Source: Halobacillus salinarum
GTDB lineage: Bacteria > Bacillota > Bacilli > Bacillales > Halobacillaceae
Length of the DNA: 64,000 nucleotides
NCBI RefSeq assembly: GCF_022919095.1
Contig: NZ_CP095073.1
Location: forward strand, 3,968,001-4,032,000
Direction: 5' to 3'
Numbering within the stretch: position 1 is the first letter of the stretch; the number at the start of each line of letters is the position of its first letter. Positions 1 through 64,000 of the stretch are shown piece by piece. A program made the position numbers and the translations under genes. The notes under the pieces were generated by a model, which worked only from the letters and a program-made list of their open reading frames with translations, did no database searches and was not told the origin of the DNA.

Positions 1-334
1 CCTCCGCTTTTGCAGGGTCATCAAACCCCCAATGAAACCTTGTCACGTGAGGCGGAGTCATCGGACATTTATCATTCGCATCTCCGCAAAGCGTAATCGC
101 GTATGCCGCGTTGTTCAATATGTCGCGATCAATCACAGAAGACTCCTGATCGCTGATGGCCACATCCACTTCTTCCATGGCCTTGACAGCGTTAGGATTC
201 AGGCCATGAGCCTCAATCCCTGCTGAGAGTACTTCAAATTGGTCACCTAAATATTTTTTTCCAAATCCTTCGGCCATCTGGCTACGACAGGAATTCCCTG
301 TACATAGAAAATAAATTACTGGTTTGTCGGTCAT
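1..334 (-). CDS. arsC: Arsenate reductase ArsC, thioredoxin-coupled type (partial, C-terminus beyond the left edge)
   Basis: Reduces arsenate to arsenite in the cytoplasm so that the adjacent ArsB can export it. The visible 111 residues carry the low-molecular-weight phosphatase-like P-loop CTGNSCRS (C11, C16) and the second cysteine pair in [10 protein letters not shown] (C83, C90). This is the cysteine set of the thioredoxin-dependent Bacillus/Staphylococcus class. The ATG at 334 follows a TAAAGGAGAA ribosome site. Only about 28 residues of a usual 139 should be missing. It is the third gene of arsRBC, 26 bases after arsB, so it is expected to be induced with arsB through ArsR. Confidence 0.95.
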
Positions 335-360
335 CTTCAATTCTCCTTTATCATGTCATG

Positions 361-1656
361 TTATAGAATGGTCAGCCATAGGTATAAGCCTGTTAATGTG
401 ATAAACAACGTCGGAACAGTAAGAAGAATTCCGATTTTAAAATAATAACCCCAGGAAATTCGGACACCTTTCATAGATAAAACATGCAGCCACAGAAGTG
501 TAGCCAGGGAACCAATAGGGGTGATTTTCGGTCCAAGATCCGAGCCAATCACATTCGCATAAATTAATGCCTCTCTCATTGTTCCATTAGTATGTGTACC
601 CGAAATAGCCAGGGCATCAATCATAACTGTCGGCATATTATTCATCACAGAAGACAGGATTGCCGCAATAAAGCCCATGGATATTGTCGCTGCAAACAAC
701 CCTTGTTCAGAAGTCCACTGGATCACCTGAGCCAGCACGTCCGTCAATCCTGCGTTACGCAGTCCGTAAACGACCACGTACATTCCCAGTGAGAAAAACA
801 CGATCGCCCATGGAGCCCCTTTAACAACGTCTGCTGTTTTAACAGCCGCACTTCTCCTGGCCATCAGCAAGAAAAAGACGACTACGAGCCCAGCAATGAT
901 TGATACAGGGATTCCTAACGGTTCACTAGCAAAATAACCAATTAACAGAATCGCAAGCACGAACCAAGAAAATCGAAACATCCGGTGATCCTTTATCGCT
1001 TCACCTGGACTTTTTAGCTGGGACAATTCATAGTGATCAGGGATACTCTTTTTGAAGAAAAGAAACAACACAAGAATACTTGCAGCTAAAGAAAATAAAT
1101 TGGGGACGATCATTCGTGAAGCATATTCAATAAACCCAATATTAAAGAAATCTGCTGAAACGATATTGACTAAGTTACTAACGATGAGCGGAAGCGAAGT
1201 TGTATCCGCTATAAAACCGCTCGCCATTATAAACGGGAGAATCATCGCTTCTTTGAATTTTAAATTTCTAACCATCGCAAGTACGATGGGAGTGAGAATT
1301 AAGGCGGCTCCGTCATTAGCAAATAAAGCGGCCACAACCGCCCCGAGCAGAGTGACATAAACGAACATACGCTTTCCGTCCCCTTTGGCCACTCTTGCCA
1401 TGTGAAGGGCGGCCCATTCAAAGAAGCCAATTTCATCAAGGATTAAAGAAATCATAATAATTGCGATAAATGCGAGCGTGGCGTTCCAAACAATATCTGC
1501 CACCGCCCACACATCATGCATATTGACGACCCCGAAGATCAAGGCAATTACCGCCCCTCCACAGGCCGACCAGCCAATCCCAAGATTCCTTGGCTGCCAA
1601 ATCACAAACACTAACGTAAGTATAAAAATCACTGTTGCTAAAATAGCCAAATCCAC
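361..1656 (-). CDS. arsB: Arsenite efflux permease ArsB
   Basis: Membrane carrier that extrudes arsenite and antimonite. The 431-residue product is almost wholly hydrophobic, with about 11-12 predicted membrane segments. It shows the ion-transporter-superfamily blocks [17 protein letters not shown] and [11 protein letters not shown], and the late [24 protein letters not shown] stretch typical of ArsB. Length matches the family (about 430). It lies between arsR (12 bases upstream) and arsC. No ArsA ATPase is present, so it should work as a secondary transporter. It is ArsB rather than ACR3. Confidence 0.95.
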
Positions 1657-1668
1657 TAAACCTCCCTG

Positions 1669-2013
1669 CTATTCACACCGGATGCGCAGCCCGGCTTTCT
1701 CCAATGCCGCTAATTTTTCTCTCTGATCAGGTAAATGTTCTAATACTTGCTCTACAATAGGGTAAGCGGCATGAGATGTATTCAATGAATAAAAGATCCA
1801 CTGCCCTTTCCTTTTTTCTTTGACCAGTTTCGTATCTCTTAATTTTCTCAAATGCTGACTAATCGAAGGCTGACTCATATTCAAAACTTCAACAAACTCA
1901 CAGACACAGCATTCATTGTCTTTAAGAAGACCCACAATCGTTAACCGTGTTTTGTCTCCTAATAGCTTGAGCGTCTGCGCCGCTTCTTCTATTTCAATAA
2001 CGGTCCGTTGCAT
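1669..2013 (-). CDS. arsR: ArsR family arsenic-responsive repressor
   Basis: Winged-helix repressor that leaves the ars promoter when it binds arsenite. The 114-residue product has the ArsR/SmtB fold. The As(III) thiolate site is NECCVCEF (C36 and C38) in the recognition region, followed by the DNA-reading helix MSQPSISQHLRKLR. It is the first gene of arsRBC, and a perfect inverted repeat lies 25 bases upstream of its start, implying autoregulation. The CVC motif makes arsenic/antimony a much better call than cadmium or zinc. Confidence 0.93.
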   Translation of the reverse strand: MQRTVIEIEEAAQTLKLLGDKTRLTIVGLLKDNECCVCEFVEVLNMSQPSISQHLRKLRDTKLVKEKRKGQWIFYSLNTSHAAYPIVEQVLEHLPDQREKLAALEKAGLRIRCE

Positions 2014-2037
2014 GACATCACCACCTCAATAATTATA

Positions 2038-2057
2038 ATATAAGCATATACTTATAT
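2038..2057. promoter_or_regulatory. Candidate ArsR operator
   Basis: Perfect inverted repeat ATATAAG-CATATA-CTTATAT (7-base arms, 6-base spacer) just upstream of arsR, in an AT-rich segment that must hold the ars promoter. ArsR proteins of this group bind AT-rich imperfect palindromes. Assignment to this ArsR is inferred from position. Confidence 0.65.
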
Positions 2058-2122
2058 ATGCAAGTAAAGAGTTTGTAAATGCATGGATCTTCGCATTTAA
2101 TGAAAGCCTGAAGACAGACGAA

Positions 2123-2149
2123 AGGCGCGACCTCCTTCGGATCACGCCT
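2123..2149 (-). terminator. Terminator-like hairpin after the SSF symporter gene
   Basis: On the minus strand AGGCGTGATCC and GGAGGTCGCGCCT can pair (with small mismatches), followed only by TTT. It sits a few bases beyond the symporter stop codon. The weak T tract lowers confidence. Confidence 0.45.
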
Positions 2150-2155
2150 TCCTCC

Positions 2156-3648
2156 TTATTTTATTTCTGCCACTTTTTCTTCCCACTCTTCTGATTCAGA
2201 TGCTGATCCACTCATAATCAGGCTACCCACAGTACAGATGATCAGGTTGACAGTTAAACCCCATAATCCGCTGAATACGCCTAAGAAAGTGATACCAGCA
2301 AAAGTCAGTGTAGAAGCTAAGATTGTCCCAACGATCATCCCTGCAAAAACTGCTCTTGCTTGTAGTTTGTTCCAATACAAGCCGATGATCATAGCAGGCG
2401 CTACTTGGACAAGCAATTCAAATTTCAGCACAAAAATCTGATAAAGAGTCCCCGGAGGGAACCAGGCGATCATGACGAGTACCACAACAGCAGCCACGCC
2501 TGCAAGTTTGCCTGCTAAAATTTTCTTCTGCTCTGAGGCTTCGGGATTGATCACTCCCCCATACAAATCTTTCGAAACGATCGAAGAAAACGTTAATAAG
2601 ACGGAGTCTGCTGTGGAAACGATGGCCGCGATCACACCGCCAAATAACAGTACCATAGCCCAATAAAAAACCGGATTATGGTTAGCGATAGCACTGGCCA
2701 TTTTTCCTACGATTTGTTCCGACTGGGCCGTAGAAAGATCAGGAAAGGCGGACACACCAATAATCCCGACAAGAAAAACAACCCCGGCTGTAATAAAAGG
2801 CATCCATGCCATTCGGGTGAATGAGCGCTTAAGCGTCCTCTCGCTCTTTGCTGAAAAAATCCGCTGGACCGCATGGGGATACACCGCGGCCCCAATTCCA
2901 ACTAATATAAGTAAACTAAACCAATTCACTACCCCCGGCCCCTTTGGAACCCCAATTTTTCAGGAGAATAAGCTTCCATATAGTCGGACGCGGTCGGGAT
3001 TCCCCCGAAGTAAATAATCGATCCAATTAAAAGCATAAAGACACCGAATAATAAAGCAATCCCCTGCATCGTATCCGTGTAGGCTACAGATCTCATACCG
3101 CCAAGCCACCCATAGATGAGCATAATGACGATAAAAAACACCACACCTACTTGATAAGGAATCGTTCCTCCTGTTAATCCGGAGACACCTTGGCCGATCG
3201 CTACGAACTGTTCCAGTAAATAATTCCCGAGAGCATAGAGCATGAGAAAAGCAGCCAGAATAGAAACAGACTTGGAGTTAAACCGCTTATTCAGCCAATC
3301 CACAGGCGTCAAAAGCTTGTATTTTTTCCCCATCACATACATTCTGGGCGCAAATAGCAAATAGACTACAATGATCATAATAAAGTAAGGCACAGAAACA
3401 AGGTATTCATAGCCGAGCCGGTAAGCTGTGGCAGGGTAGCCGATGACTGTATTTCCGCTGTATTGTGTCGCAAAGAAAGTAAAAAAGAGTACCATGACGC
3501 CCAGGCCGCGGCCCCCTAAATAATATTCATCCATACTTTCGTGAACATTTCTGTTTTTTAAATAAGTAAAAACACCGACCCCAAGCATAACCGCACCATA
3601 CATTAATAGAATGAAAACTCCAGACCACCCGGCAAACGCTAATTCCAT
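2156..3648 (-). pseudogene. Sodium:solute symporter (SSF), YhjB-like, broken by one frameshift
   Basis: Sodium-coupled importer for a small organic solute, probably a carboxylate. The N-terminal part (3648 to about 2953) carries SSF features such as MDEYYLGGRGLGV, FFATQYSGNTVIGYPATAY and YGWLGGMRSVAYTDTMQG. The C-terminal part (from about 2950) continues with GAAVYPHAVQRIFSAKSE. The reading frame shifts by one at a CCCC run (2950-2953). Adding one G to the coding strand joins them as EKLGVPKGPGVVNWFS and gives 497 residues, normal for the family. The partner DUF3311 gene lies 3 bases upstream, as in Bacillus yhjC-yhjB. Whether the break is real or a sequence error cannot be decided here. Confidence 0.85.
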
Positions 3649-3651
3649 CGT

Positions 3652-3891
3652 TTACTTCGCCTCCTCTTCATCATCTTCTTCCAGCTGCCAATGGTTTTTA
3701 AGAACATAGGTAACGAAAGCTGAAAGAAGAAACGAACCGCCGATAATAATAAAAGCCCAATAAGGGATGCCGAAAATCAACGGCTTGTACGACCCAGTGG
3801 GAAAATACCACGGCGTGATGACCGCTAGCAGCAAGCCAAATACTATCCATATCTTACCGTTCTTAACAGGTTCCTTCTTTGGTTTATTCAT
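3652..3891 (-). CDS. DUF3311 small membrane protein, partner of the SSF symporter (YhjC-like)
   Basis: A 79-residue protein with two hydrophobic segments (about residues 13-32 and 38-62) separated by a turn with PTGSYKPLIFG. It has a basic N-terminus and an acidic tail (LEEDDEEEAK). This is the layout of DUF3311 proteins, regularly encoded directly before SSF symporters, as here (3-base gap). Its role is unknown; an accessory subunit of the symporter is the usual guess. It starts at an ATG with upstream AAGGAGTG. Confidence 0.8.
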   Translation of the reverse strand: MNKPKKEPVKNGKIWIVFGLLLAVITPWYFPTGSYKPLIFGIPYWAFIIIGGSFLLSAFVTYVLKNHWQLEEDDEEEAK

Positions 3892-3942
3892 GAACAGATC
3901 ACTCCTTATTTTTCATAATTTTCAGACAAACAAAAGCAGAAA

Positions 3943-3974
3943 ATAAGGCGGAAAGAGTTTCTTCCCCCGCTTAT
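3943..3974 (-). terminator. Hairpin between the CoA-transferase remnant and the DUF3311 gene
   Basis: Minus-strand ATAAGCGGGGGAA and TTTCCGCCTTAT can form an imperfect stem followed by TTTTC. It overlaps the remnant's stop codon, so it may end or attenuate transcription before the symporter genes. Confidence 0.4.
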
Positions 3975-4241
3975 AAGACACCTCTTTCTTTTAATTCGCT
4001 GATCCTTTCCGGCTCATAATCCAGCCATTCCCGCATAACTTCTTCTGTATGTTTGCCTAACTCCGGCCCACGCCATTTCGTTTCTCCCCGGGTTCCACTC
4101 ATCTTTGGTACGACGCCAGGAATCTTCAACCTTTCCTTTTCTTTCATTTGGAAGTCTTGAATGATATTTCGGCTCCCGGACGGCAAAGGGACCTGCAATT
4201 AAACTCCCCAACTCTAAAACTTTCACTCGTGGTTGTTCCAA
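3971..4241 (-). pseudogene. Family III CoA-transferase (CaiB/BaiF) remnant with a large internal deletion
   Basis: Two parts of one CoA-transferase are fused out of frame. From 4241 the sequence reads a typical CaiB/BaiF N-terminus (VKVLELGSLIAGPFA). From about 4180, in another frame, it reads the family's C-terminal tail: RNIIQDFQ, KIPGVVPKMSGTRGE, GPELGKHTEEV and a final ISELKERGVL. The family is normally about 390-400 residues; roughly 20 N-terminal and 65 C-terminal residues remain, so about 300 codons are gone. With the symporter and GntR gene it suggests a lost route for a carboxylate activated by CoA transfer. Confidence 0.85.
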
Positions 4242-4294
4242 ACTGTATCACCCTTTCCTTTCTCGTCATACAGCCAATGAAGTCTTCAATTTTT

Positions 4295-4308
4295 TGATAA
4301 CGCTTTCA
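4295..4308. promoter_or_regulatory. Candidate cre box (CcpA site)
   Basis: TGATAACGCTTTCA fits the relaxed cre consensus TGWNANCGNTNWCA at every fixed position. It lies about 55 bases before the CoA-transferase remnant, downstream of its likely promoter, where CcpA would block transcription in glucose. Confidence 0.5.
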
Positions 4309-4360
4309 TTTTTTAGATGGTAAAAGGGTTTAAGGAAAATTGTGCTTCAAGATTAACAAG

Positions 4361-4370
4361 TTGTATACAA
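4361..4370. promoter_or_regulatory. GntR-type palindrome, copy 1 (facing the CoA-transferase/symporter genes)
   Basis: Perfect palindrome TTGTATACAA. On the minus strand it lies between a possible -35 (TTGAAT) and -10 (TAATCT) spaced by 17 bases. A FadR-subfamily GntR protein bound here would block the decayed operon. The half-site fits the T-GT..AC-A pattern of that subfamily. Confidence 0.65.
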
Positions 4371-4465
4371 TAATTCAACCTTCTTAATTACTATTTTGTT
4401 AAAGCCCTTATTTTACAGGAAAATGACCAGGTGACAGCTACATACATTGAAGCGTTTTATGATTT

Positions 4466-4475
4466 TTGTATACAA
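4466..4475. promoter_or_regulatory. GntR-type palindrome, copy 2 (over the GntR gene promoter)
   Basis: A second perfect TTGTATACAA, 21 bases before the GntR start. It overlaps a possible -10 (TACAAT) that is 18 bases from TTGAAG. This predicts autorepression by the gene it precedes. Confidence 0.65.
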
Positions 4476-4496
4476 TAGAAAAGAGGTGATTCGTTC

Positions 4497-5180
4497 ATGA
4501 ATGCATATGATTATATTAAAACGGCCATTTTGCATGGAGAATTCCCTCCAAAAATGCGTTTAACAGAGGAGTACCTTGCAGAAAAATTGAAGTTAAGCCG
4601 CACACCCATCAGGGAAGCGTTAAGAAAATTGGAAGCAGAAGGATTAACTGTAGCGATGAAAAGAGGCGTGCGTGTCCGTCATTTTACAAAACTGGACGTC
4701 CAGCAAATCTATGAGTTAAGAACTCTCCTGGAAGGGTATGCCGCCTCTCAGGCAGCGATTCACCGGACTGCCCGTGATATAGAGGAAATGGAATCAGCGA
4801 ATCTTTTGTATGACCAAGCTATCACTAATTACCTTTCATCCGGCCAAATAACCATTGAGGAGATTTTGGAGATTAACCACCAATTTCATGATGCTGTCAT
4901 AAAAGCATCGAAAAACCACCACATTCACTCCCATATCTCAAAGGTAGTTGTGATACCGCTGATCTTTCGTTCTTTCTATTGGTTTAACGAGGGGCAGCTT
5001 CGTCATTCACTTGAAGTGCATAAAACGATATTACAAGCCATCACTGAACAGGATGCGGAACGGGCCCGGGCTGCCATGCATGAACATATTTACCATGGCA
5101 GAGACCAAGTATTCATGCATATAGATGTTATAAATGACCATTATTCAGCTGAAACCGATCATAACAATAGAACGCCATGA
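4497..5180 (+). CDS. GntR family regulator, FadR subfamily (FCD domain)
   Basis: DNA-binding metabolite-responsive regulator of 227 residues. Residues 1-65 form the winged helix, with the hallmark LSRTPIREALRKLEAEGL. Residues 75-215 are the all-helical FCD effector domain, with NHQFHDAVIKASKN, the histidine of LEVHKTILQAI and the late HEHIYHGRD providing the usual metal/carboxylate ligands. The start follows AAAAGAGGTGATTCG. It is divergent from the symporter/CoA-transferase operon, and both promoters carry TTGTATACAA, so it very likely represses both. The effector is unknown, probably an organic acid. Confidence 0.9.
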   Translation: MNAYDYIKTAILHGEFPPKMRLTEEYLAEKLKLSRTPIREALRKLEAEGLTVAMKRGVRVRHFTKLDVQQIYELRTLLEGYAASQAAIHRTARDIEEMESANLLYDQAITNYLSSGQITIEEILEINHQFHDAVIKASKNHHIHSHISKVVVIPLIFRSFYWFNEGQLRHSLEVHKTILQAITEQDAERARAAMHEHIYHGRDQVFMHIDVINDHYSAETDHNNRTP

Positions 5181-5218
5181 AGCCCGCAGCCGCTTTACCA
5201 TTCGTGTGCAATAGTAAT

Positions 5219-5254
5219 GGCCCTTCATTATCCTCGAAACGAATAAGAAGGGCC
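5219..5254 (+). terminator. Inverted repeat after the GntR gene
   Basis: GGCCCTTC and GAAGGGCC form an 8-base GC-rich stem with a 20-base loop, about 40 bases after the GntR stop. There is no T tract, so intrinsic termination is uncertain. Confidence 0.3.
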
Positions 5255-5345
5255 GGAGTATCAAGATCTGCCATTTAAAACAGTCGCTCTTTTTTTATTA
5301 ACCGGTTACTAATACGGAAAGGAAAAACTTAAGACGGCTTTTCCA

Positions 5346-5807
5346 TTATTCCACTTCCACAATCATTTCAATTTCTACAGGCGTATTGAAGGGAAGCTCA
5401 TTGGAAGCGATGGCTGAACGAGCATGCTTACCCTTATCGCCAAAGATTTCTTCCAGTAATTCTGATGCCCCATTGATAACGTAAGGCTGTTCTACAAACC
5501 CGGGAGCAGAATTTACAAACGCTAGTAATTTCACTATTTGTTTCACTCTGCCCAAATCTCCAATTTCCGCTTTTAAAACAGCCAGGCAGTTCACCATGGT
5601 CTGTCTCGCAGCTTCATAGCCTTGGTCAACGGTCAAATCCAAACCTAATTTCCCCTTGTAAAGCAAGGTACCATCGACTCTGCAATCCTGTCCGGAAGTA
5701 TAGATTAAGTTTCCTACGGTTTTAGCTGGCACATATACGGCGCCTGGTTTTGGCGCCTCAGGGAGCTGAATTCCCAAGTCGTTCATTTTTTCTTCTACAT
5801 TAATCAT
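5346..5807 (-). CDS. RidA/YjgF/UK114 family protein (longer subfamily)
   Basis: RidA proteins hydrolyse reactive enamine/imine intermediates released by PLP enzymes. This 153-residue protein shows the YjgF fold pattern NLIYTSGQ, YEAARQTMVNCLAVL and HARSAIASNELPFNTPVEIEMIVEV. It is the longer type (about 150 residues) that resembles YjgF-like 'L-PSP' proteins rather than the 125-residue archetype. It is the last gene of the D-amino-acid operon, 11 bases after the D-aminoacylase. Clearing 2-aminoacrylate-type products of the PLP enzyme two genes upstream is a reasonable role. Confidence 0.85.
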   Translation of the reverse strand: MINVEEKMNDLGIQLPEAPKPGAVYVPAKTVGNLIYTSGQDCRVDGTLLYKGKLGLDLTVDQGYEAARQTMVNCLAVLKAEIGDLGRVKQIVKLLAFVNSAPGFVEQPYVINGASELLEEIFGDKGKHARSAIASNELPFNTPVEIEMIVEVE

Positions 5808-5818
5808 CTCTTATCACC

Positions 5819-7411
5819 TCACAAAGCTTGTGGAAGAAAACAGCCACACGTTAATGACGTATGGGTTTTCTCTTTCATCGTTAGTTTTCCATTTACAAAA
5901 ACGTATTCAACGCCTTCAGGATAGTGGGCCGGTTCTGCATAGGTGGCTTGATCGCTTATTTCTTCAGAAGCAAATACGACTAAATCGGCTGCATAGCCTT
6001 CGGTTAATAACCCCCGTTTACCAAGACCGAATCTCCTGGCTGGAAAGGAAGTCATTTTTCTTACTGCTTCTTCAACCGTCAATATGCTTTCCTGCCTCAC
6101 ATATTTGGAATAGACTCTAGGAAATGTTCCATAAAGTCTGGGATGTGGTTTCCCTGTATAGCAAGTAAGACTATCAGACGCGATTAATGCGTTTTGGTAG
6201 CGAAGAACGTGCTTAATATCTGTTTCATCCATATGAAAGAATACAATTCCTATGTTCCCATTTTCTTCGAGTAACAGGTCCAGGGCTTGATCTACTGGAT
6301 TCTTACCGGATTCCTCGCTGATCGCTAGCACCGTCTTACCTTCAAATTTCTTTAAGCCTGGCGAATGGACGGAGGAAATAATCACACTCTCCCAACCGGT
6401 AGAAACAACGAGGTTATCCCAATCCTCCTGCTCTTGAAGAAGCTCCTGCTTGATCTTCATTCTTTCTTTCGGATCCTTTAACCGTCCTAATACAGAATTT
6501 AATCCTCCCTCTAATGACCAAGGGGGGAGCAAGGTCGTTAGCATCGTAGATCCTGCAGAATAAGGGTACACATCACACGTGACATCCATTCCGTTACTCC
6601 GCGCTTGTTCAATTAAATCCATAGCCTCGCACACTTTGCCCCAGTTTCGTTTTCCGGCTGCTTTTAAATGACTTACATGGAGCGGAACGTTGGCTTTGTC
6701 AGCAATCCAGATCACTTCTTTCACAGAAGGGATAAGATTATTTCCCTCTCCTCTTATATGTGTCGAAAAAAGCCCGTTGTACCTGGCTACAACTTGACAT
6801 AATTCTGCCAGTTCCTCTTTCGCTGCATAACTCCCTGGAGAATACAGAAGTCCAATGGACAATCCAATCGCTCCTGCCTTCATGCCTTCCTCCAAGATGA
6901 ACTTCATTTCTCTCATTTCTTCTTTAGTTGGCGGTCTGTTCTCAAATCCCATAACAGCGATCCGTAAAGAACCGTGTGCTACATAAGAAGCGATATTTTC
7001 CGACAGCAGGCTTTGATCCAGCTGGTGGAAATAGTCACTGATCGTCTGCCATTTCCATTCTTTATTCGCCTTTCCCAGCACAGGTTCAACGTAATTCTGC
7101 AGATCGATTTTGTGCAGTGGATTAACGGGGACTGGCGCCAAGCCGCAATTCCCGACTACTTCTGTTGTGACCCCTTGCTGAAGTTTAATTTCACTTTCTG
7201 GATAATCAAGAATCATAAGATCCGAATGGCAGTGACCATCAATAAATCCGGGCGCAACCATATTTCCTTCAGCATCCACTATTTCCTTAGCTTCAGGAGT
7301 ACTGGCTCCTACAGATGCAATTTCCCCATTTTTAATCCCTACATTTCCGTAAAACCAAGGATTACCGGAGCCATCAATAATTTTACCGTTTTTAATGAGT
7401 GTATCTAACAT
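5819..7411 (-). CDS. N-acyl-D-amino-acid deacylase (D-aminoacylase)
   Basis: Zinc amidohydrolase expected to release D-amino acids from N-acyl-D-amino acids. The 530-residue protein begins with the amidohydrolase small beta domain and the metal motif GFIDGHCHSD (H60, H62). It has the D-aminoacylase-specific cysteine in VVGNCGLAPVP (C89), later ligands in FSTHIRGEGN and LHVSHLKAAG, and the catalytic aspartate in ALIASDSL. It ends with the second half of the beta domain (EGYAADLVVFA). Length fits the family (480-530). It lies between RidA and the D-serine dehydratase/D-threonine aldolase-type gene, with gaps of 11-12 bases. Confidence 0.88.
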   Translation of the reverse strand: MLDTLIKNGKIIDGSGNPWFYGNVGIKNGEIASVGASTPEAKEIVDAEGNMVAPGFIDGHCHSDLMILDYPESEIKLQQGVTTEVVGNCGLAPVPVNPLHKIDLQNYVEPVLGKANKEWKWQTISDYFHQLDQSLLSENIASYVAHGSLRIAVMGFENRPPTKEEMREMKFILEEGMKAGAIGLSIGLLYSPGSYAAKEELAELCQVVARYNGLFSTHIRGEGNNLIPSVKEVIWIADKANVPLHVSHLKAAGKRNWGKVCEAMDLIEQARSNGMDVTCDVYPYSAGSTMLTTLLPPWSLEGGLNSVLGRLKDPKERMKIKQELLQEQEDWDNLVVSTGWESVIISSVHSPGLKKFEGKTVLAISEESGKNPVDQALDLLLEENGNIGIVFFHMDETDIKHVLRYQNALIASDSLTCYTGKPHPRLYGTFPRVYSKYVRQESILTVEEAVRKMTSFPARRFGLGKRGLLTEGYAADLVVFASEEISDQATYAEPAHYPEGVEYVFVNGKLTMKEKTHTSLTCGCFLPQAL

Positions 7412-7423
7412 CTTCCCCCTCCT

Positions 7424-8515
7424 TTACTGAAGCTTTCCTCTTGCTTCAATGGATACTTTTTCTACTTCCATTTCACCATTATTCAAATACACAAAATTAT
7501 GCAGGTTGATGGTACTGCAAATATGATTGGGAATAATTCTAACCTGGTCTCCGATTTGAAGGTTGGAATGTTCGGTTAGAATCACTCCATGCTCCTCATT
7601 CATTCGTGCAAACACACAATCTGAGAAATTTATTATCTCGCCAAAACCCTCTAAATTAAGCGGGGCATGACCTGGCTGTACGTCGGTTGCAAACGTTTTG
7701 CTGCCCCCATCGATGACCGCACGTTTATTAGTGGGACGGCTTACCACCGTAGTCACCACTTGTGCAGCACAATGCTGCCAATCACTGACTCCTAATTTCA
7801 CTTGCATGGAATCATTAAATACGTAAGTTCCTGGACGAATTTCTGTAACCCCTTTTACTGTAGAAACAGAAGAAGCAGTTGGTGTAGAGCCTGCACTGAT
7901 GTCCTTTACTTCAATACCCGCCCGCTTCAGCTGAGCGGCTGCCTCTACCATGAGTTCACCTTCCTCTATTCCAGCCTGCTGTAAATCTGTGGTCGATTTC
8001 CCTTTGAATACCGGTCCTTTAAATGTAAAAATTCCTTGCAGCGACAGATACTCCATCTCATTGATCTTTCCAGCTAACTCGGTAACTTGATGAAGATCTA
8101 CTCCTGTACGTGCCAACCCACTATCAATTTCTAATCGGACTTGCAGATGCTGTTGAGCCTTCTCGGCTCCTTGATTAAGTGCTCTTGCTCCTTCGATACT
8201 ATCTACACCAAGGAGCAAATTCTTTAAGTTTTTATTGAGCTCGCATACCTCTTCCACTTTGTCCTCCGTGACGATTGGATAAGCGATAAAGATATCGTCT
8301 ATGCCATAACTGGCCATTACTTTTGCCTCTGAGATTTTTGCAACCGTGATCCCCACTGCTCCCTCAGCAATCTGCATTTTGGCAATAGATGGAATCTTAT
8401 GCGTCTTAATGTGGGGTCTCAAAGCAACTTGATTCCTGCTTGCTAATTGACTCATTTCTCTAATATTTTCTCGTAAAATTTTTTCATCAATTTCTATATA
8501 AGGTGTACCAGGCAT
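7424..8515 (-). CDS. PLP-dependent D-serine dehydratase / D-threonine aldolase-type enzyme (DSD1 fold)
   Basis: Fold-type III PLP enzyme acting on D-amino acids, likely deaminating D-serine or cleaving D-3-hydroxy-amino acids. The 363-residue protein has the alanine-racemase-like barrel with LRPHIKTHK (residues 32-40) containing the PLP lysine, the phosphate-binding SAGSTPTASS region, and a C-terminal beta domain ending with PNHICSTINLH. The metal pair is H331 and C333 (HxC), the zinc signature of eukaryote-type D-serine dehydratases. The pair is HxD in the studied D-threonine aldolase. It sits 12 bases from the D-aminoacylase, which would supply its substrate. The two activities cannot be separated from sequence alone. 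Confidence 0.82.
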   Translation of the reverse strand: MPGTPYIEIDEKILRENIREMSQLASRNQVALRPHIKTHKIPSIAKMQIAEGAVGITVAKISEAKVMASYGIDDIFIAYPIVTEDKVEEVCELNKNLKNLLLGVDSIEGARALNQGAEKAQQHLQVRLEIDSGLARTGVDLHQVTELAGKINEMEYLSLQGIFTFKGPVFKGKSTTDLQQAGIEEGELMVEAAAQLKRAGIEVKDISAGSTPTASSVSTVKGVTEIRPGTYVFNDSMQVKLGVSDWQHCAAQVVTTVVSRPTNKRAVIDGGSKTFATDVQPGHAPLNLEGFGEIINFSDCVFARMNEEHGVILTEHSNLQIGDQVRIIPNHICSTINLHNFVYLNNGEMEVEKVSIEARGKLQ

Positions 8516-8527
8516 AAAGAAAACCTC

Positions 8528-10027
8528 CTATTTTACATACTTTTCATCGACATGGTCTGTGGGTGTAATCGTAGTTCCTTCATCTAATCTAGTTCTTTCT
8601 TCTTCAAGCAATCGAAGGGATTCTTCTCTGGTGATTTGCTGCGGTGGAAACAGCAAACTGATGATTACGTTGGCGGCCAAAGCGATCAAAAGCGAAGGCA
8701 GTATCGGATTCCCCCAAAAAGCCATCATACTTTCATTGCTTAAGATAATAAACGACGTGAGTGAACCTCCTATCAAACTGGCAATTCCTCCTTGCCAGTT
8801 TGCTCTGCCCCAAAACTTTCCTAATAGAGCAGCAATAAATAACCCTGACATGACTGTGGAAATAAAATTAGATATATAGGTGATGATATTGTTGGTGAAT
8901 AAAGTAAAAAACAAAGCCAGCAAAAGGGTAAGAACTAGAGAAATTCTTGAAGATAAAACCATATTTTCCTTCTTCGGAAGCCTCCCGGTAAAAACTTCAA
9001 CCACATCTCTAAGAAGAATCGTGACAGCAGCAATGAAGTCGGAACTTCCTGAGGACATGGTGGCACTGAGACCAGCAATGAGTACTACGGCTCCGATCCA
9101 AATAGGAAAGACCTCAGTAGCTAAATAAGGAAACGCGTAGCCTGAATCCAGGCCAGGGTTCAAAACATTGGCGGCCATACCGACAATGGCCGGGAAGAAA
9201 GAAAAAAGAGCAAATAGAATTCCAGTTATGATAAACCCTTTTCTAACCGTACGTTCATTATTGCTGGAATAAATCCGGTGCCGGTAAGAGGGGGTGGCCA
9301 GCACGCCTACTGCAATGACGACCGCTAAGGATAAAGCTGGGATGAAACCGATTTGTTCCAGCCCTAAAAATGAACTCATTTCAGGAGAAACATTTGCATT
9401 GAGATCACCGATGCCTCCGATTTTAATAACCGATAGTACGGTCAGTAAAATAAATCCAAGAAATAAAATCACTCCCTGGATAACATCTGTGTACACAACC
9501 GCTAGGTATCCACCGATAAGCGTATATAATCCAAAGCCAACTGCAACGATCAGCTTAGCAGTTAATGGATCAACCCCTGTAATCCAGCTCAGATAAAGAC
9601 TGCCGCCAATAATGTGAGCACCAAGCCAGCCAATGCATGCCACATATAAAATTATGGAAGTTAATCCTTTAACAAATTTATTGGCACCATAATAAAAGCT
9701 CAGCTCTTCAGAAAAAGTCATGAAATTATACTTTCGGACGTCCGCAAATAGGAGAAGCAGGAGAAACATTCCCAGAGCTCCGCCTATACCATAAAGAGCT
9801 CCACCCCAGCCATTAGAGAAACCAAAGCCAACGGCTCCCATACTCGATCCTGTACCTACAAGCGTGGCTAGAGTCGTCCCAATTAATAATGGTGTAGTCA
9901 ATCCCCGTCCGCCCATGAGGAAGTCTTCCCCGCTGTTCACTTTTCGGCTGACGATAATCCCAACAGCAATCATGGCAATGAGAAAACCAAGAAACACTAA
10001 TAAATAAGTTAATTGCGCTGAACTCAT
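8528..10027 (-). CDS. Sodium:solute symporter (SSF), putative N-acyl-D-amino acid or D-amino acid importer
   Basis: Sodium-coupled membrane importer of about 499 residues with 13 or so hydrophobic segments. SSF blocks are MGGRGLTTPLLIGTTLATLVGTG-like after residue 35, TLIGGYLAVVYTDVIQG in the middle, and AGLSATMSSGSSDFIAAVTILLRDV later, with the Na-site serines. The start is set at 10027, where ATG follows GGAGAGGAAATAATC; an in-frame start further out has no ribosome site. It is first in the four-gene D-amino-acid operon and 12 bases from the next gene, so its substrate is probably that of the enzymes downstream. Confidence 0.88.
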   Translation of the reverse strand: MSSAQLTYLLVFLGFLIAMIAVGIIVSRKVNSGEDFLMGGRGLTTPLLIGTTLATLVGTGSSMGAVGFGFSNGWGGALYGIGGALGMFLLLLLFADVRKYNFMTFSEELSFYYGANKFVKGLTSIILYVACIGWLGAHIIGGSLYLSWITGVDPLTAKLIVAVGFGLYTLIGGYLAVVYTDVIQGVILFLGFILLTVLSVIKIGGIGDLNANVSPEMSSFLGLEQIGFIPALSLAVVIAVGVLATPSYRHRIYSSNNERTVRKGFIITGILFALFSFFPAIVGMAANVLNPGLDSGYAFPYLATEVFPIWIGAVVLIAGLSATMSSGSSDFIAAVTILLRDVVEVFTGRLPKKENMVLSSRISLVLTLLLALFFTLFTNNIITYISNFISTVMSGLFIAALLGKFWGRANWQGGIASLIGGSLTSFIILSNESMMAFWGNPILPSLLIALAANVIISLLFPPQQITREESLRLLEEERTRLDEGTTITPTDHVDEKYVK

Positions 10028-10165
10028 GATTATTTCCTCTCCTTTATTTTCATGTAGGTCAAGAAACCATTTAGAAACAACAAATTCTGGAAAAAACACA
10101 ACAACAGGGCATTATTATACGTGCAAGATAATCATTCAAAAGACCGGTACCTGCTCTTTAAAGAT

Positions 10166-10828
10166 TTAGTCGTTTTCACGAGATTTCTCAAGATAGTTAT
10201 AAAGGGTGTATTTAGATATGCTGAAATACGAACAAATCGTCTCTCCAGCTTTTTTTATTAAAAAAGCTCCTTTTCTATCCAGGTAATGAATTCCTTTCAT
10301 TTTTTCTTCTTTATTCATCCGTGCCACAGGCTTCCCTACATAATCCTGTGCCTCTTGAATTAACAATTCTAGTACATCATTGACATTATTTACGAATACC
10401 TCATTGACTCCGGTATTAATATCATCCGTTCTCGTGAATTGTCTAATTGTATTTTCCGCCATAACAAGATCTGTGATATCCAGATTGATACAAATACAGC
10501 CAATAGGTACTCCCTCATCATTTCGTATGTACATCGTAGTCGACCTCAGCATCTTTCCGTCTTTCGTTTGAGTCATGTAATTGTGTTTATCACCGTCATT
10601 CTCCTTTCCACTTAACACTTCCAAGCCTAAATTGGTTCCTGTGTCCCCCACCTTCCGGCCAGTGATCTGCCCATTTTCAATCGCCACAATTAAACCGCTG
10701 CCGTATTCCTCAGGATTAGATACATCCAATAAAACAGTTTCACAACTTTCCCCAAAATGATTGGCCATGCCTTTAATCAACGATTTTAGAAAATCCAATT
10801 CTTCGTTTATGTGTTCCAACCGATTCAC
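10166..10828 (-). CDS. YheO/DauR-type transcriptional regulator (PAS_6 plus HTH_22)
   Basis: A 220-residue protein. The N-terminal two thirds resemble the YheO-like PAS domain (ANHFGESCETVLLD, GCICINLDIT). The C-terminal third is the HTH_22 domain (KGIHYLDRKGAFLIKKAGETICSYFSISKYTLYNYL). DauR, a member of this group, represses D-arginine catabolism in Pseudomonas. Here the gene stands 139 bases ahead of the D-amino-acid operon on the same strand, so it likely controls it. The effector is not predictable beyond a D-amino acid or derivative. Confidence 0.85.
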   Translation of the reverse strand: MNRLEHINEELDFLKSLIKGMANHFGESCETVLLDVSNPEEYGSGLIVAIENGQITGRKVGDTGTNLGLEVLSGKENDGDKHNYMTQTKDGKMLRSTTMYIRNDEGVPIGCICINLDITDLVMAENTIRQFTRTDDINTGVNEVFVNNVNDVLELLIQEAQDYVGKPVARMNKEEKMKGIHYLDRKGAFLIKKAGETICSYFSISKYTLYNYLEKSREND

Positions 10829-10964
10829 CTTCTTCCAATCTGAAAATATTAGTTTTTTTTGAATATTTAATCTACATAAACTCTACGCTGTGAATAATCA
10901 TTTGTCAACAAACTTTTTTTCATCCTAACAAAAAGTTTGTTTGGTAACCATCTAAAATTGTCAC

Positions 10965-10999
10965 TAAAAAAAGAACGATTCGATTAGGAATCGCTCTTG
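10965..10999 (-). terminator. Rho-independent terminator of the gabT/permease operon
   Basis: On the minus strand AGAGCGATTCC pairs with GAATCGTTCT across a short TAATC loop and is followed by a run of T (10965-10971). It lies about 35 bases beyond the permease stop. Confidence 0.85.
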
Positions 11000-11032
11000 T
11001 AATTAGACGCTTTTATTACATTCATTACTCGC

Positions 11033-12424
11033 TTACAAGGCTTCTGATTTATCTTCTACCGCTTCTTTGTAAGCCCCGCTCTGCATTTTTATAAAGAAGA
11101 AGATCCCGAGTAAAGCCCAGCCGGCGACCATAATCCACTCATACGGCCAAACCAGCGCTGCCGGCATACCTGGCAGATACAGCACGATAAACCCAAAGCT
11201 TAAAAGTAAAGCTAAATATCCATAAACCGGGGACTTGGCTGCCTTAAAGGGCCGCGCCAAATCAGGTTCCTTTTTTCTCAAGGTAATAAACGCGAGAGCT
11301 ACAAAGAAATAGGCGGTAACGATCCCCAATCCCCCGGCATCAACAATCCACACTAATGCCGACCTGCCAAGCAACGGGGCAAGCATCGAAAGCAAACCAA
11401 TAAAAAGAATGGAATTGGAGGGAGTATTATACTTAGGGTGCAGCCTGCCGAACCACCTCGGAAGCATTCCCGATTGAGCCATCGCATAAAGAACACGGCT
11501 GCCTCCAATTATGAAGGAGTTCCAGCTGGTAATAATTCCTGCCACACCACCAACGATCAGGATTTTAGCAAACATCGCCGACCCAAACAGACTCGCCATC
11601 GCATCAGCTGTCGCAAGCTCAGTATCCGCAAGCTGGCCTTGATTAAGTCCCAGGCCGACTCCAATTGCAATCGCTAAGTAAAAAATGACTGCAGCAATTA
11701 CAGAAAGGATTAAAAACTTTCCGATCTGCCTCTGAGGAAGGTTTGCTTCTTCTGCAACTTGAGGAATAACGTCAAAACCGACAAATAAAAATGGGACCAT
11801 CACGAGCACTGACATGATGCCGCCCATCCCTCCAACAAAGTACGGAGACAGGTTAGCAGGTTCCCCGTGGAGGCCGGAACCAAAGATTAATAACAGACCT
11901 ACCGCAACAATCATTAACGTAAAGATGGTTTGCATAACAGCGGCTTGTTTTAAGCCTATATAATTGATCGCTGTGATGATGATCGCCCCGATGGAACCAA
12001 TCAGCACCCAATTTAAATGAACATCCCATCCAGCGATCGTCCATAAATATCCAGCTTCATAATTAGGCATTAAGTAATCAATAACCGTCGGCAAGGCGAC
12101 TGCTTCAAAAGTCGCAACCGATACATAACCTAAGGTAATTGCCCAGGATGCGACAAACGACATATTTTCTCCAAGTGCCCGGTGAACATATTCATGCTCC
12201 CCGCCTACTTTAGGCATAGCTGAAGCCAGTTCAGCGTAGTTGAGTCCAACGAATACAACTAGCAATCCACCGATTAGAAAGGCGATGACTGCCCCGATGG
12301 ATCCCGCTGAAGAAATCCAGGTTCCAGATAATACAACCCAGCCCCAGCCGAGCATCGCACCAAGAGCGAGAAATAGCAGATCAAATCGGGATAGTACCTT
12401 TTTCAGCTTTCCTTTTTCTTTCAT
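11033..12424 (-). CDS. APC superfamily amino acid permease
   Basis: Amino acid importer of 463 residues with about 12 membrane segments. TM1 carries the glycine-rich unwound motif ALGAMLGWGWVVLSG, and TM6 has VPFLFVGFDVIPQVAEEA, both APC hallmarks. The YAELASAMPKVGGEHEYVHRALG stretch is also typical. It follows gabT by 18 bases and shares its terminator. The most natural substrate is therefore GABA or another omega-amino acid or the polyamine precursor metabolised by the aminotransferase. That specificity is inferred from context only. Confidence 0.88.
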   Translation of the reverse strand: MKEKGKLKKVLSRFDLLFLALGAMLGWGWVVLSGTWISSAGSIGAVIAFLIGGLLVVFVGLNYAELASAMPKVGGEHEYVHRALGENMSFVASWAITLGYVSVATFEAVALPTVIDYLMPNYEAGYLWTIAGWDVHLNWVLIGSIGAIIITAINYIGLKQAAVMQTIFTLMIVAVGLLLIFGSGLHGEPANLSPYFVGGMGGIMSVLVMVPFLFVGFDVIPQVAEEANLPQRQIGKFLILSVIAAVIFYLAIAIGVGLGLNQGQLADTELATADAMASLFGSAMFAKILIVGGVAGIITSWNSFIIGGSRVLYAMAQSGMLPRWFGRLHPKYNTPSNSILFIGLLSMLAPLLGRSALVWIVDAGGLGIVTAYFFVALAFITLRKKEPDLARPFKAAKSPVYGYLALLLSFGFIVLYLPGMPAALVWPYEWIMVAGWALLGIFFFIKMQSGAYKEAVEDKSEAL

Positions 12425-12442
12425 AAGAAAATTCCTCCCATT

Positions 12443-13801
12443 TTAAACGGAATATTGGGACACATCCTGCCAAACTTTCCTTATCGAAGCTTCTAAAATA
12501 TCTAATCCTTCATTTAATTCCTCATCAGTAATCACCAGCGGCATTAAGAACCGAATGACATTTCCATACACCCCTGCTCCTAGAACGAGGAGTCCTTGCT
12601 GTTGTGCGTCGGCAATCATTTTCCCAGTGATTTCTTTGGCTGGGGCCTTCGATTGCTTGTCCTTGACGATTTCGATGGCAACCATGGCTCCTAGACCGCG
12701 GATATCACCGATACAATCCAACTCTTCTGCAAGACTCCGGAACTTACTTTTTACTTTTTGCCCGATATCAGAAGCTCGTTCATTCAATCCTTCTTCGTCA
12801 ATGACATCTATGGCTTCAAGCGCTGCGCGGCACCCTAATGGATTACCGCTGTAAGTGCCTCCTAATTCACCAGCATTGGCCGCATCCATCACTTCCTGTC
12901 TGCCGATCACACCACTGATGACCGTGCCTGCGCCAAGTGATTTCGAGACGGTAATCAGATCGGGAACGATATCGAAGTGCTCAGATGCGAAATATTTTCC
13001 CGTACGGCCAAATCCGGTTTGAATTTCATCAGCCACAAATAAAATGTCATGCTGTTCACATAAGCTTTTTACCGCTTGAACAAATTTTTTGTCAGGCACA
13101 ATAAAGCCGCCTTCCCCTTGCACAGGTTCCATAACCACTGCTGCTATCGATTCAGGAGCGACTTCTTTCAGGAGAAAATCTTGGAATTGCTCGATCATGT
13201 ATGCAGTATATTCTGCTTCGTCCATACTCTGCGGCCGGCGATATGGATAAGGAAACTGGGCCTTATAAACTTCCGGAGCAAAGGGGCCAAATTCAAATTT
13301 ATATGGCTTCACCTTACTAGTCATGGACATCGTCATTAAAGTTCTCCCGTGAAAACCATTTGAGAATGTAACTATTGCTTGTCTTCCTGTGTACTTACGA
13401 GCAGCCTTCACCGCATTTTCCACCGCTTCCGCTCCACTGTTTTGCAGCAGGACTTTCTTCTTATGAACGCCTGGTGCCAGGGCAGCAAGCTTTTCCGCTA
13501 AGGCAATATAAGGCTCATACATCATGACATTAAATCCTGTATGGATGAACTTGTCCACTTGATCATGCAGTGCTTCTTTCACCCTGGGGTGACCGTGTCC
13601 AACATTAATCGTTCCGATGGCTCCTGCAAAATCAATAAACACATTTCCGTCTACATCTGTAACTTTTGCTCCTTCGGCTTCCTTTGCAAATGTCGGAACC
13701 CCATAGCTCACCGCATCAGGGACAATGTTGTGCCGGCGTTCGAGCAGCTCACTTGCAATCGGTCCTGGCAAAGACGTTTTAATAAAAGCATGTTTGGTCA
13801 T
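12443..13801 (-). CDS. gabT: 4-aminobutyrate aminotransferase (class III, GabT-like)
   Basis: PLP aminotransferase converting GABA and 2-oxoglutarate to succinic semialdehyde and glutamate. The 452-residue protein has the class III pattern: NSGAEAVENAVKAARKYTGR for the phosphate-binding turn, SNGFHGRT, the aspartate D258 in LFVADEIQTGFGRTG, and the PLP lysine K287 in DLITVSKSLGAG. Overall wording is closest to GabT rather than acetylornithine or ornithine enzymes. It sits between the GntR regulator (18 bases) and the permease. No gabD-type dehydrogenase is adjacent, so the semialdehyde must be oxidised by an enzyme encoded elsewhere. Confidence 0.9.
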   Translation of the reverse strand: MTKHAFIKTSLPGPIASELLERRHNIVPDAVSYGVPTFAKEAEGAKVTDVDGNVFIDFAGAIGTINVGHGHPRVKEALHDQVDKFIHTGFNVMMYEPYIALAEKLAALAPGVHKKKVLLQNSGAEAVENAVKAARKYTGRQAIVTFSNGFHGRTLMTMSMTSKVKPYKFEFGPFAPEVYKAQFPYPYRRPQSMDEAEYTAYMIEQFQDFLLKEVAPESIAAVVMEPVQGEGGFIVPDKKFVQAVKSLCEQHDILFVADEIQTGFGRTGKYFASEHFDIVPDLITVSKSLGAGTVISGVIGRQEVMDAANAGELGGTYSGNPLGCRAALEAIDVIDEEGLNERASDIGQKVKSKFRSLAEELDCIGDIRGLGAMVAIEIVKDKQSKAPAKEITGKMIADAQQQGLLVLGAGVYGNVIRFLMPLVITDEELNEGLDILEASIRKVWQDVSQYSV

Positions 13802-13819
13802 ACCTCTTCCCCCTTTAAA

Positions 13820-14479
13820 TTATTGAAATATTGAATGGCGTTCTGATAAATCCTTGAGTGTGGATAACAGATGGGCATTTATGGCCGCGCACATCTCTTC
13901 CGCATCTTTTTTTCTAAAAGCATCGACGATTCGATTATGCTCCGGAATCGACTTTACTTCTTCGAAAGGCACCGTATAAAATTCATCCTTTAAAATGAGG
14001 TAACCATCCGACCATTGATTAAGCTTCTTAATTTCCTCAAGCAAAAAATTATTGCCGGAGATTTCAGCGGGATAGACGTGGATATAACCATTGACCCGCA
14101 TAAAGGCTTCAAAGTCTTTCGCTTGATATGCCTCCACCTCTTCTTCTAATAACCGCTCCATGTAAACCACATCCGCTTGCGACATGCTGGCAACAGCTAA
14201 CTGTGCCGCATATTTTTCCAGAACGATGCGCAGCTGAAACACATCATCAAGCTCTTTATTAGAAGGATTATAAACAACCGCTCCTTTATTGGGGACCAAT
14301 TTGATTAAACCTTCATTTTCCAAACGCTTAAAAGCTGAACGAATGGGCGTTCTGCTCATTTGCAGTTCATTGCTTACCCATTCCTCAGTTACTCTCTGCC
14401 CCGGATGCAATTTCTTAAGCATGATGGCTCGTTTCACCTTTTCATACGCTAATTCTTCATTATTTTTTTTCATTGTCAT
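13820..14479 (-). CDS. GntR family regulator, FadR subfamily, of the gabT operon
   Basis: Regulator of about 219 residues: winged helix at residues 5-70 with MSRTPIRSAFKRLENEGL, then an FCD effector domain ending EHNRIVDAFRKKDAEEMCAAINAHL. The start at 14479 (ATGACAATG after GGTGGGAAGC) is preferred. A TTG-initiated extension would run through the TTGTATACAA palindrome, which is better explained as its operator. It heads the regulator-gabT-permease operon and probably controls it itself. The usual second ligand histidine is in a shifted context (NGYIHVYPAEISGN), so metal binding is less certain than in the other GntR protein of the window. Confidence 0.87.
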   Translation of the reverse strand: MTMKKNNEELAYEKVKRAIMLKKLHPGQRVTEEWVSNELQMSRTPIRSAFKRLENEGLIKLVPNKGAVVYNPSNKELDDVFQLRIVLEKYAAQLAVASMSQADVVYMERLLEEEVEAYQAKDFEAFMRVNGYIHVYPAEISGNNFLLEEIKKLNQWSDGYLILKDEFYTVPFEEVKSIPEHNRIVDAFRKKDAEEMCAAINAHLLSTLKDLSERHSIFQ

Positions 14480-14505
14480 AAGCTTCCCACCATTGTATTC
14501 AAAAA

Positions 14506-14515
14506 TTGTATACAA
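14506..14515. promoter_or_regulatory. GntR-type palindrome, copy 3 (upstream of the gabT operon regulator)
   Basis: Perfect TTGTATACAA (ATTGTATACAAT with flanks) 27 bases before the regulator start. It is identical to the two copies at 4361 and 4466. Confidence 0.65.
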
Positions 14516-14827
14516 TCTATTTCGATATTTATTATCCTAACGAAAAATTCTTTCTATTACCAGAGATTTTTCAGAAAAAATTAATAATTCCTTCAATTCC
14601 GACGATTAGATAAAAAATGAGAAGCCTGACTGAACTCGTCCACAGCTTCTCATAAAAAGGACACATCTATTGATTTCAAGCTTTTGATCTCCTCTCCAAA
14701 TCCAGATATTCAGGCGCCTTATGAAATCATTGTTTCAATTATTACGTGAATTTTACGTTTAGATTACAGCACAAACCGAAAAACAATATATGTAAGATCT
14801 TTTAATTCCTATTAGGAGGGGTAAACA
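14516..14827. other. Intergenic region between divergent genes
   Basis: AT-rich stretch between the GntR regulator and the LysM gene. It contains one inverted repeat, TGAGAAGC (14618-14625) with GCTTCTCA (14645-14652), with a T run on its minus-strand side. No gene on that strand needs a terminator, so it may be a relic or a short untranslated RNA. The LysM gene promoter must lie in 14700-14800. I see nothing else. Confidence 0.4.
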
Positions 14828-15394
14828 ATGAAAAAAGAAAAAATCCTTGCCCCATTGTTAGCCTTAGGAATGACAATAGGCTTCGGGGCAGGCACGGTGT
14901 CTGCGGAGAAGACAACAATAACTTTTGATAAAGGAGATACACTTTGGAGCATCGCGCAGCAGTATGAAAATGTAACGGTTGATGACCTCTACGAATGGAA
15001 TCCAGGTTTACATGCAACTAACATCGCAATAGGAACGGAAATCACCTTTCAAACAGGAGAAAAAGCGGACAATTACCAGCCTGCAGAAGCATTTCATACA
15101 GTAACTCCTGGGAGCACGCTGACAAGTATTGCCAATCTTCATGCAGGAGTAACCTTGAAGGATTTGTATGACTTGAACCCTAATATTGAACCTCGAAACC
15201 TTCATCCCGGACAGGAAGTTAGAGTGAGCAGAAGTGATGGCTACAGCAAAGAATTCTACACCATCCGTCCCGGCAGCACGTTCTACAGCATTGCTAATCT
15301 TCATCAAGGACTATCCGTAGATGACCTTTACAAGTTGAATCCACACACAGATCCTTACAACCTGCAAATCAGTTCTGAAGTAAGAGTGAAATAA
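14828..15394 (+). CDS. Secreted protein made of three LysM-like repeats
   Basis: A 188-residue exported protein. A signal peptide covers about residues 1-26 (lysines, then a hydrophobic core, cleavage near VSAEK). Three LysM-type repeats follow, at about residues 32-75, 84-128 and 135-188: TFDKGDTLWSIAQQYENV, HTVTPGSTLTSIANLHAGV and YTIRPGSTFYSIANLHQGL, each ending with a short beta strand (EITF, EVRV, EVRVK). LysM binds N-acetylglucosamine polymers, so cell-wall attachment is expected. No catalytic domain is present. The start follows TTAGGAGGGG and a strong terminator follows the stop, so it is monocistronic. Confidence 0.88.
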   Translation: MKKEKILAPLLALGMTIGFGAGTVSAEKTTITFDKGDTLWSIAQQYENVTVDDLYEWNPGLHATNIAIGTEITFQTGEKADNYQPAEAFHTVTPGSTLTSIANLHAGVTLKDLYDLNPNIEPRNLHPGQEVRVSRSDGYSKEFYTIRPGSTFYSIANLHQGLSVDDLYKLNPHTDPYNLQISSEVRVK

Positions 15395-15406
15395 GACAAA
15401 AACACA

Positions 15407-15443
15407 AGCCTTCAACTTAAATTAAGAGTTGAAGGCTGTTTTT
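15407..15443 (+). terminator. Rho-independent terminator of the LysM gene
   Basis: Perfect 11-base stem AGCCTTCAACT / AGTTGAAGGCT with a 9-base loop, followed by G and TTTTT. Confidence 0.93.
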
Positions 15444-15526
15444 ATGTCTTCAGTACTCATATACTTAGTTTCCACAAGAATAAAAGCCCCTAGCTTACAA
15501 AAACTAGAGTGAAGGAGGCAGGATTC

Positions 15527-16642
15527 ATGAAAGTTGCCATCATAGGAGCCGGACTTGCCGGACTATCTTGTGCTTTAACACTGGAAAAACACGGAATTTC
15601 GGCTGATATATATGAAAAACAACGGGAGGCTGGGTTTCAGGTGACTATTGCTGAATTAATGACGCCTGTTATTCATGCCCCTATTAAGGATGCCGTGAAA
15701 TATTTTTCCGAAAATCATGAGCTTCATTTACGACCTATGACAAATATCCAAAAGATACACGTTCATTCTAAAAATGAATCGGCTTTTATAGAAGGAAACT
15801 TAGGTTTTATTAATATGCGCGGCACGCATGAGCAGTCTTTCGAAAAGCAAATGGCTTCTCAGCTGAATCACACAACGATTCACTACAACCATCACGTCAC
15901 ACACGAAGAGCTAGCTGAAGAATACTCTCCTATCATTTTAGCTTCGGGAGATCCTTGTGATACGGAGCATATTCAACCCTTTGAAACGGCGTTTACATCC
16001 ACTTTTTCCATAGCCATTGTGCACGGAAATTTCATCAAGACGGAAGTACACACGTGGTTTAACAATCAATTCGCTCCGAAAGGAATGGCTTACCTCCTCC
16101 CACACTCTGAATCTGAAGCAACTTTGGCCTTAGTTTATCCTCAATATGGAAAGCAATGGATGACAAATAAAGAGAGCTTTTGGAAAGAAACGAAAGCGGC
16201 GGTTTCAAAGACGTTAAACCAGGAACTATCTTTTGAGAAAGAGTATTCCATCAACGATTATGCAGTGGGAAGGTGCCGTTACCCTCGCATTGGAAATACG
16301 TTTTTTACGGGAAACTGCTTGGGAGCCCTCACACCTTTTTTAGGCTTTGGCCAGACTAGCTCTATATTAAGCGGGATTTACGCAGCTCTTGATATTTGCA
16401 GAAAAGGCGATTATGAAAAGCTGTCTAAGCAGTTATTGAAAGATTATCACTACTCACTGACTTTACGAAATGCGCTTGAACACTTAAATGACCATCAATT
16501 TGATCTTGTCACAAAATCGCTTCATCTCCCTATGGTGGAAAAAGCAATCACTTCACCTCATGCCAATTTTTTAAAAGTTCTAAGCCAGATCCTCCGTCCT
16601 TTTATTAAGTCATCAGAGCAAAAATTGGATGGCAATGATTGA
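15527..16642 (+). CDS. FAD-dependent oxidoreductase (geranylgeranyl-reductase/monooxygenase-like)
   Basis: A 371-residue flavoprotein. It opens with the Rossmann dinucleotide motif VAIIGAGLAGLSCALTLEKHG followed by the acidic strand end IYEK. It has a late FAD-contact region FFTGNCLGALTPFLGFGQTSS, the layout of the PHBH/geranylgeranyl-reductase-like group. The start at 15527 is chosen because AAGGAGG lies 8 bases before it; a GTG 18 bases earlier would overlap that ribosome site. It is convergent with the LysR gene (4-base gap). Substrate unknown, and no neighbour suggests one. Confidence 0.75.
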   Translation: MKVAIIGAGLAGLSCALTLEKHGISADIYEKQREAGFQVTIAELMTPVIHAPIKDAVKYFSENHELHLRPMTNIQKIHVHSKNESAFIEGNLGFINMRGTHEQSFEKQMASQLNHTTIHYNHHVTHEELAEEYSPIILASGDPCDTEHIQPFETAFTSTFSIAIVHGNFIKTEVHTWFNNQFAPKGMAYLLPHSESEATLALVYPQYGKQWMTNKESFWKETKAAVSKTLNQELSFEKEYSINDYAVGRCRYPRIGNTFFTGNCLGALTPFLGFGQTSSILSGIYAALDICRKGDYEKLSKQLLKDYHYSLTLRNALEHLNDHQFDLVTKSLHLPMVEKAITSPHANFLKVLSQILRPFIKSSEQKLDGND

Positions 16643-16646
16643 ACCA

Positions 16647-17486
16647 TCATGAATCATTGTTATGAAACTTCCCTAGTAAAAACTCAAGCATAGAAGGTGT
16701 GACCGCATACAAATACATGTTTCTTGTCAGCGGTTTATCTTTTATTGGTAAAAAAACGACCCCTTTAAACTCAATTTGCTTAACCATTATTTCTGGAAGG
16801 TAAGCCACCCCAATTCCTAAGGATACGAATCCAGCCATCGCATGATAGTGGGTTTCCAAAATGTTTCCTTTAAAATTTCTATTGCGCCTATATTCTTGAA
16901 TCTGCTTGGCTAGTGGTCCGGCTGGCGGAATAATTTGCGTTTCACTCATACATTGTTCCAACGTTATTTCTTCATAGGCAGCCAAAGGAGAAGATACCGG
17001 AACAGCCGCTAAAAAGTCATCTTGAAATAATAAAGTGGAGTACAGTTGAGGGGACGAAGGAACACCTTGAATAATCGCTGCGTCGATTTCCCGTGCCTGT
17101 AAAAGAGGAAGCAGATCCTTGCTGTCATCTTTAATGACGGTCACGTGAAAGTTCGTATACTGAAGTTTGTCATAATAGTTGTGTAAAAAATAACTGCTTA
17201 GAAAAGGTGTCGAGCCGAAGCGAATTTTATCATGGTGCAGATACTGATGAATGGTTTGATCAATTTTAGTAAAAAGCGGCAGAAGGTCGGTATAAAGCGC
17301 CCGCCCCTTCTCCGTTAACTCCACCCCTCTTACGGAACGGTTAAATACCAGGAAACCAAGCTCTTCTTCCAATTGTTTCATTTGTTTGCTCAAGGCCGGC
17401 TGGGAAACATACAAGGATTCTGCAGCCCTCGTAAAACTTTTCTGCCTCGTGACTTCGATAAAATACTTCAATTTGTGAAGCAGCAT
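16647..17486 (-). CDS. LysR family transcriptional regulator
   Basis: A 279-residue LTTR: residues 1-60 form the winged helix (FIEVTRQKSFTRAAESLYVSQPALSKQMKQLE), and residues 85-275 the periplasmic-binding-like effector domain (IRFGSTPFLSSYFLHNYY). The start at 17486 follows AAAGGAGGAGGAAGTT. It is divergent from the SMR transporter pair, and an ATAACC-N3-GGTTAT site lies in the shared intergenic region, so it likely controls the pair and itself. The inducer may be a compound exported by the pair. Confidence 0.9.
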   Translation of the reverse strand: MLLHKLKYFIEVTRQKSFTRAAESLYVSQPALSKQMKQLEEELGFLVFNRSVRGVELTEKGRALYTDLLPLFTKIDQTIHQYLHHDKIRFGSTPFLSSYFLHNYYDKLQYTNFHVTVIKDDSKDLLPLLQAREIDAAIIQGVPSSPQLYSTLLFQDDFLAAVPVSSPLAAYEEITLEQCMSETQIIPPAGPLAKQIQEYRRNRNFKGNILETHYHAMAGFVSLGIGVAYLPEIMVKQIEFKGVVFLPIKDKPLTRNMYLYAVTPSMLEFLLGKFHNNDS

Positions 17487-17561
17487 TAACTTCCTCCTCC
17501 TTTTTATCATCCTTAGCCAAAGTGAAAAAGCAACTACATAGATTCACTTCTACTATTAAGT

Positions 17562-17576
17562 ATAACCATAGGTTAT
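17562..17576. promoter_or_regulatory. Candidate LysR-type operator
   Basis: ATAACC-ATA-GGTTAT, a perfect inverted repeat of the T-N11-A type, in the 180-base gap between the LysR gene and the SMR pair. Confidence 0.7.
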
Positions 17577-17666
17577 GTGAAAATAAAAAACGCATATTAC
17601 ATGATCTCACCAAAACGCGTTATCCTCTAAATAACAGCAGTCTATTCATCTGGAAGGAAGCTGATT

Positions 17667-18023
17667 ATGCAGAGAAGATACGCCTGGCTTGGACTTTCAA
17701 TTGTATTAGAAGTTATGGGAGCATCATTGATGAAAACCAGTAATGGTTTCACTAACCTAAGCGCAAGTATCATGGTCATCGTCTGCTATTTTCTTGCCCT
17801 GGTCCTGTATATTCTACTTACTAAAAACCATGGACTCGGATTAATGAACGCACTCTGGTCTGGTGGAGGAACTTTACTCATCACGGTCATCGGCATATTG
17901 TTTTTAGGGGAATCCATTTCGATTCATAAATGGATAGGAGTCATTCTAATCTTGACGGGAATAGTTGGACTAAACGTCAATCATTTGGATTTAGAGTATA
18001 ATCGACGGAGGTTTTCATCGTGA
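17667..18023 (+). CDS. SMR family transporter subunit, Glu-bearing partner
   Basis: Small multidrug resistance protein of 118 residues with four predicted membrane helices. Helix 1 keeps the essential glutamate (LSIVLEVMGASLMK, E15). The usual helix-3 GIAYAIWSG motif is altered to GLMNALWSGGG. It has a polar C-terminal extension (NRRRFSS) longer than in homodimeric SMRs. The stop overlaps the next SMR start by 4 bases (GTGA), so the two are translationally coupled and should form a heterodimer. Exports a cationic or guanidinium-like compound by proton exchange; the substrate is unknown. Confidence 0.88.
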   Translation: MQRRYAWLGLSIVLEVMGASLMKTSNGFTNLSASIMVIVCYFLALVLYILLTKNHGLGLMNALWSGGGTLLITVIGILFLGESISIHKWIGVILILTGIVGLNVNHLDLEYNRRRFSS

Positions 18024-18316
18024 TTTATTTAATTACTGCCTTATTATTAGCTGCTGCTGGCCAAATCACTGTAAAAAAATCCGCCGGTTTCCGCCGGTGG
18101 ATCCCAAGCTTGCTCTCTTTTTTATTATTTGGTTTATGTATTTATTTCCTCACAGTTGCTGTTCAATATATGGAAGTTGGAATTGCTTATGCGATATGGT
18201 CAGGTGCATCTATTGTCTCCACCACTATTATCGGGATTTTGTTATTTAACGAGACAGCAAGCAGACGAAAACTCTTTTATATTGGTTTAATTTTAATCGG
18301 GGTGATCATCTTGTAG
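18020..18316 (+). CDS. SMR family transporter subunit, partner lacking the helix-1 glutamate
   Basis: A 98-residue, four-helix SMR protein starting at a GTG that overlaps the preceding stop. The helix-1 position that should hold glutamate is alanine (LLLAAAGQITVKKS), while the helix-3 motif GIAYAIWSGAS is fully conserved. The pair is thus complementary, each subunit keeping the element the other has lost. It is unlikely to function alone. Confidence 0.87.
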   Translation: MIYLITALLLAAAGQITVKKSAGFRRWIPSLLSFLLFGLCIYFLTVAVQYMEVGIAYAIWSGASIVSTTIIGILLFNETASRRKLFYIGLILIGVIIL

Positions 18317-18339
18317 CATGCAGGTTAGAAAAATAAAAA

Positions 18340-18362
18340 CCCAAACCCTTTACTGGTTTGGG
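18340..18362 (-). terminator. Rho-independent terminator of the Csp-like gene
   Basis: CCCAAACC / GGTTTGGG stem with a 7-base loop. On the minus strand it is followed by TTTTTATTTTT, fitting termination after the copper protein gene. Confidence 0.85.
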
Positions 18363-18387
18363 CAGAATCGTTTCATAGAGACTGTAG

Positions 18388-18714
18388 TTAAGCAATACCT
18401 TTACAAGCATCTGCACATGTAAAGCATGCCTCCGCACACTTCTGGCAATGCTCATGATCATGCTTTTTGCATTCATTTCCGCAAGCTTCACATATCCTGG
18501 CGCAAACACTGGCTAATTCTTCTGCAAACGGTGTACCTCTTCCTAAAGCTTGCTCTAAATAACCGCAGAAATCTGCACATTCTCTGTCCAACCGAATACA
18601 TTCCGCCATCATTTTCACATCATTTTCCTGAAGACAAGCATTGTAACAATGGTTACATGCTTCCATACAATCATGTAAAGTCTGGATTAGCGATTGGTAT
18701 TTTTCGTGAGACAT
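18388..18714 (-). CDS. Four-helix-bundle copper-storage protein (Csp/YhjQ-like, DUF326)
   Basis: A 108-residue protein with 13 cysteines spaced along amphipathic helices (CMEACNHCYNAC, CIRLDRECADFCGYL, CARICEACGNECKK, CQKCAEACFTCADAC). This is the pattern of cytosolic Csp proteins that bind many Cu(I) ions inside a four-helix bundle. A histidine-rich turn (KKHDHEHC) sits near the open end. No signal peptide is visible, so it is the cytosolic type. A TACCC-N5-GGGTA site directly upstream supports copper control. Confidence 0.9.
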   Translation of the reverse strand: MSHEKYQSLIQTLHDCMEACNHCYNACLQENDVKMMAECIRLDRECADFCGYLEQALGRGTPFAEELASVCARICEACGNECKKHDHEHCQKCAEACFTCADACKGIA

Positions 18715-18751
18715 TCCTACACCTCCTAAAATTATCTTGCAATAATATAGT

Positions 18752-18766
18752 TACCCCACATGGGTA
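18752..18766. promoter_or_regulatory. Candidate CsoR (copper sensor) operator
   Basis: TACCC-CACAT-GGGTA, matching the G/C-tract inverted repeat recognised by CsoR-type copper repressors. It lies 38 bases before the Csp-like gene, in its promoter region. No csoR gene is in the window. Confidence 0.65.
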
Positions 18767-18793
18767 TAATTAAACTAACAAATCCAAATTACA

Positions 18794-18829
18794 AAGCTTG
18801 CAAAAAACCCGAAGGTTTTCTGCAAGCTT
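18794..18829 (-). terminator. Rho-independent terminator of the galactan operon
   Basis: Nine-base perfect arms AAGCTTGCA / TGCAAGCTT plus inner pairing of AAAACC with GGTTTT. It lies 18 bases past the GH35 stop on the minus strand. Confidence 0.75.
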
Positions 18830-18846
18830 CAGATGGACCCGCTTTC

Positions 18847-20577
18847 TTACTTTTTACTTAATTTAGGCTTATCATACAAATGAATATTTTCCGTATCCGT
18901 ATGTTCCAGCTCAAGGATTACAATTTCATTATTTTTTTCTTTTAATAAAGGACCAGGCAGATAGAGTCGTTGCTGCGGGCCTGCTGGGTTCCAGTATCTT
19001 CCTAAATGAAAGCCATTGATAAATATACTCCCTTTTGTAAATCCTTCACAATCGACGAAGGTATCATGAACTCCCTCCGCATCAAAGGTGCTCCGGAAAA
19101 ATTTTGGGAACCTTTGCTGCCCTGAACCAATGAAATCTTCAGGCAGAGTATTTAATTCTATTGCGTACATTTCCCAATTGAAAAAATACTGCTCCCCTAG
19201 CCAAGGGTTATAAACTAATCCTTTTTTATCGGCTAAGTGCTCGCCATAATTCGCCCTTCCCATATTTTCCACCAGCACTTCCAGCGTGTTGCTCTCCTCC
19301 GGAAAATAAAGAGTCATTTCCTTTTCTTCATCATTTTTATACACCGTCTTTTGAAACTGTCCATTAATGTAGAGGTACCCCCGGTCCTGGATCGCATCAA
19401 TCCCCATTGTTAATTCGCCGTGCCGGTTGATTTCCGTACGGTAAAGCGTATAGCCGTATGATTGATTGATGTCTTCCATGGCAAGAGGGGCAAGGTGTTC
19501 GATCCGGCTGCTGATTTGATGAAGTGCATCAAACAGACTGACAGATTCCTGCATAGAAACGGTGCCATAGGATTTAGATGTAAGCTTGCTTTCATAGTCT
19601 GCCGGAACGTTCGTATATTCACTGAGTATCCGTTTGACTGCGCGATATTTTTCCGTCACCTCACCATTTTCAGTCAGTAAGCTATCGTAATCGTAGCTGG
19701 TAATCGTAGGATAATACCTATCATAATGATTGGCGCCATTCATGAAGCCGAAATTGGTACCGCCATGAAACATATAAAAGTTCACTGAACTCTTTTTCTC
19801 CATCAGTTCCTTAAAGACGCGGGCTGTATCCTCCGCATCTCTCGTATGGTGCTCCCCTGTCCAGTAATCAAACCAGCCGATCCAGAATTCAGCAACGAGC
19901 TTCGGGGATCCGGGCTTCATCCTTTCCAGTTGTTCAAAAGCCTCATCCACTTTAGAACCGAAGTTTAACGTCGTCGTCACTTCCGGCAGAGAGCCTTGTT
20001 TTATAAATTCCGGTCCATCAGAAGTAAACAAAAATGTATCCATGCCATGCTTCACATATTCGTCCTTTAAAAAATTTAAATACACCTGATCGTTCCCGTA
20101 AGCGCCATATTCATTTTCGATTTGCATGGCGATGATCGGCCCTCCATTTTGATATAAATAAGGAACGAATTTCGGAAGCAACACCTTATAGTATTCGGCG
20201 ATATGACTTAAATAGACAGGATCACTGCTGCGAAGGGTGATCTCCTTTTCCTTCAAAAGCCAGGCAGGAAGCCCTCCCATCTCCCACTCTGCACAAATAT
20301 AAGGAGAAGGCCTAATAATGACATATAGACCTAACTCATCGGCGACCTGAATAAACCGCTCCACATCAGCCAAGCCCGAAAAATTGAACTCGCCTTTTTT
20401 CGGCTCGTGGATATTCCAGGCCACATAGGTCTCGACGGTGTTTAAACCGAGTGCTTTTAATTTTTGAAGACGGTCTTCCCAATGCTCCGGTACGGTTCGA
20501 AAGTAGTGCATCGCCCCCGAGAGAATTTGAAAAGGTTCATCATTTAAATAAAATTCTCCATTTTTTGCTTGTAACAT
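18847..20577 (-). CDS. Beta-galactosidase, glycoside hydrolase family 35
   Basis: Retaining exo-beta-galactosidase of 576 residues, cytoplasmic because no signal peptide is present. The GH35 barrel begins SGAMHYFRTVPEHWEDRLQK, holds the acid/base glutamate E156 in QIENEYGAYG and the nucleophile E230 in LVAEFWIGWFDYWTGEHH. It ends with the galactose-binding-like jelly roll and GSIFINGFHLGRYWNPAGPQ. Length matches compact bacterial GH35 enzymes (about 580-600). It is the last gene of the galactan operon, probably trimming galactooligosaccharides with a linkage or branching not taken by the GH2 and GH42 enzymes. Confidence 0.93.
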   Translation of the reverse strand: MLQAKNGEFYLNDEPFQILSGAMHYFRTVPEHWEDRLQKLKALGLNTVETYVAWNIHEPKKGEFNFSGLADVERFIQVADELGLYVIIRPSPYICAEWEMGGLPAWLLKEKEITLRSSDPVYLSHIAEYYKVLLPKFVPYLYQNGGPIIAMQIENEYGAYGNDQVYLNFLKDEYVKHGMDTFLFTSDGPEFIKQGSLPEVTTTLNFGSKVDEAFEQLERMKPGSPKLVAEFWIGWFDYWTGEHHTRDAEDTARVFKELMEKKSSVNFYMFHGGTNFGFMNGANHYDRYYPTITSYDYDSLLTENGEVTEKYRAVKRILSEYTNVPADYESKLTSKSYGTVSMQESVSLFDALHQISSRIEHLAPLAMEDINQSYGYTLYRTEINRHGELTMGIDAIQDRGYLYINGQFQKTVYKNDEEKEMTLYFPEESNTLEVLVENMGRANYGEHLADKKGLVYNPWLGEQYFFNWEMYAIELNTLPEDFIGSGQQRFPKFFRSTFDAEGVHDTFVDCEGFTKGSIFINGFHLGRYWNPAGPQQRLYLPGPLLKEKNNEIVILELEHTDTENIHLYDKPKLSKK

Positions 20578-20601
20578 GAAATCCCTCCCTCTAAAACCTT
20601 T

Positions 20602-22664
20602 TTATTTGATTTCTTTTTTTAAAAGTGACAATCCTAAGGAGGGGAGCTCCAGCTTCCCATCAATCGCTTCTCCGTTAACCAGTGCAGTAAACCGCTCCTC
20701 CGGAAGTTCCACGACTTGCGTCTCGGCACCGAAATTCATAAGAAACACATACTCATTTTCTCCATCTGTGCGGCTATGGGCTGACACCCCTTCCGGCAGT
20801 TTACTTTCAATCGCTTTTTTAATCCCAATATCTTCGACTACATGAGACAAGAAATCTAAATTGAACGGCTGTTTATTGCGGGAAGCAACATAATAAGCCT
20901 TGCCACTTCCTAACTCGTTTACGGTAAGTGCCGGACGGCCCGCATAAAAATCTTCCTGATAATAGGCGAGTGCTTCCGCTCCTTCTAAATGAATCAAGTC
21001 ACACAACTCATAAGCCGTATATTCTCCGCTGAATCCTAAACGATTTCCCTCTACTCTAATCGCGTTTGTCTGGCCGTCATATAAACCATCAATCTCCTCT
21101 GACCAAATCCCTAGCGTTTTCCGAAGCGGGCCGGGGAAGCCCCCTAAATGTGTAAGATCATTTTCATCAACAATTCCGGACCAGTAAGTCGCAACGAATG
21201 TGCCGCCTTCTGTCACAAACTTCTCGATCCTCTTCCCAACCTCCGGCTTTGTCATATACAGCATCGGCGCAATGACTAATTTGTACTTCGATAAATCTCT
21301 GTCCATATCAATAACATCGACAGGTACTCCCTGCTTCCAAAGCGCTTGATAATGATCGGCAACTGTTTTTTCATAGTGAACGCCTTCGTTTCTCGGTCCC
21401 TGTGCATCCTTGACTGCCCATCTGTTTTCCGTATCAAAGATCAGGGCAGCCTCGGCCTCTACCGTCGTCCCTACAATGGAATCGAGCTGTGCAAGCGTTT
21501 TTCCTACTTCAGCAACATCTTGAAAGACTCTTGTATTTTCCTTTCCGACATGATCGACTACCGCTCCATGGAATTTTTCGCTTGAGCCTCTGCTCTTGCG
21601 CCACTGAAAATATTGTACTGAATCCGAACCGTGGGCCACCGCCTGCATAGAAGCAAGTAAATGCATTCCCGGTCGCTTCAGCTTACTTACAGGCTGCCAG
21701 TTCGTTAGGCTTGGCGTACTTTCCATGAGCAGGAATGGCTGGCCATCTTTAATAGAGCGGAACATATCGTGATTCATCGCTACCCATGCAGCCTGTTCAA
21801 TATCCCCTCCTGATCATGCCAGGTTGGATAAGAATCCCACGAGACAAAATCCAGTGCCTCCGCAAATTTTGCGTAATTCAGTCCTTCAAAAGCTTCCATA
21901 AAATTCGTCGTTACCTGCAAGTCTGGATTGACCGCTTTCAAAGGCTTCATTTCGTGTTTGTAGAAATCCAGCGTTTGATCGGTCACAAAGCGCTTCCAAT
22001 CCAAATTCAAGCCGTGTACCATTGTTTCTCCATGCGGAGCTGGTGATTCTACTTGAGACCAGGAGGTATATGTATGGCTCCAGAACGTCGTCCACCAGCT
22101 GTGGTTTAATTGATCGAGCGTTTTATATTTATTTTTCAGCCAGCCTCTAAAGGCCTCCTGACAATAATCACAGTGGCATTCACCCCCATATTCATTGGAG
22201 ATGTGCCAGCCTATCACTGCCGGGTGATTGGAATAGCGGTTTGCGAGCTTGCTGTTCATCATTGAAACTTTTTCACGGTAGACAGGAGAAGTATAACAAT
22301 GGTTATGCCTCAGCCCATGAAGATTCCGTACCCGATTCGCACCCACTCGAAGCACTTCCTCATATTTTTCGGACATCCATGCCGGGCGAGCTCCGCTCGG
22401 TGTAGCTAAAAACGCATAGATATTGTTCTCGGCAAGCTTGTCGAGGACGTTGTCCAGCCACTCAAAACGAAAAACGCCTTCCTCCGGTTCAATCTTTCCC
22501 CAGGAAAAAATACCAACAGACATGACGTTGCAATTAGCGAGCTTCATCAATCGAAGATCCTCTTCTAATACATCCGGATACTGTTCCCATTGTTCAGGAT
22601 TATAATCCGCCCCATGCAGCATATTTGGAACCTTAGTACTCACTGGTTGAAATCTCTTCTCCAT
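20602..22664 (-). pseudogene. Beta-galactosidase, glycoside hydrolase family 42 (GanA-like), broken by one frameshift
   Basis: Cytoplasmic GH42 enzyme that cleaves galactooligosaccharides. The upstream frame (22664 to about 21807) has the acid/base glutamate E158 in GWHISNEYGGE and the zinc cysteines GECHCDYC. The downstream frame (to 20602) has the nucleophile in FLLMESTPSLTNWQP, then HGSDSVQYFQWRKSRGSSEKFHG and the trimerisation and C-terminal domains. The break is at a CCCC run (21804-21807). One added G on the coding strand restores EGDIEQAAWVAMNHDMF and 687 residues, the normal GH42 length. All catalytic residues are intact on either side, so this may be a sequence error. Confidence 0.9.
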
Positions 22665-22753
22665 ATGATCACCTTTCTCCCTTTAAATTAGGTTAAACGT
22701 AAGAAGGCCCTCCCTTGCTTTCCCTAAACAAATAACAAGGGAGTCAGCTGCAC

Positions 22754-25381
22754 CTACATTTTTTCTAACACAACATGGTCAAGATAACCTGTATAAGCAC
22801 TGCTTGTCCTGGCATCGAATGAAATTTTCAGCTGCCCATTTTTTACTTTGATATGTTCAACCGAATACTTTCTCCAAATCATTTTACCTCCTGGAACGAC
22901 TGCAGTCTCAACATGGCTCGTATATCGTTTTCCTTTTGTAAACGCGGATAGCCGCATCTCTGTCTGATCTGACGTTTGATTATCTCCTCTTGCGTATAGC
23001 GTAAGCTTGTATTCGCCATCAGGAATCCTGTGCACATTCTGGCTTAAACTCATTCTATCCCCTTGATCAAGGGAAAATTTAAAAGAGTGATCCCCGGCAT
23101 AGGCATAGGTTACGTAATCATTCGGGGTAATGACTTGAGCATTCTCTGAGTTACTTTTTAACTTCCATCCTTTTAAATTTCCAGTTTCAAATCCTCCGTT
23201 AAACAGAAGGTCATTCCGGTAATCATAAACAGCTTTATAGCTGTGACTTACTACCGGACTGTAGTCAAGGATGTCCTTTTCTGAACCCCACTGTCCGGAA
23301 ACATAATGGTAACCGGTTCTTTTTGCTGCTGCCTGAACCTTAACATTTTGCGAGATTTGAATAGGTCCCGCATAGACCCGGATCGAATCATACGGTTTGA
23401 TATAAGGAGCCCCTACGAGCTGCCTTGTAGCTCCCGTTCCATCAATTGGATTTGCTCCATCTAGCGTAAAATAGATTCCTGCATTTGGTGTCTTCGTCGA
23501 GAGCTTAATGTAACTGCCGCCTCTGACCACCTCTCTTGTGGAATAAGAATAGCCGTCTCCATCAACGACATTCACGTCGCTGCCATCCGGAACACTGAAC
23601 GTTGGAGCATCCGCCTTGGCAGAATCTGATTCTCTTACAATAACTTGAGCAAATGCATGATGTTTTTTACCAGCCACACTGCCAAAGACGATATATTCCC
23701 CCGGAGTATGAACATCGACTTGGGCCACATCCCTTTGGTTCCACTCTACAGGCTGTTTGGTAATGGTACGCTTTGTATCACCCATCATGCCATTATATTT
23801 TACAGCTGCGATCTTTGCCGGCAGCTCCAGACTGCCGCCTTCATTAATTACCACTTCTGTTTCCCAGCCGTATTCATACTCGTCAGCACTTTTTGGTACG
23901 GACTGGTTTCCTCGGACTAATTGAAAAGTTTTCAGGGAAGGAAGGGCATAACCGTTGATATCAAACAACCCGGCCGTTTCCCAGCCTGTTCCATAAGGAG
24001 TGGCCCAGCCTGTTGTATTACCAGGCAGCCATGCGGGCTCCCAGTAAAAAGCACCGAGGCCCTTCTTATCTTTAATACTTGCGGCAACATTAAGGACTTC
24101 CCTGAGTGCTGTGGACTGCCCCTGAACCGAAGCAGCCAGACCAACCGTACTCACGTCCCCCGGCTTAAAATTTTGCGGCGTATCATCTCCAGCGTTTTGC
24201 TTAATTGACCAAGGATAGGCAGTCTCAGCAATAAAGGCATATTTTCCGTACTCTTCTGTTATATGATTCAAGTTCGATAACACTTCATCATACGTCCCGT
24301 GCCAAGAAGGGTAGTAAGAAGCTCCTATCGCATCGTAATCCACATGATTTTTTTCCATGGCTTTTGCAAAACTTTCATAAAGCCACGTATTATTTCCGTT
24401 TGCTAAGTGGAAAGATACGAGCGTTTTCTTTTCGGGATCATTCGCATTTGGATCTGTCCTGCGGACCGCTGCTGCTCCTGCTTTCAAGATGTTTACAGCC
24501 TGCGGGTTCATGTAGCCCTCTGAAGTGAGGTGAAACGACTGCTCTAAAATATCACTGTTCGTCTCATTGCCGATCCCGACCATATTTGGATACACACCAG
24601 CTTGTTTCATTTTTTCTAAGGATTCCGTTGTATAATCTCCGACTGCATCCACAAGTTCCTGCCCGTTCAGGTCTTCCCATGCTTTCGGTTTGATCTGCTG
24701 GCCGGGATGAGCCCAGAAATCACTGTAATGGAAGGTGACAAATAATTTCATCCCCCGTTCTTTTGCTTGTTTAGCTAAAGCGATGGTCGTATCCAAATTA
24801 TTGTTTCCACCGCCATATGGATTTCCGAAGGGATCATAAGGATCGTTCCATACTCTCAAACGAACCCAATTCACTCCGTTTTCAGAGAGAATGTCAAACA
24901 AATGAGACTTCTTCCCTTGAAGATTATAAAAGGACTTGTCAGCTTCCATAATTCTATATAAGGAGGACACATCTGCTCCCATCATGAAATCAGGCCGGTT
25001 ATTGTTTTGAAGCTCTTTAACCGGTGCGACTATGGGTGTTCCTCTGCTCTTAACCCGTACGAGAGCCCGGTCTTTAAAAACCTTTCCATTTCTAAAAGTT
25101 CCGTGCAAAGTAATGATCGCTTTTCCTGTACCAAGCGCATCCACTCTTCCCGTTTTTTCATCGACTTCCACTACATTCTCTTTATTGACTTCCCAGGAGT
25201 AGTCTTTCATCCATTCTTTATGCCTCGACGAAAATTCAAGTACAGAGAATTCACCGGGAGCCATCGTCAAATTTCCGCCTTTGATCTTTACAGCAGGAGA
25301 CCGGTCAGCTGAGACTGGAGTGACAATGGAAAAAAGTATGGCCAATAAGGTTAACAGGCGAACTACACGTGTCAATTTCAT
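22754..25381 (-). CDS. Secreted arabinogalactan endo-beta-1,4-galactanase, GH53, multidomain
   Basis: Cuts type I galactan outside the cell into oligosaccharides for import. The 875-residue protein has a signal peptide (1-25, cleavage near VSADR), an N-terminal bacterial-Ig-like domain (about 30-112), and the GH53 barrel (about 130-490) with acid/base E273 in GIGNETNSD and nucleophile E386 in FIAETAYPWS. A second Ig-like (Big_4-type) domain (about 505-585), a chitobiase-C-terminal-like beta domain (about 610-700) and a carbohydrate-binding-like jelly roll (about 725-875) follow. It is about twice the size of single-domain galactanases such as Bacillus GanB. It lies between the GH2 and GH42 genes. 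Confidence 0.93.
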   Translation of the reverse strand: MKLTRVVRLLTLLAILFSIVTPVSADRSPAVKIKGGNLTMAPGEFSVLEFSSRHKEWMKDYSWEVNKENVVEVDEKTGRVDALGTGKAIITLHGTFRNGKVFKDRALVRVKSRGTPIVAPVKELQNNNRPDFMMGADVSSLYRIMEADKSFYNLQGKKSHLFDILSENGVNWVRLRVWNDPYDPFGNPYGGGNNNLDTTIALAKQAKERGMKLFVTFHYSDFWAHPGQQIKPKAWEDLNGQELVDAVGDYTTESLEKMKQAGVYPNMVGIGNETNSDILEQSFHLTSEGYMNPQAVNILKAGAAAVRRTDPNANDPEKKTLVSFHLANGNNTWLYESFAKAMEKNHVDYDAIGASYYPSWHGTYDEVLSNLNHITEEYGKYAFIAETAYPWSIKQNAGDDTPQNFKPGDVSTVGLAASVQGQSTALREVLNVAASIKDKKGLGAFYWEPAWLPGNTTGWATPYGTGWETAGLFDINGYALPSLKTFQLVRGNQSVPKSADEYEYGWETEVVINEGGSLELPAKIAAVKYNGMMGDTKRTITKQPVEWNQRDVAQVDVHTPGEYIVFGSVAGKKHHAFAQVIVRESDSAKADAPTFSVPDGSDVNVVDGDGYSYSTREVVRGGSYIKLSTKTPNAGIYFTLDGANPIDGTGATRQLVGAPYIKPYDSIRVYAGPIQISQNVKVQAAAKRTGYHYVSGQWGSEKDILDYSPVVSHSYKAVYDYRNDLLFNGGFETGNLKGWKLKSNSENAQVITPNDYVTYAYAGDHSFKFSLDQGDRMSLSQNVHRIPDGEYKLTLYARGDNQTSDQTEMRLSAFTKGKRYTSHVETAVVPGGKMIWRKYSVEHIKVKNGQLKISFDARTSSAYTGYLDHVVLEKM

Positions 25382-25557
25382 AGACAGTCTATCTCCTTTT
25401 CAAAGAGTTTCGTTCAAAAGACTGGCATCCCCTTCTTAAACCGGCAAGTTCACCTCCTTAACGATCCATTCTGCATACAAAGGAAGACTGCCTCCATCCT
25501 GTACTGGACAGGGAGCAGGCAGTCTGGATGTGAAGTCTTGAAGTAGTGGCAGTTCTT

Positions 25558-28686
<3,129 letters not shown>

Positions 28687-28713
28687 CTATAAACAAATAG
28701 ATTTTAATAGTGA

Positions 28714-29540
28714 TCAGCCTTTTACCGAGCCCATCATTCCGGCTACGAAGTGCTTCTGCATTAAGAAGAAAACTAAAGCAGTGGGCAGAGTGGCAATCAC
28801 GATCGCACTCATAATTACCCCGTAATCCGGTGTATACCCTGCTCCCAGATTGGAAATGAGCAGTGGAATCGTTTGATTTTCAGGAGACTGCAGGACGACT
28901 AAAGGCCATAAATAATTGTTCCAGCTATTCATAAAAGCAATGATCGCTGCAGCTGCATACGTTGTTTTCATTGTCGGCAGATAGATTCTAAAGAAGATGC
29001 CAATTTCACTTAATCCATCCATTCTTCCTGCTTCAACTAATTCCCTTGCAAACATTTTCGTGTTCTGACGAAATAAAAAGATAAAAAACGCTGTGATGAT
29101 CGTTGGTAAAATCGCTGCAGCCAATGTATCAATCCCGAAAAAAGGCAGACTTGAGGAGATCCCCCGAACAACCGGTACAACGGAATCATGATCGCCGCAA
29201 ATGGAATCATCATCGACAGCAGGAGAATATTGAAGACCCGGTCCTTGCCCGGTGTCCGGAAAATTTCAAACCCATAGCCGGCAAGCGAGCCAATTAACAG
29301 GGTAAGAAAAGTAGTGATCACCGCAATGATGGTCGAATTCACTAAAGCCGTCACCATGTGGACATTTTCAAATAATACTTTTAAATTCTCAAAAAGATAG
29401 GTGCCCGGCATTAATCGTCCCTGAGTGACATCGACTGATTTATTAGTCATGCTGACGATCATCCACAAGAATGGAAAAATCGACACAATCGCCGCAATCG
29501 TTAGAAACGCGTAAGTTGCTATTCTCTTTACTATGTTCAC
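28714..29540 (-). pseudogene. Sugar ABC transporter permease, MalG/GanQ type, broken by one frameshift
   Basis: Second membrane subunit of the galactooligosaccharide importer. The N-terminal frame has the first helices and SLAGYGFEIFRTPGKDR. The C-terminal frame carries the EAA loop ELVEAGRMDGLSEIGIFFRIYLP, followed by two more helices. They join at a CCCCC run (29161-29165); one added G on the coding strand restores IPLYRLFGGISSSLPFFG and 275 residues, exact for MalG-type subunits. The GTG start overlaps the upstream permease stop by 4 bases. Without this subunit the importer could not work, so either the break is a sequence error or the locus is inactive. Confidence 0.88.
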
Positions 29541-30463
29541 TTATCATCACCTGCCACTTTAAATTGAATGAGGGATAGGATCACAATCAGAATCACAATG
29601 ACGTAAGAAACGGTTGCCGCGTATCCGAAATCAGGGCTGTATTCAAAGGAGAGGTTGTAAATGTACATCGAGATAGACAGCGTAGCGTTACCTGGTCCTC
29701 CATTGGTAATATTCATGATTTCATCAAAAATCTGCAGGGTACCGATGGTAGAAATAATCGAAGTAAATAAAATAATCGGCTTCAGCATAGGGATTGTAAT
29801 ATAAAAGAATTGCTGCACTGCCGATGCGCCGTCTATTTTAGCGGCTTCATACATCGAGCGATCGACGTTTTGTAAAGCCGATAAGTAAAAGATCATATTG
29901 TAGCCTGTCCATCTCCACGTAATTGCTATTATGATCGTAATTTTTGCTAAAAGAGGGTCAGACAGCCAGTTCAAAGGCTCGGAAATAATCGATAAATCCA
30001 TAAGAAACCGATTCACTAAACCGTTAAGACCAAACAAATACTTAAACAGGACGGCGTAGGCCACAAGAGAAGTCACACACGGTAGAAAGATAGCCGTGCG
30101 GAAAAACCCTCGGAATTTTAACGTAGCATCATTTAATAACACAGAAAAAAATAAAGCCAGAACAATCATGACTGGAACCTGGATCAACAAATAAACAAAT
30201 GTATTTGTTAACGCTGCAATGAAGGTCGGATCATTAAACAGCCGGATGTAATTATCCAGCCCTACATATTCCAGGTTCGCACCCATACCCGATTGGAAAG
30301 AAAGAAGCAGGGCTTGGATCATCGGATAAAAGTAAAACAACCCGATTCCTATTGTAGCGATTAATATAAACAGCCATCCGATGTAGTTCTTTTTCAAACG
30401 CCCGCCTGCCGGTGCTTTTTTTGCTGTGTAAGGCACACTTAAGCTTTTCGCTGTTTTTTTCAT
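29537..30463 (-). CDS. Sugar ABC transporter permease, MalF/GanP type
   Basis: First membrane subunit of the importer, 308 residues with six main helices after a basic N-terminus. The EAA loop is YEAAKIDGASAVQQFFYITIPML, which contacts the ATPase. Length and layout match GanP/MalF-like proteins of Firmicutes, which lack the large MalF periplasmic insertion. It follows the binding-protein gene with a 172-base gap that holds a hairpin, and overlaps the next permease. Confidence 0.93.
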   Translation of the reverse strand: MKKTAKSLSVPYTAKKAPAGGRLKKNYIGWLFILIATIGIGLFYFYPMIQALLLSFQSGMGANLEYVGLDNYIRLFNDPTFIAALTNTFVYLLIQVPVMIVLALFFSVLLNDATLKFRGFFRTAIFLPCVTSLVAYAVLFKYLFGLNGLVNRFLMDLSIISEPLNWLSDPLLAKITIIIAITWRWTGYNMIFYLSALQNVDRSMYEAAKIDGASAVQQFFYITIPMLKPIILFTSIISTIGTLQIFDEIMNITNGGPGNATLSISMYIYNLSFEYSPDFGYAATVSYVIVILIVILSLIQFKVAGDDK

Positions 30464-30508
30464 TCATCGATCCTCCTAACCTGGAAGAGAAGGGTTTTTT
30501 TAAAGAAA

Positions 30509-30547
30509 GGGATTCTTTGAAAGGAAACGTCCCTTTCTCAGAATCCC
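30509..30547 (-). terminator. Hairpin between the binding-protein gene and the permease genes
   Basis: Outer arms GGGATTCT / AGAATCCC and inner arms GAAAGG / CCTTTC form a long stem, followed on the minus strand by CTTTAAAAAAACCC. Such hairpins after the binding-protein gene usually end or stabilise part of the transcripts, giving an excess of binding protein. Confidence 0.7.
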
Positions 30548-30635
30548 TCCCTTTGTTATTGCAGTAAAAAGGTCCTTCTCTTCCTAAAAATTTGCTGCTG
30601 TTTTCTCGTTAAATTTTACGGAAAGAACGTGCACC

Positions 30636-31931
30636 TTATTTCAATTGAGCTTCCGCTTGGGCTTGAGCGTCTGTTAAGGCATCTTCCAGCTTTTTCCCTT
30701 TTAAATAATTCTGCATTTCTGCAGCCAAAATATCTTCAATCGCGTACGTATGCATGCCGTAGTTGACACTTGGAATCTCTTCGGTCCATTTAGAGAAATC
30801 AGCGATCAGCTGTTGGTCGTTAAAAAAGTCATTTTTAGATTGATAGGCCTCTCCATCTGCGGCAGGCTTATATGTCCCAAGCGCTCCCACTTCAGTGACA
30901 AGATCCTGATAGAAGTCTTTGTTTCCACCGAAGGTTTCACCCAGGAATTTAGCCGCTTTTTCTTTTCCTGGAATATTCAATACGTAGAAGGAGCTTCCTC
31001 CCTGGTTGGAGGCATTGACCGCACCTTCCATATCAAGTTTAGGGATCGGCGCAACTTCCCATTTTCCAGCTTGGGAATCCTCTGCTTCAATACTAGGTCC
31101 AATCCAGTTTCCGCTTGGCACCGTCGCAACATCGCCACTGTTAAATGAAGCGATAAACTGGCTCCAATCTGAGTTCGGTTTCACAAAATCCGCTTCCATC
31201 ATCGCTTTATAATTTTTGAATGCCATCTTTAACGGTTCATTATCAACTAGATTGACTGTTTTCCCGTCCTCTTCCACATACCATGAACCCGCGCTTTGAA
31301 TCATCACGCGAATAAGTCCTAAGTCATTTGGATCTAAAGAAATCATGTCTTTACCCGTTTTCTTTTTGACGTCTTTTCCAATTTCAATGTATTTCTGCCA
31401 CGTAATATTCGTTAAGTCTTCTTTCGTATAGCCTGCTTCTTTCAAATAATCCGTACGGAAAAATAGTCCAGTAACCCCGGTATCAAAGGGTAAGCCGTAT
31501 TGCTTTCCATCAAGACTCGTAGGTGCAAGCTTATACTTGGCAAAATCATCTGGGTTAATGTAATCATCAATTGGGTAGAACGCATCTGGATATGATTGCA
31601 AAAAGCTTTGCGCCCGCTGATCTTCAATTAGTACGATATTTGGCATCCCCTTCATGGTGCCCGAGCTTAGTCCTGTGTTTAATTTCTGGACAATGTCATC
31701 CTGAGCATTTTCGATAATTTCCAAATTCAAATCGCCATCATACGCTTTCTTAGCCTGATTCAAAGCAGCAATGTTGAAATTCGGATCCCATGCCCAGGCC
31801 GTAATCTTATCTGGTTCCTCTCCACCTGAACCACTGCTTGAACCATCTGATGAACATGCAGCCAAAGCAAGGAGTGCGACTATAGAAATTAATAAAATCC
31901 AACTTTTCTTAAATTGAAAAACCTTACTCAT
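30636..31931 (-). CDS. Sugar ABC transporter substrate-binding lipoprotein (GanS-like)
   Basis: Extracellular lipid-anchored receptor for galactooligosaccharides. The 431-residue protein has a lipoprotein signal with lipobox LAAC (cysteine about residue 26), a serine/glycine linker, and the family-1 solute-binding fold (ITAWAWDPNFN near the start, GDVATVPSGNWIGPSIE in the middle). It begins after AGGGGGGATATGA. A cre box lies 20 bases before the start. No ATPase gene is present in the operon, so a shared MsmX-type ATPase is presumably used. Confidence 0.93.
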   Translation of the reverse strand: MSKVFQFKKSWILLISIVALLALAACSSDGSSSGSGGEEPDKITAWAWDPNFNIAALNQAKKAYDGDLNLEIIENAQDDIVQKLNTGLSSGTMKGMPNIVLIEDQRAQSFLQSYPDAFYPIDDYINPDDFAKYKLAPTSLDGKQYGLPFDTGVTGLFFRTDYLKEAGYTKEDLTNITWQKYIEIGKDVKKKTGKDMISLDPNDLGLIRVMIQSAGSWYVEEDGKTVNLVDNEPLKMAFKNYKAMMEADFVKPNSDWSQFIASFNSGDVATVPSGNWIGPSIEAEDSQAGKWEVAPIPKLDMEGAVNASNQGGSSFYVLNIPGKEKAAKFLGETFGGNKDFYQDLVTEVGALGTYKPAADGEAYQSKNDFFNDQQLIADFSKWTEEIPSVNYGMHTYAIEDILAAEMQNYLKGKKLEDALTDAQAQAEAQLK

Positions 31932-31950
31932 TCATATCCCCCCTGATTGT

Positions 31951-31964
31951 TGTAAGCGCTATCA
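31951..31964. promoter_or_regulatory. cre box (CcpA site) of the galactan operon
   Basis: TGTAAGCGCTATCA fits TGWAANCGNTNWCA completely and lies just before the binding-protein gene. It predicts glucose repression of transport and all the galactosidases downstream. Confidence 0.8.
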
Positions 31965-31990
31965 TTACGCTTGATTCAATCTTATCACTC

Positions 31991-32017
31991 AAAAAAAAAG
32001 ACCGTTAGAACGATCTT
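31991..32017 (-). terminator. Rho-independent terminator of the YesMN-type operon
   Basis: Minus-strand AAAGATCGTT / AACGGTCTTT (one G-T pair, 2-base loop) followed by an unbroken run of T. It separates the two-component genes from the ABC operon. Confidence 0.88.
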
Positions 32018-32038
32018 TAGAAATTTATTTAACTATCT

Positions 32039-33856
32039 TTAGAAGTTCCCTCCATCAAGAAAACGTTTTTTGGGATTATTTTTAGTTATGGTATTATTTT
32101 TAGAATTTTCATCTAACAAAGGCAGAATAATTTTTACTTTTGTTCCTTTTTTCAGTTCACTGGATATTTCCACCCCATAGTCACGGCCGTATAATAATTG
32201 AATCCTTTCATGTACATTCCGTACGCCGAGCCCACTGAATAGCTGCCGCTTTCCTTTATGGCGCATAGTATCAATTTTCATTCCATCCCCTGTATCAATC
32301 ACTTCACAGACCAGTTTGTCGTCCCGCTGGGCGATCATAATCTGAATATAGCCGTGTTTCTTCTCGGTAAAGGCGTGGAAAAACGCATTTTCAATAAAAG
32401 GCTGAATGACCAGCTTCGGCAGATGATAGTGGAGACAGTCGGGGGAAATCAGCGAATTCACTTTAATTCGATCCCCATATCTCATCTGGTTAATGAGGAC
32501 ATAATTATGGATATTGGTTACTTCTTGTTCAACGGAAATGGTCTCATCAACGTTGCCTAAAGCATTTTGTAAAAGCGGGATTAATGCATCGATGGTGTCA
32601 AATGCTTCTTGCTTCTTGCCTTCCTTCACTAAAAATTTAACAGAAGTTAAGGTGTTATATAAAAAATGAGGATTAATCTGATGCTGCAAGGCTTCCAGTT
32701 CTGCTTTTCTTTGGTTTCTCTGTGTCTTCAGCAGTACTTCTACGTGCTCCTGCAGTTCATTCAGCATATAGTTAAAAGCATGGGCGATCTTTCGAGCTTC
32801 GTACCCTCCGCTTTCATCGACGGGCACATTGAAATCATACTTCGCCATGTTTGAAATCTGTCTGACTAGTCTTCTTAAGGAATTCGTAATCCGTCTGGAA
32901 ATGATAAATACAATGCTGACCGCGATCAGAACTATAGCGGCGCTTATGAGAACGATTTCTTTCGTATCGACTAAATTTTCAAGAACCATTTCTTTATCAA
33001 CTAAGTTCACGAGATACATATCCAGGGCAGGTAACGAAGCCGTCAACAACATATAATCCTTGCCAAATACGTGGACATTTTTATATTTCAGACTGTTCTC
33101 TTCCGTGTCTTGCGCAAGTGTAAGCAGTTCCTTTTCTCTCTTACCAATGAGATCCGTGTCATTGCTTGATATGATCTGCCCGCTGCCATTAACGACGAGC
33201 ACGTCATTTCCTTTACTCGTGAATCCTTCATAAAAAGTCCTCAAGTCAAGTTCCCTTATAGGAATAAATAAATACCCATAGATATTGTTAGTAGACCTCT
33301 CCATAAGTGCCTTTGTCGCTACAATCATCGGTTTGCCATTTGTAATTTCGCCTGCCGGAACAAACTGATAGAGAATCTCTTTCGGATGTGCTCTCGTTTC
33401 CTGCGTAATTCGGTGATGAATTAACGTATCAGCGGGCACCGGCCAGTTCATGTATTTCATATTAAACAACCGTTCGTTCTTCCCTAATATCATCATGTTC
33501 GCTTCGTTAGGATGGTCGTAATACATCCGCTCCATCTGCTCTTCTATTGTGTAAAAAGAGTTCGATGCTTCCAAAGATGTTAAATTTTCCTTAGTCAGCA
33601 TTCGTTTTATTGTGCCATTGTTCTCGACATTCATCGCTGTATAAACAACGGAATAGCTGAAGTTTTCAAACTGCTGTTTGATTTGTGTCAGTACTTTCGT
33701 GTTTGTAATGCTGAAGGTATTCATAAATAAATTGTTCGACATACGAATTGTACTGAAGGTAATTAAAACGGAAACAGCTACAATACTAAGAAGCATCACG
33801 AGAAACATTTTGAGAAATAAGCTGTTTCGTCTAATGATAACCAGTAACCTATCCAT
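32039..33856 (-). CDS. Sensor histidine kinase, YesM type
   Basis: Membrane sensor of 605 residues: TM helix about 15-37, an extracellular dCache-like sensing domain (about 40-295), TM helix about 299-320, HAMP (about 320-375), His_kinase domain with the phospho-accepting H397 in QHQINPHFLYNTLTS, and a HATPase_c domain (N box PFIENAFFHAF, G boxes DTGDGM and GLGVRNVHERI). YesM kinases with YesN regulators typically govern plant-polysaccharide loci. It is 9 bases after the regulator gene and upstream of the galactan genes on the same strand. Confidence 0.93.
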   Translation of the reverse strand: MDRLLVIIRRNSLFLKMFLVMLLSIVAVSVLITFSTIRMSNNLFMNTFSITNTKVLTQIKQQFENFSYSVVYTAMNVENNGTIKRMLTKENLTSLEASNSFYTIEEQMERMYYDHPNEANMMILGKNERLFNMKYMNWPVPADTLIHHRITQETRAHPKEILYQFVPAGEITNGKPMIVATKALMERSTNNIYGYLFIPIRELDLRTFYEGFTSKGNDVLVVNGSGQIISSNDTDLIGKREKELLTLAQDTEENSLKYKNVHVFGKDYMLLTASLPALDMYLVNLVDKEMVLENLVDTKEIVLISAAIVLIAVSIVFIISRRITNSLRRLVRQISNMAKYDFNVPVDESGGYEARKIAHAFNYMLNELQEHVEVLLKTQRNQRKAELEALQHQINPHFLYNTLTSVKFLVKEGKKQEAFDTIDALIPLLQNALGNVDETISVEQEVTNIHNYVLINQMRYGDRIKVNSLISPDCLHYHLPKLVIQPFIENAFFHAFTEKKHGYIQIMIAQRDDKLVCEVIDTGDGMKIDTMRHKGKRQLFSGLGVRNVHERIQLLYGRDYGVEISSELKKGTKVKIILPLLDENSKNNTITKNNPKKRFLDGGNF

Positions 33857-33865
33857 AGCCTGACC

Positions 33866-35404
33866 TCAATTCATAGCTGGAGTTTTCTTGCGGTAACGAC
33901 CAGGAGACGATCCTTCCATCCGCTTAAATACTTTACAGAAATAACTCGGTTCTGAATATCCTACCATGTCACTGACCTGGCTGACAGCCACAGAAGTAGA
34001 CTGCAGGATTTGCTTCGCCTTCTCTATGCGTACTTGATTTAAATAATCACTAAACCCAACATTATGATGGGTGCTGAAATAACTGGACAAATAGGACGAA
34101 TTAAAATGAAAATTTTCCGCCAAAACCGTTAAAGAAAGCGGTTCTGCATAATGCTCATCAATGTATTGAAGCAGCCGGTGCATATTAGGCGGACAGCTCT
34201 TTTTGGTTTCTACTTGGACAATCCTTTTGACTCTTTCCAGAAACTCATGGAAACAGCTGATGGCTCCTTTTGCATGCTTCGCTTCATTGATCTCCTCAAA
34301 GTACTGGTACTTTAAGGACTCGAGTTCATCTACGTCATATTTCATATTTCCTAATAAGACGATAATGTTGAAAATAATATTCTCAAGCCATGATTTAAAC
34401 TCAAAAATGTCGATCGTATAGTCATGGATGAGACGGTTGACGTGTTCTTCCAAGGAATAGATGGCTGCATCGAATTTTTTCTGCTTAAAGCTGTCAATAA
34501 ACCGGCTTAAATTAAACGACTTTTGTTGTTTCTCCAACACCGGAAGAGAATCATAGAAGAGAACGGGATCATCCAAATAAAATAAGTAATCTTTCAGTTT
34601 CAGCAACTGGTCTTCATATACCGTTTTTAAGTCCTGAATGGACGTGAACGATCCGCTCATTAACGAGGAAATATTTGCACCGCTTCTTCTATAGTCTTCA
34701 GCAAGCCGGGTCAAGCTTTGTTGAAGATCAGACAGTTTGTCTGAATTAAAATTAAGCAGAACGATCGTGGTATCGCTTACATTTACAGGGATAAATAAGC
34801 CTTCAATATGATTCACACGCTCTCTTAACTCGAGATTCCATTTTTCCAAATCAGCCGCTTCATGATCGTCAAGAACGGTTGCGGCAGCAAAACGGAAATG
34901 GCTGTAAGGGAGCCCTTCGAGTAATTCATCTTCTTCACCGCTCGTTAACGAAGAACCAAGCATCCTCTTTTTTAACAGTTCTTCTAAGGATGAAGAGCTT
35001 TGCTTCATTTCATTGAATGGCAATGGTTGAGGCAGAATCCTCCGGAGCGTTTTAATTAATTCCGTGCCATTAAGCTTTGGCTTTAAAATATAATCTGCGA
35101 CACCATTTTGAAAAGTAGAACGAACGTAATCAAAATTCTCAAAACTGCTTAATACGATAATTTCCACACTGGGATACTTCTCTTTCAGCACTTTTACGAG
35201 TTCAATTCCATCCATTCCAGGCATGACTACATCTGTAATCACGATATCAGGCTCGATTTCCTCCATGACTTCCAGAGCTTCAATACCATTCGAGGCTTCC
35301 CCGGCAATCTCAAAACCTTCCTGCTCCCAATCAATATAATTAATGATGCCCTGCCTGATCAGCATTTCATCATCCACAATTAACACTTTGTAAAGACCAC
35401 TCAT
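33866..35404 (-). CDS. Response regulator, YesN type (receiver plus AraC-type HTH)
   Basis: A 512-residue activator. The receiver spans residues 5-125 with acidic pocket VDDE and phospho-aspartate D58 in VITDVVMPGMDG. A long helical linker follows (about 130-400). The AraC-type double helix-turn-helix is at about 410-508 (HFNSSYLSSYFSTHHNVGFSDYLNQVRIEKAK; VSQVSDMVGYSEPSYFCKVFKRMEGSSPGRYR). It probably activates the galactan ABC/galactosidase operon when its kinase partner detects extracellular oligosaccharide. First gene of the two-gene operon. Confidence 0.94.
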   Translation of the reverse strand: MSGLYKVLIVDDEMLIRQGIINYIDWEQEGFEIAGEASNGIEALEVMEEIEPDIVITDVVMPGMDGIELVKVLKEKYPSVEIIVLSSFENFDYVRSTFQNGVADYILKPKLNGTELIKTLRRILPQPLPFNEMKQSSSSLEELLKKRMLGSSLTSGEEDELLEGLPYSHFRFAAATVLDDHEAADLEKWNLELRERVNHIEGLFIPVNVSDTTIVLLNFNSDKLSDLQQSLTRLAEDYRRSGANISSLMSGSFTSIQDLKTVYEDQLLKLKDYLFYLDDPVLFYDSLPVLEKQQKSFNLSRFIDSFKQKKFDAAIYSLEEHVNRLIHDYTIDIFEFKSWLENIIFNIIVLLGNMKYDVDELESLKYQYFEEINEAKHAKGAISCFHEFLERVKRIVQVETKKSCPPNMHRLLQYIDEHYAEPLSLTVLAENFHFNSSYLSSYFSTHHNVGFSDYLNQVRIEKAKQILQSTSVAVSQVSDMVGYSEPSYFCKVFKRMEGSSPGRYRKKTPAMN

Positions 35405-35619
35405 AACAATCTCTCCCTCAAGTAGTCGGTAGTCTTAAAGAACCAACCTTTGCCATCTCTTTAACATAGAGTAAGATCATTGTCGTATTGACTGCTGCTA
35501 TAATTATTACAATTTCATGTCATTTTTTTAAAATTTCTGATACTTTCATTCTAAAGAGTTTTGCCGAAGTCGTAAAGCTGTTATTTTTACAGTGGTAAAA
35601 ACGACCTGTACAAGATTAA

Positions 35620-35646
35620 GAGATACCCTACTAGATCAGGTATCTC
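35620..35646 (-). terminator. Terminator-like hairpin after the small membrane protein gene
   Basis: GAGATACC / GGTATCTC, 8-base stem and 11-base loop, 36 bases past the stop on the minus strand; the T tract is weak. Confidence 0.5.
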
Positions 35647-35681
35647 AACACTATTTCACCATTAATTTAGAAAGTCGCTTT

Positions 35682-36002
35682 TTATTTAGAAGTGTAAAAC
35701 CATAGCAGCGGATTCGCCATTCCGAGGATTAAAATAGCAATAAATAGATTAGCAGCTGTTATATCCCCGCCCAGCCCTAATTCGTCCACGATGATGCCAC
35801 TAAAGTATAATAATTGTGCTGAGACGATGATCATAGCTATGGATACCCCTGTTACTGCTAAGCCATTGACGAGTTTTCTCAGTTTAGGAATGACTATAAA
35901 GAAAAAAAGCCCGAGAGAGAAAAGAAGCATCGTCAAAAAAACCGGACGCAGTAACGTAAAATCTCCTGAGGTTACAAATGAGTCGTATGTATATTCAGTC
36001 AC
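35682..36002 (-). CDS. Small membrane protein of unknown function
   Basis: A 106-residue protein with three predicted membrane helices (about 17-38, 46-68 and 82-102) joined by short loops. There are no cysteines, no histidine motifs and no family I recognise. It follows the YlmA-like ATPase gene by 40 bases on the same strand and may be cotranscribed, but nothing in it looks like an ABC permease. It was chosen over overlapping frames because of its RBS (GAAAGGAGTTTCG) and consistent hydrophobic pattern. Confidence 0.65.
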   Translation of the reverse strand: MTEYTYDSFVTSGDFTLLRPVFLTMLLFSLGLFFFIVIPKLRKLVNGLAVTGVSIAMIIVSAQLLYFSGIIVDELGLGGDITAANLFIAILILGMANPLLWFYTSK

Positions 36003-36041
36003 GAACGAAACTCCTTTCTCAAGATTAGCTTGCGAGGCACA

Positions 36042-36842
36042 TTAATACAGCTTATTCTTTTCGAATTTGACCTTAGACAAAAACGGGCGATCGTTTTCCC
36101 AATTTACGTCCACCGGTAAATCAAAAAAGCCGGAAAGCTGCTGACTGGTAATCATTTGATCTGTTGGACCTTTCGCAAAAACTTCTCCTTCTTTTAATAA
36201 CAGCGTCTTAGGAAAGACGGGTAAAATCTCTTCGACGTGATGAGTAACAAAGATCATCGTTGGAGCCTTCGCTTGATCAGCAAGGTCTTCAATGGCTCCC
36301 AACAGCTTCTCGCGTGCGATAAAATCAAGCCCATTTGTCGGTTCATCCAAAATTAAAAGAGACGGCTCTGCCATTAACGCCCGGGCGATTAATACTCGTT
36401 GTTTTTCCCCTTGAGAAAGGGTCTCGTAATTCCGATTCGCATATTCCATGCATCCTAGTTCTTCAAGTAACCGAATGGCTTTTTCTCTCATTTGTTCTGT
36501 GGGTCTTTCATAAAGGCCGATCGAAGCAAATGCACCGCTTAAGACCACTTGAAACGCATTATCCCCTTCGTGAAACCTTTGCTGGATTGCAGAAGAAACA
36601 AATCCAATTTGCTTTCGGAGACGCTCCGCCAGGTACGTTTTACCGAATTGAAGACCTAATACATTCACCTCTCCCTGCGTTGGAAACGTATAGGCGTTTA
36701 ACAAGTTTAAAATAAACGTTTTTCCAGAACCATTCAGTCCGAGAAGCACCCAATGTTCCCCTTGTTCAATGTGCCAGTTTATATTTTTTAATATCCATCG
36801 ATCACCTCGACGAAGTGATACATTTTCCAATTCAACGACCAT
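36042..36842 (-). CDS. ABC transporter ATP-binding protein, YlmA/ModF-like
   Basis: A 266-residue ATPase with Walker A GLNGSGKT, Q-loop region GFVSSAIQQ, signature LSQGEKQR, Walker B LLILDEPTNGLD and switch histidine in IFVTHHVEEI. It resembles YlmA of B. subtilis and half of ModF. No recognisable permease accompanies it, so substrate and even transport function are unknown. A 40-base gap separates it from the 106-residue membrane protein gene. Confidence 0.88.
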   Translation of the reverse strand: MVVELENVSLRRGDRWILKNINWHIEQGEHWVLLGLNGSGKTFILNLLNAYTFPTQGEVNVLGLQFGKTYLAERLRKQIGFVSSAIQQRFHEGDNAFQVVLSGAFASIGLYERPTEQMREKAIRLLEELGCMEYANRNYETLSQGEKQRVLIARALMAEPSLLILDEPTNGLDFIAREKLLGAIEDLADQAKAPTMIFVTHHVEEILPVFPKTLLLKEGEVFAKGPTDQMITSQQLSGFFDLPVDVNWENDRPFLSKVKFEKNKLY

Positions 36843-36994
36843 CTGCTTTGCTCCTTCCTTCGATCTTCATCCCAATTCCTTTCAAGAAACCATGAATTAA
36901 TTCCAATTATTCCAAATGCCGAGTCCTTTCACAACTATTTACAAAACCAATACTACGGAATACCTGCGGCTTTTAGCATATAAGAAATCAAATG

Positions 36995-37028
36995 AAAAAG
37001 CAGACCTCTCCCTTGATGGTCTGCTTTT
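36995..37028 (-). terminator. Rho-independent terminator of the ABC-F gene
   Basis: Minus-strand AAAAGCAGACC / GGTCTGCTTTT perfect stem with the T-rich end TTTTTCATTT, 19 bases beyond the ABC-F stop. Confidence 0.88.
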
Positions 37029-37046
37029 AGTTTCTAAATGAATCGT

Positions 37047-38678
37047 TTACGAAAGCTTATTTATTTGTTTCGTCAGCTCATTAAACCTCTCATCCAGTTC
37101 TGCATAGGCTGCATCATTCGGCGTCATAAAGCTCAGCTTCCCTAAGATCTCCTGTCTTTCAGTTTCAAGCTGCAAGCGTCGCTCTTCTCCTTCTTCTTTA
37201 TGAGATGGGGTTCCATCCAGCTGCTTTTCTATATGTTGTTCGGTAATCACAAGCCGGTGCTGCGTTGTTTTTTCCAGAAAATATCGATCGTGAGAGACAA
37301 CGATCATTGTGCCCTTATACTCCGACAGTGTATCTTCCAGCTGTTCCCGGGAAGGCAGATCCAGGTGATTGGTAGGTTCGTCTAAAATGAGTACATCTTT
37401 TTCTTCTATTATATAAGCCATTAATTTGCACTTGACGCGTTCGCCCATGCTCATATTTCCAATAGGTTCAGTCCAATGGGAGGTCGTAAAACCTAAATGC
37501 TTCATTAAGGCTTGCACTTTCCCCCTTTCCGCAAAAGAGTCTTGATAAAAAAGCTGAGACGGCGTTTGTTCAAGCGGCAAGTCAAAGACTTCCTGTGTTA
37601 AGTAGCCAATATTTGCTGAGGGAGATACCCAGATCTCCCCTTCCACTTTCTCCAGCTGCATAATGATTTTTAATAACGTTGTTTTTCCGCTGCCATTCGG
37701 GCCGGTAAGAGCAGCCTTTTCTCCATGCTGAATGGTCAAGTTGACGCCTTTAAAGAGAAGACGGTTTTGAAACGATTTGGATACATCTTTCAGTTCCAAA
37801 AAACGCTTACCCGTTTTGTTTGTAGTTTGTAATGAAAAACGCACATCATACTCAGATCCTACAGGCTCTGCATTGATTTTTGCCAGTTCTTTTTCCAAAC
37901 GCTTTTGTTTGGACTTCACTTGCTTATCCATACTCTTCGCTTTTTTTCGGTAATACTCTTTTGTCCCTTCTTGTTTTGTTGACTGAGCATGAGCCTTTTT
38001 GGACCAGGACGTCAGCTCGTTCATTTGTCCTTCAATCCGTTCTTTCATTTTCTGCTGTTTCTCGTATTCACGCTGCTGAGTCAGCCGTTTTTGTTTTCGC
38101 ACCTCCATATAGCTCGAGTAGTTTCCTTTATGTTCAATCAATTTCCTCTCTTCGATTGCCCAGATCTTAGTCGCCACTTCATCCAAAAAATACCGGTCAT
38201 GGGACACTAAAATTATCGTGCCTGGATAGTGGGCAAATTCATTTTTAAGCTGGTTTAAACTGGATTCATCGAGATGATTGGTCGGTTCATCCAATAGTAA
38301 GAGTTCTGCTCCTTTAGCAAGTCCTCTTGCCAGCCGTGCTTTCAGTTTCTCTCCGCCGCTTAACTGTGAATACTCTACAGAAGGTACGTTCCACTTCTCA
38401 AGCAGCTTCATTTCTCCGGGAATCGCATCTTCCAAAGAATGAGATTGGGTTTCTTGTTCCACCATGACAGTTACTAAGCCATTTCTTAGCCATTGAATTT
38501 GCCCATTTGAAGGAGTCCGATCACCATGCAATAATTGCAGCAGTGTTGATTTTCCAGCTCCGTTTTTGCCAATGACTCCAATAACATCCCCTTGCTGAAC
38601 AGCTGCATTGAATTGGTCAAGTAAGGGCACTTCCAACATTTCATAACTTACATTGGATAATTTCACTAGTTCCTTCAT
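37047..38678 (-). CDS. ABC-F ribosome-protection ATPase, VmlR-like (antibiotic resistance type)
   Basis: Soluble twin-ATPase protein that binds the ribosome and displaces drugs such as lincosamides, streptogramin A or pleuromutilins. Its 543 residues hold two ABC domains (about 5-225 and 290-480) with Walker A GKNGAGKS and GPNGSGKT, signatures LSGGEKLK and MSMGERVK, and Walker B LLLLDEPTNHLD and VLILDEPTNHLD. A charged linker (about 190-270) forms the antibiotic-resistance arm, and a charged C-terminal tail follows. No membrane part. Length and layout are those of VmlR (547 residues). An attenuator with leader peptide lies directly upstream, supporting drug-inducible expression. Confidence 0.9.
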   Translation of the reverse strand: MKELVKLSNVSYEMLEVPLLDQFNAAVQQGDVIGVIGKNGAGKSTLLQLLHGDRTPSNGQIQWLRNGLVTVMVEQETQSHSLEDAIPGEMKLLEKWNVPSVEYSQLSGGEKLKARLARGLAKGAELLLLDEPTNHLDESSLNQLKNEFAHYPGTIILVSHDRYFLDEVATKIWAIEERKLIEHKGNYSSYMEVRKQKRLTQQREYEKQQKMKERIEGQMNELTSWSKKAHAQSTKQEGTKEYYRKKAKSMDKQVKSKQKRLEKELAKINAEPVGSEYDVRFSLQTTNKTGKRFLELKDVSKSFQNRLLFKGVNLTIQHGEKAALTGPNGSGKTTLLKIIMQLEKVEGEIWVSPSANIGYLTQEVFDLPLEQTPSQLFYQDSFAERGKVQALMKHLGFTTSHWTEPIGNMSMGERVKCKLMAYIIEEKDVLILDEPTNHLDLPSREQLEDTLSEYKGTMIVVSHDRYFLEKTTQHRLVITEQHIEKQLDGTPSHKEEGEERRLQLETERQEILGKLSFMTPNDAAYAELDERFNELTKQINKLS

Positions 38679-38706
38679 ATTCTCTTCCTTTCATAAAGGG
38701 GAGAAC

Positions 38707-38815
38707 AAAAAAATCCTCCCCATTCATTGGGAAGGATTAGTCATACCTGTGCAACAGCAAACAAGCTATTCGTTAATAGCTTAACCGTATATAGATAATG
38801 GGGCAGACTAATCCT
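38707..38815 (-). promoter_or_regulatory. Transcription attenuator of the ABC-F gene
   Basis: A terminator stem AATCCTTCCC / GGGGAGGATT (38738 to 38712, one wobble pair) followed by TTTTTT ends 29 bases before the ABC-F start. Its 5' arm overlaps GACTAATCCT (38742-38733), a perfect 10-base match to AGGATTAGTC upstream (38815-38806). The two pairings exclude each other, so they form an antiterminator/terminator switch. A small hairpin AAGCTATT-AACG-AATAGCTT sits in the antiterminator loop. Confidence 0.85.
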
Positions 38816-38843
38816 ATTTCGCAAAGATTTGAAATATATGATT

Positions 38844-38891
38844 TCAACCTTTATAAAAAATAAGATTAGTTACGCATCGGCCACCCATCAT
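38844..38891 (-). CDS. Putative leader peptide of the ABC-F gene
   Basis: A 15-codon reading frame, MMGGRCVTNLIFYKG, begins just after an AAGAAGGG ribosome site and close to the predicted transcript start. It ends 29 bases before the antiterminator's 5' arm. Ribosomes slowed here by an antibiotic could bias the leader towards antitermination. Translation is inferred only from the ribosome site and position. Confidence 0.55.
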   Translation of the reverse strand: MMGGRCVTNLIFYKG

Positions 38892-38914
38892 CCCTTCTTG
38901 TTTTGATTAAAGAT

Positions 38915-38944
38915 AATATACCATAAAAGCCCCTTGCATGGCAA
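38915..38944 (-). promoter_or_regulatory. Candidate promoter of the ABC-F leader
   Basis: TTGCCA (-35) and TATATT (-10) spaced by 18 bases on the minus strand. Transcription would start near 38907, just before the leader-peptide ribosome site. Confidence 0.55.
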
Positions 38945-38968
38945 AAATGAACCCGGACACCAGCTGCT

Positions 38969-39067
38969 CTACTGTTTTCGTGAAAATAACCATTTGAAGA
39001 TTAAGGTAAAAACAAGTATGAGGATCCCCAGCATCACAATTTGAATCCATATATCTCCCAAATACAT
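38969..39067 (-). CDS. Small single-helix membrane peptide (32 residues)
   Basis: A 32-codon frame starts at ATG 39067 after GAGGAGGGGAAATC, an excellent ribosome site. It reads an amphipathic start MYLGDIWIQIV, a hydrophobic core MLGILILVFTLIF and a basic end KWLFSRKQ, so one membrane helix with a cytosolic positive tail. A longer frame overlaps it in another register but lacks a ribosome site. Function unknown. It lies just upstream of the ABC-F promoter and may be a small membrane-associated or toxin-like peptide; no antitoxin RNA is evident. Confidence 0.5.
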   Translation of the reverse strand: MYLGDIWIQIVMLGILILVFTLIFKWLFSRKQ

Positions 39068-39185
39068 GATTTCCCCTCCTCTTCTTCCCATTGTAAGCTG
39101 AATGAAGGATCATTTCATATCCAATTATTTCAAAATTTTATTCTCACTAAAACAAGTCATCACTTCGTTTTTTAAACCAGACAAA

Positions 39186-39213
39186 GCAGCCTGCCGGTTT
39201 TGAGACAGACTGC
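39186..39213 (-). terminator. Terminator after the DinB gene
   Basis: Minus-strand GCAGTCTG / CAGGCTGC stem (one G-T pair) followed by TTTG, 13 bases past the DinB stop. Confidence 0.6.
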
Positions 39214-39225
39214 CAAATCTCCATT

Positions 39226-39720
39226 TTATCCTGGTGAATCCATTCCCATTGCTGCCCATTCTTCTTTCGTTGGTCCATATACACCGGAAACAGGGAGCCC
39301 GGCCTGACGCATAAGAATCGTCAGCTGACCACGATGGTGAATTTCATGCTTCAAGAAGACAGCAAGTGTGAATCCTTTCGTCCATTCCTGTCCGTAAATG
39401 GTAGCTGATTCCTGCAAAGCGGCATCCGTCCACTGCTTCTTCACGGCATCTATTAACGATTGAGACGTTTTCTCGTAAGCCAGAGCAATTTCTGAAGCCG
39501 AGGCAGGCGCATTTTGTTCAGCAGTTGTTTCAAAACGCAACCCGGTTGGGGAAAGAATCCCTCCGGAAGGAACGAGATGCCAGGCAAGCGAACCGAGCGT
39601 TCTATAGCCCGGAGCTACTTCTTTGGAAAGGGAAGCATCGGTTAAAGCCGTTAAAAGATTCAAGGTGAGCGTCCGTTCATGCTCATATTCACTGACAAAG
39701 CTTTCAATCGTTTGATACAT
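39226..39720 (-). CDS. DinB family protein
   Basis: A 164-residue four-helix-bundle protein of the DinB/YfiT superfamily. The metal-site histidines appear in SLAWHLVPSGG and in KHEIHHRGQLTILMRQAGL, the family's strongest signature, with a final PTKEEWAAMGM. Members may act as bacillithiol-dependent transferases; the activity here is unknown. It begins after TTAAAGGAGG, 30 bases past the response-regulator gene, and may share its transcript. Confidence 0.9.
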   Translation of the reverse strand: MYQTIESFVSEYEHERTLTLNLLTALTDASLSKEVAPGYRTLGSLAWHLVPSGGILSPTGLRFETTAEQNAPASASEIALAYEKTSQSLIDAVKKQWTDAALQESATIYGQEWTKGFTLAVFLKHEIHHRGQLTILMRQAGLPVSGVYGPTKEEWAAMGMDSPG

Positions 39721-39750
39721 TGGTACATCCTCCTTTAAAATTCTTTTATC

Positions 39751-40365
39751 TTAAAATGTTTCTTTAGTCAGCCAGCCTTTATTTTCAGCGATGGCGATGG
39801 CATCCATACGATTTCTTGCTTCAAGCTTCTGGATGATTTCAGATATATAATTGCGGATCGTTGCTGGAGAAAGATATAAAATGTTACTCATCTCTTTGAC
39901 TGAATCGCCATTTTTCAAGTGAATGAGAATGGTGGATTCCCGTCTGGTGAGCGGGTTCATTTCTTCCATCATCGAAAACGTGAGGTGAGGACTGAAAACA
40001 CGCTGCCCTTTATAAATTTTTCTTAAGTCTTCGGCAAGGTCGGAGACAGGCATATCCTTTAACAAATATCCTTTTACTTCTGCTTTTACTGCCCGCTGCA
40101 GATAGCCGCTTCGTGCAAAAGTAGTCACGATCGCGATCCGGCACTCATTTCCTTCTTCATTTAATCTTTCAGCGACGTCCAAGCCGCTGACTAAAGGCAT
40201 TTCAATATCGAGCAAAGCGATATCCACCGGTTTTTCACGAATCAATCGAAGTGCCTCTTCCCCGTTTTCTGCTTCGCCAATAATTTCGATATCTTCTTCC
40301 AGCGCCAGTAATTGACTGATGGCCCCTCGAAGGATTCCCTGGTCTTCTGCAATGATAAGCTTCAC
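39751..40365 (-). CDS. NarL/DesR-type response regulator
   Basis: A 204-residue regulator: receiver domain (1-120) with acidic pair ED, phospho-aspartate D53 in ALLDIEMPLVSG and lysine in GYLLKDMP; LuxR-type helix-turn-helix (about 135-198) with LTRRESTILIHLKNGDSVKEM and LSPATIRNYISEIIQKL. Its start overlaps the kinase stop by 4 bases, so they form one pair. The likely target is the upstream membrane-protein gene or its own operon. Confidence 0.93.
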   Translation of the reverse strand: MKLIIAEDQGILRGAISQLLALEEDIEIIGEAENGEEALRLIREKPVDIALLDIEMPLVSGLDVAERLNEEGNECRIAIVTTFARSGYLQRAVKAEVKGYLLKDMPVSDLAEDLRKIYKGQRVFSPHLTFSMMEEMNPLTRRESTILIHLKNGDSVKEMSNILYLSPATIRNYISEIIQKLEARNRMDAIAIAENKGWLTKETF

Positions 40366-41459
40366 TGGATCCCCTCCGATACCATTGATTTTTTAACTTT
40401 AGGCACAGTAATCGTTATGATAGTCCCTTCCGCTTCCTTGCCAGACACTTCCAGCTGTCCATCTATGAGAAGGAGTCTTTCTTTCATGCCCAGTAAACCG
40501 CTGCCGAATTGTCCATAATCCTTTTTCGCTATTCCAATTCCATCGTCCTCCACTTGAAGCGTGCATGCTCCGGGGCTGTTGTTGATCACAATGGTACATT
40601 CCTTCGCAGCACTATGTTTGACTACATTTGTCACACATTCCCTTACACACATACTCAAAATATTGCGGATCACTGGAGAGGACTCCAGTTGTCCATGCTG
40701 TTCCAAATGGCAGGTGATTCCTGCAGATTTGCAAATCTGCACGGCACGACTGCACTCCTCATCAATCTCAATCGTCTGCATATCGCTGATCAGCTCACGT
40801 ACCTGCAGCAAAACAGACCTCGATATTCGCTGAACTTCACGGGATTCTGCTCTAGCCTGGCTGGGATTTCGATCAATCATTCGCTCTACTAACTCACTCT
40901 TCAAAGTGATTAATGAAAGGGTATGACCGAGTGTGTCGTGGAGATCACGGGCAATCCGCTGCCGCTCTTCATTCTTAATGAGCCGCTCAATTTCACCGTT
41001 CGCACACTGAAGCTTTATTCTCATTTCCTTCGATTTCCTCCGCATTTTTTCCATATACGGAAGCCAGAAAAGCATCAGGAGGAGGGAATACCACCCAAGA
41101 AATACATGGTCAGAAGTGGTTGAAAAATAAAACAAAGCAGCACTTGAAAAGAATCCAAACATGAGCAATGTAAGCTTCGTAATTTGACGATACGTCGGGT
41201 ATATCCCCATCACCATCGCAGGATAAAATCCAAAGATGAGTTCCCACGGACTGAAAAAAGCTCCTTGCATGGCAATGACAGTGAGTTGAACAATGATATA
41301 AAATGTGCGGTGTCTTTCATTCATGATGCTGATGATGTGGGCGGCTGCGAAGATAAAAAACAATAAATAGTTGTAAATCGTAGGCTGTGGGATCATAATC
41401 AAAGAAATCAAAGGGGGGAGTAACATAACCGTTTCTCGCGGCAGTTTAATTCCTGACAT
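40362..41459 (-). CDS. DesK-type sensor histidine kinase
   Basis: Membrane kinase of about 365 residues. Four or five hydrophobic helices (about 5-145) form a sensing bundle with no large external domain. The HisKA_3 motif RIARDLHDTLGHTLSLITLK carries the phospho-histidine, and HATPase blocks CVRECVTNVVKHS, EDDGIGIAK and GSGLLGMKERL follow. The start at 41459 is preferred because GGAAG precedes it; an in-frame start 18 bases earlier has poor spacing. Paired with the overlapping response regulator. It probably senses a membrane state or cell-envelope stress. Confidence 0.92.
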   Translation of the reverse strand: MSGIKLPRETVMLLPPLISLIMIPQPTIYNYLLFFIFAAAHIISIMNERHRTFYIIVQLTVIAMQGAFFSPWELIFGFYPAMVMGIYPTYRQITKLTLLMFGFFSSAALFYFSTTSDHVFLGWYSLLLMLFWLPYMEKMRRKSKEMRIKLQCANGEIERLIKNEERQRIARDLHDTLGHTLSLITLKSELVERMIDRNPSQARAESREVQRISRSVLLQVRELISDMQTIEIDEECSRAVQICKSAGITCHLEQHGQLESSPVIRNILSMCVRECVTNVVKHSAAKECTIVINNSPGACTLQVEDDGIGIAKKDYGQFGSGLLGMKERLLLIDGQLEVSGKEAEGTIITITVPKVKKSMVSEGIQ

Positions 41460-41527
41460 GGGATTTACTTCCTTCATCCTTTTACTCACATGATACCACA
41501 AGATTAAGAAAATTCAGCTTTACTTTT

Positions 41528-41938
41528 TTATTCTGCGACATTGGATCGCCTTGGAACACTTCGCTCAGTTTTATCTTCACTTTTCAACCATTCAGGCACG
41601 AGCCAAATAGTAAGTACAGCCACTACGGCATGCACAGGATGCGCGATAATGCCGAACTTTACTGCTGGTGGATTTGCCAGATCATTCATGGTCATTAATA
41701 AAGTAACTCCCAAGGTTAACAACGCATAGTACCCCCGAGCTCTTTTTGTTTTTCTAAAAAACTTCGAAAAAATAAGCGCACCCATGATATTAGCCAAAAT
41801 GGCTGCACCACCAATAGAGAACCACGTAAGCTGCTCAAACCACAATCCCGTTGCTGTCCCTAACAAATAAGTAACTGCTAGCGCTGCCACTGCACCAATC
41901 ACTCCGGCGTATAAACCCGTGAGCAGTGTTTTTTTCAT
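41528..41938 (-). CDS. Four-helix membrane protein of unknown function
   Basis: A 136-residue protein with four predicted helices (about 5-27, 37-58, 68-86 and 93-113) and a charged, arginine-rich tail (EDKTERSVPRRSNVAE). I do not recognise the family. It lies 68 bases before the DesK-type kinase gene on the same strand and starts after AGGAGG. It is likely the first gene of that operon, and is a candidate for the product whose level the two-component system controls. Confidence 0.65.
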   Translation of the reverse strand: MKKTLLTGLYAGVIGAVAALAVTYLLGTATGLWFEQLTWFSIGGAAILANIMGALIFSKFFRKTKRARGYYALLTLGVTLLMTMNDLANPPAVKFGIIAHPVHAVVAVLTIWLVPEWLKSEDKTERSVPRRSNVAE

Positions 41939-42093
41939 TAATCATTCCTCCTTGCTTTTGTTATTTAGAGCGTAGCAAATGAGGAAGCAGAGCAGTAGTT
42001 ATGGACATCATTTTTATCAAGTGATACTTATCATTTTGATAAAAACGGTACCGATATCTATAAAAAATATACACACGGATTGTAGACTTCACT

Positions 42094-42126
42094 AAAAAAA
42101 GACATGCGGCGTGACAGCCGCATGTC
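42094..42126 (-). terminator. Rho-independent terminator of the pentitol/Gat operon
   Basis: Perfect minus-strand stem GACATGCGGC / GCCGCATGTC with a 6-base loop and TTTTTTT, right after the araD-like gene. Confidence 0.95.
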
Positions 42127-42135
42127 TTTTAAAAA

Positions 42136-42828
42136 TTATTGACCATAATAGGCATTATTGCCATGTTTCCTAAAAAAATGCTTTTTCAATAGCATGTAAT
42201 CAAGATCCGACCTTTCAGAATTCAAGTTAAATGTATTGTAAGCCATTTTACAAACTTCTTCTAACACAACTGCATTTTTTAGAGCTTTACTTGCATTCTC
42301 GCCCCACGAAAACGGTCCATGACTCTCGACTAAAACAGAAGGAACATGGTTCGGATTAATGTTTCGATGATTAAACGTTTCTACAATCACCTGCCCCGTT
42401 TCTAACTCATAATCATGAGCTATCTCCTTTTCGGTCAGATGTCTTGTGCAAGGGACGGAACCAAAGAAGTGATCCGCATGAGTAGTTCCTAATGCAGGAA
42501 GATCGCATGCCGCCTGAGCCCAAGTCGTAGCCCACGTGGAGTGGGTATGAACAACACCTCCGATTTCTTTAAAATTTCTATATAAAGTTACATGGGTTTT
42601 TGTATCAGAGGATGGCTTCAGTTCTCCTTCGACCTTCTTCCCTTCCAAATCAACCACGACTAAATCTGCTGCCGTTAAATCTTCGTACTTAACTCCACTT
42701 GGCTTGATCACAATTAATCCGGACTCGCGGTCAATACCACTTACATTTCCCCATGTAAAAGTAACTAAATCATGTTTAGGTAAACTCAAATTCGCTTGTA
42801 AAACTTCTTCTTTTAAATTTTCCAGCAT
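42136..42828 (-). CDS. L-ribulose-5-phosphate 4-epimerase (AraD/UlaF/SgbE family)
   Basis: Class II aldolase-fold zinc enzyme converting L-ribulose-5-phosphate to D-xylulose-5-phosphate. The 230-residue protein shows [22 protein letters not shown] for phosphate binding, SSDTKTH, the zinc histidines in [16 protein letters not shown], and [16 protein letters not shown], which is specific to AraD-type epimerases rather than fuculose aldolases. It is the last gene of the Gat-type PTS operon, where it would feed the pentose phosphate pathway. No araA or araB is nearby. Confidence 0.92.
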
Positions 42829-42881
42829 TTTAGCTTCACTCCTTTCATTTAAATAATTAAAGTGTTGAGCGTAGGAGTATA

Positions 42882-43936
42882 TTAATTTTCAAGAGAAACA
42901 AGCACCTTGTTAAAGTGCAATGTACGATCTGCCATGCCTTGTAAATACTCCCCTGTTTCAAAGACTCCAATTTTATGGGAAACCATAGGCTTAAATTTAA
43001 GTTCCCCTTTAGTTAAATAATCTAAAGCAGCTTTCCACGCAATTCCTGGGTAGGGGAAGTGTATGAATTCCAAGACCCTTGAACAACTACTTCACCTCGC
43101 ATCAGATGGTCCATCGTTTTTTCTGCTAACTCCAGTCCTGAATGCGTGATTCCTAGAAAGACAACTCGTCCTTTTTTCTTAGCAGCTAAGATTGCCTGCT
43201 CTTGGGTAATCGTACTTCCCGCTGTTTCGGCAACAACTTCAGCACCGCCCCCGGTCAAATCTCGTATCCTTTCTACCGGATCTACTTCTTTCGCGTTTAT
43301 CGTGATATCAGCACCTAATTTTTTGGCCATGGCTAATTTTTCATCAGAGATATCAACAGCAATAACTGTGGAGGCTCCAAATATATGTGCCCATTGCAGG
43401 GTTAATTGACCAATCGATCCACAGCCAACTACAACCACAGTTTCACCCGGTTGAATATTTGCTTTTTGTAAACCGTGATAACCAATTGTCGCAGGCTCAA
43501 TTCCCGAAGCATTTTCAAAATCCAACTGCTCTGGGATAGGTAACACGTGCTCTTTCGGAACTTTAACATATTCTGCAAAAGCCCCATTACTTCCTGTGCC
43601 AATTATGTTATAATCAGCGCATAGTCCGTAGTCTGTTGCTCTGCAATGTTCACACTCACCACAGGGAACTAGTGGAGCAACAACTACTCTATCATTTTTT
43701 CTAACCTCATCTACTCTACTTCCAACTTCTGCTATCTCCCCTGAAAATTCATGTCCTAGAATAAGCGGATATTTTCTTGCCCCAGTAATCAAGGATCGGG
43801 GAACATCAGAACCGCAAATTCCGCAATATTTCACCTTAATTAATACTTCATCTTCACTTATTTGCGGAATGTCTACAAGTTCATTTTCAAAATGACCCAG
43901 TGCATGAAGTACTGATGCTTTCATTTTACCTTTCAT
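42882..43936 (-). pseudogene. Zinc-dependent polyol-phosphate dehydrogenase (GatD/SorDH-like MDR), broken by one frameshift
   Basis: Oxidises a sugar-alcohol phosphate delivered by the PTS, using NAD. The N-terminal frame has the catalytic zinc region KYCGICGSDVP and GHEFSGEIAEVG, the structural zinc cysteines PCGECEHCRATDYGLC, and the Rossmann motif VVVVGCGSIGQLTLQWA. The break is at a GGGG run on the plus strand (43053-43056). One added C on the coding strand restores SWNSYTSPYPGIAWKAALDY and 351 residues, normal for GatD-like enzymes. Its absence would block the pathway, so a sequence error is plausible. It lies between gatC and the epimerase gene. Confidence 0.87.
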
Positions 43937-43956
43937 AATTTCTCCTCCTTACATGG

Positions 43957-45387
43957 CTAAGCCTCTGATGCTATATCATCCTCTTTGATCTCCGGATTGT
44001 TTTTCTCTGCTTGACGATCCAGATAGTTGTATATTGCTGTTTTATTCTTTCTAAACAAAATCCACAGGATAAAATAAGCAACTACTGCAATCCCGATAAA
44101 TATTGGATTTGCACTTAAAAAGGCCAAAAATATTAGTCCCATTAATGGCTTTCCTAATATATTGAAGCTTGTGATCAAAAGCGCGCCTTCAGGTAAATTA
44201 ATACCTACATTGGTAGCAATATCTGTGAACAACGGGGCGGTGTAAGTACACATATACAAACCTAAACCAAACCAAATGATCCCATTGATGACGACTTTAG
44301 CCATATTCCCATTAGTAATAGAGACCAGCCCTTGAACCATAAACGGAAGCGCTAGTAAATCTACAACCGGTATTACTTCATTGCCAGGCAGGATAAACGC
44401 GACCACTACCATAAAAGGAATTAATAGAAGTCCTGATGTGAGAGTCGCTGGTTCACCAAAACCTGCTGCATCATTTATTCCGAGATACCATTCACGTCCG
44501 GAGTCTTTTTCTTTTTTAGCAGTAGACTTTCTTGCAGCATCAGTTATTGGAATAAAAGCTTGTGAAAAAATCCCGGCGACTTTTGGGAAAATAGCCATTA
44601 CAGAACTAGTAGCTATTCCTACAACCGCAACCTTTCCCCAGGACTCAATCGAATTTAGACTATTTATGTTTCCAAGTAACCCAATAATTAAACCTAGGAA
44701 GAATCCCAGAGTTATCGGCTCACCGATGATACCCAATCTCTTCTGTAAAGATTCAGGATCAATCTTTGCTTTATGAAGACCTAATTTATTTAGTAATGGA
44801 TCAGTAACTACGCCAAAAATAGTCGCTTCTATATTGTGCATCGCAATAATGGTGGCATTTGGGTAGCCATAATACGTGGACCATCTTCTCGCCATTAATT
44901 CAGCAATAAGCAGACTGTACAAGTTTAGGAGAATCATGCAGCTTAAAGATAAAATGATACTATCTGTGACGATGTAAACCATTGACCCCCAAATTGCATA
45001 AGAGTAGTTATTCCATAAATCAGAGGGCTGAAAAACATCTGTCCATTTCACCAAGAAAAGGACTGTTTGCAGAATCAAACCAACGGCTAAGAATAACATT
45101 CCCGGCTGTGTGGAGAAGGCTACAATAGATGTAGCCTGCCAACCTACGTCAAAAGCAGGCAAATTTATCCCGGTGATTTCCACCATATTTTTAATAACTG
45201 GAGAAATAATAGGTGTAAATGAATTGAGCACTAACATAAACCCCTGTAAGCCAATCCCTGCATATAACCCAGCCATTAAAGCTTTTTTGGCAGGTACCTT
45301 TAGCACAAAAGCAATGATCACAATAATGACCGGTACCAGGATTGGAGCTCCAAAAGCATCAAAAAACGATTGCAAGGCAGTAAGCAT
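43957..45387 (-). CDS. PTS galactitol-type EIIC component (GatC family)
   Basis: Membrane channel of a phosphotransferase importer, 476 residues and about 11-12 hydrophobic segments. Gat-type features include the opening FFDAFGAPILVPVIIVIIA, VPAKKALMAGLYAGIGLQG, and IGEPITLGFFLGLIIGLLG in the middle. The end is charged. It is encoded with separate EIIB and EIIA genes, as usual for galactitol-type systems. Given the dehydrogenase and AraD-type epimerase, a pentitol such as an arabitol is a better substrate guess than galactitol. Confidence 0.93.
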   Translation of the reverse strand: MLTALQSFFDAFGAPILVPVIIVIIAFVLKVPAKKALMAGLYAGIGLQGFMLVLNSFTPIISPVIKNMVEITGINLPAFDVGWQATSIVAFSTQPGMLFLAVGLILQTVLFLVKWTDVFQPSDLWNNYSYAIWGSMVYIVTDSIILSLSCMILLNLYSLLIAELMARRWSTYYGYPNATIIAMHNIEATIFGVVTDPLLNKLGLHKAKIDPESLQKRLGIIGEPITLGFFLGLIIGLLGNINSLNSIESWGKVAVVGIATSSVMAIFPKVAGIFSQAFIPITDAARKSTAKKEKDSGREWYLGINDAAGFGEPATLTSGLLLIPFMVVVAFILPGNEVIPVVDLLALPFMVQGLVSITNGNMAKVVINGIIWFGLGLYMCTYTAPLFTDIATNVGINLPEGALLITSFNILGKPLMGLIFLAFLSANPIFIGIAVVAYFILWILFRKNKTAIYNYLDRQAEKNNPEIKEDDIASEA

Positions 45388-45424
45388 TATGGAAAACTCC
45401 TTTCTTTACTCTTTAAATGAAATG

Positions 45425-45727
45425 CTACTTTTCCAGAGACTTTAACGTTTCTTCTACTTCATCAAAAAATTCTTCCTCTCCCATACCTGTCAAACAGCTA
45501 ACTGAACTAATGGTCGGAATGCCATAGTCAGCTTTAGGAAGAGGGCTTGTATGCGTGATCAAATCATACAACCCACTTTCTGCAAAACTTAAGGCTTCCG
45601 TCGGCTTCCCTTCGTTCGTAGTTACTTTTAAACCACGCGCTTCCATTTCCTCTTTTACTTTTTCTGCAACCATCGATGAAGTTACCGTCCCCGAACCACA
45701 AACTGATAAGATCTTAAATGTTTTCAT
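45425..45727 (-). CDS. PTS galactitol-type EIIB component (GatB family)
   Basis: A 100-residue cytoplasmic phosphocarrier. The phospho-cysteine is C10 in ILSVCGSGTVTSSMVAEK, the P-loop typical of EIIB-Gat. It passes phosphate from EIIA to the sugar bound by EIIC. It lies between the EIIA and EIIC genes. Confidence 0.93.
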   Translation of the reverse strand: MKTFKILSVCGSGTVTSSMVAEKVKEEMEARGLKVTTNEGKPTEALSFAESGLYDLITHTSPLPKADYGIPTISSVSCLTGMGEEEFFDEVEETLKSLEK

Positions 45728-45766
45728 CCTTCATTCCTCCTAGTAAAATGTTATATAATCTTGGGC

Positions 45767-46216
45767 TTACACCATGATTAAAGAAGATTGTAAGTTTTGC
45801 TTTAACGTCTTTTCGTTGTCTGTATTTATCATTTCAGATAGCAGCTCCTTGTTTTGAAAAATCGAAATTAGGTTCTTTAGTAACTGGGTCTGTTCTTCTG
45901 GCTCACTTACTGCTAAAAGAAACACAAGGAAGACTTCTATTTTCTGTTCAGGGTCTTCCATCAAACGAAACGTTATGGGTTCAAATAAAGTAGCCATACA
46001 TAAAGCAGATCTATTCACATGAGTTACATCTGTGTGCGGAATAGCTACGTTTGTTTCCCCGGTTTTTAACCCCGTCGGCAGTACTTCTTCTCTTTGTAAA
46101 ACCGCATTGATATAGCTGTCCTTCACATATCCTGCATCTAACATTTGCCCGCCTAATCGTTCAATTGCTTCCTTTGAGTCCTTTACTCGTAGCTTGGGGT
46201 TAACTATTACATCCAA
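45767..46216 (-). CDS. PTS EIIA component (fructose/mannitol/galactitol type)
   Basis: A 149-residue cytoplasmic phosphocarrier with the EIIA-2 fold. The phospho-histidine is H61 in NVAIPHTDVTH, preceded by LPTGLKTGE. It starts 6 bases after the PRD regulator stop and is the first structural gene of the PTS. It accepts phosphate from HPr and can also phosphorylate the regulator. Confidence 0.92.
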   Translation of the reverse strand: MDVIVNPKLRVKDSKEAIERLGGQMLDAGYVKDSYINAVLQREEVLPTGLKTGETNVAIPHTDVTHVNRSALCMATLFEPITFRLMEDPEQKIEVFLVFLLAVSEPEEQTQLLKNLISIFQNKELLSEMINTDNEKTLKQNLQSSLIMV

Positions 46217-46222
46217 CTGTTC

Positions 46223-48277
46223 TCACCCCCTTTCAAATGATTTCTGGTTTTGTTGTAAATTAAGTTGTACTGCTTCAGGTGTTTGAGAATGAATAATTCT
46301 TGCTTTTCTATCTTCATTAGTCACAAGTTTTGTCAATTGAGTAAGCGGCCGAATATGCAATTTTCGATCAATGGCTGCTACGATAAAGACCAAATGGATC
46401 CTTTCTCCCTGGAAATCTACGCCTTCCTCTATCTTTAATAAGCTCATTGCTAGTTCATGCACGCCGTCTTCAGGTGAAGCGTGAGGAATTGCCACGTGGG
46501 GACTAATTACAATATAGGGATCCTTCTTGTTATTTAACATAGCCTCTAAATAACTCTCCGAAATGCTCCCATTATCAATTAATGGTTTGGAAGCAACTGT
46601 TAGTGCTTCTTCCCACGAGTCCACTGTCTTTTTAAGAACAATAGTATCCTTCCTTATTAAGTCAAGAAGATTCATTCTACTAGGAGTTATCGTTTGTTTA
46701 AGGGAGGATTGATCGTCCCGATTCAAATAATTTTGTAAGTCCTTTAATAATTCATCTTCTTCATCAATCCTTGAATGACTTTTAATGATATCCATGACTT
46801 CATTCATATCAATTTGACTGGATAAATAACCATTAGTCTCAAGCATCACCTGTTTCTTAAGACGTCGCTTATCCTCTTCATTTAAAAATGCTTTCGTTAA
46901 GAATAACTTTTTCTCTGTTTCTAAATAACTTGACGCAAAAACTAAATCGTAATCCAAGTCATAATTTTCAAATTCGCGAATAGATAAGGAATCTAATAAA
47001 ATAAATTCAGGAAACAATTCTTTCAATTCATTAAACATTAACCTAGAGACGGATACTCCTTGAGGACATACGACAATCGCTTTTACTTTTTTTTCGATAC
47101 TTTTCCCCTGTCTTTTCATCCACCCGCCAATAAGCATCGTAATATAGGTGATTTCACTTTCAGGTATTTCGGTTCCGATAAGCTTTTCTAATGATCCAAT
47201 TGACCTTTTAACTAAATGGTTTAATTCTTTAAATTCGTTGCTCTCAGGCAGTTGGAACGTAAGGGTGGTATCTGTCAGATTGTATTTGATTCGATAGTAC
47301 GCAGGTTTAATATGTTGAAAAAGACTGTTTAATAACTGCTGCCGATCTTGAAAATATATACAGGCATTCTTTTCAAACATATGAAGGACTTCATTAATCG
47401 CGGGCATCAAGTTAGGTATTGGTTCTTCTGTGATTAATTCAGATGAATGAACGTTTGTTGTTAAAAGGTGTAAAGTAATAAACAACCGCTCAGCAATCGG
47501 GAATGACCGGTATTCACAAAAGATCTCTTCAGAAGCTTGATACTCCTTTGTATCTACTAGATCTTCATAGTTGATCGGATTTGTGATGATCTCTTTTCCT
47601 TGGTTTACTCGTCTAAGAATGAGTATGATGATGTAAGGCATCATTTCTAATTTTTCATCTGTAAATTTTATATTTAATGTGTCCTCCACTTTTTCAATAC
47701 GCTTTATGAATTTATGAATATCACCTTCATTAATTTGGGTAATTTCATTCAATTTTTCTTTAATGCTATTCAATTGCAACACTTCGTGCATGATCCCAAT
47801 AAATAGTTTTCTTATTTGAATTTCTTTACCTTTTAAGCGGTAACCGTGTTTTCTTGTATATTGGATGGAGAGCTCATATTCATTCAAGTAATCTTGCGCT
47901 TGTCTTAAATCATTTAAAATTGTATTCTTGCTGACTAGCAGCTCGCAGGTAAAATGGTTGAGCGAAAGTTCTTCTTGAGAGCTTACGACCATCAAAATTA
48001 AGATATAAACACGCTGCTGCTCCGTTAGCACTTGCGAAGGCTTCATAGAATTTTCACCATGAAGGGCAATAAATACATCTTCACTAATAAGAAAATGACC
48101 TTGTCTTGTTCTTTCTATTACAGGAAGGCTGTTTGACATCAGCCAGTCATTAAGCTTTTGGATACTATAACCAAGCTGTCGGCTTGTCAAATTTAATTTC
48201 TTTTCCAGATCGATACTCTTAATACTTGGATTACTGAGTAGTTCATCAATAATTTTCTTACTTCTGATGCTTATCAT
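46223..48277 (-). CDS. PRD-containing transcriptional activator with EIIB- and EIIA-like domains (MtlR/LicR type)
   Basis: A 684-residue PTS-controlled activator: N-terminal helix-turn-helix domains (about 1-150), two PTS regulation domains (about 180-395, regulatory histidines in the FITLHLL and HIKPAYYRIKYNL regions), a Gat-like EIIB domain (about 405-490, cysteine in VVCPQGVSVSRLM) and a C-terminal EIIA domain (about 540-680, histidine in VAIPHASPEDG). Phosphorylation by HPr and the partner EII components tunes activity. The start at 48277 follows AAGGAGGCGC. It heads the operon and most likely activates it in response to the transported polyol. Confidence 0.92.
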   Translation of the reverse strand: MISIRSKKIIDELLSNPSIKSIDLEKKLNLTSRQLGYSIQKLNDWLMSNSLPVIERTRQGHFLISEDVFIALHGENSMKPSQVLTEQQRVYILILMVVSSQEELSLNHFTCELLVSKNTILNDLRQAQDYLNEYELSIQYTRKHGYRLKGKEIQIRKLFIGIMHEVLQLNSIKEKLNEITQINEGDIHKFIKRIEKVEDTLNIKFTDEKLEMMPYIIILILRRVNQGKEIITNPINYEDLVDTKEYQASEEIFCEYRSFPIAERLFITLHLLTTNVHSSELITEEPIPNLMPAINEVLHMFEKNACIYFQDRQQLLNSLFQHIKPAYYRIKYNLTDTTLTFQLPESNEFKELNHLVKRSIGSLEKLIGTEIPESEITYITMLIGGWMKRQGKSIEKKVKAIVVCPQGVSVSRLMFNELKELFPEFILLDSLSIREFENYDLDYDLVFASSYLETEKKLFLTKAFLNEEDKRRLKKQVMLETNGYLSSQIDMNEVMDIIKSHSRIDEEDELLKDLQNYLNRDDQSSLKQTITPSRMNLLDLIRKDTIVLKKTVDSWEEALTVASKPLIDNGSISESYLEAMLNNKKDPYIVISPHVAIPHASPEDGVHELAMSLLKIEEGVDFQGERIHLVFIVAAIDRKLHIRPLTQLTKLVTNEDRKARIIHSQTPEAVQLNLQQNQKSFERG

Positions 48278-48327
48278 CACTCTTTGCGCCTCCTTGTAAA
48301 ACATAGTATCACCTCAACCGAACTAAT

Positions 48328-48341
48328 TGTATCCGTTTTCA
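48328..48341. promoter_or_regulatory. Weak cre-like site upstream of the PRD regulator
   Basis: TGTATCCGTTTTCA matches the relaxed cre consensus at all but one fixed position and lies about 50 bases before the operon's first start. Confidence 0.35.
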
Positions 48342-48397
48342 TCGCAATGTATTGAAGAGTTATTGTAAGGCACTTCGATCCTATTTTTAACACCCAC

Positions 48398-48433
48398 AAA
48401 AAACGCCCCGAGACATAAACTTGTCAGAGGGCG
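48398..48433 (-). terminator. Rho-independent terminator of the GntP gene
   Basis: Minus-strand CGCCC / GGGCG outer arms with TGACA / TGTC inner pairing, followed by TTTTTT. It lies 56 bases past the permease stop. Confidence 0.75.
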
Positions 48434-48488
48434 CGACTAATGTATTTTGTTCTAAATGGGTTAGGACCTCTCCATATAAGTATAATTT

Positions 48489-49826
48489 TCACAAAAATAA
48501 ACTAATAATCAACACTGTACCAAGACCGACAATTGAGTTGGTAAACAAAAGAAGCCCCCACGTTTTAAACGTTTCCTTAATAGATAAGTTAAAATACTCT
48601 TTGAACAGCCAAAAAGAGGCATCATTCACGTGTGTAATCGTATTACTTCCTGCTGCCGTAGCTAATACCATCAATACAGGACTTACATCAAACGTATCAA
48701 CAAGCGGTCCGACGATCCCTGCAGCTGTAATTGCGGATACGACTCCTTGTCCGGTAGCAATTCGAATCAGGGCTGTTATAAACCATGCCATGATTAACGG
48801 AGAGACGCTGGTATTTTGCATGAGGTCAGCAATATAATCACCAACACCCGTGTCCAAAATGACTTGCTTGAAAGCTCCTCCTCCCCCGACAATAAAGACG
48901 ATCATAGCAATCCCTTTAATAGCCCCTGAGAATGACTCCATAATCTCCGGCATTTTCCGTCCTATTCGAAGTCCGAATAAATAAATAGCGATTAACACTG
49001 CGAGCAGCAAACTAATTTCAGCACTTCCGAAAAAATTTACAATTTCATAAAGAAATGTACCTTCTTTAATAAATACATTGAAGATTGTAGCACCAGTGAT
49101 GATGATCGCTGGAATTAAAGGAACAAATAAACTGATTAAAAATCCAGGCATTTCTTCATCCGAAAATTCTTTTGGTTTTTCCAATAGAGGCGGCACCGGG
49201 TGGTCAATGTTTCGCAATAACCTAGGTAAAATGAGCCCTGCACATAAGACAGAGGGAATGAATACGATGATTCCTAAAATGTACACCATTCCCATATCAG
49301 CACCATAGGCATCAACAAGAGCTGTAGGTCCTGGTTGAGGCGGGAATAAGCTGTGAGACATCGTTGCTGCTGCCACCATCGTAACACCTAAACGTATATA
49401 AGGGGTTTTTGCCTCAATTGCTATACTAATAACAAGAGGTGCCAGGATGATGAAAGCTACCTCATAAAAGACAGAAATCCCGAAGATGGCGCCGATGATT
49501 AAGATGGCCCACTCCACATTTTTTGCTCCGAATTTGTTCAATAATGTGGTGGCTAGACGCTGGGCAGCCCCGGAGTCTACCATCAACTTCCCTAATACAG
49601 CACCAAGGCCGATAACGAGTGCCAAACTACCAAGCGTACTGCCGAACCCTTCTTTGATCGACTCAACGACCGCTGTCAGCTTCATTCCATTTAATATACC
49701 TACGACAATTGCGGCCACCAGTAATGCTAGCAGACCATTGAATTTCAAGCGAATGTTCAGGAATAAAAGCAATGCCACTCCTATAACTACTGATATGATT
49801 GGGAGATTACTAACGATCCAACCCAT
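48489..49826 (-). CDS. GntP family permease (gluconate-type sugar-acid importer)
   Basis: Proton-coupled importer of 445 residues with about 12-14 membrane segments. GntP hallmarks are GLLALLVAAIVVGILNGM, MVAAATMSHSLFPPQPGPTALVDAYGADMG and IRIATGQGVVSAITAAGIVGPL. No gluconate kinase or sugar-acid enzyme is adjacent, so the exact substrate is open (gluconate, another aldonate, glycerate or a hydroxy acid). It is divergent from a ROK regulator with a XylR-like operator between them. The start follows AAGGAGGAAATAG. Confidence 0.92.
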   Translation of the reverse strand: MGWIVSNLPIISVVIGVALLLFLNIRLKFNGLLALLVAAIVVGILNGMKLTAVVESIKEGFGSTLGSLALVIGLGAVLGKLMVDSGAAQRLATTLLNKFGAKNVEWAILIIGAIFGISVFYEVAFIILAPLVISIAIEAKTPYIRLGVTMVAAATMSHSLFPPQPGPTALVDAYGADMGMVYILGIIVFIPSVLCAGLILPRLLRNIDHPVPPLLEKPKEFSDEEMPGFLISLFVPLIPAIIITGATIFNVFIKEGTFLYEIVNFFGSAEISLLLAVLIAIYLFGLRIGRKMPEIMESFSGAIKGIAMIVFIVGGGGAFKQVILDTGVGDYIADLMQNTSVSPLIMAWFITALIRIATGQGVVSAITAAGIVGPLVDTFDVSPVLMVLATAAGSNTITHVNDASFWLFKEYFNLSIKETFKTWGLLLFTNSIVGLGTVLIISLFL

Positions 49827-50027
49827 AACTATTTCCTCCTTGTATCATTTTAATGCTTCTCCGTTTTAAAAAAAGAGAGCGCGAAAGCGTGTGTAAACGA
49901 CAAAACGAACGGATTACTTTTGTTAGAGCTTACTAGATTATGAACAAAGACTGGGTGCTGCTTATTATGTAAAGTGACTGGTCACATTTTTTTGGAATAG
50001 AAGTCTTCATTTTCTGCCAAATTATAA

Positions 50028-50051
50028 TTAGTTTGTTTACTAAACAAATCA
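50028..50051. promoter_or_regulatory. Candidate ROK (XylR-like) operator
   Basis: Core TTTGTTTA-C-TAAACAAA (50032-50048), perfect 8-base arms around one base, extended by TTAG on the left. This is the wording of XylR-type ROK operators of Bacillus. It is centred between the GntP gene and the ROK gene. A partial cre-like TGTAAGCG (50068-50075) follows. The rest of this 359-base gap is AT-rich with no further feature seen. Confidence 0.75.
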
Positions 50052-50185
50052 TTGAGTTTATGATAAATGTAAGCGTTTTATATTTCAAGAGCAAATCGCG
50101 CTTTTTTATAATTCGTCCTTTATTTAAAGTTTTGCTAAAATCTATCCTAACTGAAAAATTCTAGAGCTAAGGAGTTGAATAGCTA

Positions 50186-51361
50186 ATGAGTAAGGGAGAT
50201 GCGAGTTACATAAAGCAGATGAACCGCCGCATTTTAATAGAACACATCCTAAAAGAAAAATCTCTTTCCAGAAGTGATTTATCGAGGCGTACAGGATTGA
50301 ATAAAGCTACCGTTTCCGTGCAAATCAATGAGTTAATTCAAGAAGAAATTGTGGTGGAGCAAAAGGTGGGAGAAAGTGTAACACTGGGACGCAAGCCAAT
50401 CTTACTCGAAATGAACGACCAGGCAGGCTACAGCATAGGGATCGATATTGACGATACAGTGATCCGCGGCGTTTTTTTAGATTTTAAAGGAAACCCTTTT
50501 CACCATATCTGTTTACCTATTACTAACAATAATTTTGAAACGATAATTAACGAAATAGAGATCCATCTATTACCCTTAATCAACAAATTTAATAAGAAAC
50601 ACAAGCCAAGAGGCTTAATAGGAGTTTGTGTAGGGATCCACGGAATCATTAATAATGACAGTCAAATCATTTTCACCCCTAAACATCATTGGTCGAATGT
50701 TCATGCAAAAGAAAGATTGGAAGAAACCTTTCATACACCGGTATTTATCGATAACAATGCTAATTTGAGTGCATACGGAGAGCATGTCTATTTTGAAAAT
50801 ATTTCTGATTTATTCTGCATCACGTTATTCTCAGGAATTGGGCTTGGAATTATTAATAACTTTTCAATTTATCGAGGGTTTCAAGGCTTTGCTGGAGAAG
50901 TTGGCCATATGATCATTGACCCTAATGGACCGACATGTGCGTGTGGCAATCATGGATGCTGGGAGTTGTATGCCTCAGAGAAGGAGTTATTACACAAATT
51001 ATCGAATCATTTTCCGGAAAAAATCCACAATAGCTCACCTGCGGAACTACTCGAGCATCCGAGTTTTGCAGAACCATTCGATCATTACTTAAGCAGCCTG
51101 AGCTATGGATTGAATAATATTATCAATATCTTTAATCCCCAGAGAATCGTTCTAAACGGAGCTTTAATCAATAAGAATCCCAACGTCGTTGAAGAGATCA
51201 AAAATAAATTACATTCTAAAATTAATAATTATGAAGAAATCCGAATTTCACAATTGGGTGAATCGGCTTGTGCGATGGGCGGAGCAGCCTTTGTTCTAAA
51301 AGATTATTTTAACCTTCAGACTCTTGATTTTTTATCTTACGAATATTTCACTTCGGATTGA
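50186..51361 (+). CDS. ROK family transcriptional repressor (XylR/NagC type)
   Basis: A 391-residue repressor: winged helix at about 10-70 (LSRSDLSRRTGLNKATVSVQINELIQEEI), then a ROK sugar-kinase-like domain with SIGIDIDDTVIRGVFLDF, the effector-pocket FIDNNANLSAYGE, AGEVGHMIIDP and the zinc motif CACGNHGCWELYAS. The kinase catalytic residues are not obviously retained, as usual for regulators. It is divergent from gntP with an operator-like palindrome between them, so it presumably represses gntP until a sugar or sugar acid binds. The start follows TAAGGAGTTG. Confidence 0.92.
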   Translation: MSKGDASYIKQMNRRILIEHILKEKSLSRSDLSRRTGLNKATVSVQINELIQEEIVVEQKVGESVTLGRKPILLEMNDQAGYSIGIDIDDTVIRGVFLDFKGNPFHHICLPITNNNFETIINEIEIHLLPLINKFNKKHKPRGLIGVCVGIHGIINNDSQIIFTPKHHWSNVHAKERLEETFHTPVFIDNNANLSAYGEHVYFENISDLFCITLFSGIGLGIINNFSIYRGFQGFAGEVGHMIIDPNGPTCACGNHGCWELYASEKELLHKLSNHFPEKIHNSSPAELLEHPSFAEPFDHYLSSLSYGLNNIINIFNPQRIVLNGALINKNPNVVEEIKNKLHSKINNYEEIRISQLGESACAMGGAAFVLKDYFNLQTLDFLSYEYFTSD

Positions 51362-51420
51362 GCCCGTAGTACTTTAGCATTCCGGTAAGGATCTATCGAA
51401 GAATAACCTGTGTGATTCAC

Positions 51421-51461
51421 AAAAAAACTCATCTCCAGCCATCCTTACGGCAGGAAATGAG
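51421..51461 (-). terminator. Rho-independent terminator of the 90-residue membrane protein gene
   Basis: Minus-strand CTCAT...ATGAG with inner TCC/GGA and CC/GG pairs, then TTTTTTT. It lies in the convergent gap after the ROK gene. Confidence 0.8.
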
Positions 51462-51467
51462 CACAAA

Positions 51468-51740
51468 TTATTCATGTGATTTGCGAAATTTTCCATACAG
51501 GTCATACCCGGCAAAAACTAAAATAGAAGCCGTAATTCCAGTAAGTAAGATAGAAATACTCCAGTAGACTAAGTTATATGTAAGGAACACTTCCTGGTTC
51601 AAAGCTTCCGAATCAACGAACCTGCCGATAATCACAGAAAACACGCCAAAAGAATCAAATAAATAATAAACGAATAGAAATGCAGGCACTAAAAAAATGT
51701 AATAAAACACAACAGGCATATCCTGCCGCTCTGGTTTCAC
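51468..51740 (-). CDS. Two-helix membrane protein of unknown function
   Basis: A 90-residue protein with hydrophobic stretches at about 10-30 and 55-78, the second holding SISILLTGITASILVFAGYDLYGK. An acidic loop (FVDSEALNQE) lies between them. No recognised family. It is monocistronic with its own terminator, convergent with the ROK gene. The start at 51740 follows GGGGAGTGAAAAGGTG. Confidence 0.6.
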   Translation of the reverse strand: MKPERQDMPVVFYYIFLVPAFLFVYYLFDSFGVFSVIIGRFVDSEALNQEVFLTYNLVYWSISILLTGITASILVFAGYDLYGKFRKSHE

Positions 51741-51867
51741 CTTTTCACTCCCCTTCTTCCTTTAAGTACGGGCCATAGCGGGTTAAGGTTTCGTTTTTTC
51801 CAAATTTATCAAATAAACAACCAGGCAGTTAAGGGTATGACCTGCCATCAACGTCTTTTCATATGAA

Positions 51868-51892
51868 AAGGCCACCATACTAGGGTGACCTT
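51868..51892 (-). terminator. Rho-independent terminator of the aldo/keto reductase gene
   Basis: Minus-strand AAGGTCACC / GGTGGCCTT stem (one G-T pair) with a short loop and a TTTTC end. Confidence 0.85.
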
Positions 51893-51897
51893 CTCTA

Positions 51898-52875
51898 CTA
51901 ATCTATTGGCAGTGGTGCCTTTGGTGATACAAGGTTTTCTTCTCTTAATTCCTGCCAGAAAGCAGCTGGAATATTCTCCTTAAAGGCTGCCACGTCTTCT
52001 TTCACATGGGCAGCTTGAGTAGTACCGGGGATAACTGCGGCTACTGCAGGATGAGCCATGGAGAATTGAAGGGCGGCACTTTTCATACTTACGTCATGCT
52101 TTGCAGCGATCTGTTTAATGCGCTCCGTCTTTGAAAGAATTTCTCCGGGAGCCTTTTCATATTCGTAATGATCTCCGCCCACTAACACTCCTGAGCTGTA
52201 AGGGGCACCAGCGACAATGCCGACGTTTTGTTCGATGGCTCGCGGCATCAGCTTAAGCAGTGCGTGTTCATGGTTTAATAACGTATAATGAGTCGCCTGC
52301 AAGCATAAATCTGGACGGGTTTCTTCCAACTCCAAAGCAATTTCAATTGGTTCTGTCCGGTTGACTCCCAGACCCCATGATTTTATTACTCCCTCTTCAC
52401 GAAGGCGGGTCAGAGCACGGAAGGCTCCTTTTCTCGCTGTATCAAATTTTGAAACCCACTCGTCTCCGTGAAAATCCGGGGACACATCATGGACATACAC
52501 AAAGTCCAATCGATCCGTTTTCAAACGTTCGAGACTTTGTTCGATGGAACGAAGCGTTCCATCTTCGCTGTAATCATCTTTGACTTTATTTTTGCGTCCA
52601 TACGCAAACAGTCCTTCTTTTTCTTCTGTTTCCTCTTCTACGACTCTGCCTACTTTCGTGCTTAAGAAATAATCATCCCGGTTGTGTTGGGATAGAGCTT
52701 CTCCGAGACGAATTTCGGCTAATCCTGCCCCGTAGAAAGGAGCTGTATCAAAATAGCGGACTCCTTGGTCCCAAGCGGTATCGATTGTTTTCCTGGCTTC
52801 TTCTTCAGACACTTCCTTGTACATATTTCCTAGAGGTGCCGTACCCAGGCCAAGTTTTCCTTTTATTATATTCAT
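51898..52875 (-). CDS. Aldo/keto reductase (pyridoxal/aldose dehydrogenase-like)
   Basis: NAD(P)-dependent oxidoreductase of 325 residues with the (beta/alpha)8 fold. The catalytic tetrad is visible as the aspartate and tyrosine of YFDTAPFYGAGLAE, the lysine of FLSTKVGR and the histidine of DFVYVHDVS. The insert VEEETEEKEGLFAYGRKNKVKDDYSEDG and the C-terminal AVAAVIPGTTQAAHVKED recall D-threo-aldose 1-dehydrogenase and pyridoxal 4-dehydrogenase types. It stands alone with its own terminator. Physiological substrate unknown. Confidence 0.88.
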   Translation of the reverse strand: MNIIKGKLGLGTAPLGNMYKEVSEEEARKTIDTAWDQGVRYFDTAPFYGAGLAEIRLGEALSQHNRDDYFLSTKVGRVVEEETEEKEGLFAYGRKNKVKDDYSEDGTLRSIEQSLERLKTDRLDFVYVHDVSPDFHGDEWVSKFDTARKGAFRALTRLREEGVIKSWGLGVNRTEPIEIALELEETRPDLCLQATHYTLLNHEHALLKLMPRAIEQNVGIVAGAPYSSGVLVGGDHYEYEKAPGEILSKTERIKQIAAKHDVSMKSAALQFSMAHPAVAAVIPGTTQAAHVKEDVAAFKENIPAAFWQELREENLVSPKAPLPID

Positions 52876-52992
52876 CTTGATTACCCTCCTATTGGAGAAT
52901 TTTCTCTTTAAAAGAAAAGTCTACTCCATCTTAGTTTCCTTTTCGTTGGAGGTTTAAACACGTATATTTCCAAGAGACATTTATCCTGCTGT

Positions 52993-53475
52993 TCACGAAG
53001 AAAAGATGCATTCTCCCAAACCCTCAGGCTTTTTTTCCGTCACATGTACTTCTATCACTGCACCGGTTTTGATAGTAATGAAGCGTTCCTCAAGCTCCAT
53101 CACAACCTCTGATAAAAAGATGCCCCCTTCATCTTCAAAACCATAACCAATCAATCTTTTTACGAGATTGGGTTCACAAGAAAAACCAGAATCCAAGATG
53201 AGATACTTTTGTTCCGGGTGATCTGATTGCTCATAATTTACTGGTGCCGGTGTTTTTTGCGCGTGAACGAATAACAGATGATCACCGGGTTCATTCTCAG
53301 TCCAATCCAATTTAAAGTAGCATATTCCTGTGGAATACGGATGCTTAAACTCTAAGACGGGGTCTACACATATTAGACTCAGATCCTTTTTAAAAAACGT
53401 ATCCATTCTTCCTGCATAAATCCCTGTCCAATGCCAGCCCTTCATCCCTTTAAATTTCTCCCAGTCTTCGTTCAT
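52993..53475 (-). CDS. Hypothetical soluble protein
   Basis: A 160-residue protein I do not recognise. It starts at 53475 after GAGGGGGGACAG; an upstream in-frame start would overlap that site. It begins MNEDWEKFKGMKGWHWTGIYAGRMDTFF, has aromatic-rich beta-like segments (ICYFKLDWTENEPGDHLLFVHA) and ends VIEVHVTEKKPEGLGE. No signal peptide or membrane segment. It follows the GNAT gene by 66 bases and may share its transcript. Confidence 0.65.
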   Translation of the reverse strand: MNEDWEKFKGMKGWHWTGIYAGRMDTFFKKDLSLICVDPVLEFKHPYSTGICYFKLDWTENEPGDHLLFVHAQKTPAPVNYEQSDHPEQKYLILDSGFSCEPNLVKRLIGYGFEDEGGIFLSEVVMELEERFITIKTGAVIEVHVTEKKPEGLGECIFSS

Positions 53476-53541
53476 TCTGTCCCCCCTCGATCCGCCGAAC
53501 GCAAAAGATAACGCAACTGAATCCTTCACATACTCAGGAAC

Positions 53542-54078
53542 TTAAACAAATTTATACATTAAGACATCATCAGCATATTGATCTTCTGCGAACTTAATTT
53601 CTTTTAACTTACGCCCCTCTTCTTTAAATCCAAAGCTTTTATATAAGGCTATGGCTCTTTCATTGGTTGAAAATACACCGAGGGATACCTTTTCAATCAA
53701 AATATGATGAGTGGCCCATTCTAATAGTTCTTCTATCAGCTGCTTCCCAATGCCCTTATTTCTAAACTGTTCGCCAACCATCATGGCAACAGCGCCCGTA
53801 TGCTTTAGCTTTTTCCGATCGTTCGAATGAAAAGCAGCCCATGCCATTACTTCTCCCTCCAGGTCAGCCACTAATATTCTTTCTCTATCATTCTGAAGCA
53901 GTTTATCAATCCATGATTCTACATCCTCAACTGTTCTATTAAATTCCTTAAGACCAGTGATGAAATACTTCTCTTCAGAAGTGACACTTCGTTGAATTTC
54001 CAGAATAGGCTGCGCATCATTGAGCTGTGCGTCTCTAATCCTTATTTCCCTTTCAAACTTTCCAACCTCGTTTAACAA
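53542..54078 (-). CDS. GNAT family N-acetyltransferase
   Basis: A 178-residue acetyl-CoA-dependent transferase. Motif A, which binds the CoA pyrophosphate, is MMVGEQFRNKGIGKQLIEELLEWA. It is followed by VSLGVFSTNERAIALYKSFGFKEEGRKLKEIKF, closest to phosphinothricin- and RimI-like groups. The C-terminus is DDVLMYKFV. Acceptor unknown. It lies between the hypothetical protein and VOC genes in a run of short same-strand genes. Confidence 0.9.
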   Translation of the reverse strand: MLNEVGKFEREIRIRDAQLNDAQPILEIQRSVTSEEKYFITGLKEFNRTVEDVESWIDKLLQNDRERILVADLEGEVMAWAAFHSNDRKKLKHTGAVAMMVGEQFRNKGIGKQLIEELLEWATHHILIEKVSLGVFSTNERAIALYKSFGFKEEGRKLKEIKFAEDQYADDVLMYKFV

Positions 54079-54132
54079 ATAAGATCACCTCATGTCCCTA
54101 AAGGTTTTATACTGAAACGCTGCAAAGCGAAA

Positions 54133-54168
54133 TAAAAAGCTGAAGAGTTTTAACAAAGTTCTTCAGCT
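54133..54168 (-). terminator. Rho-independent terminator of the VOC gene
   Basis: Minus-strand AGCTGAAGA / TCTTCAGCT stem, then TTTTT (54137-54133). The stem overlaps the VOC stop codon. Confidence 0.8.
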
Positions 54169-54558
54169 GTTTACGTCTTCATTTTTTTCCATGACTGCAA
54201 AGTAATTATTCTCATAGTCCGCAAAATTAAATACTTTTCCAGAAGGCATGTTTACAATCTCTCCAACCGTGATTTCTCTACGGACCAAGTTATGATGCAA
54301 TGGTTGAAGATCTTCGGAGTAAAACATGAGTGAAGGTGTACCAAGATTTAATTCCGGCTGCATTTTGGCAATCAATTCCTTATTGTGCAGGACAAGGCTT
54401 GTTTCGGCCTCCTTAGACGGAGCAACTTCTATCCATCTCATTCCTTGACCATCATTTTCATCAGCGATCACCATGAACCCCATTATATCCGTCCAAAAGT
54501 CGACGGCTTCATCCTGATTCTCTACATAAAGCATAACTTGACCGAGCTTTTGAATCAT
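54163..54558 (-). CDS. VOC family (glyoxalase/bleomycin-resistance-like) protein
   Basis: A 131-residue protein of two beta-alpha-beta-beta-beta units. It starts KLGQVMLYVENQDEAVDFWTDIMGFMV, the classic VOC opening, and ends GKVFNFADYENNYFAVME. The usual first metal histidine is glutamine here (GQVMLYV), as in many YdfO- or CatE-like members, so metal-dependent glyoxalase activity is doubtful. Function unknown. Confidence 0.85.
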   Translation of the reverse strand: MIQKLGQVMLYVENQDEAVDFWTDIMGFMVIADENDGQGMRWIEVAPSKEAETSLVLHNKELIAKMQPELNLGTPSLMFYSEDLQPLHHNLVRREITVGEIVNMPSGKVFNFADYENNYFAVMEKNEDVNS

Positions 54559-54629
54559 TCTATCCCTCCTTTAATGAATATATTTATGTTTACTTCGACA
54601 GTTCTAATAAATAATCCTTGAAAGGTTTA

Positions 54630-55325
54630 TCACTCCAGATAATCCGTCTCCAGCGGTACCTCTTTAACTTTCTGACCCTCATAAGAAACGTGGTACGCTC
54701 CTGCCTCTGGCCGCGAGCTTACAATCCGGTGCAGATGTTGATCCATGTAATGCAGACCAACACCATCATCTGCTGCTATCCCGGGCTTTACCTTCCCTTC
54801 GGCCATAAATTTATGGTAAGCAGGCCGTCTCTTTTCCTCTTCATCATAATGAGGACAGTTGCTCCCGCTTATCATCCCTAAACAACGGATAGGCTCCAGT
54901 TGATCGCCATAGGAATCTGTAATGGCATCTTCAAACCAGCAAATGGATCCTGCGCTAATGCCGGCAAGAATAACTCCCTGCTCCCATGCTTTTTTAAGGA
55001 TTGAATCCAAGCCCCATTCCTTCCATAGAACTAATAAATTTTTCGTATTTCCTCCGCCGACATAAATAATATCTTTCTCTAACACGTACCCTTCTAAATC
55101 TCGTGTAGGTGGTTTAAATAAGGACAAATGAGAAGGTTCACAGTTTTGTTTCTTAAAGAAATCATAAAACCATGAAATGCAAATATCCGAGTCTCCATTG
55201 GCGGTAGGCACATAACAGATCTTCGGCTTTTCTTTTTGAGCTTGGTGCAAAATATATTCATCCAGAAGTGGATTTTCCGGTTCTTCAGAAAATCCTCCGC
55301 CGCCTAAAGCGATGATTTGCTTCAT
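54630..55325 (-). CDS. Peptidase E family (S51) serine hydrolase
   Basis: A 231-residue class-I-glutamine-amidotransferase-like enzyme. The nucleophile serine is in LAGISAGSICWFE, the family's GxSAGS elbow. GGGGFSEEP at the N-terminus and DIIYVGGGNTKNLL are also typical, with a late aspartate/histidine region (AADDGVGLHYMD). Peptidase E cleaves N-terminal Asp-X dipeptides; many Bacillus homologues are uncharacterised. Cytoplasmic, monocistronic. Confidence 0.88.
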   Translation of the reverse strand: MKQIIALGGGGFSEEPENPLLDEYILHQAQKEKPKICYVPTANGDSDICISWFYDFFKKQNCEPSHLSLFKPPTRDLEGYVLEKDIIYVGGGNTKNLLVLWKEWGLDSILKKAWEQGVILAGISAGSICWFEDAITDSYGDQLEPIRCLGMISGSNCPHYDEEEKRRPAYHKFMAEGKVKPGIAADDGVGLHYMDQHLHRIVSSRPEAGAYHVSYEGQKVKEVPLETDYLE

Positions 55326-55412
55326 CCTTCATTCTCCCTTCCAATAGTGAAGTACTTTTTATTTCTAATCTTAGACTCTTTTTCCTTCATTCACTAGAAA
55401 GCGGATAAAAGT

Positions 55413-57386
55413 TTAATCCCCATCTGTTCCGCTTTTGTTATAAAACAAAAACGATTCATCGTTCGATTTTCTTAATGAATACGTACGGTTGGCTTCTTTT
55501 TTATTCTCCTTCCTTGTCTTTTGATAATGTACAGCTTGCACTTCCTCGATCCCTTCTACAATGAACTGCATTGTGAGAATAATGACCATGAATGCACCTA
55601 GCACAGGAATGATCATCCAGTAAGGGCCAGTGATTAGAAGGTTTTTAGCATCTCCTAAAAGACCAGACCATTCAAACGATACAGACATGGGAGGGTCAGG
55701 CGGGTTGACAAAAGTTCCACCGAAAAACAATTGAAACAAGCCTAAATGAACAAAAAGGAGTAACACTTGAATATATTGCCGACCGAATAGGATGCCGAAC
55801 CTGGAGGCGATCTCCGGCAGGACATGTTTTCGGAATACATGAACGCCTCTCCCGCCAAGCACATGGGAATTCGTCACATATTCCCTTTGCAAAATCAACT
55901 TCATCTCATTTCCAATAGCAGTCATAACTAAAGGTACAGCTAATAACGCGAGGAGAATGATTTCATAAAGCATACGCTCATGATAACCGAGCGGCCAGTC
56001 CCCTTTAAATCCCCATAATACAGGCTTAAGCAATAAATATGCTAAGATGCTTAAAGGCAGAAAGTACAAGACATTCACCATATGATCGATCACTCGCTTC
56101 CACTTCCCGTGAAGAAAATAAGCATAGGGAATGGCAAGAAGGAAACCGACTATCACTCGGAGAACTGCTATTCCCGCTGCAAAGAGAATCGTATATTTGG
56201 CTCCGAAGACAATCTTATCGGCAATGCTGAACCCAAATTGATCCGAACCTAATAAAAATTCTGAAGAAGGCGGATGTGGAGGAATATCTGAGATCTTTCC
56301 ATCTTCACCGTATAGAAATCGTTTCTGAGTCAGCTCGTTATTTTTTAAAGCTGAGTAAATAAAGCTGTATAAGGAAAAGCCAACTAGAAACAGGAGTCCT
56401 CCAAGTACCTTTTTATTTTTTAAATAGCGCAGCATGGACTTTATCCATTTCATTGCCGTCCTGATTACTGACTTACCGTTTAATTGAGCGATGGCACTTC
56501 TTATCGACCATGAAGGCATGAATACCGGGCCGACAGATATTGGCTTGAATTCTTCCTTCTGCTCCCATTCTTGAAAGACATAGAACAAAATATAAAAAGG
56601 AGTAAAAAGAAAAGTAAGGGCTACGGCTATAACAATAGGCCGAAAATCTTCTAATAAAAAGGCCGTCAGACCGTGAATATTAAATATGTATTCCACTACC
56701 AGCAGTGAGGAAAGCGTCGACCAAATAATGATCTTTCCATGTTGATATAGGTACGGCAGCAAATTGCGGAGGATATGATTGAGAATCAGCGCAAACGATC
56801 GGATCCCTTTACTCCTCGCGAACTCTACATACTCCTTCCGCTGTTCCTCCTTCATATAAAAAAGTAATATTCTATAAAAAGAAATCATAGGGAGGATCGA
56901 CAGCGTAAAGGTAGGAAGAAGCACTATTTCTCTTTCATAATTGGCATAATGAAAAAGTAAAACACCGGTCTGCTTATAAATATAGACAATGAAAAGTTGA
57001 AGGCCGAAAGCAAATAATAGTTCTGGAATGGTTTCTAATAGTTGAGATAACCGTATCAATACTCTCCGAAAGCATGCTGGTAAAAGCATCGTCACGATGC
57101 CTAATAATAATGCTGCTACAAATCCAAAAGCAATAGCTCCGGTAAATATCTTCATAGAATATACATAGGGTGGAAATAAGTAAGGCAGGATGGCTTCACT
57201 TCGTTCTCCAAAGTGGTACACCCACGTCTCGTGATGCGGCAGACTGATTAAAAAATGAAAGTACGCTTGGCTGAATTCTACTGGAGAAATAAAGCCATGC
57301 TCCTCCATTACCTTGGGAATGATGCTTACACCAATGATTCCAAATAAACCAATGAAATAGTACAGCAACACTCGAATTGCTTTCAT
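55413..57386 (-). CDS. Dipeptide/oligopeptide-type ABC permease with DppB- and DppC-like halves fused
   Basis: A 657-residue membrane protein combining two binding-protein-dependent permease domains. The first half (about 1-290) has six helices and the EAA loop EYVEFARSKGIRSFALILNHILRN of DppB type. After a linker (about 290-325) the second half has DppC features: a GTDQFG-like LLGSDQFGFSIADKIVFGAKYTI and a second EAA loop EYVTNSHVLGGRGVHVFRKHVLPE. Normally these are two genes. No binding protein or ATPase gene lies nearby, so it must borrow them or is an orphan. A basic C-terminal tail follows. Confidence 0.85.
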   Translation of the reverse strand: MKAIRVLLYYFIGLFGIIGVSIIPKVMEEHGFISPVEFSQAYFHFLISLPHHETWVYHFGERSEAILPYLFPPYVYSMKIFTGAIAFGFVAALLLGIVTMLLPACFRRVLIRLSQLLETIPELLFAFGLQLFIVYIYKQTGVLLFHYANYEREIVLLPTFTLSILPMISFYRILLFYMKEEQRKEYVEFARSKGIRSFALILNHILRNLLPYLYQHGKIIIWSTLSSLLVVEYIFNIHGLTAFLLEDFRPIVIAVALTFLFTPFYILFYVFQEWEQKEEFKPISVGPVFMPSWSIRSAIAQLNGKSVIRTAMKWIKSMLRYLKNKKVLGGLLFLVGFSLYSFIYSALKNNELTQKRFLYGEDGKISDIPPHPPSSEFLLGSDQFGFSIADKIVFGAKYTILFAAGIAVLRVIVGFLLAIPYAYFLHGKWKRVIDHMVNVLYFLPLSILAYLLLKPVLWGFKGDWPLGYHERMLYEIILLALLAVPLVMTAIGNEMKLILQREYVTNSHVLGGRGVHVFRKHVLPEIASRFGILFGRQYIQVLLLFVHLGLFQLFFGGTFVNPPDPPMSVSFEWSGLLGDAKNLLITGPYWMIIPVLGAFMVIILTMQFIVEGIEEVQAVHYQKTRKENKKEANRTYSLRKSNDESFLFYNKSGTDGD

Positions 57387-57493
57387 CTATGCCCCCCAAA
57401 ACCATCGATTACTAACAATTATTACAAACTACCTACCAATTAACAATATATTCCTTATCCAGTTGTCTGAATGCTGTTTCTAAATCCCTCTTC

Positions 57494-58468
57494 TTATACC
57501 TTTAACAAAACTTTCTCTGCATAATTACGGCTTTCCATTAATTGATGAGCGAGTTCAGCTTCCTTCAAATCAAAGACCTGTGCAACAGGAAGCTCAACTT
57601 CGTTTAAAGCAAATCGTTTCACTACTTTTTGTGCAACTGGTGCCAATCGTTCTGGGGCATGTTTTCTTGTTGTGCCTAAGCTGAATCCCTTTATATTCCG
57701 GCAGCTGCTATGGACATCACTTGTTTTGAACGTTCCTGCCTTTCCACTGCTGTTGCCAAATTGAACAAGCGTGCCATAGAGCGCTAAACAATCCAGACTC
57801 CTGCTGGTCACTTCCCCCGCAACAGAGTCAAAGATTACTTGCGCTCCCCGATGATCGGTTTGTTTTAATACTTCCTCAGCAAAGTTGTCATACGTGCATA
57901 CAACGTTCACGCCTAAATTTTTAACATAATCTTCTTTTGCCAAATTACCGACAGTTCCTATAATTTTTTCCACCCCGGCCGCTCTGGCAAATTGGGCAAG
58001 CATTGAGCCGACACCGCCAGCAGCACTGTGGATTACGATGGTGTCCGTTGCTTTCACCTGGCCAATTTCATGAAGAAGAATGTAGCTTAACATTGATACA
58101 GTGGGCAGGGCTGCTGCTTGTTCGAATGATAGTTGGTCCGGGATTTTGAACACTAACTGTTCCTTGGCCACCGCATACTCGGCATAGGAACCACTTCTCG
58201 GAAAAGCAATCACCCGGTCCCCTTTATAGAAGTGAGAGTCAGCAGATGCTTCTACTACTGTCCCTGCCGCATCTAAGCCGAGAATAAACGGAAAAACACC
58301 TTTTCCTTTCTTTCCTGCACGTTTTTTGATATCAGCATAGTTGACACTAGTATAGGCGATTTCAATAAGCACTTCGTTTTTTTCAATTTCAGGACGTTCC
58401 ACGTCTGTAAATGTAAGGACATGAGGATCCCCAAATTCATTTTGGATGACTGCCTTCATCTTTTTCAT
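57494..58468 (-). CDS. Quinone oxidoreductase-like medium-chain dehydrogenase
   Basis: A 324-residue zinc-free MDR enzyme using NADPH. The N-terminal GroES-like fold has YTSVNYADIKKRAG, VFPFILGLDAAGTVVE and GDRVIAFPRSGSYAEYAV. The Rossmann fold has VIHSAAGGVGSMLAQFARAAG. The zinc cysteines and histidines of alcohol dehydrogenases are absent, as expected for the QOR (zeta-crystallin) group. It may reduce quinones or reactive enones. Monocistronic. Confidence 0.9.
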   Translation of the reverse strand: MKKMKAVIQNEFGDPHVLTFTDVERPEIEKNEVLIEIAYTSVNYADIKKRAGKKGKGVFPFILGLDAAGTVVEASADSHFYKGDRVIAFPRSGSYAEYAVAKEQLVFKIPDQLSFEQAAALPTVSMLSYILLHEIGQVKATDTIVIHSAAGGVGSMLAQFARAAGVEKIIGTVGNLAKEDYVKNLGVNVVCTYDNFAEEVLKQTDHRGAQVIFDSVAGEVTSRSLDCLALYGTLVQFGNSSGKAGTFKTSDVHSSCRNIKGFSLGTTRKHAPERLAPVAQKVVKRFALNEVELPVAQVFDLKEAELAHQLMESRNYAEKVLLKV

Positions 58469-58578
58469 CTCCTTTAATGGAATTGATCCATCGATTAATC
58501 GATCAAAAGGTGATTCTCCTTTTTATTCAATAATTCCATTCAGAAATCCTTTATAGATGGATCCCCCTTTGCATCAAA

Positions 58579-58613
58579 GCAAAAGAAGCAGCTGACAAAT
58601 GTCAGCTGCTTCT
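58579..58613 (-). terminator. Rho-independent terminator of the glpP gene
   Basis: Perfect 14-base arms AGAAGCAGCTGACA / TGTCAGCTGCTTCT with a 2-base turn, then TTTTG on the minus strand. The stem begins at the glpP stop codon. Confidence 0.85.
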
Positions 58614-59179
58614 TATAAATACCAAACTACATTATTTGTGGAAGAAATCGCGACGGCTCCTGCCTGAATGGCATTTACCACATCTTCCTTCTCGCAAACA
58701 AGTCCGCTTGCGATGAGCGGAATATTCACTTTTTCCTTTACCCACCCGATGGCCTTTGGCATCATACCTGGCAGAATTTCTATAAAGTGGGGGTTGGATT
58801 GAGCGATTTGCTTATCCATACTGCGGAAGGAAAACGAGTCCACTAAGAAAAACCGGTGAATCGTATAGAATCCGTAGTCCCGGGCTGCATGAACCATATG
58901 AGCTTTTGTGCTGATAATTCCATCCACATCTGTATTTTCTTTTAAAAATTGAAGAGCAACCTCTTTATTCGATGTTCCTTCGAGCAGGTCGATATGAACA
59001 AACGCCAGCTTATCATGATTCTTTACCTTTTCCACAATTTCGCCAACATTGATGAGATCACTGTTTAATATAAAAACCACGTGACATTCCGTTTGAATCG
59101 CTTCATCGAGGCCCTTATCATCTTTAACTGCAGCAATAATCGGATTTTCTTCCAATGCCTGCTCCACATTTTTCCTCAT
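58613..59179 (-). CDS. glpP: GlpP-type antiterminator protein
   Basis: RNA-binding antiterminator that, with glycerol-3-phosphate, lets RNA polymerase read through leader terminators of glp genes in Bacillus. The 188-residue TIM-barrel-like protein is full length and conserved in style: NPIIAAVKDDKGLDEAIQ, VFILNSDLINVGEIVEKVK, FVHIDLLEGTSNKEVALQFL, DGIISTKAHMVHAARD, FRSMDKQIAQSNPHFIEILPGMMPKAI and PLIASGLVCEKEDVVNAIQAGAVAISSTN. It starts after GAGGAGAAAATT. It faces a leader with a terminator/antiterminator pair, but the genes beyond are not glpFK or glpD. It may be the cell's only GlpP or a diverged paralogue. Confidence 0.93.
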   Translation of the reverse strand: MRKNVEQALEENPIIAAVKDDKGLDEAIQTECHVVFILNSDLINVGEIVEKVKNHDKLAFVHIDLLEGTSNKEVALQFLKENTDVDGIISTKAHMVHAARDYGFYTIHRFFLVDSFSFRSMDKQIAQSNPHFIEILPGMMPKAIGWVKEKVNIPLIASGLVCEKEDVVNAIQAGAVAISSTNNVVWYL

Positions 59180-59297
59180 AATTTTCTCCTCATTCCGTAG
59201 TTTCTCTGTACGCCATTATAGCCTATTTGTCCTTTCAACAAAAGATTTACGGGTTAAAAGGACAATCGTCTCCCAAAGCTAAGGAGGAGAACAGCGG

Positions 59298-59326
59298 TTG
59301 ACAGTCAGACAATAGACTCATATACT
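59298..59326 (+). promoter_or_regulatory. Strong sigma-A promoter of the SDR/kinase/oxidase operon
   Basis: TTGACA (59298-59303), a 17-base spacer and TATACT (59321-59326). Transcription should start near 59333, leaving a leader of about 100 bases before the SDR gene. Confidence 0.85.
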
Positions 59327-59337
59327 ATTAACAGCTA

Positions 59338-59400
59338 AAGTTACTAGAGCGGAGAGAAAAGTAACTTCCCTTGGGGAAGTCTGCTTTTCTCTCTTTTTTT
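59338..59400 (+). promoter_or_regulatory. Leader antiterminator/terminator switch, putative GlpP target
   Basis: Terminator: GAGAGAAAAG (59352-59361) pairs with CTTTTCTCTC (59384-59393), inner ACTTCCC (59364-59370) pairs with GGGAAGT (59374-59380), and TTTTTTT follows (59394-59400). Antiterminator: AAGTTACT (59338-59345) pairs perfectly with AGTAACTT (59360-59367), using bases of the terminator stem. The pairings exclude each other. The adjacent glpP gene suggests the protein that stabilises the antiterminator. Confidence 0.85.
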
Positions 59401-59434
59401 GTGCTATAAAACCAACCTGAGGGGTGTACTGAAA

Positions 59435-60211
59435 ATGGATATCACGGATTTCTCAATGGATTTCTTTTCTTTGAAAGGACAGACCGCTCTTGTTACAGGA
59501 GGAAATTCCGGTCTTGGTCGAGCCTTTTCACTCGCCCTGGCAAAAGCCGGGGCCAATATCTTCATCCCTAGTCTTACAGAGGATGATGGTACGACGAAAG
59601 ATTTAATTGAAAATGAAGGAACACACATGGAATTTATGCAAGTAGACATTACCGAAGATGGAGCAGCCAAACGAGTCATAGAGCGATGCGTAGAAACATT
59701 GGGCGCGCCTGACATCGTCGTCAACAGCGCCGGACTGAATACCGTCGCTGCTTTTGAAGATTTTGGCCGTGAAAAATGGGATCCTATGCTGCAAGTCAAT
59801 TTAACAGCTGCTTTTGAAGTCAGCCACGAAGCTGCAAAAACGATGATCCCAAAACGCCGCGGGAAAATCATTAACATCTGTTCCATGTTTTCCTTTCACG
59901 GAGGTCAAGGGTCCCCGGCGTATGCAGCAAGCAAGCACGGCATAGCAGGGCTCACAAAGGCGTATTGTGATGAACTTGCCCAATATAACATTCAAATTAA
60001 CGGGATTGCTCCTGGCTATTATGCGACAGAGCTGACCACTGAAACAAGAAATAATCCAGAGGCGAATAATAAAGTGCTTGCTCATACTCCTGCTAACCGC
60101 TGGGGAGAACCGATGGATTTAATGGGTGCTGCCATCTTCCTTTCCAGTCGTGCTTCTGACTATGTGAACGGCCATATTTTAGCTGTTGATGGGGGCTACC
60201 TCGTCCGCTAG
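59435..60211 (+). CDS. Short-chain dehydrogenase/reductase (KduD/gluconate-5-dehydrogenase-like)
   Basis: NAD(P)-dependent oxidoreductase of about 258 residues. Cofactor motif TALVTGGNSGLGRAF, NNAG-equivalent VNSAGLN, catalytic SMFSFHGGQGSPAYAASKHG (Ser, Tyr, Lys) and the C-terminal VNGHILAVDGGYLVR. Closest in style to 2-deoxy-D-gluconate 3-dehydrogenase (KduD) and gluconate 5-dehydrogenase. The ATG at 59435 follows GAGGGGTG; an upstream GTG in frame lies inside the terminator T tract and is not used. First gene after the antitermination leader; probably oxidises a polyol or keto-polyol. Confidence 0.88.
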   Translation: MDITDFSMDFFSLKGQTALVTGGNSGLGRAFSLALAKAGANIFIPSLTEDDGTTKDLIENEGTHMEFMQVDITEDGAAKRVIERCVETLGAPDIVVNSAGLNTVAAFEDFGREKWDPMLQVNLTAAFEVSHEAAKTMIPKRRGKIINICSMFSFHGGQGSPAYAASKHGIAGLTKAYCDELAQYNIQINGIAPGYYATELTTETRNNPEANNKVLAHTPANRWGEPMDLMGAAIFLSSRASDYVNGHILAVDGGYLVR

Positions 60212-60246
60212 CTTCGCATATCTCACCGGAAAGGAGTGATAAACCA

Positions 60247-61686
60247 ATGAAAAAACGTTACATTATCGGGATTGACGGAGGTTCCCAAAGTACAAAAGTA
60301 GTAATCTTCGACACACACGGAAAGGTAGTAAGCGAAGGTACACAGCCCCTTAAGCCCATGAACCTGCCTCAACCGGGAATTGTTGAACACCCGGATGACG
60401 ATTTATGGGAATCACTTTGTGAAGCAAGTAAACAGGCAATGGAGAGCTTCCCTGGCAGGAAAGAGGATATTATCGGAGTTGGATTGTGTACGATTCGATT
60501 CGTCCGCTGTCTTCTAAAAAAGGATGGCACGCTCGCCTCCCCTGCTATGAGCTGGATGGATGGACGCGTGTCAAAACCCTACGAACATTTGGATGAACAA
60601 GTCTCATATGTGACTACTTCATCCGGCTATATCACCCACCGTCTGACCGGGCAGCTTCATGATTCTGCTGGGAATTACCAGGGGATGTGGCCCATTGACA
60701 CAGATACTTGGGACTGGAGTGAAGATGAAGCAGTCTTCCGCACTTACCAAATCCCCCGTGAGATGCTGTTTGATTTAAAACTTCCCGGAAATGTCTTAGG
60801 TCAGATTACAAAGGAAGCAGCAAGAGAGACCGGGATGCCTGAACAGCTTCCAGTGATTGCAACGGCAAATGACAAAGCTGTAGAAGCCTTAGGGGCAGGA
60901 GTGTTATCTGAAAGCACCGCTTTAATTTCTTTAGGCACATATATTGCTGGAATGATTACCGGCCATGAGAACCCTAAAGAGACGAATCATTTTTGGACGA
61001 ACTTTGCCGCCATCCCTAATGAATATCTTTATGAAAGTGAAGGGATTAGACGCGGCATGTGGACGGTCAGCTGGTTTAAAGAACTTCTCGGAGACGAATT
61101 ATCCAAAAAAGCAGCAAGTCTTCACTTAAGCCCGGAGGAATTTTTAAACAATGAAGCAGTTGAAAAAGTCCCTGCTGGAAGTGATGGGCTGATGACCGTT
61201 CTGGACTGGCTTTCCCCTGCAGATGAACCGTATAAAAAAGGAATGATGCTCGGCTTTGACGGCCGTCATACGCGAGCACATATCTACCACTCTATTTTAG
61301 AAGGCATTGCGCTGACGATGAAGACGAATGTCGACAACATGATACAAGAACTAGATACAGAGCTTGATCAGATCGTTGTTTCCGGCGGTGGAGCCAAAGG
61401 GGATCTCATGATGCAGTTGTTTGCTGATGTGTTTGGACTCCCGGCTATGAGAAACAAGGTCAAAGGCTCTGCCAGCTTAGGAGCTGCGATCAACACAGCT
61501 GTCGCCCTGGAGATCTATCCTAGCTATCATGAAGCGATAGAAGAGATGGTGGACGTAGATGATACATTTTCCCCACATCCGGAAAATCACGAGTTCTATA
61601 CAAAGATGAATGAGGAAGTGTACCAGCAAATCTCGAACCACACCGATGGAATCTTAAAAAAAGCGCATTCCTTTTTTAACGGATAA
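60247..61686 (+). CDS. FGGY family carbohydrate kinase (xylulokinase/glycerol-kinase superfamily)
   Basis: ATP-dependent kinase of 479 residues phosphorylating a sugar or polyol. N-terminal domain opens YIIGIDGGSQSTKVVIFD (phosphate 1 motif). The usual catalytic aspartate is in SPAMSWMDGR. The C-terminal FGGY domain has LISLGTYIAGMITG, DQIVVSGGGAKGDLMMQLFADVFG and GSASLGAAINTAVALEI. No DNA difference to its neighbours. It lies 35 bases after the SDR gene and 40 before the flavoenzyme gene, each with good ribosome sites. The substrate cannot be named. If GlpP controls this operon by sensing a glycerol-3-phosphate-like compound, this kinase may make it. Confidence 0.88.
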   Translation: MKKRYIIGIDGGSQSTKVVIFDTHGKVVSEGTQPLKPMNLPQPGIVEHPDDDLWESLCEASKQAMESFPGRKEDIIGVGLCTIRFVRCLLKKDGTLASPAMSWMDGRVSKPYEHLDEQVSYVTTSSGYITHRLTGQLHDSAGNYQGMWPIDTDTWDWSEDEAVFRTYQIPREMLFDLKLPGNVLGQITKEAARETGMPEQLPVIATANDKAVEALGAGVLSESTALISLGTYIAGMITGHENPKETNHFWTNFAAIPNEYLYESEGIRRGMWTVSWFKELLGDELSKKAASLHLSPEEFLNNEAVEKVPAGSDGLMTVLDWLSPADEPYKKGMMLGFDGRHTRAHIYHSILEGIALTMKTNVDNMIQELDTELDQIVVSGGGAKGDLMMQLFADVFGLPAMRNKVKGSASLGAAINTAVALEIYPSYHEAIEEMVDVDDTFSPHPENHEFYTKMNEEVYQQISNHTDGILKKAHSFFNG

Positions 61687-61726
61687 CGATTTTCATACCC
61701 ATTCTAAATGTAAAGGAGTTTTATGT

Positions 61727-63169
61727 ATGCCATTAACAAAAGAGCAAATCGTGAAAGACGTAAAAGCGATCATACCGGAGGAACAAGTCATTACAGACGA
61801 GGCTGTGCTCAAAGATAACAGCGTCGACCGTTTCCGAAAATATGAAACCATTCACGGTATTTATACCCAGCCGCTCCCTGCAGCTGTCGTAAAGGTCAAA
61901 ACCGCTGGAGAAGTTTCCCAGCTTTTAAGCTACATGAATGAAAACAACATTAACGCTGTGCCAAAGACAGGGGGATCTGCTACAGAAGGCGGCCTTGAAA
62001 CGGCGGTAGAAAACTCCTTAGTCATTGACGGCTCAAGCATGAACAACATCGTTGATATCGATCCGTACGACATGCTTGCCACCGTGAAATGCGGAGTACC
62101 ACTGGAAGTACTTGAAGACCAATTGCGTGAACAAGGCTTAACGACCGGTCATTCTCCACAGTCTAAACCGCTTGCCCAAATGGGCGGCTTAGTAGCCACT
62201 CGAAGCATCGGCCAGCTTTCTACACTGTACGGCGGTATTGAAGATATGGTCGTAGGTGTAGAAGCGGTATTCCCAAATGGAGAAATTACAAAAATTAAAA
62301 ATATCCCGCGCCGGGCTGCTGGTCCTGATATCCGCCATGTGATCATCGGAAACGAAGGAGCCCTCTGCTACATCACTGAAGTCACTGTTAAGATTTTCAA
62401 ATATAAACCAGAGAACAACCAGTACTATGGGTATCTGCTCGATGATATGAAAACGGGGTTTGAGATTTTACGCGAAGTGATGGTGGAAGGCTATCGTCCG
62501 TCAGTTGCCCGCCTGTATGATCCGGAAGACGGAGCGGATCACTTTGATTTTTCTAAGGGCAAATGCGTGCTGATCTTCATGGCAGAAGGTCCAAAGCCTA
62601 TTGCTGAAGCTACCGGACAAGCGATTGAGGACATCGTTAGTAAATACGGAGAGAGTGAACGTGTGGACAGCAGTCTCATCCAAAATTGGTTTGAAAACTT
62701 AAACTGGGATCCGGCGAAAGTCGTTGAAGAACGAAAAGAAATTAAGGAAACCAACAACATCGGTTTTACAACAGAAGTTTCTGGATCCTGGGGTGTCATT
62801 CACGACATCTATGACCGCTGCATTAAGAGAGTCCGCGAAGAAATTCCGAATATTACGATGCTCGGCGGCCACTCCTCCCACAGCTATATGAATGGCACAA
62901 ATATGTACTTCGTTTATTATTATGACCTGGTTGATATCAAGCCTGAAGAAGAAATCACGAAGTACCATTACCCGATTAACAAAATCATTGTAGAAGAGAC
63001 CATTAATGCCGGCGGGTCGATGGTCCACCACCATGGTGTCGGCAAACACCGGACACCATGGATTAAGGAGGAATACGGTTCTTCCTATTACATCCTGGAA
63101 ACGTTGAAAAAAGCCTTTGATCCGAATGGCATTATGAACAAAGGCACGATCTTTCCACTGGAAGATTAA
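61727..63169 (+). CDS. FAD-linked oxidase, alkyl-DHAP-synthase-like (FAD_binding_4 / FAD-oxidase_C)
   Basis: Flavoenzyme of 480 residues of the vanillyl-alcohol-oxidase fold. FAD binding domain (about 50-230): VPKTGGSATEGGLE, TTGHSPQSKPLAQMGGLVATRS and PDIRHVIIGNEGALCYITEVTVKIF. The substrate domain ends with GGSMVHHHGVGKHRTPW, the triple-histidine motif of alkyldihydroxyacetonephosphate synthases, and FDPNGIMNKGTIFP. Similar proteins also include D-lactate and glycolate oxidases, but the HHHGVGK motif favours the AGPS-like branch, whose substrates are DHAP derivatives. A strong terminator follows. Third gene of the antiterminated operon. Confidence 0.85.
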   Translation: MPLTKEQIVKDVKAIIPEEQVITDEAVLKDNSVDRFRKYETIHGIYTQPLPAAVVKVKTAGEVSQLLSYMNENNINAVPKTGGSATEGGLETAVENSLVIDGSSMNNIVDIDPYDMLATVKCGVPLEVLEDQLREQGLTTGHSPQSKPLAQMGGLVATRSIGQLSTLYGGIEDMVVGVEAVFPNGEITKIKNIPRRAAGPDIRHVIIGNEGALCYITEVTVKIFKYKPENNQYYGYLLDDMKTGFEILREVMVEGYRPSVARLYDPEDGADHFDFSKGKCVLIFMAEGPKPIAEATGQAIEDIVSKYGESERVDSSLIQNWFENLNWDPAKVVEERKEIKETNNIGFTTEVSGSWGVIHDIYDRCIKRVREEIPNITMLGGHSSHSYMNGTNMYFVYYYDLVDIKPEEEITKYHYPINKIIVEETINAGGSMVHHHGVGKHRTPWIKEEYGSSYYILETLKKAFDPNGIMNKGTIFPLED

Positions 63170-63182
63170 TTGTTTCCCTATT

Positions 63183-63237
63183 AGAAGGCTGTCAAGCGTA
63201 GAAGGTTCCTTCCCCGCTTGATAGCAGCCTTCTTTAT
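63183..63237 (+). terminator. Rho-independent terminator of the SDR/kinase/oxidase operon
   Basis: AGAAGGCTG / CAGCCTTCT perfect outer arms with AAGCG / GCTT inside, then TTTATTT. It separates the operon from the BCCT gene. Confidence 0.9.
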
Positions 63238-63291
63238 TTACTTACTTCTAGGAGAAGGCACGTCCTTTGCCCTTCTGCTAGTCCAGATTCA

Positions 63292-63305
63292 TGAAAACGC
63301 TAACA
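63292..63305. promoter_or_regulatory. cre box (CcpA site) upstream of the BCCT gene
   Basis: TGAAAACGCTAACA fits TGWAANCGNTNWCA completely, 64 bases before the transporter start. Catabolite control would tie this transporter to carbon use rather than osmoprotection. Confidence 0.7.
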
Positions 63306-63368
63306 ATACGAACCGGGCTTATCCTTAGTTTATGAAGCCCAATTGTTTCAAAATCAAGGAGGAAAAAT

Positions 63369-64000
63369 ATGAATAAGCTAAAAAGTCATATGATACGTCC
63401 AACGGTATTTTTACCAGCTTTCATCTTGTTATTGATTACGATTGTGTTAAACTTTGTCAGTTATGACTGGTTTTTAAAAGTTACGACGGCAGCTCAAAAC
63501 TTTATGACCCACGAAATCGGCTGGGTATTCAGCCTTGCCGGGGTTACTTGTGTGATTCTAGTTATTCTTGCTTATTTCTCACCGCTCGGAAACATCAAAA
63601 TCGGAGGAGAGGAAGCAAAACCATTATTGAAGCGGAAAACATGGTTTGCTATCACTTTAACGACAACGATCGCTGCTGGCATCTTATTTTGGGGAACAGC
63701 CGAGCCGATTTCTCACTTAACCTCCCCTCCAAAATCGCTCGGGATTGAGCCGATGTCCACAGAAGCGGCAAAATTTGCGATGGAAACACTCTATCTTCAC
63801 TGGACATTTATCCCTTACGCCTTCTACTCACTCCCTACGATTGTATTTGCATTCGCATACTATAATATGAAACGTTCCTTTAGTGTAGGTTCGCAAATAT
63901 CACCGGCACTAAGAAAATACAACCAGGACAAAATCAATGTAGTCGTCGATGCGGTGATTTTATTTGCCGTTGCTGCTGCGATTTCCTCTTCCTTTGGGAC
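63369..64000 (+). CDS. BCCT family transporter (partial, C-terminus beyond the right edge)
   Basis: Sodium-coupled importer of zwitterionic trimethylammonium-type solutes (betaine/carnitine/choline group). The visible 210 residues contain the first five or so helices of about twelve, starting MNKLKSHMIRPTVFLPAFI, with the BCCT hallmark ILFWGTAEPISHL and the pattern FAMETLYLHWTFIPYAFYSLP. The frame runs open to the window edge. The start follows AAGGAGGAAAAAT. It is separated from the flavoenzyme gene by a terminator but carries a cre box, so it likely belongs functionally to the same pathway rather than to osmoprotection. Confidence 0.88.
   Translation, partial: MNKLKSHMIRPTVFLPAFILLLITIVLNFVSYDWFLKVTTAAQNFMTHEIGWVFSLAGVTCVILVILAYFSPLGNIKIGGEEAKPLLKRKTWFAITLTTTIAAGILFWGTAEPISHLTSPPKSLGIEPMSTEAAKFAMETLYLHWTFIPYAFYSLPTIVFAFAYYNMKRSFSVGSQISPALRKYNQDKINVVVDAVILFAVAAAISSSFG

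Follow-up and report, generated by a model that had tools for sequence, protein, structure and literature searches.

The leader at positions 59298-59400 of the window (the window being the whole 64,000-nucleotide stretch of Halobacillus salinarum DNA that was analysed) very probably acts as the RNA component of a dedicated antitermination switch whose protein component is encoded by the divergent gene beside it, a YgcP-type paralogue of the glycerol regulator GlpP. The leader contains mutually exclusive helices, these helices covary, the leader is paired with the paralogue, and both are separate from the glycerol GlpP and its leaders. These observations indicate a division of the GlpP family into paralogues, each with RNA targets of its own.

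The leader, its neighbouring regulator and the proposed switch

The features on which the argument rests are the following.

58583-58614, minus strand: terminator-like hairpin of 14 pairs at the end of the GlpP2 gene
58613-59179, minus strand: GlpP-family antiterminator of YgcP type (GlpP2), 188 amino acids (PF04309, 216.5 bits; E. coli YgcP, 59%)
59298-59326, plus strand: promoter TTGACA-17-TATACT, 11 of 12 consensus matches; similar boxes are visible before the leader in several relatives
59338-59345, plus strand: antiterminator 5' arm AAGTTACT, conserved core 59340-59345 (sequence reading and covariation)
59346-59359, plus strand: loop of the antiterminator, carrying GAG boxes at 59347-59349 and 59354-59356 and proposed to bind the protein
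59360-59367, plus strand: antiterminator 3' arm AGTAACTT, common to the terminator (sequence reading and covariation)
59352-59393, plus strand: intrinsic terminator (folding and covariation)
59352-59361 with 59384-59393, plus strand: outer terminator stem of 10 pairs, GAGAGAAAAG with CTTTTCTCTC
59364-59370 with 59374-59380, plus strand: inner terminator stem of 7 pairs, ACTTCCC with GGGAAGT
59394-59400, plus strand: run of seven T (sequence reading)
59435-60211, plus strand: short-chain dehydrogenase (SDR) of YgcW type (PF00106; E. coli YgcW, 67.6%)
60247-61686, plus strand: FGGY-family kinase of YgcE type (PF00370 and PF02782; E. coli YgcE, 53.9%)
61727-63169, plus strand: AGPS-like FAD enzyme of YgcU type (E. 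coli YgcU, 68.5%; PDB matches)
63369-63998, plus strand: start of a BCCT transporter gene (PF02028) of 516 amino acids that continues past the window (full reading frame in L004)

Elsewhere in the window, positions 38707-38909 on the minus strand match Rfam RF02452 (Bacillus sRNA ncr1575) at 136 bits.

An earlier note on this DNA had described a near-consensus promoter, an antiterminator overlapping a terminator of 10 + 7 pairs with seven T, and a downstream SDR, FGGY kinase and AGPS-like flavoenzyme; all of these were recovered, the hairpins base by base, and the BCCT transporter gene was found to follow as well. The promoter is the best of four promoter-like sites in 2 kb, and only its high score counts in its favour, because shuffled sequences are expected to hold a mean of 3.8 such sites with at least 9 of 12 matches. 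Folding of 59325-59402 returns the terminator as the minimum free energy structure (-30.3 kcal/mol, z = -4.7, with 0 of 200 shuffles as good); the antiterminator hairpin alone reaches -5.9 kcal/mol, and an RNA ending at 59374, in which the 3' arm of the terminator has not yet been made, folds as the antiterminator hairpin (-6.3). The core of this hairpin is its inner six pairs, GTTACT/AGTAAC (the next pair outward is often broken), and its 3' arm falls within the 5' arm of the terminator. The leader therefore has the form of a GlpP-family target, a terminator overlapped by an alternative hairpin directly after a promoter. Because the terminator is far stronger than the alternative hairpin, the finished leader, if unaided, should terminate, and read-through would need something that holds the hairpin.

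The only Pfam match of the divergent gene is G3P_antiterm (PF04309), well above the cut-off of 27 bits, and its product, GlpP2, aligns with E. coli YgcP over 180 residues. An AF2 model (pLDDT 91) has 3kts as its best PDB match (TMq 0.88-0.90) and shows a TIM barrel. Its fold and its target leader suggest that GlpP2 is a GlpP-family antiterminator, which would act by binding RNA and permitting read-through.

According to the switch that we propose, RNA polymerase would start near 59333, a position read from the promoter, and make the leader; with no signal present the strong terminator would form, and transcription would end at the T run, ahead of the SDR gene. As long as synthesis has reached only the 5' part, the RNA could fold into the GTTACT/AGTAAC hairpin, with the two GAG boxes in its loop; the paralogue, once liganded, would bind this loop, hold the hairpin and deny the terminator its 5' arm, and the operon of SDR, kinase, FAD enzyme and transporter would then be read. 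Both the binding of the leader RNA by the paralogue and the control of the paralogue by a ligand are inferred. By analogy with glycerol kinase and glycerol-3-phosphate in the glp system, the ligand is probably a phosphorylated intermediate produced by the operon's own FGGY kinase.

A regulator of the BglG/SacY (PRD) type, using the hairpin as its RAT, could in principle do the same, and the architecture is alike, since RAT elements are also hairpins of about 30 nt that overlap a terminator. The letters GTTACT resemble a RAT sequence, and a putative PRD regulator gene, so judged by eye, is located at 46223-48304, at a distance of 11 kb. Regulators of the BglG/SacY family consist of CAT-RBD and PRD domains, whereas the gene adjoining the leader matches PF04309 only, so that no BglG/SacY-family regulator was found next to the leader; moreover, the leader tracks the YgcP-type paralogue across phyla (see below). 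We regard the involvement of a PRD protein as extremely improbable.

Two paralogues and two leader classes

The genome encodes two PF04309 proteins above the family cut-off, GlpP2 and the glycerol GlpP, which are 33% identical; the gene of the latter lies upstream of glpF-glpK-glpD, away from the window. A tree built from 104 members of the GlpP family groups the YgcP type in a single clade of 66 that includes GlpP2 (SH-aLRT 99, a support value from a quick method with no bootstrap, given with the program's warning that long branches such as L157, L164, L104 and others may be misplaced). Nearly all members of this clade (63 of the 66) adjoin at least two of the three module enzymes, that is, the SDR, the FGGY kinase and the FAD enzyme; the other three are L116, which adjoins the FAD enzyme and a BCCT transporter only, L134 and L169. 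GlpP2 thus belongs to the YgcP group both by its clade, shared with E. coli YgcP, and by the SDR-FGGY-FAD module alongside it, and the window system lies off the glp branch, without glpF, glpK or glpD as neighbours and without a canonical glp leader.

Among the residues that set 63 YgcP-type proteins apart from 13 of glp type are H108 (Q in the glp type), S117 (A) and C162 (R), and changes such as the last make it plausible that the ligand of GlpP2 is a new one. The name GlpP, which the earlier note had given to the divergent gene, holds for the protein family and not for the glycerol regulator; of its suggestion of a GlpP paralogue with a new ligand, the paralogue with its own leader is well supported, and the new ligand is plausible by inference.

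Further GlpP-like proteins were seen beside other genes. In the loci inspected, a third group (35-39% identity) adjoins a HAD-type gene, in some cases with an ABC transporter, and not the module; in seven loci from other genomes of the order (L095, L096, L097, L100, L101, L102 and L103) such a paralogue, 35-38% identical to GlpP2, stands beside a HAD-type phosphatase gene, and in L095, L096, L100 and L101 also with an ABC transporter operon, the gene names being assigned by eye. This group was set aside on account of these neighbours. Genome G009 encodes another second GlpP (L084, 5134-5673), 35-39% identical to both types and with an ABC ATPase gene as neighbour; a window-type leader was looked for in this genome and not found.

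The leaders divide as the proteins do. In the same genome and in its relatives the glpD leader reads AAGUUAAU...GGUC-GGAGANNNGGAGA-GACC, followed by a terminator. Two covariance models were built, R1 from 37 window-type leaders and R2 from 22 canonical glp leaders. In the H. salinarum genome R1 finds the window leader at 79.5 bits (next match 27.5 bits) and does not detect the glpD leader, while R2 finds the leaders of glpD (79.7 bits) and of a second glpF-glpK operon (41.9 bits; next match 17.3 bits) and does not detect the window leader. When R2 was run on 28 loci it returned the two glp leaders only, and none in the 26 others, 25 of which carry a YgcP-type gene. As the two models do not cross-detect, each paralogue has a leader class of its own. 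The comparison with the glp leaders of the same genome, which the earlier note had called for, accordingly places the window leader in a class separate from those of glpD and the second glpFK copy. Its proposal that the leader joins the glycerol GlpP regulon is not supported, in view of the same result and of the separate GlpP that accompanies glpFK-glpD; this second glpP with glpFK, which the note had named as a sign against its idea, does exist, and it refines the idea into one of paralogues each with its own leader class.

It has nevertheless to be considered that the window leader is a further target of the glycerol GlpP, answering glycerol-3-phosphate, with the paralogue redundant or regulating elsewhere. 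Both leader classes carry two GAG-type boxes before the terminator, the window leader keeps CGGAGAGA as does the glpD leader of its own genome, and both proteins keep conserved barrel residues such as D64, G87, R109, D114, G138, G159 and G174. Against this stand the failure of either model to find the other leader class, and a scan of the order (below) in which no leader above 38 bits was reported among 388 genomes without the paralogue, though 354 of all 397 genomes have a GlpP-family protein. We consider control by the glycerol GlpP very improbable.

Covariation bears on the window-type helices in particular. In the 37 leaders 97.3% of antiterminator cells are paired, the outer core pair being GC in 29, AU in 8 and broken in none, and the terminator shows changes on both sides in 11 of 16 pairs with 90.9% of cells paired. 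A wider set, in which 99 matches (five of them partial and on the other strand) gave 85 distinct rows in an alignment fitted to the terminator, has both-side changes in 6 of 7 antiterminator pairs (95.2% of cells paired, the outermost pair broken in 23 cells) and in 12 of 16 terminator pairs (91.6% paired). In this set, AU is replaced by GC in the antiterminator of Listeria and actinobacteria, an example of a compensatory change, and sliding the antiterminator partners against each other destroys the both-side-change signal. The number of antiterminator pair types is not above that of shuffles (486 of 500 as high for the 37 leaders, 303 of 500 for the wider set). The shared arm changes together with both of its partners, as seen in the E. 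coli ygcW leader, where the inner pair of the antiterminator is C-G and a matching C is present in the terminator. From these alignments we take both alternative helices to be under selection.

The second GAG box is present in 83 of 83 distinct full leaders of the R1 alignment and the first in 75 of 83, the two lying 7-8 nt apart in 69 of the 75 leaders with both, although the seed leaders had been selected by a pattern that fixes most arm letters and also contains GAGA-like letters. Among 21 stretches upstream of glpD, 17 contain GGAGA-3-GGAGA, three (L068, L075 and L083) a variant with boxes 8-9 nt apart, and one (L097) neither; upstream of glpF the motif occurs in 3 of 32. An 8-nt box spacing is found in 21 of the 22 glp leaders, largely by choice, because 20 of these rows had been picked by that pattern. 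Support for the antiterminator stem is weak in the canonical glp leaders, where 89.2% of cells are paired and 18 of 500 shuffles score as high. A pair of GAG-type loop boxes, spaced by about 8 nt and preceding the terminator, may in our view be what GlpP-family proteins recognise in common; the RNA target of this family, for which no Rfam model gave a match here, would then have a shared recognition element.

The glp genes of H. salinarum show two features of their own. In L003, a terminator-like hairpin without the two-box loop lies between glpP and glpF (about 8306-8355), so that control of the first glpFK copy may differ. In the same locus the glpD reading frame looks interrupted near its start (about 10926-11020): the listed frame begins only at 10988, and upstream of it, in a different frame, there is a start that has a ribosome-binding site; an assembly error could account for the interruption.

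Co-occurrence of leader and paralogue across bacteria

With ten aligned YgcP-type proteins, GlpP2 among them, as query, a locus search returned 69 named loci. These come from halophilic bacilli, Listeria, clostridia, Cohnella, Serratia, Pantoea, Erwinia and Klebsiella, as well as from Saccharopolyspora, Prauserella, Streptomyces, Arthrobacter and others, and from an Anaerolineaceae MAG. R1 (full length, E of at most 0.01) finds leaders in 59 of 65 YgcP-clade loci from four phyla, namely 58 of 64 named loci and E. coli K-12, and in 0 of 5 loci outside the clade. The search of relatives for the leader beside glpP, another check suggested by the earlier note, thus found it accompanying the YgcP-type paralogue and the enzyme module. 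The best match exceeds 38 bits in 45 of the 58 loci; the remaining 13 (five Listeria, seven actinobacteria and Enterococcus canis) score 25.7-37.0 bits, and because such scores are no better than those of stray genome matches, these loci rest also on the position beside the module and on the hairpin. In six clade loci (L122, L134, L151, L155, L160 and L169) R1 has no match at E 0.01; under looser settings all of these but L134 yield weak candidates, of 16.9-25.1 bits. Since 27 of the 58 loci had contributed a training row to R1, finding those leaders again is by construction, and the independent part of the evidence lies in the misses in genomes that lack the paralogue.

Two genome samples, scanned with stricter filters, supply such genomes. 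In the family sample 7 of 44 genomes have the paralogue (G001 and G007 being assigned it through the contigs of L108 and L107), and the leader is present in all seven at 72.4 bits or more, while the 37 genomes without the paralogue give weak matches in 8, at 27.4-35.7 bits. In the order sample 9 of 397 genomes encode a protein at least 59% identical to GlpP2 (the next best is 39%), and all nine have the leader at 52.9 bits or more; the 388 others yield only two matches at E 1e-4, of 38.0 and 37.1 bits. In nine genomes reached through the named loci, 14 of 15 R1 matches lie inside the cluster, the one stray scoring 25.4 bits. The distribution of the YgcP-type system is wide and patchy and looks horizontal. 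Some clusters have two or three copies of the leader, before different genes (SDR, BCCT or FAD enzyme), as in L089/L112 (Salibacterium), L111 (Geosporobacter) and the clostridial MAGs L127 and L144.

The Klebsiella locus led to the ygc cluster of E. coli K-12, whose YgcP, YgcU, YgcW and YgcE are 59%, 68.5%, 67.6% and 53.9% identical to the window proteins. R1 finds the window-type leader twice in K-12, before ygcW (2900298-2900367 of the MG1655 record) and before yqcE (2900500-2900567), where the E. coli annotation has no leader between the two genes; YgcP itself is annotated, from homology, as a putative anti-terminator. Among 5426 E. coli genomes, ygcP-like DNA is present in 5068, and the ygcW-yqcE intergenic DNA is matched in 5018, over at least 80% of the stretch in 4998. 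A CRP site between ygcW and yqcE has been predicted (PMC1794230) and is among genomic SELEX targets (PMC3105977). A published list of RNA-switch candidates in E. coli (PMC4448311) names ygcW, but the candidate stretches are 4249 and 3499 bases distant from that gene and so are not this leader. PMC2965389, on premature terminators, mentions none of ygc, yqcE, glpD, glpF and glycerol, and a literature search that drew mostly on open-access papers returned no study of ygcP function or of the leader and no experiment on the protein or the RNA. An orphan E. coli cluster (ygcP, ygcU, ygcW, yqcE and ygcE) hereby gains a concrete candidate mechanism of control with two mapped leaders.

The co-occurrence also bears on the idea that the leader is a riboswitch or another attenuator, responding to a small molecule, a tRNA or a leader peptide without any GlpP-family protein, with the paralogue uninvolved. 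Mutually exclusive, covarying helices would look alike under such control, but no Rfam family matches the window leader (at gathering scores) or the leaders of the E. coli locus (E up to 0.1), the antiterminator is just about 30 nt long, and the leader co-occurs closely with the paralogue in four phyla, so that we hold this explanation to be highly improbable.

The controlled operon and its relation to known systems

The enzymes downstream of the leader allow some tentative statements on its purpose. The best PDB sequence matches of the FAD enzyme are 2uuu and 4bby, both alkyl-DHAP synthase (AGPS), and its AF2 model (pLDDT 83, uncertain with pLDDT below 50 at residues 436-438 and 157-171) has 4bby as best match (TMq 0.82). 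R262, Y394 and H434-436, equivalent to AGPS R419, Y578 and H615-617, which we take to be functional residues, are kept in 63 of 63 aligned homologues of more than 50% identity; R419 and Y578 mutants of AGPS appear among the matched PDB titles. The structure also resembles Ldh of the Ldh-EtfAB complex (7qh2), and the FAD enzyme gene has ETF-domain genes close by in Sporomusa, Geosporobacter and E. coli, and in other genomes where they were named by eye. The ETF neighbours and the likeness to Ldh point to electron transfer and so weaken a purely redox-neutral AGPS chemistry, suggesting that the enzyme may have a redox role.

The transporter is of the BCCT or OpuC-like ABC type in halophilic bacilli, where the leader can precede either, and hints at a quaternary ammonium substrate there; MFS transporters occur instead in E. 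coli, Listeria and one actinobacterium. For the bacilli, their BCCT/OpuC transporters led us to set aside a sulfonate substrate, which may apply where the MFS transporters occur.

Taken together, the AGPS-like enzyme, SDR and FGGY kinase suggest that a 1-substituted glycerol could be oxidised, phosphorylated and split to DHAP. On this pathway reading the module would take up a glycerol substituted at C1, the SDR would oxidise C2, the FGGY kinase would yield 1-substituted DHAP, and the AGPS-type flavoenzyme, working in the catabolic direction, would split off the substituent and leave DHAP; the YgcP protein would sense the phosphorylated intermediate, and the substituent, in the halophilic bacilli, would contain a quaternary ammonium group, for example in a glyceryl ether betaine left from betaine lipids. 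In its joint form, that of a widespread, antitermination-controlled catabolic module, found in most E. coli, that yields DHAP from C1-substituted glycerol, with YgcP sensing a phosphorylated intermediate and a quaternary ammonium substituent in the halophilic bacilli, we regard this reading as doubtful. The leader could itself serve as a reporter, as its read-through would reveal the module's metabolite and help to find the substrate.

Several known systems invite comparison. AGPS is the best match of the FAD enzyme in sequence and structure, with key residues kept, but the window enzyme stands in a catabolic-looking operon with a kinase and a transporter, and adjoins ETF genes in some genomes. 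BglG, SacY and LicT with their RAT hairpin likewise use a protein-held hairpin overlapping a terminator, but their protein family is unrelated to the PF04309 protein. The E. coli ygcN-ygcE cluster has a closely related regulator, the same three enzymes, and the leader before ygcW and yqcE; it differs in adding the ETF-domain proteins YgcQ and YgcR, YgcN, YgcO and two MFS transporters, and in lacking a BCCT transporter there. In B. subtilis, GlpP with glycerol-3-phosphate acts on the promoters of glpD, glpFK and glpT (PMC9604022). The two systems have in common a PF04309 protein, a promoter followed immediately by a terminator in the 5' UTR, and controlled genes that include those of an FGGY kinase and a flavoenzyme, and the glp leaders examined here share two GGAG boxes before the terminator. 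In contrast to the glp system, the window has a different paralogue, its own leader class with a longer and strongly covarying antiterminator stem, and no glycerol genes under its control. The window leader is that of a YgcP-type paralogue, a variant of GlpP antitermination and not a glycerol GlpP leader.
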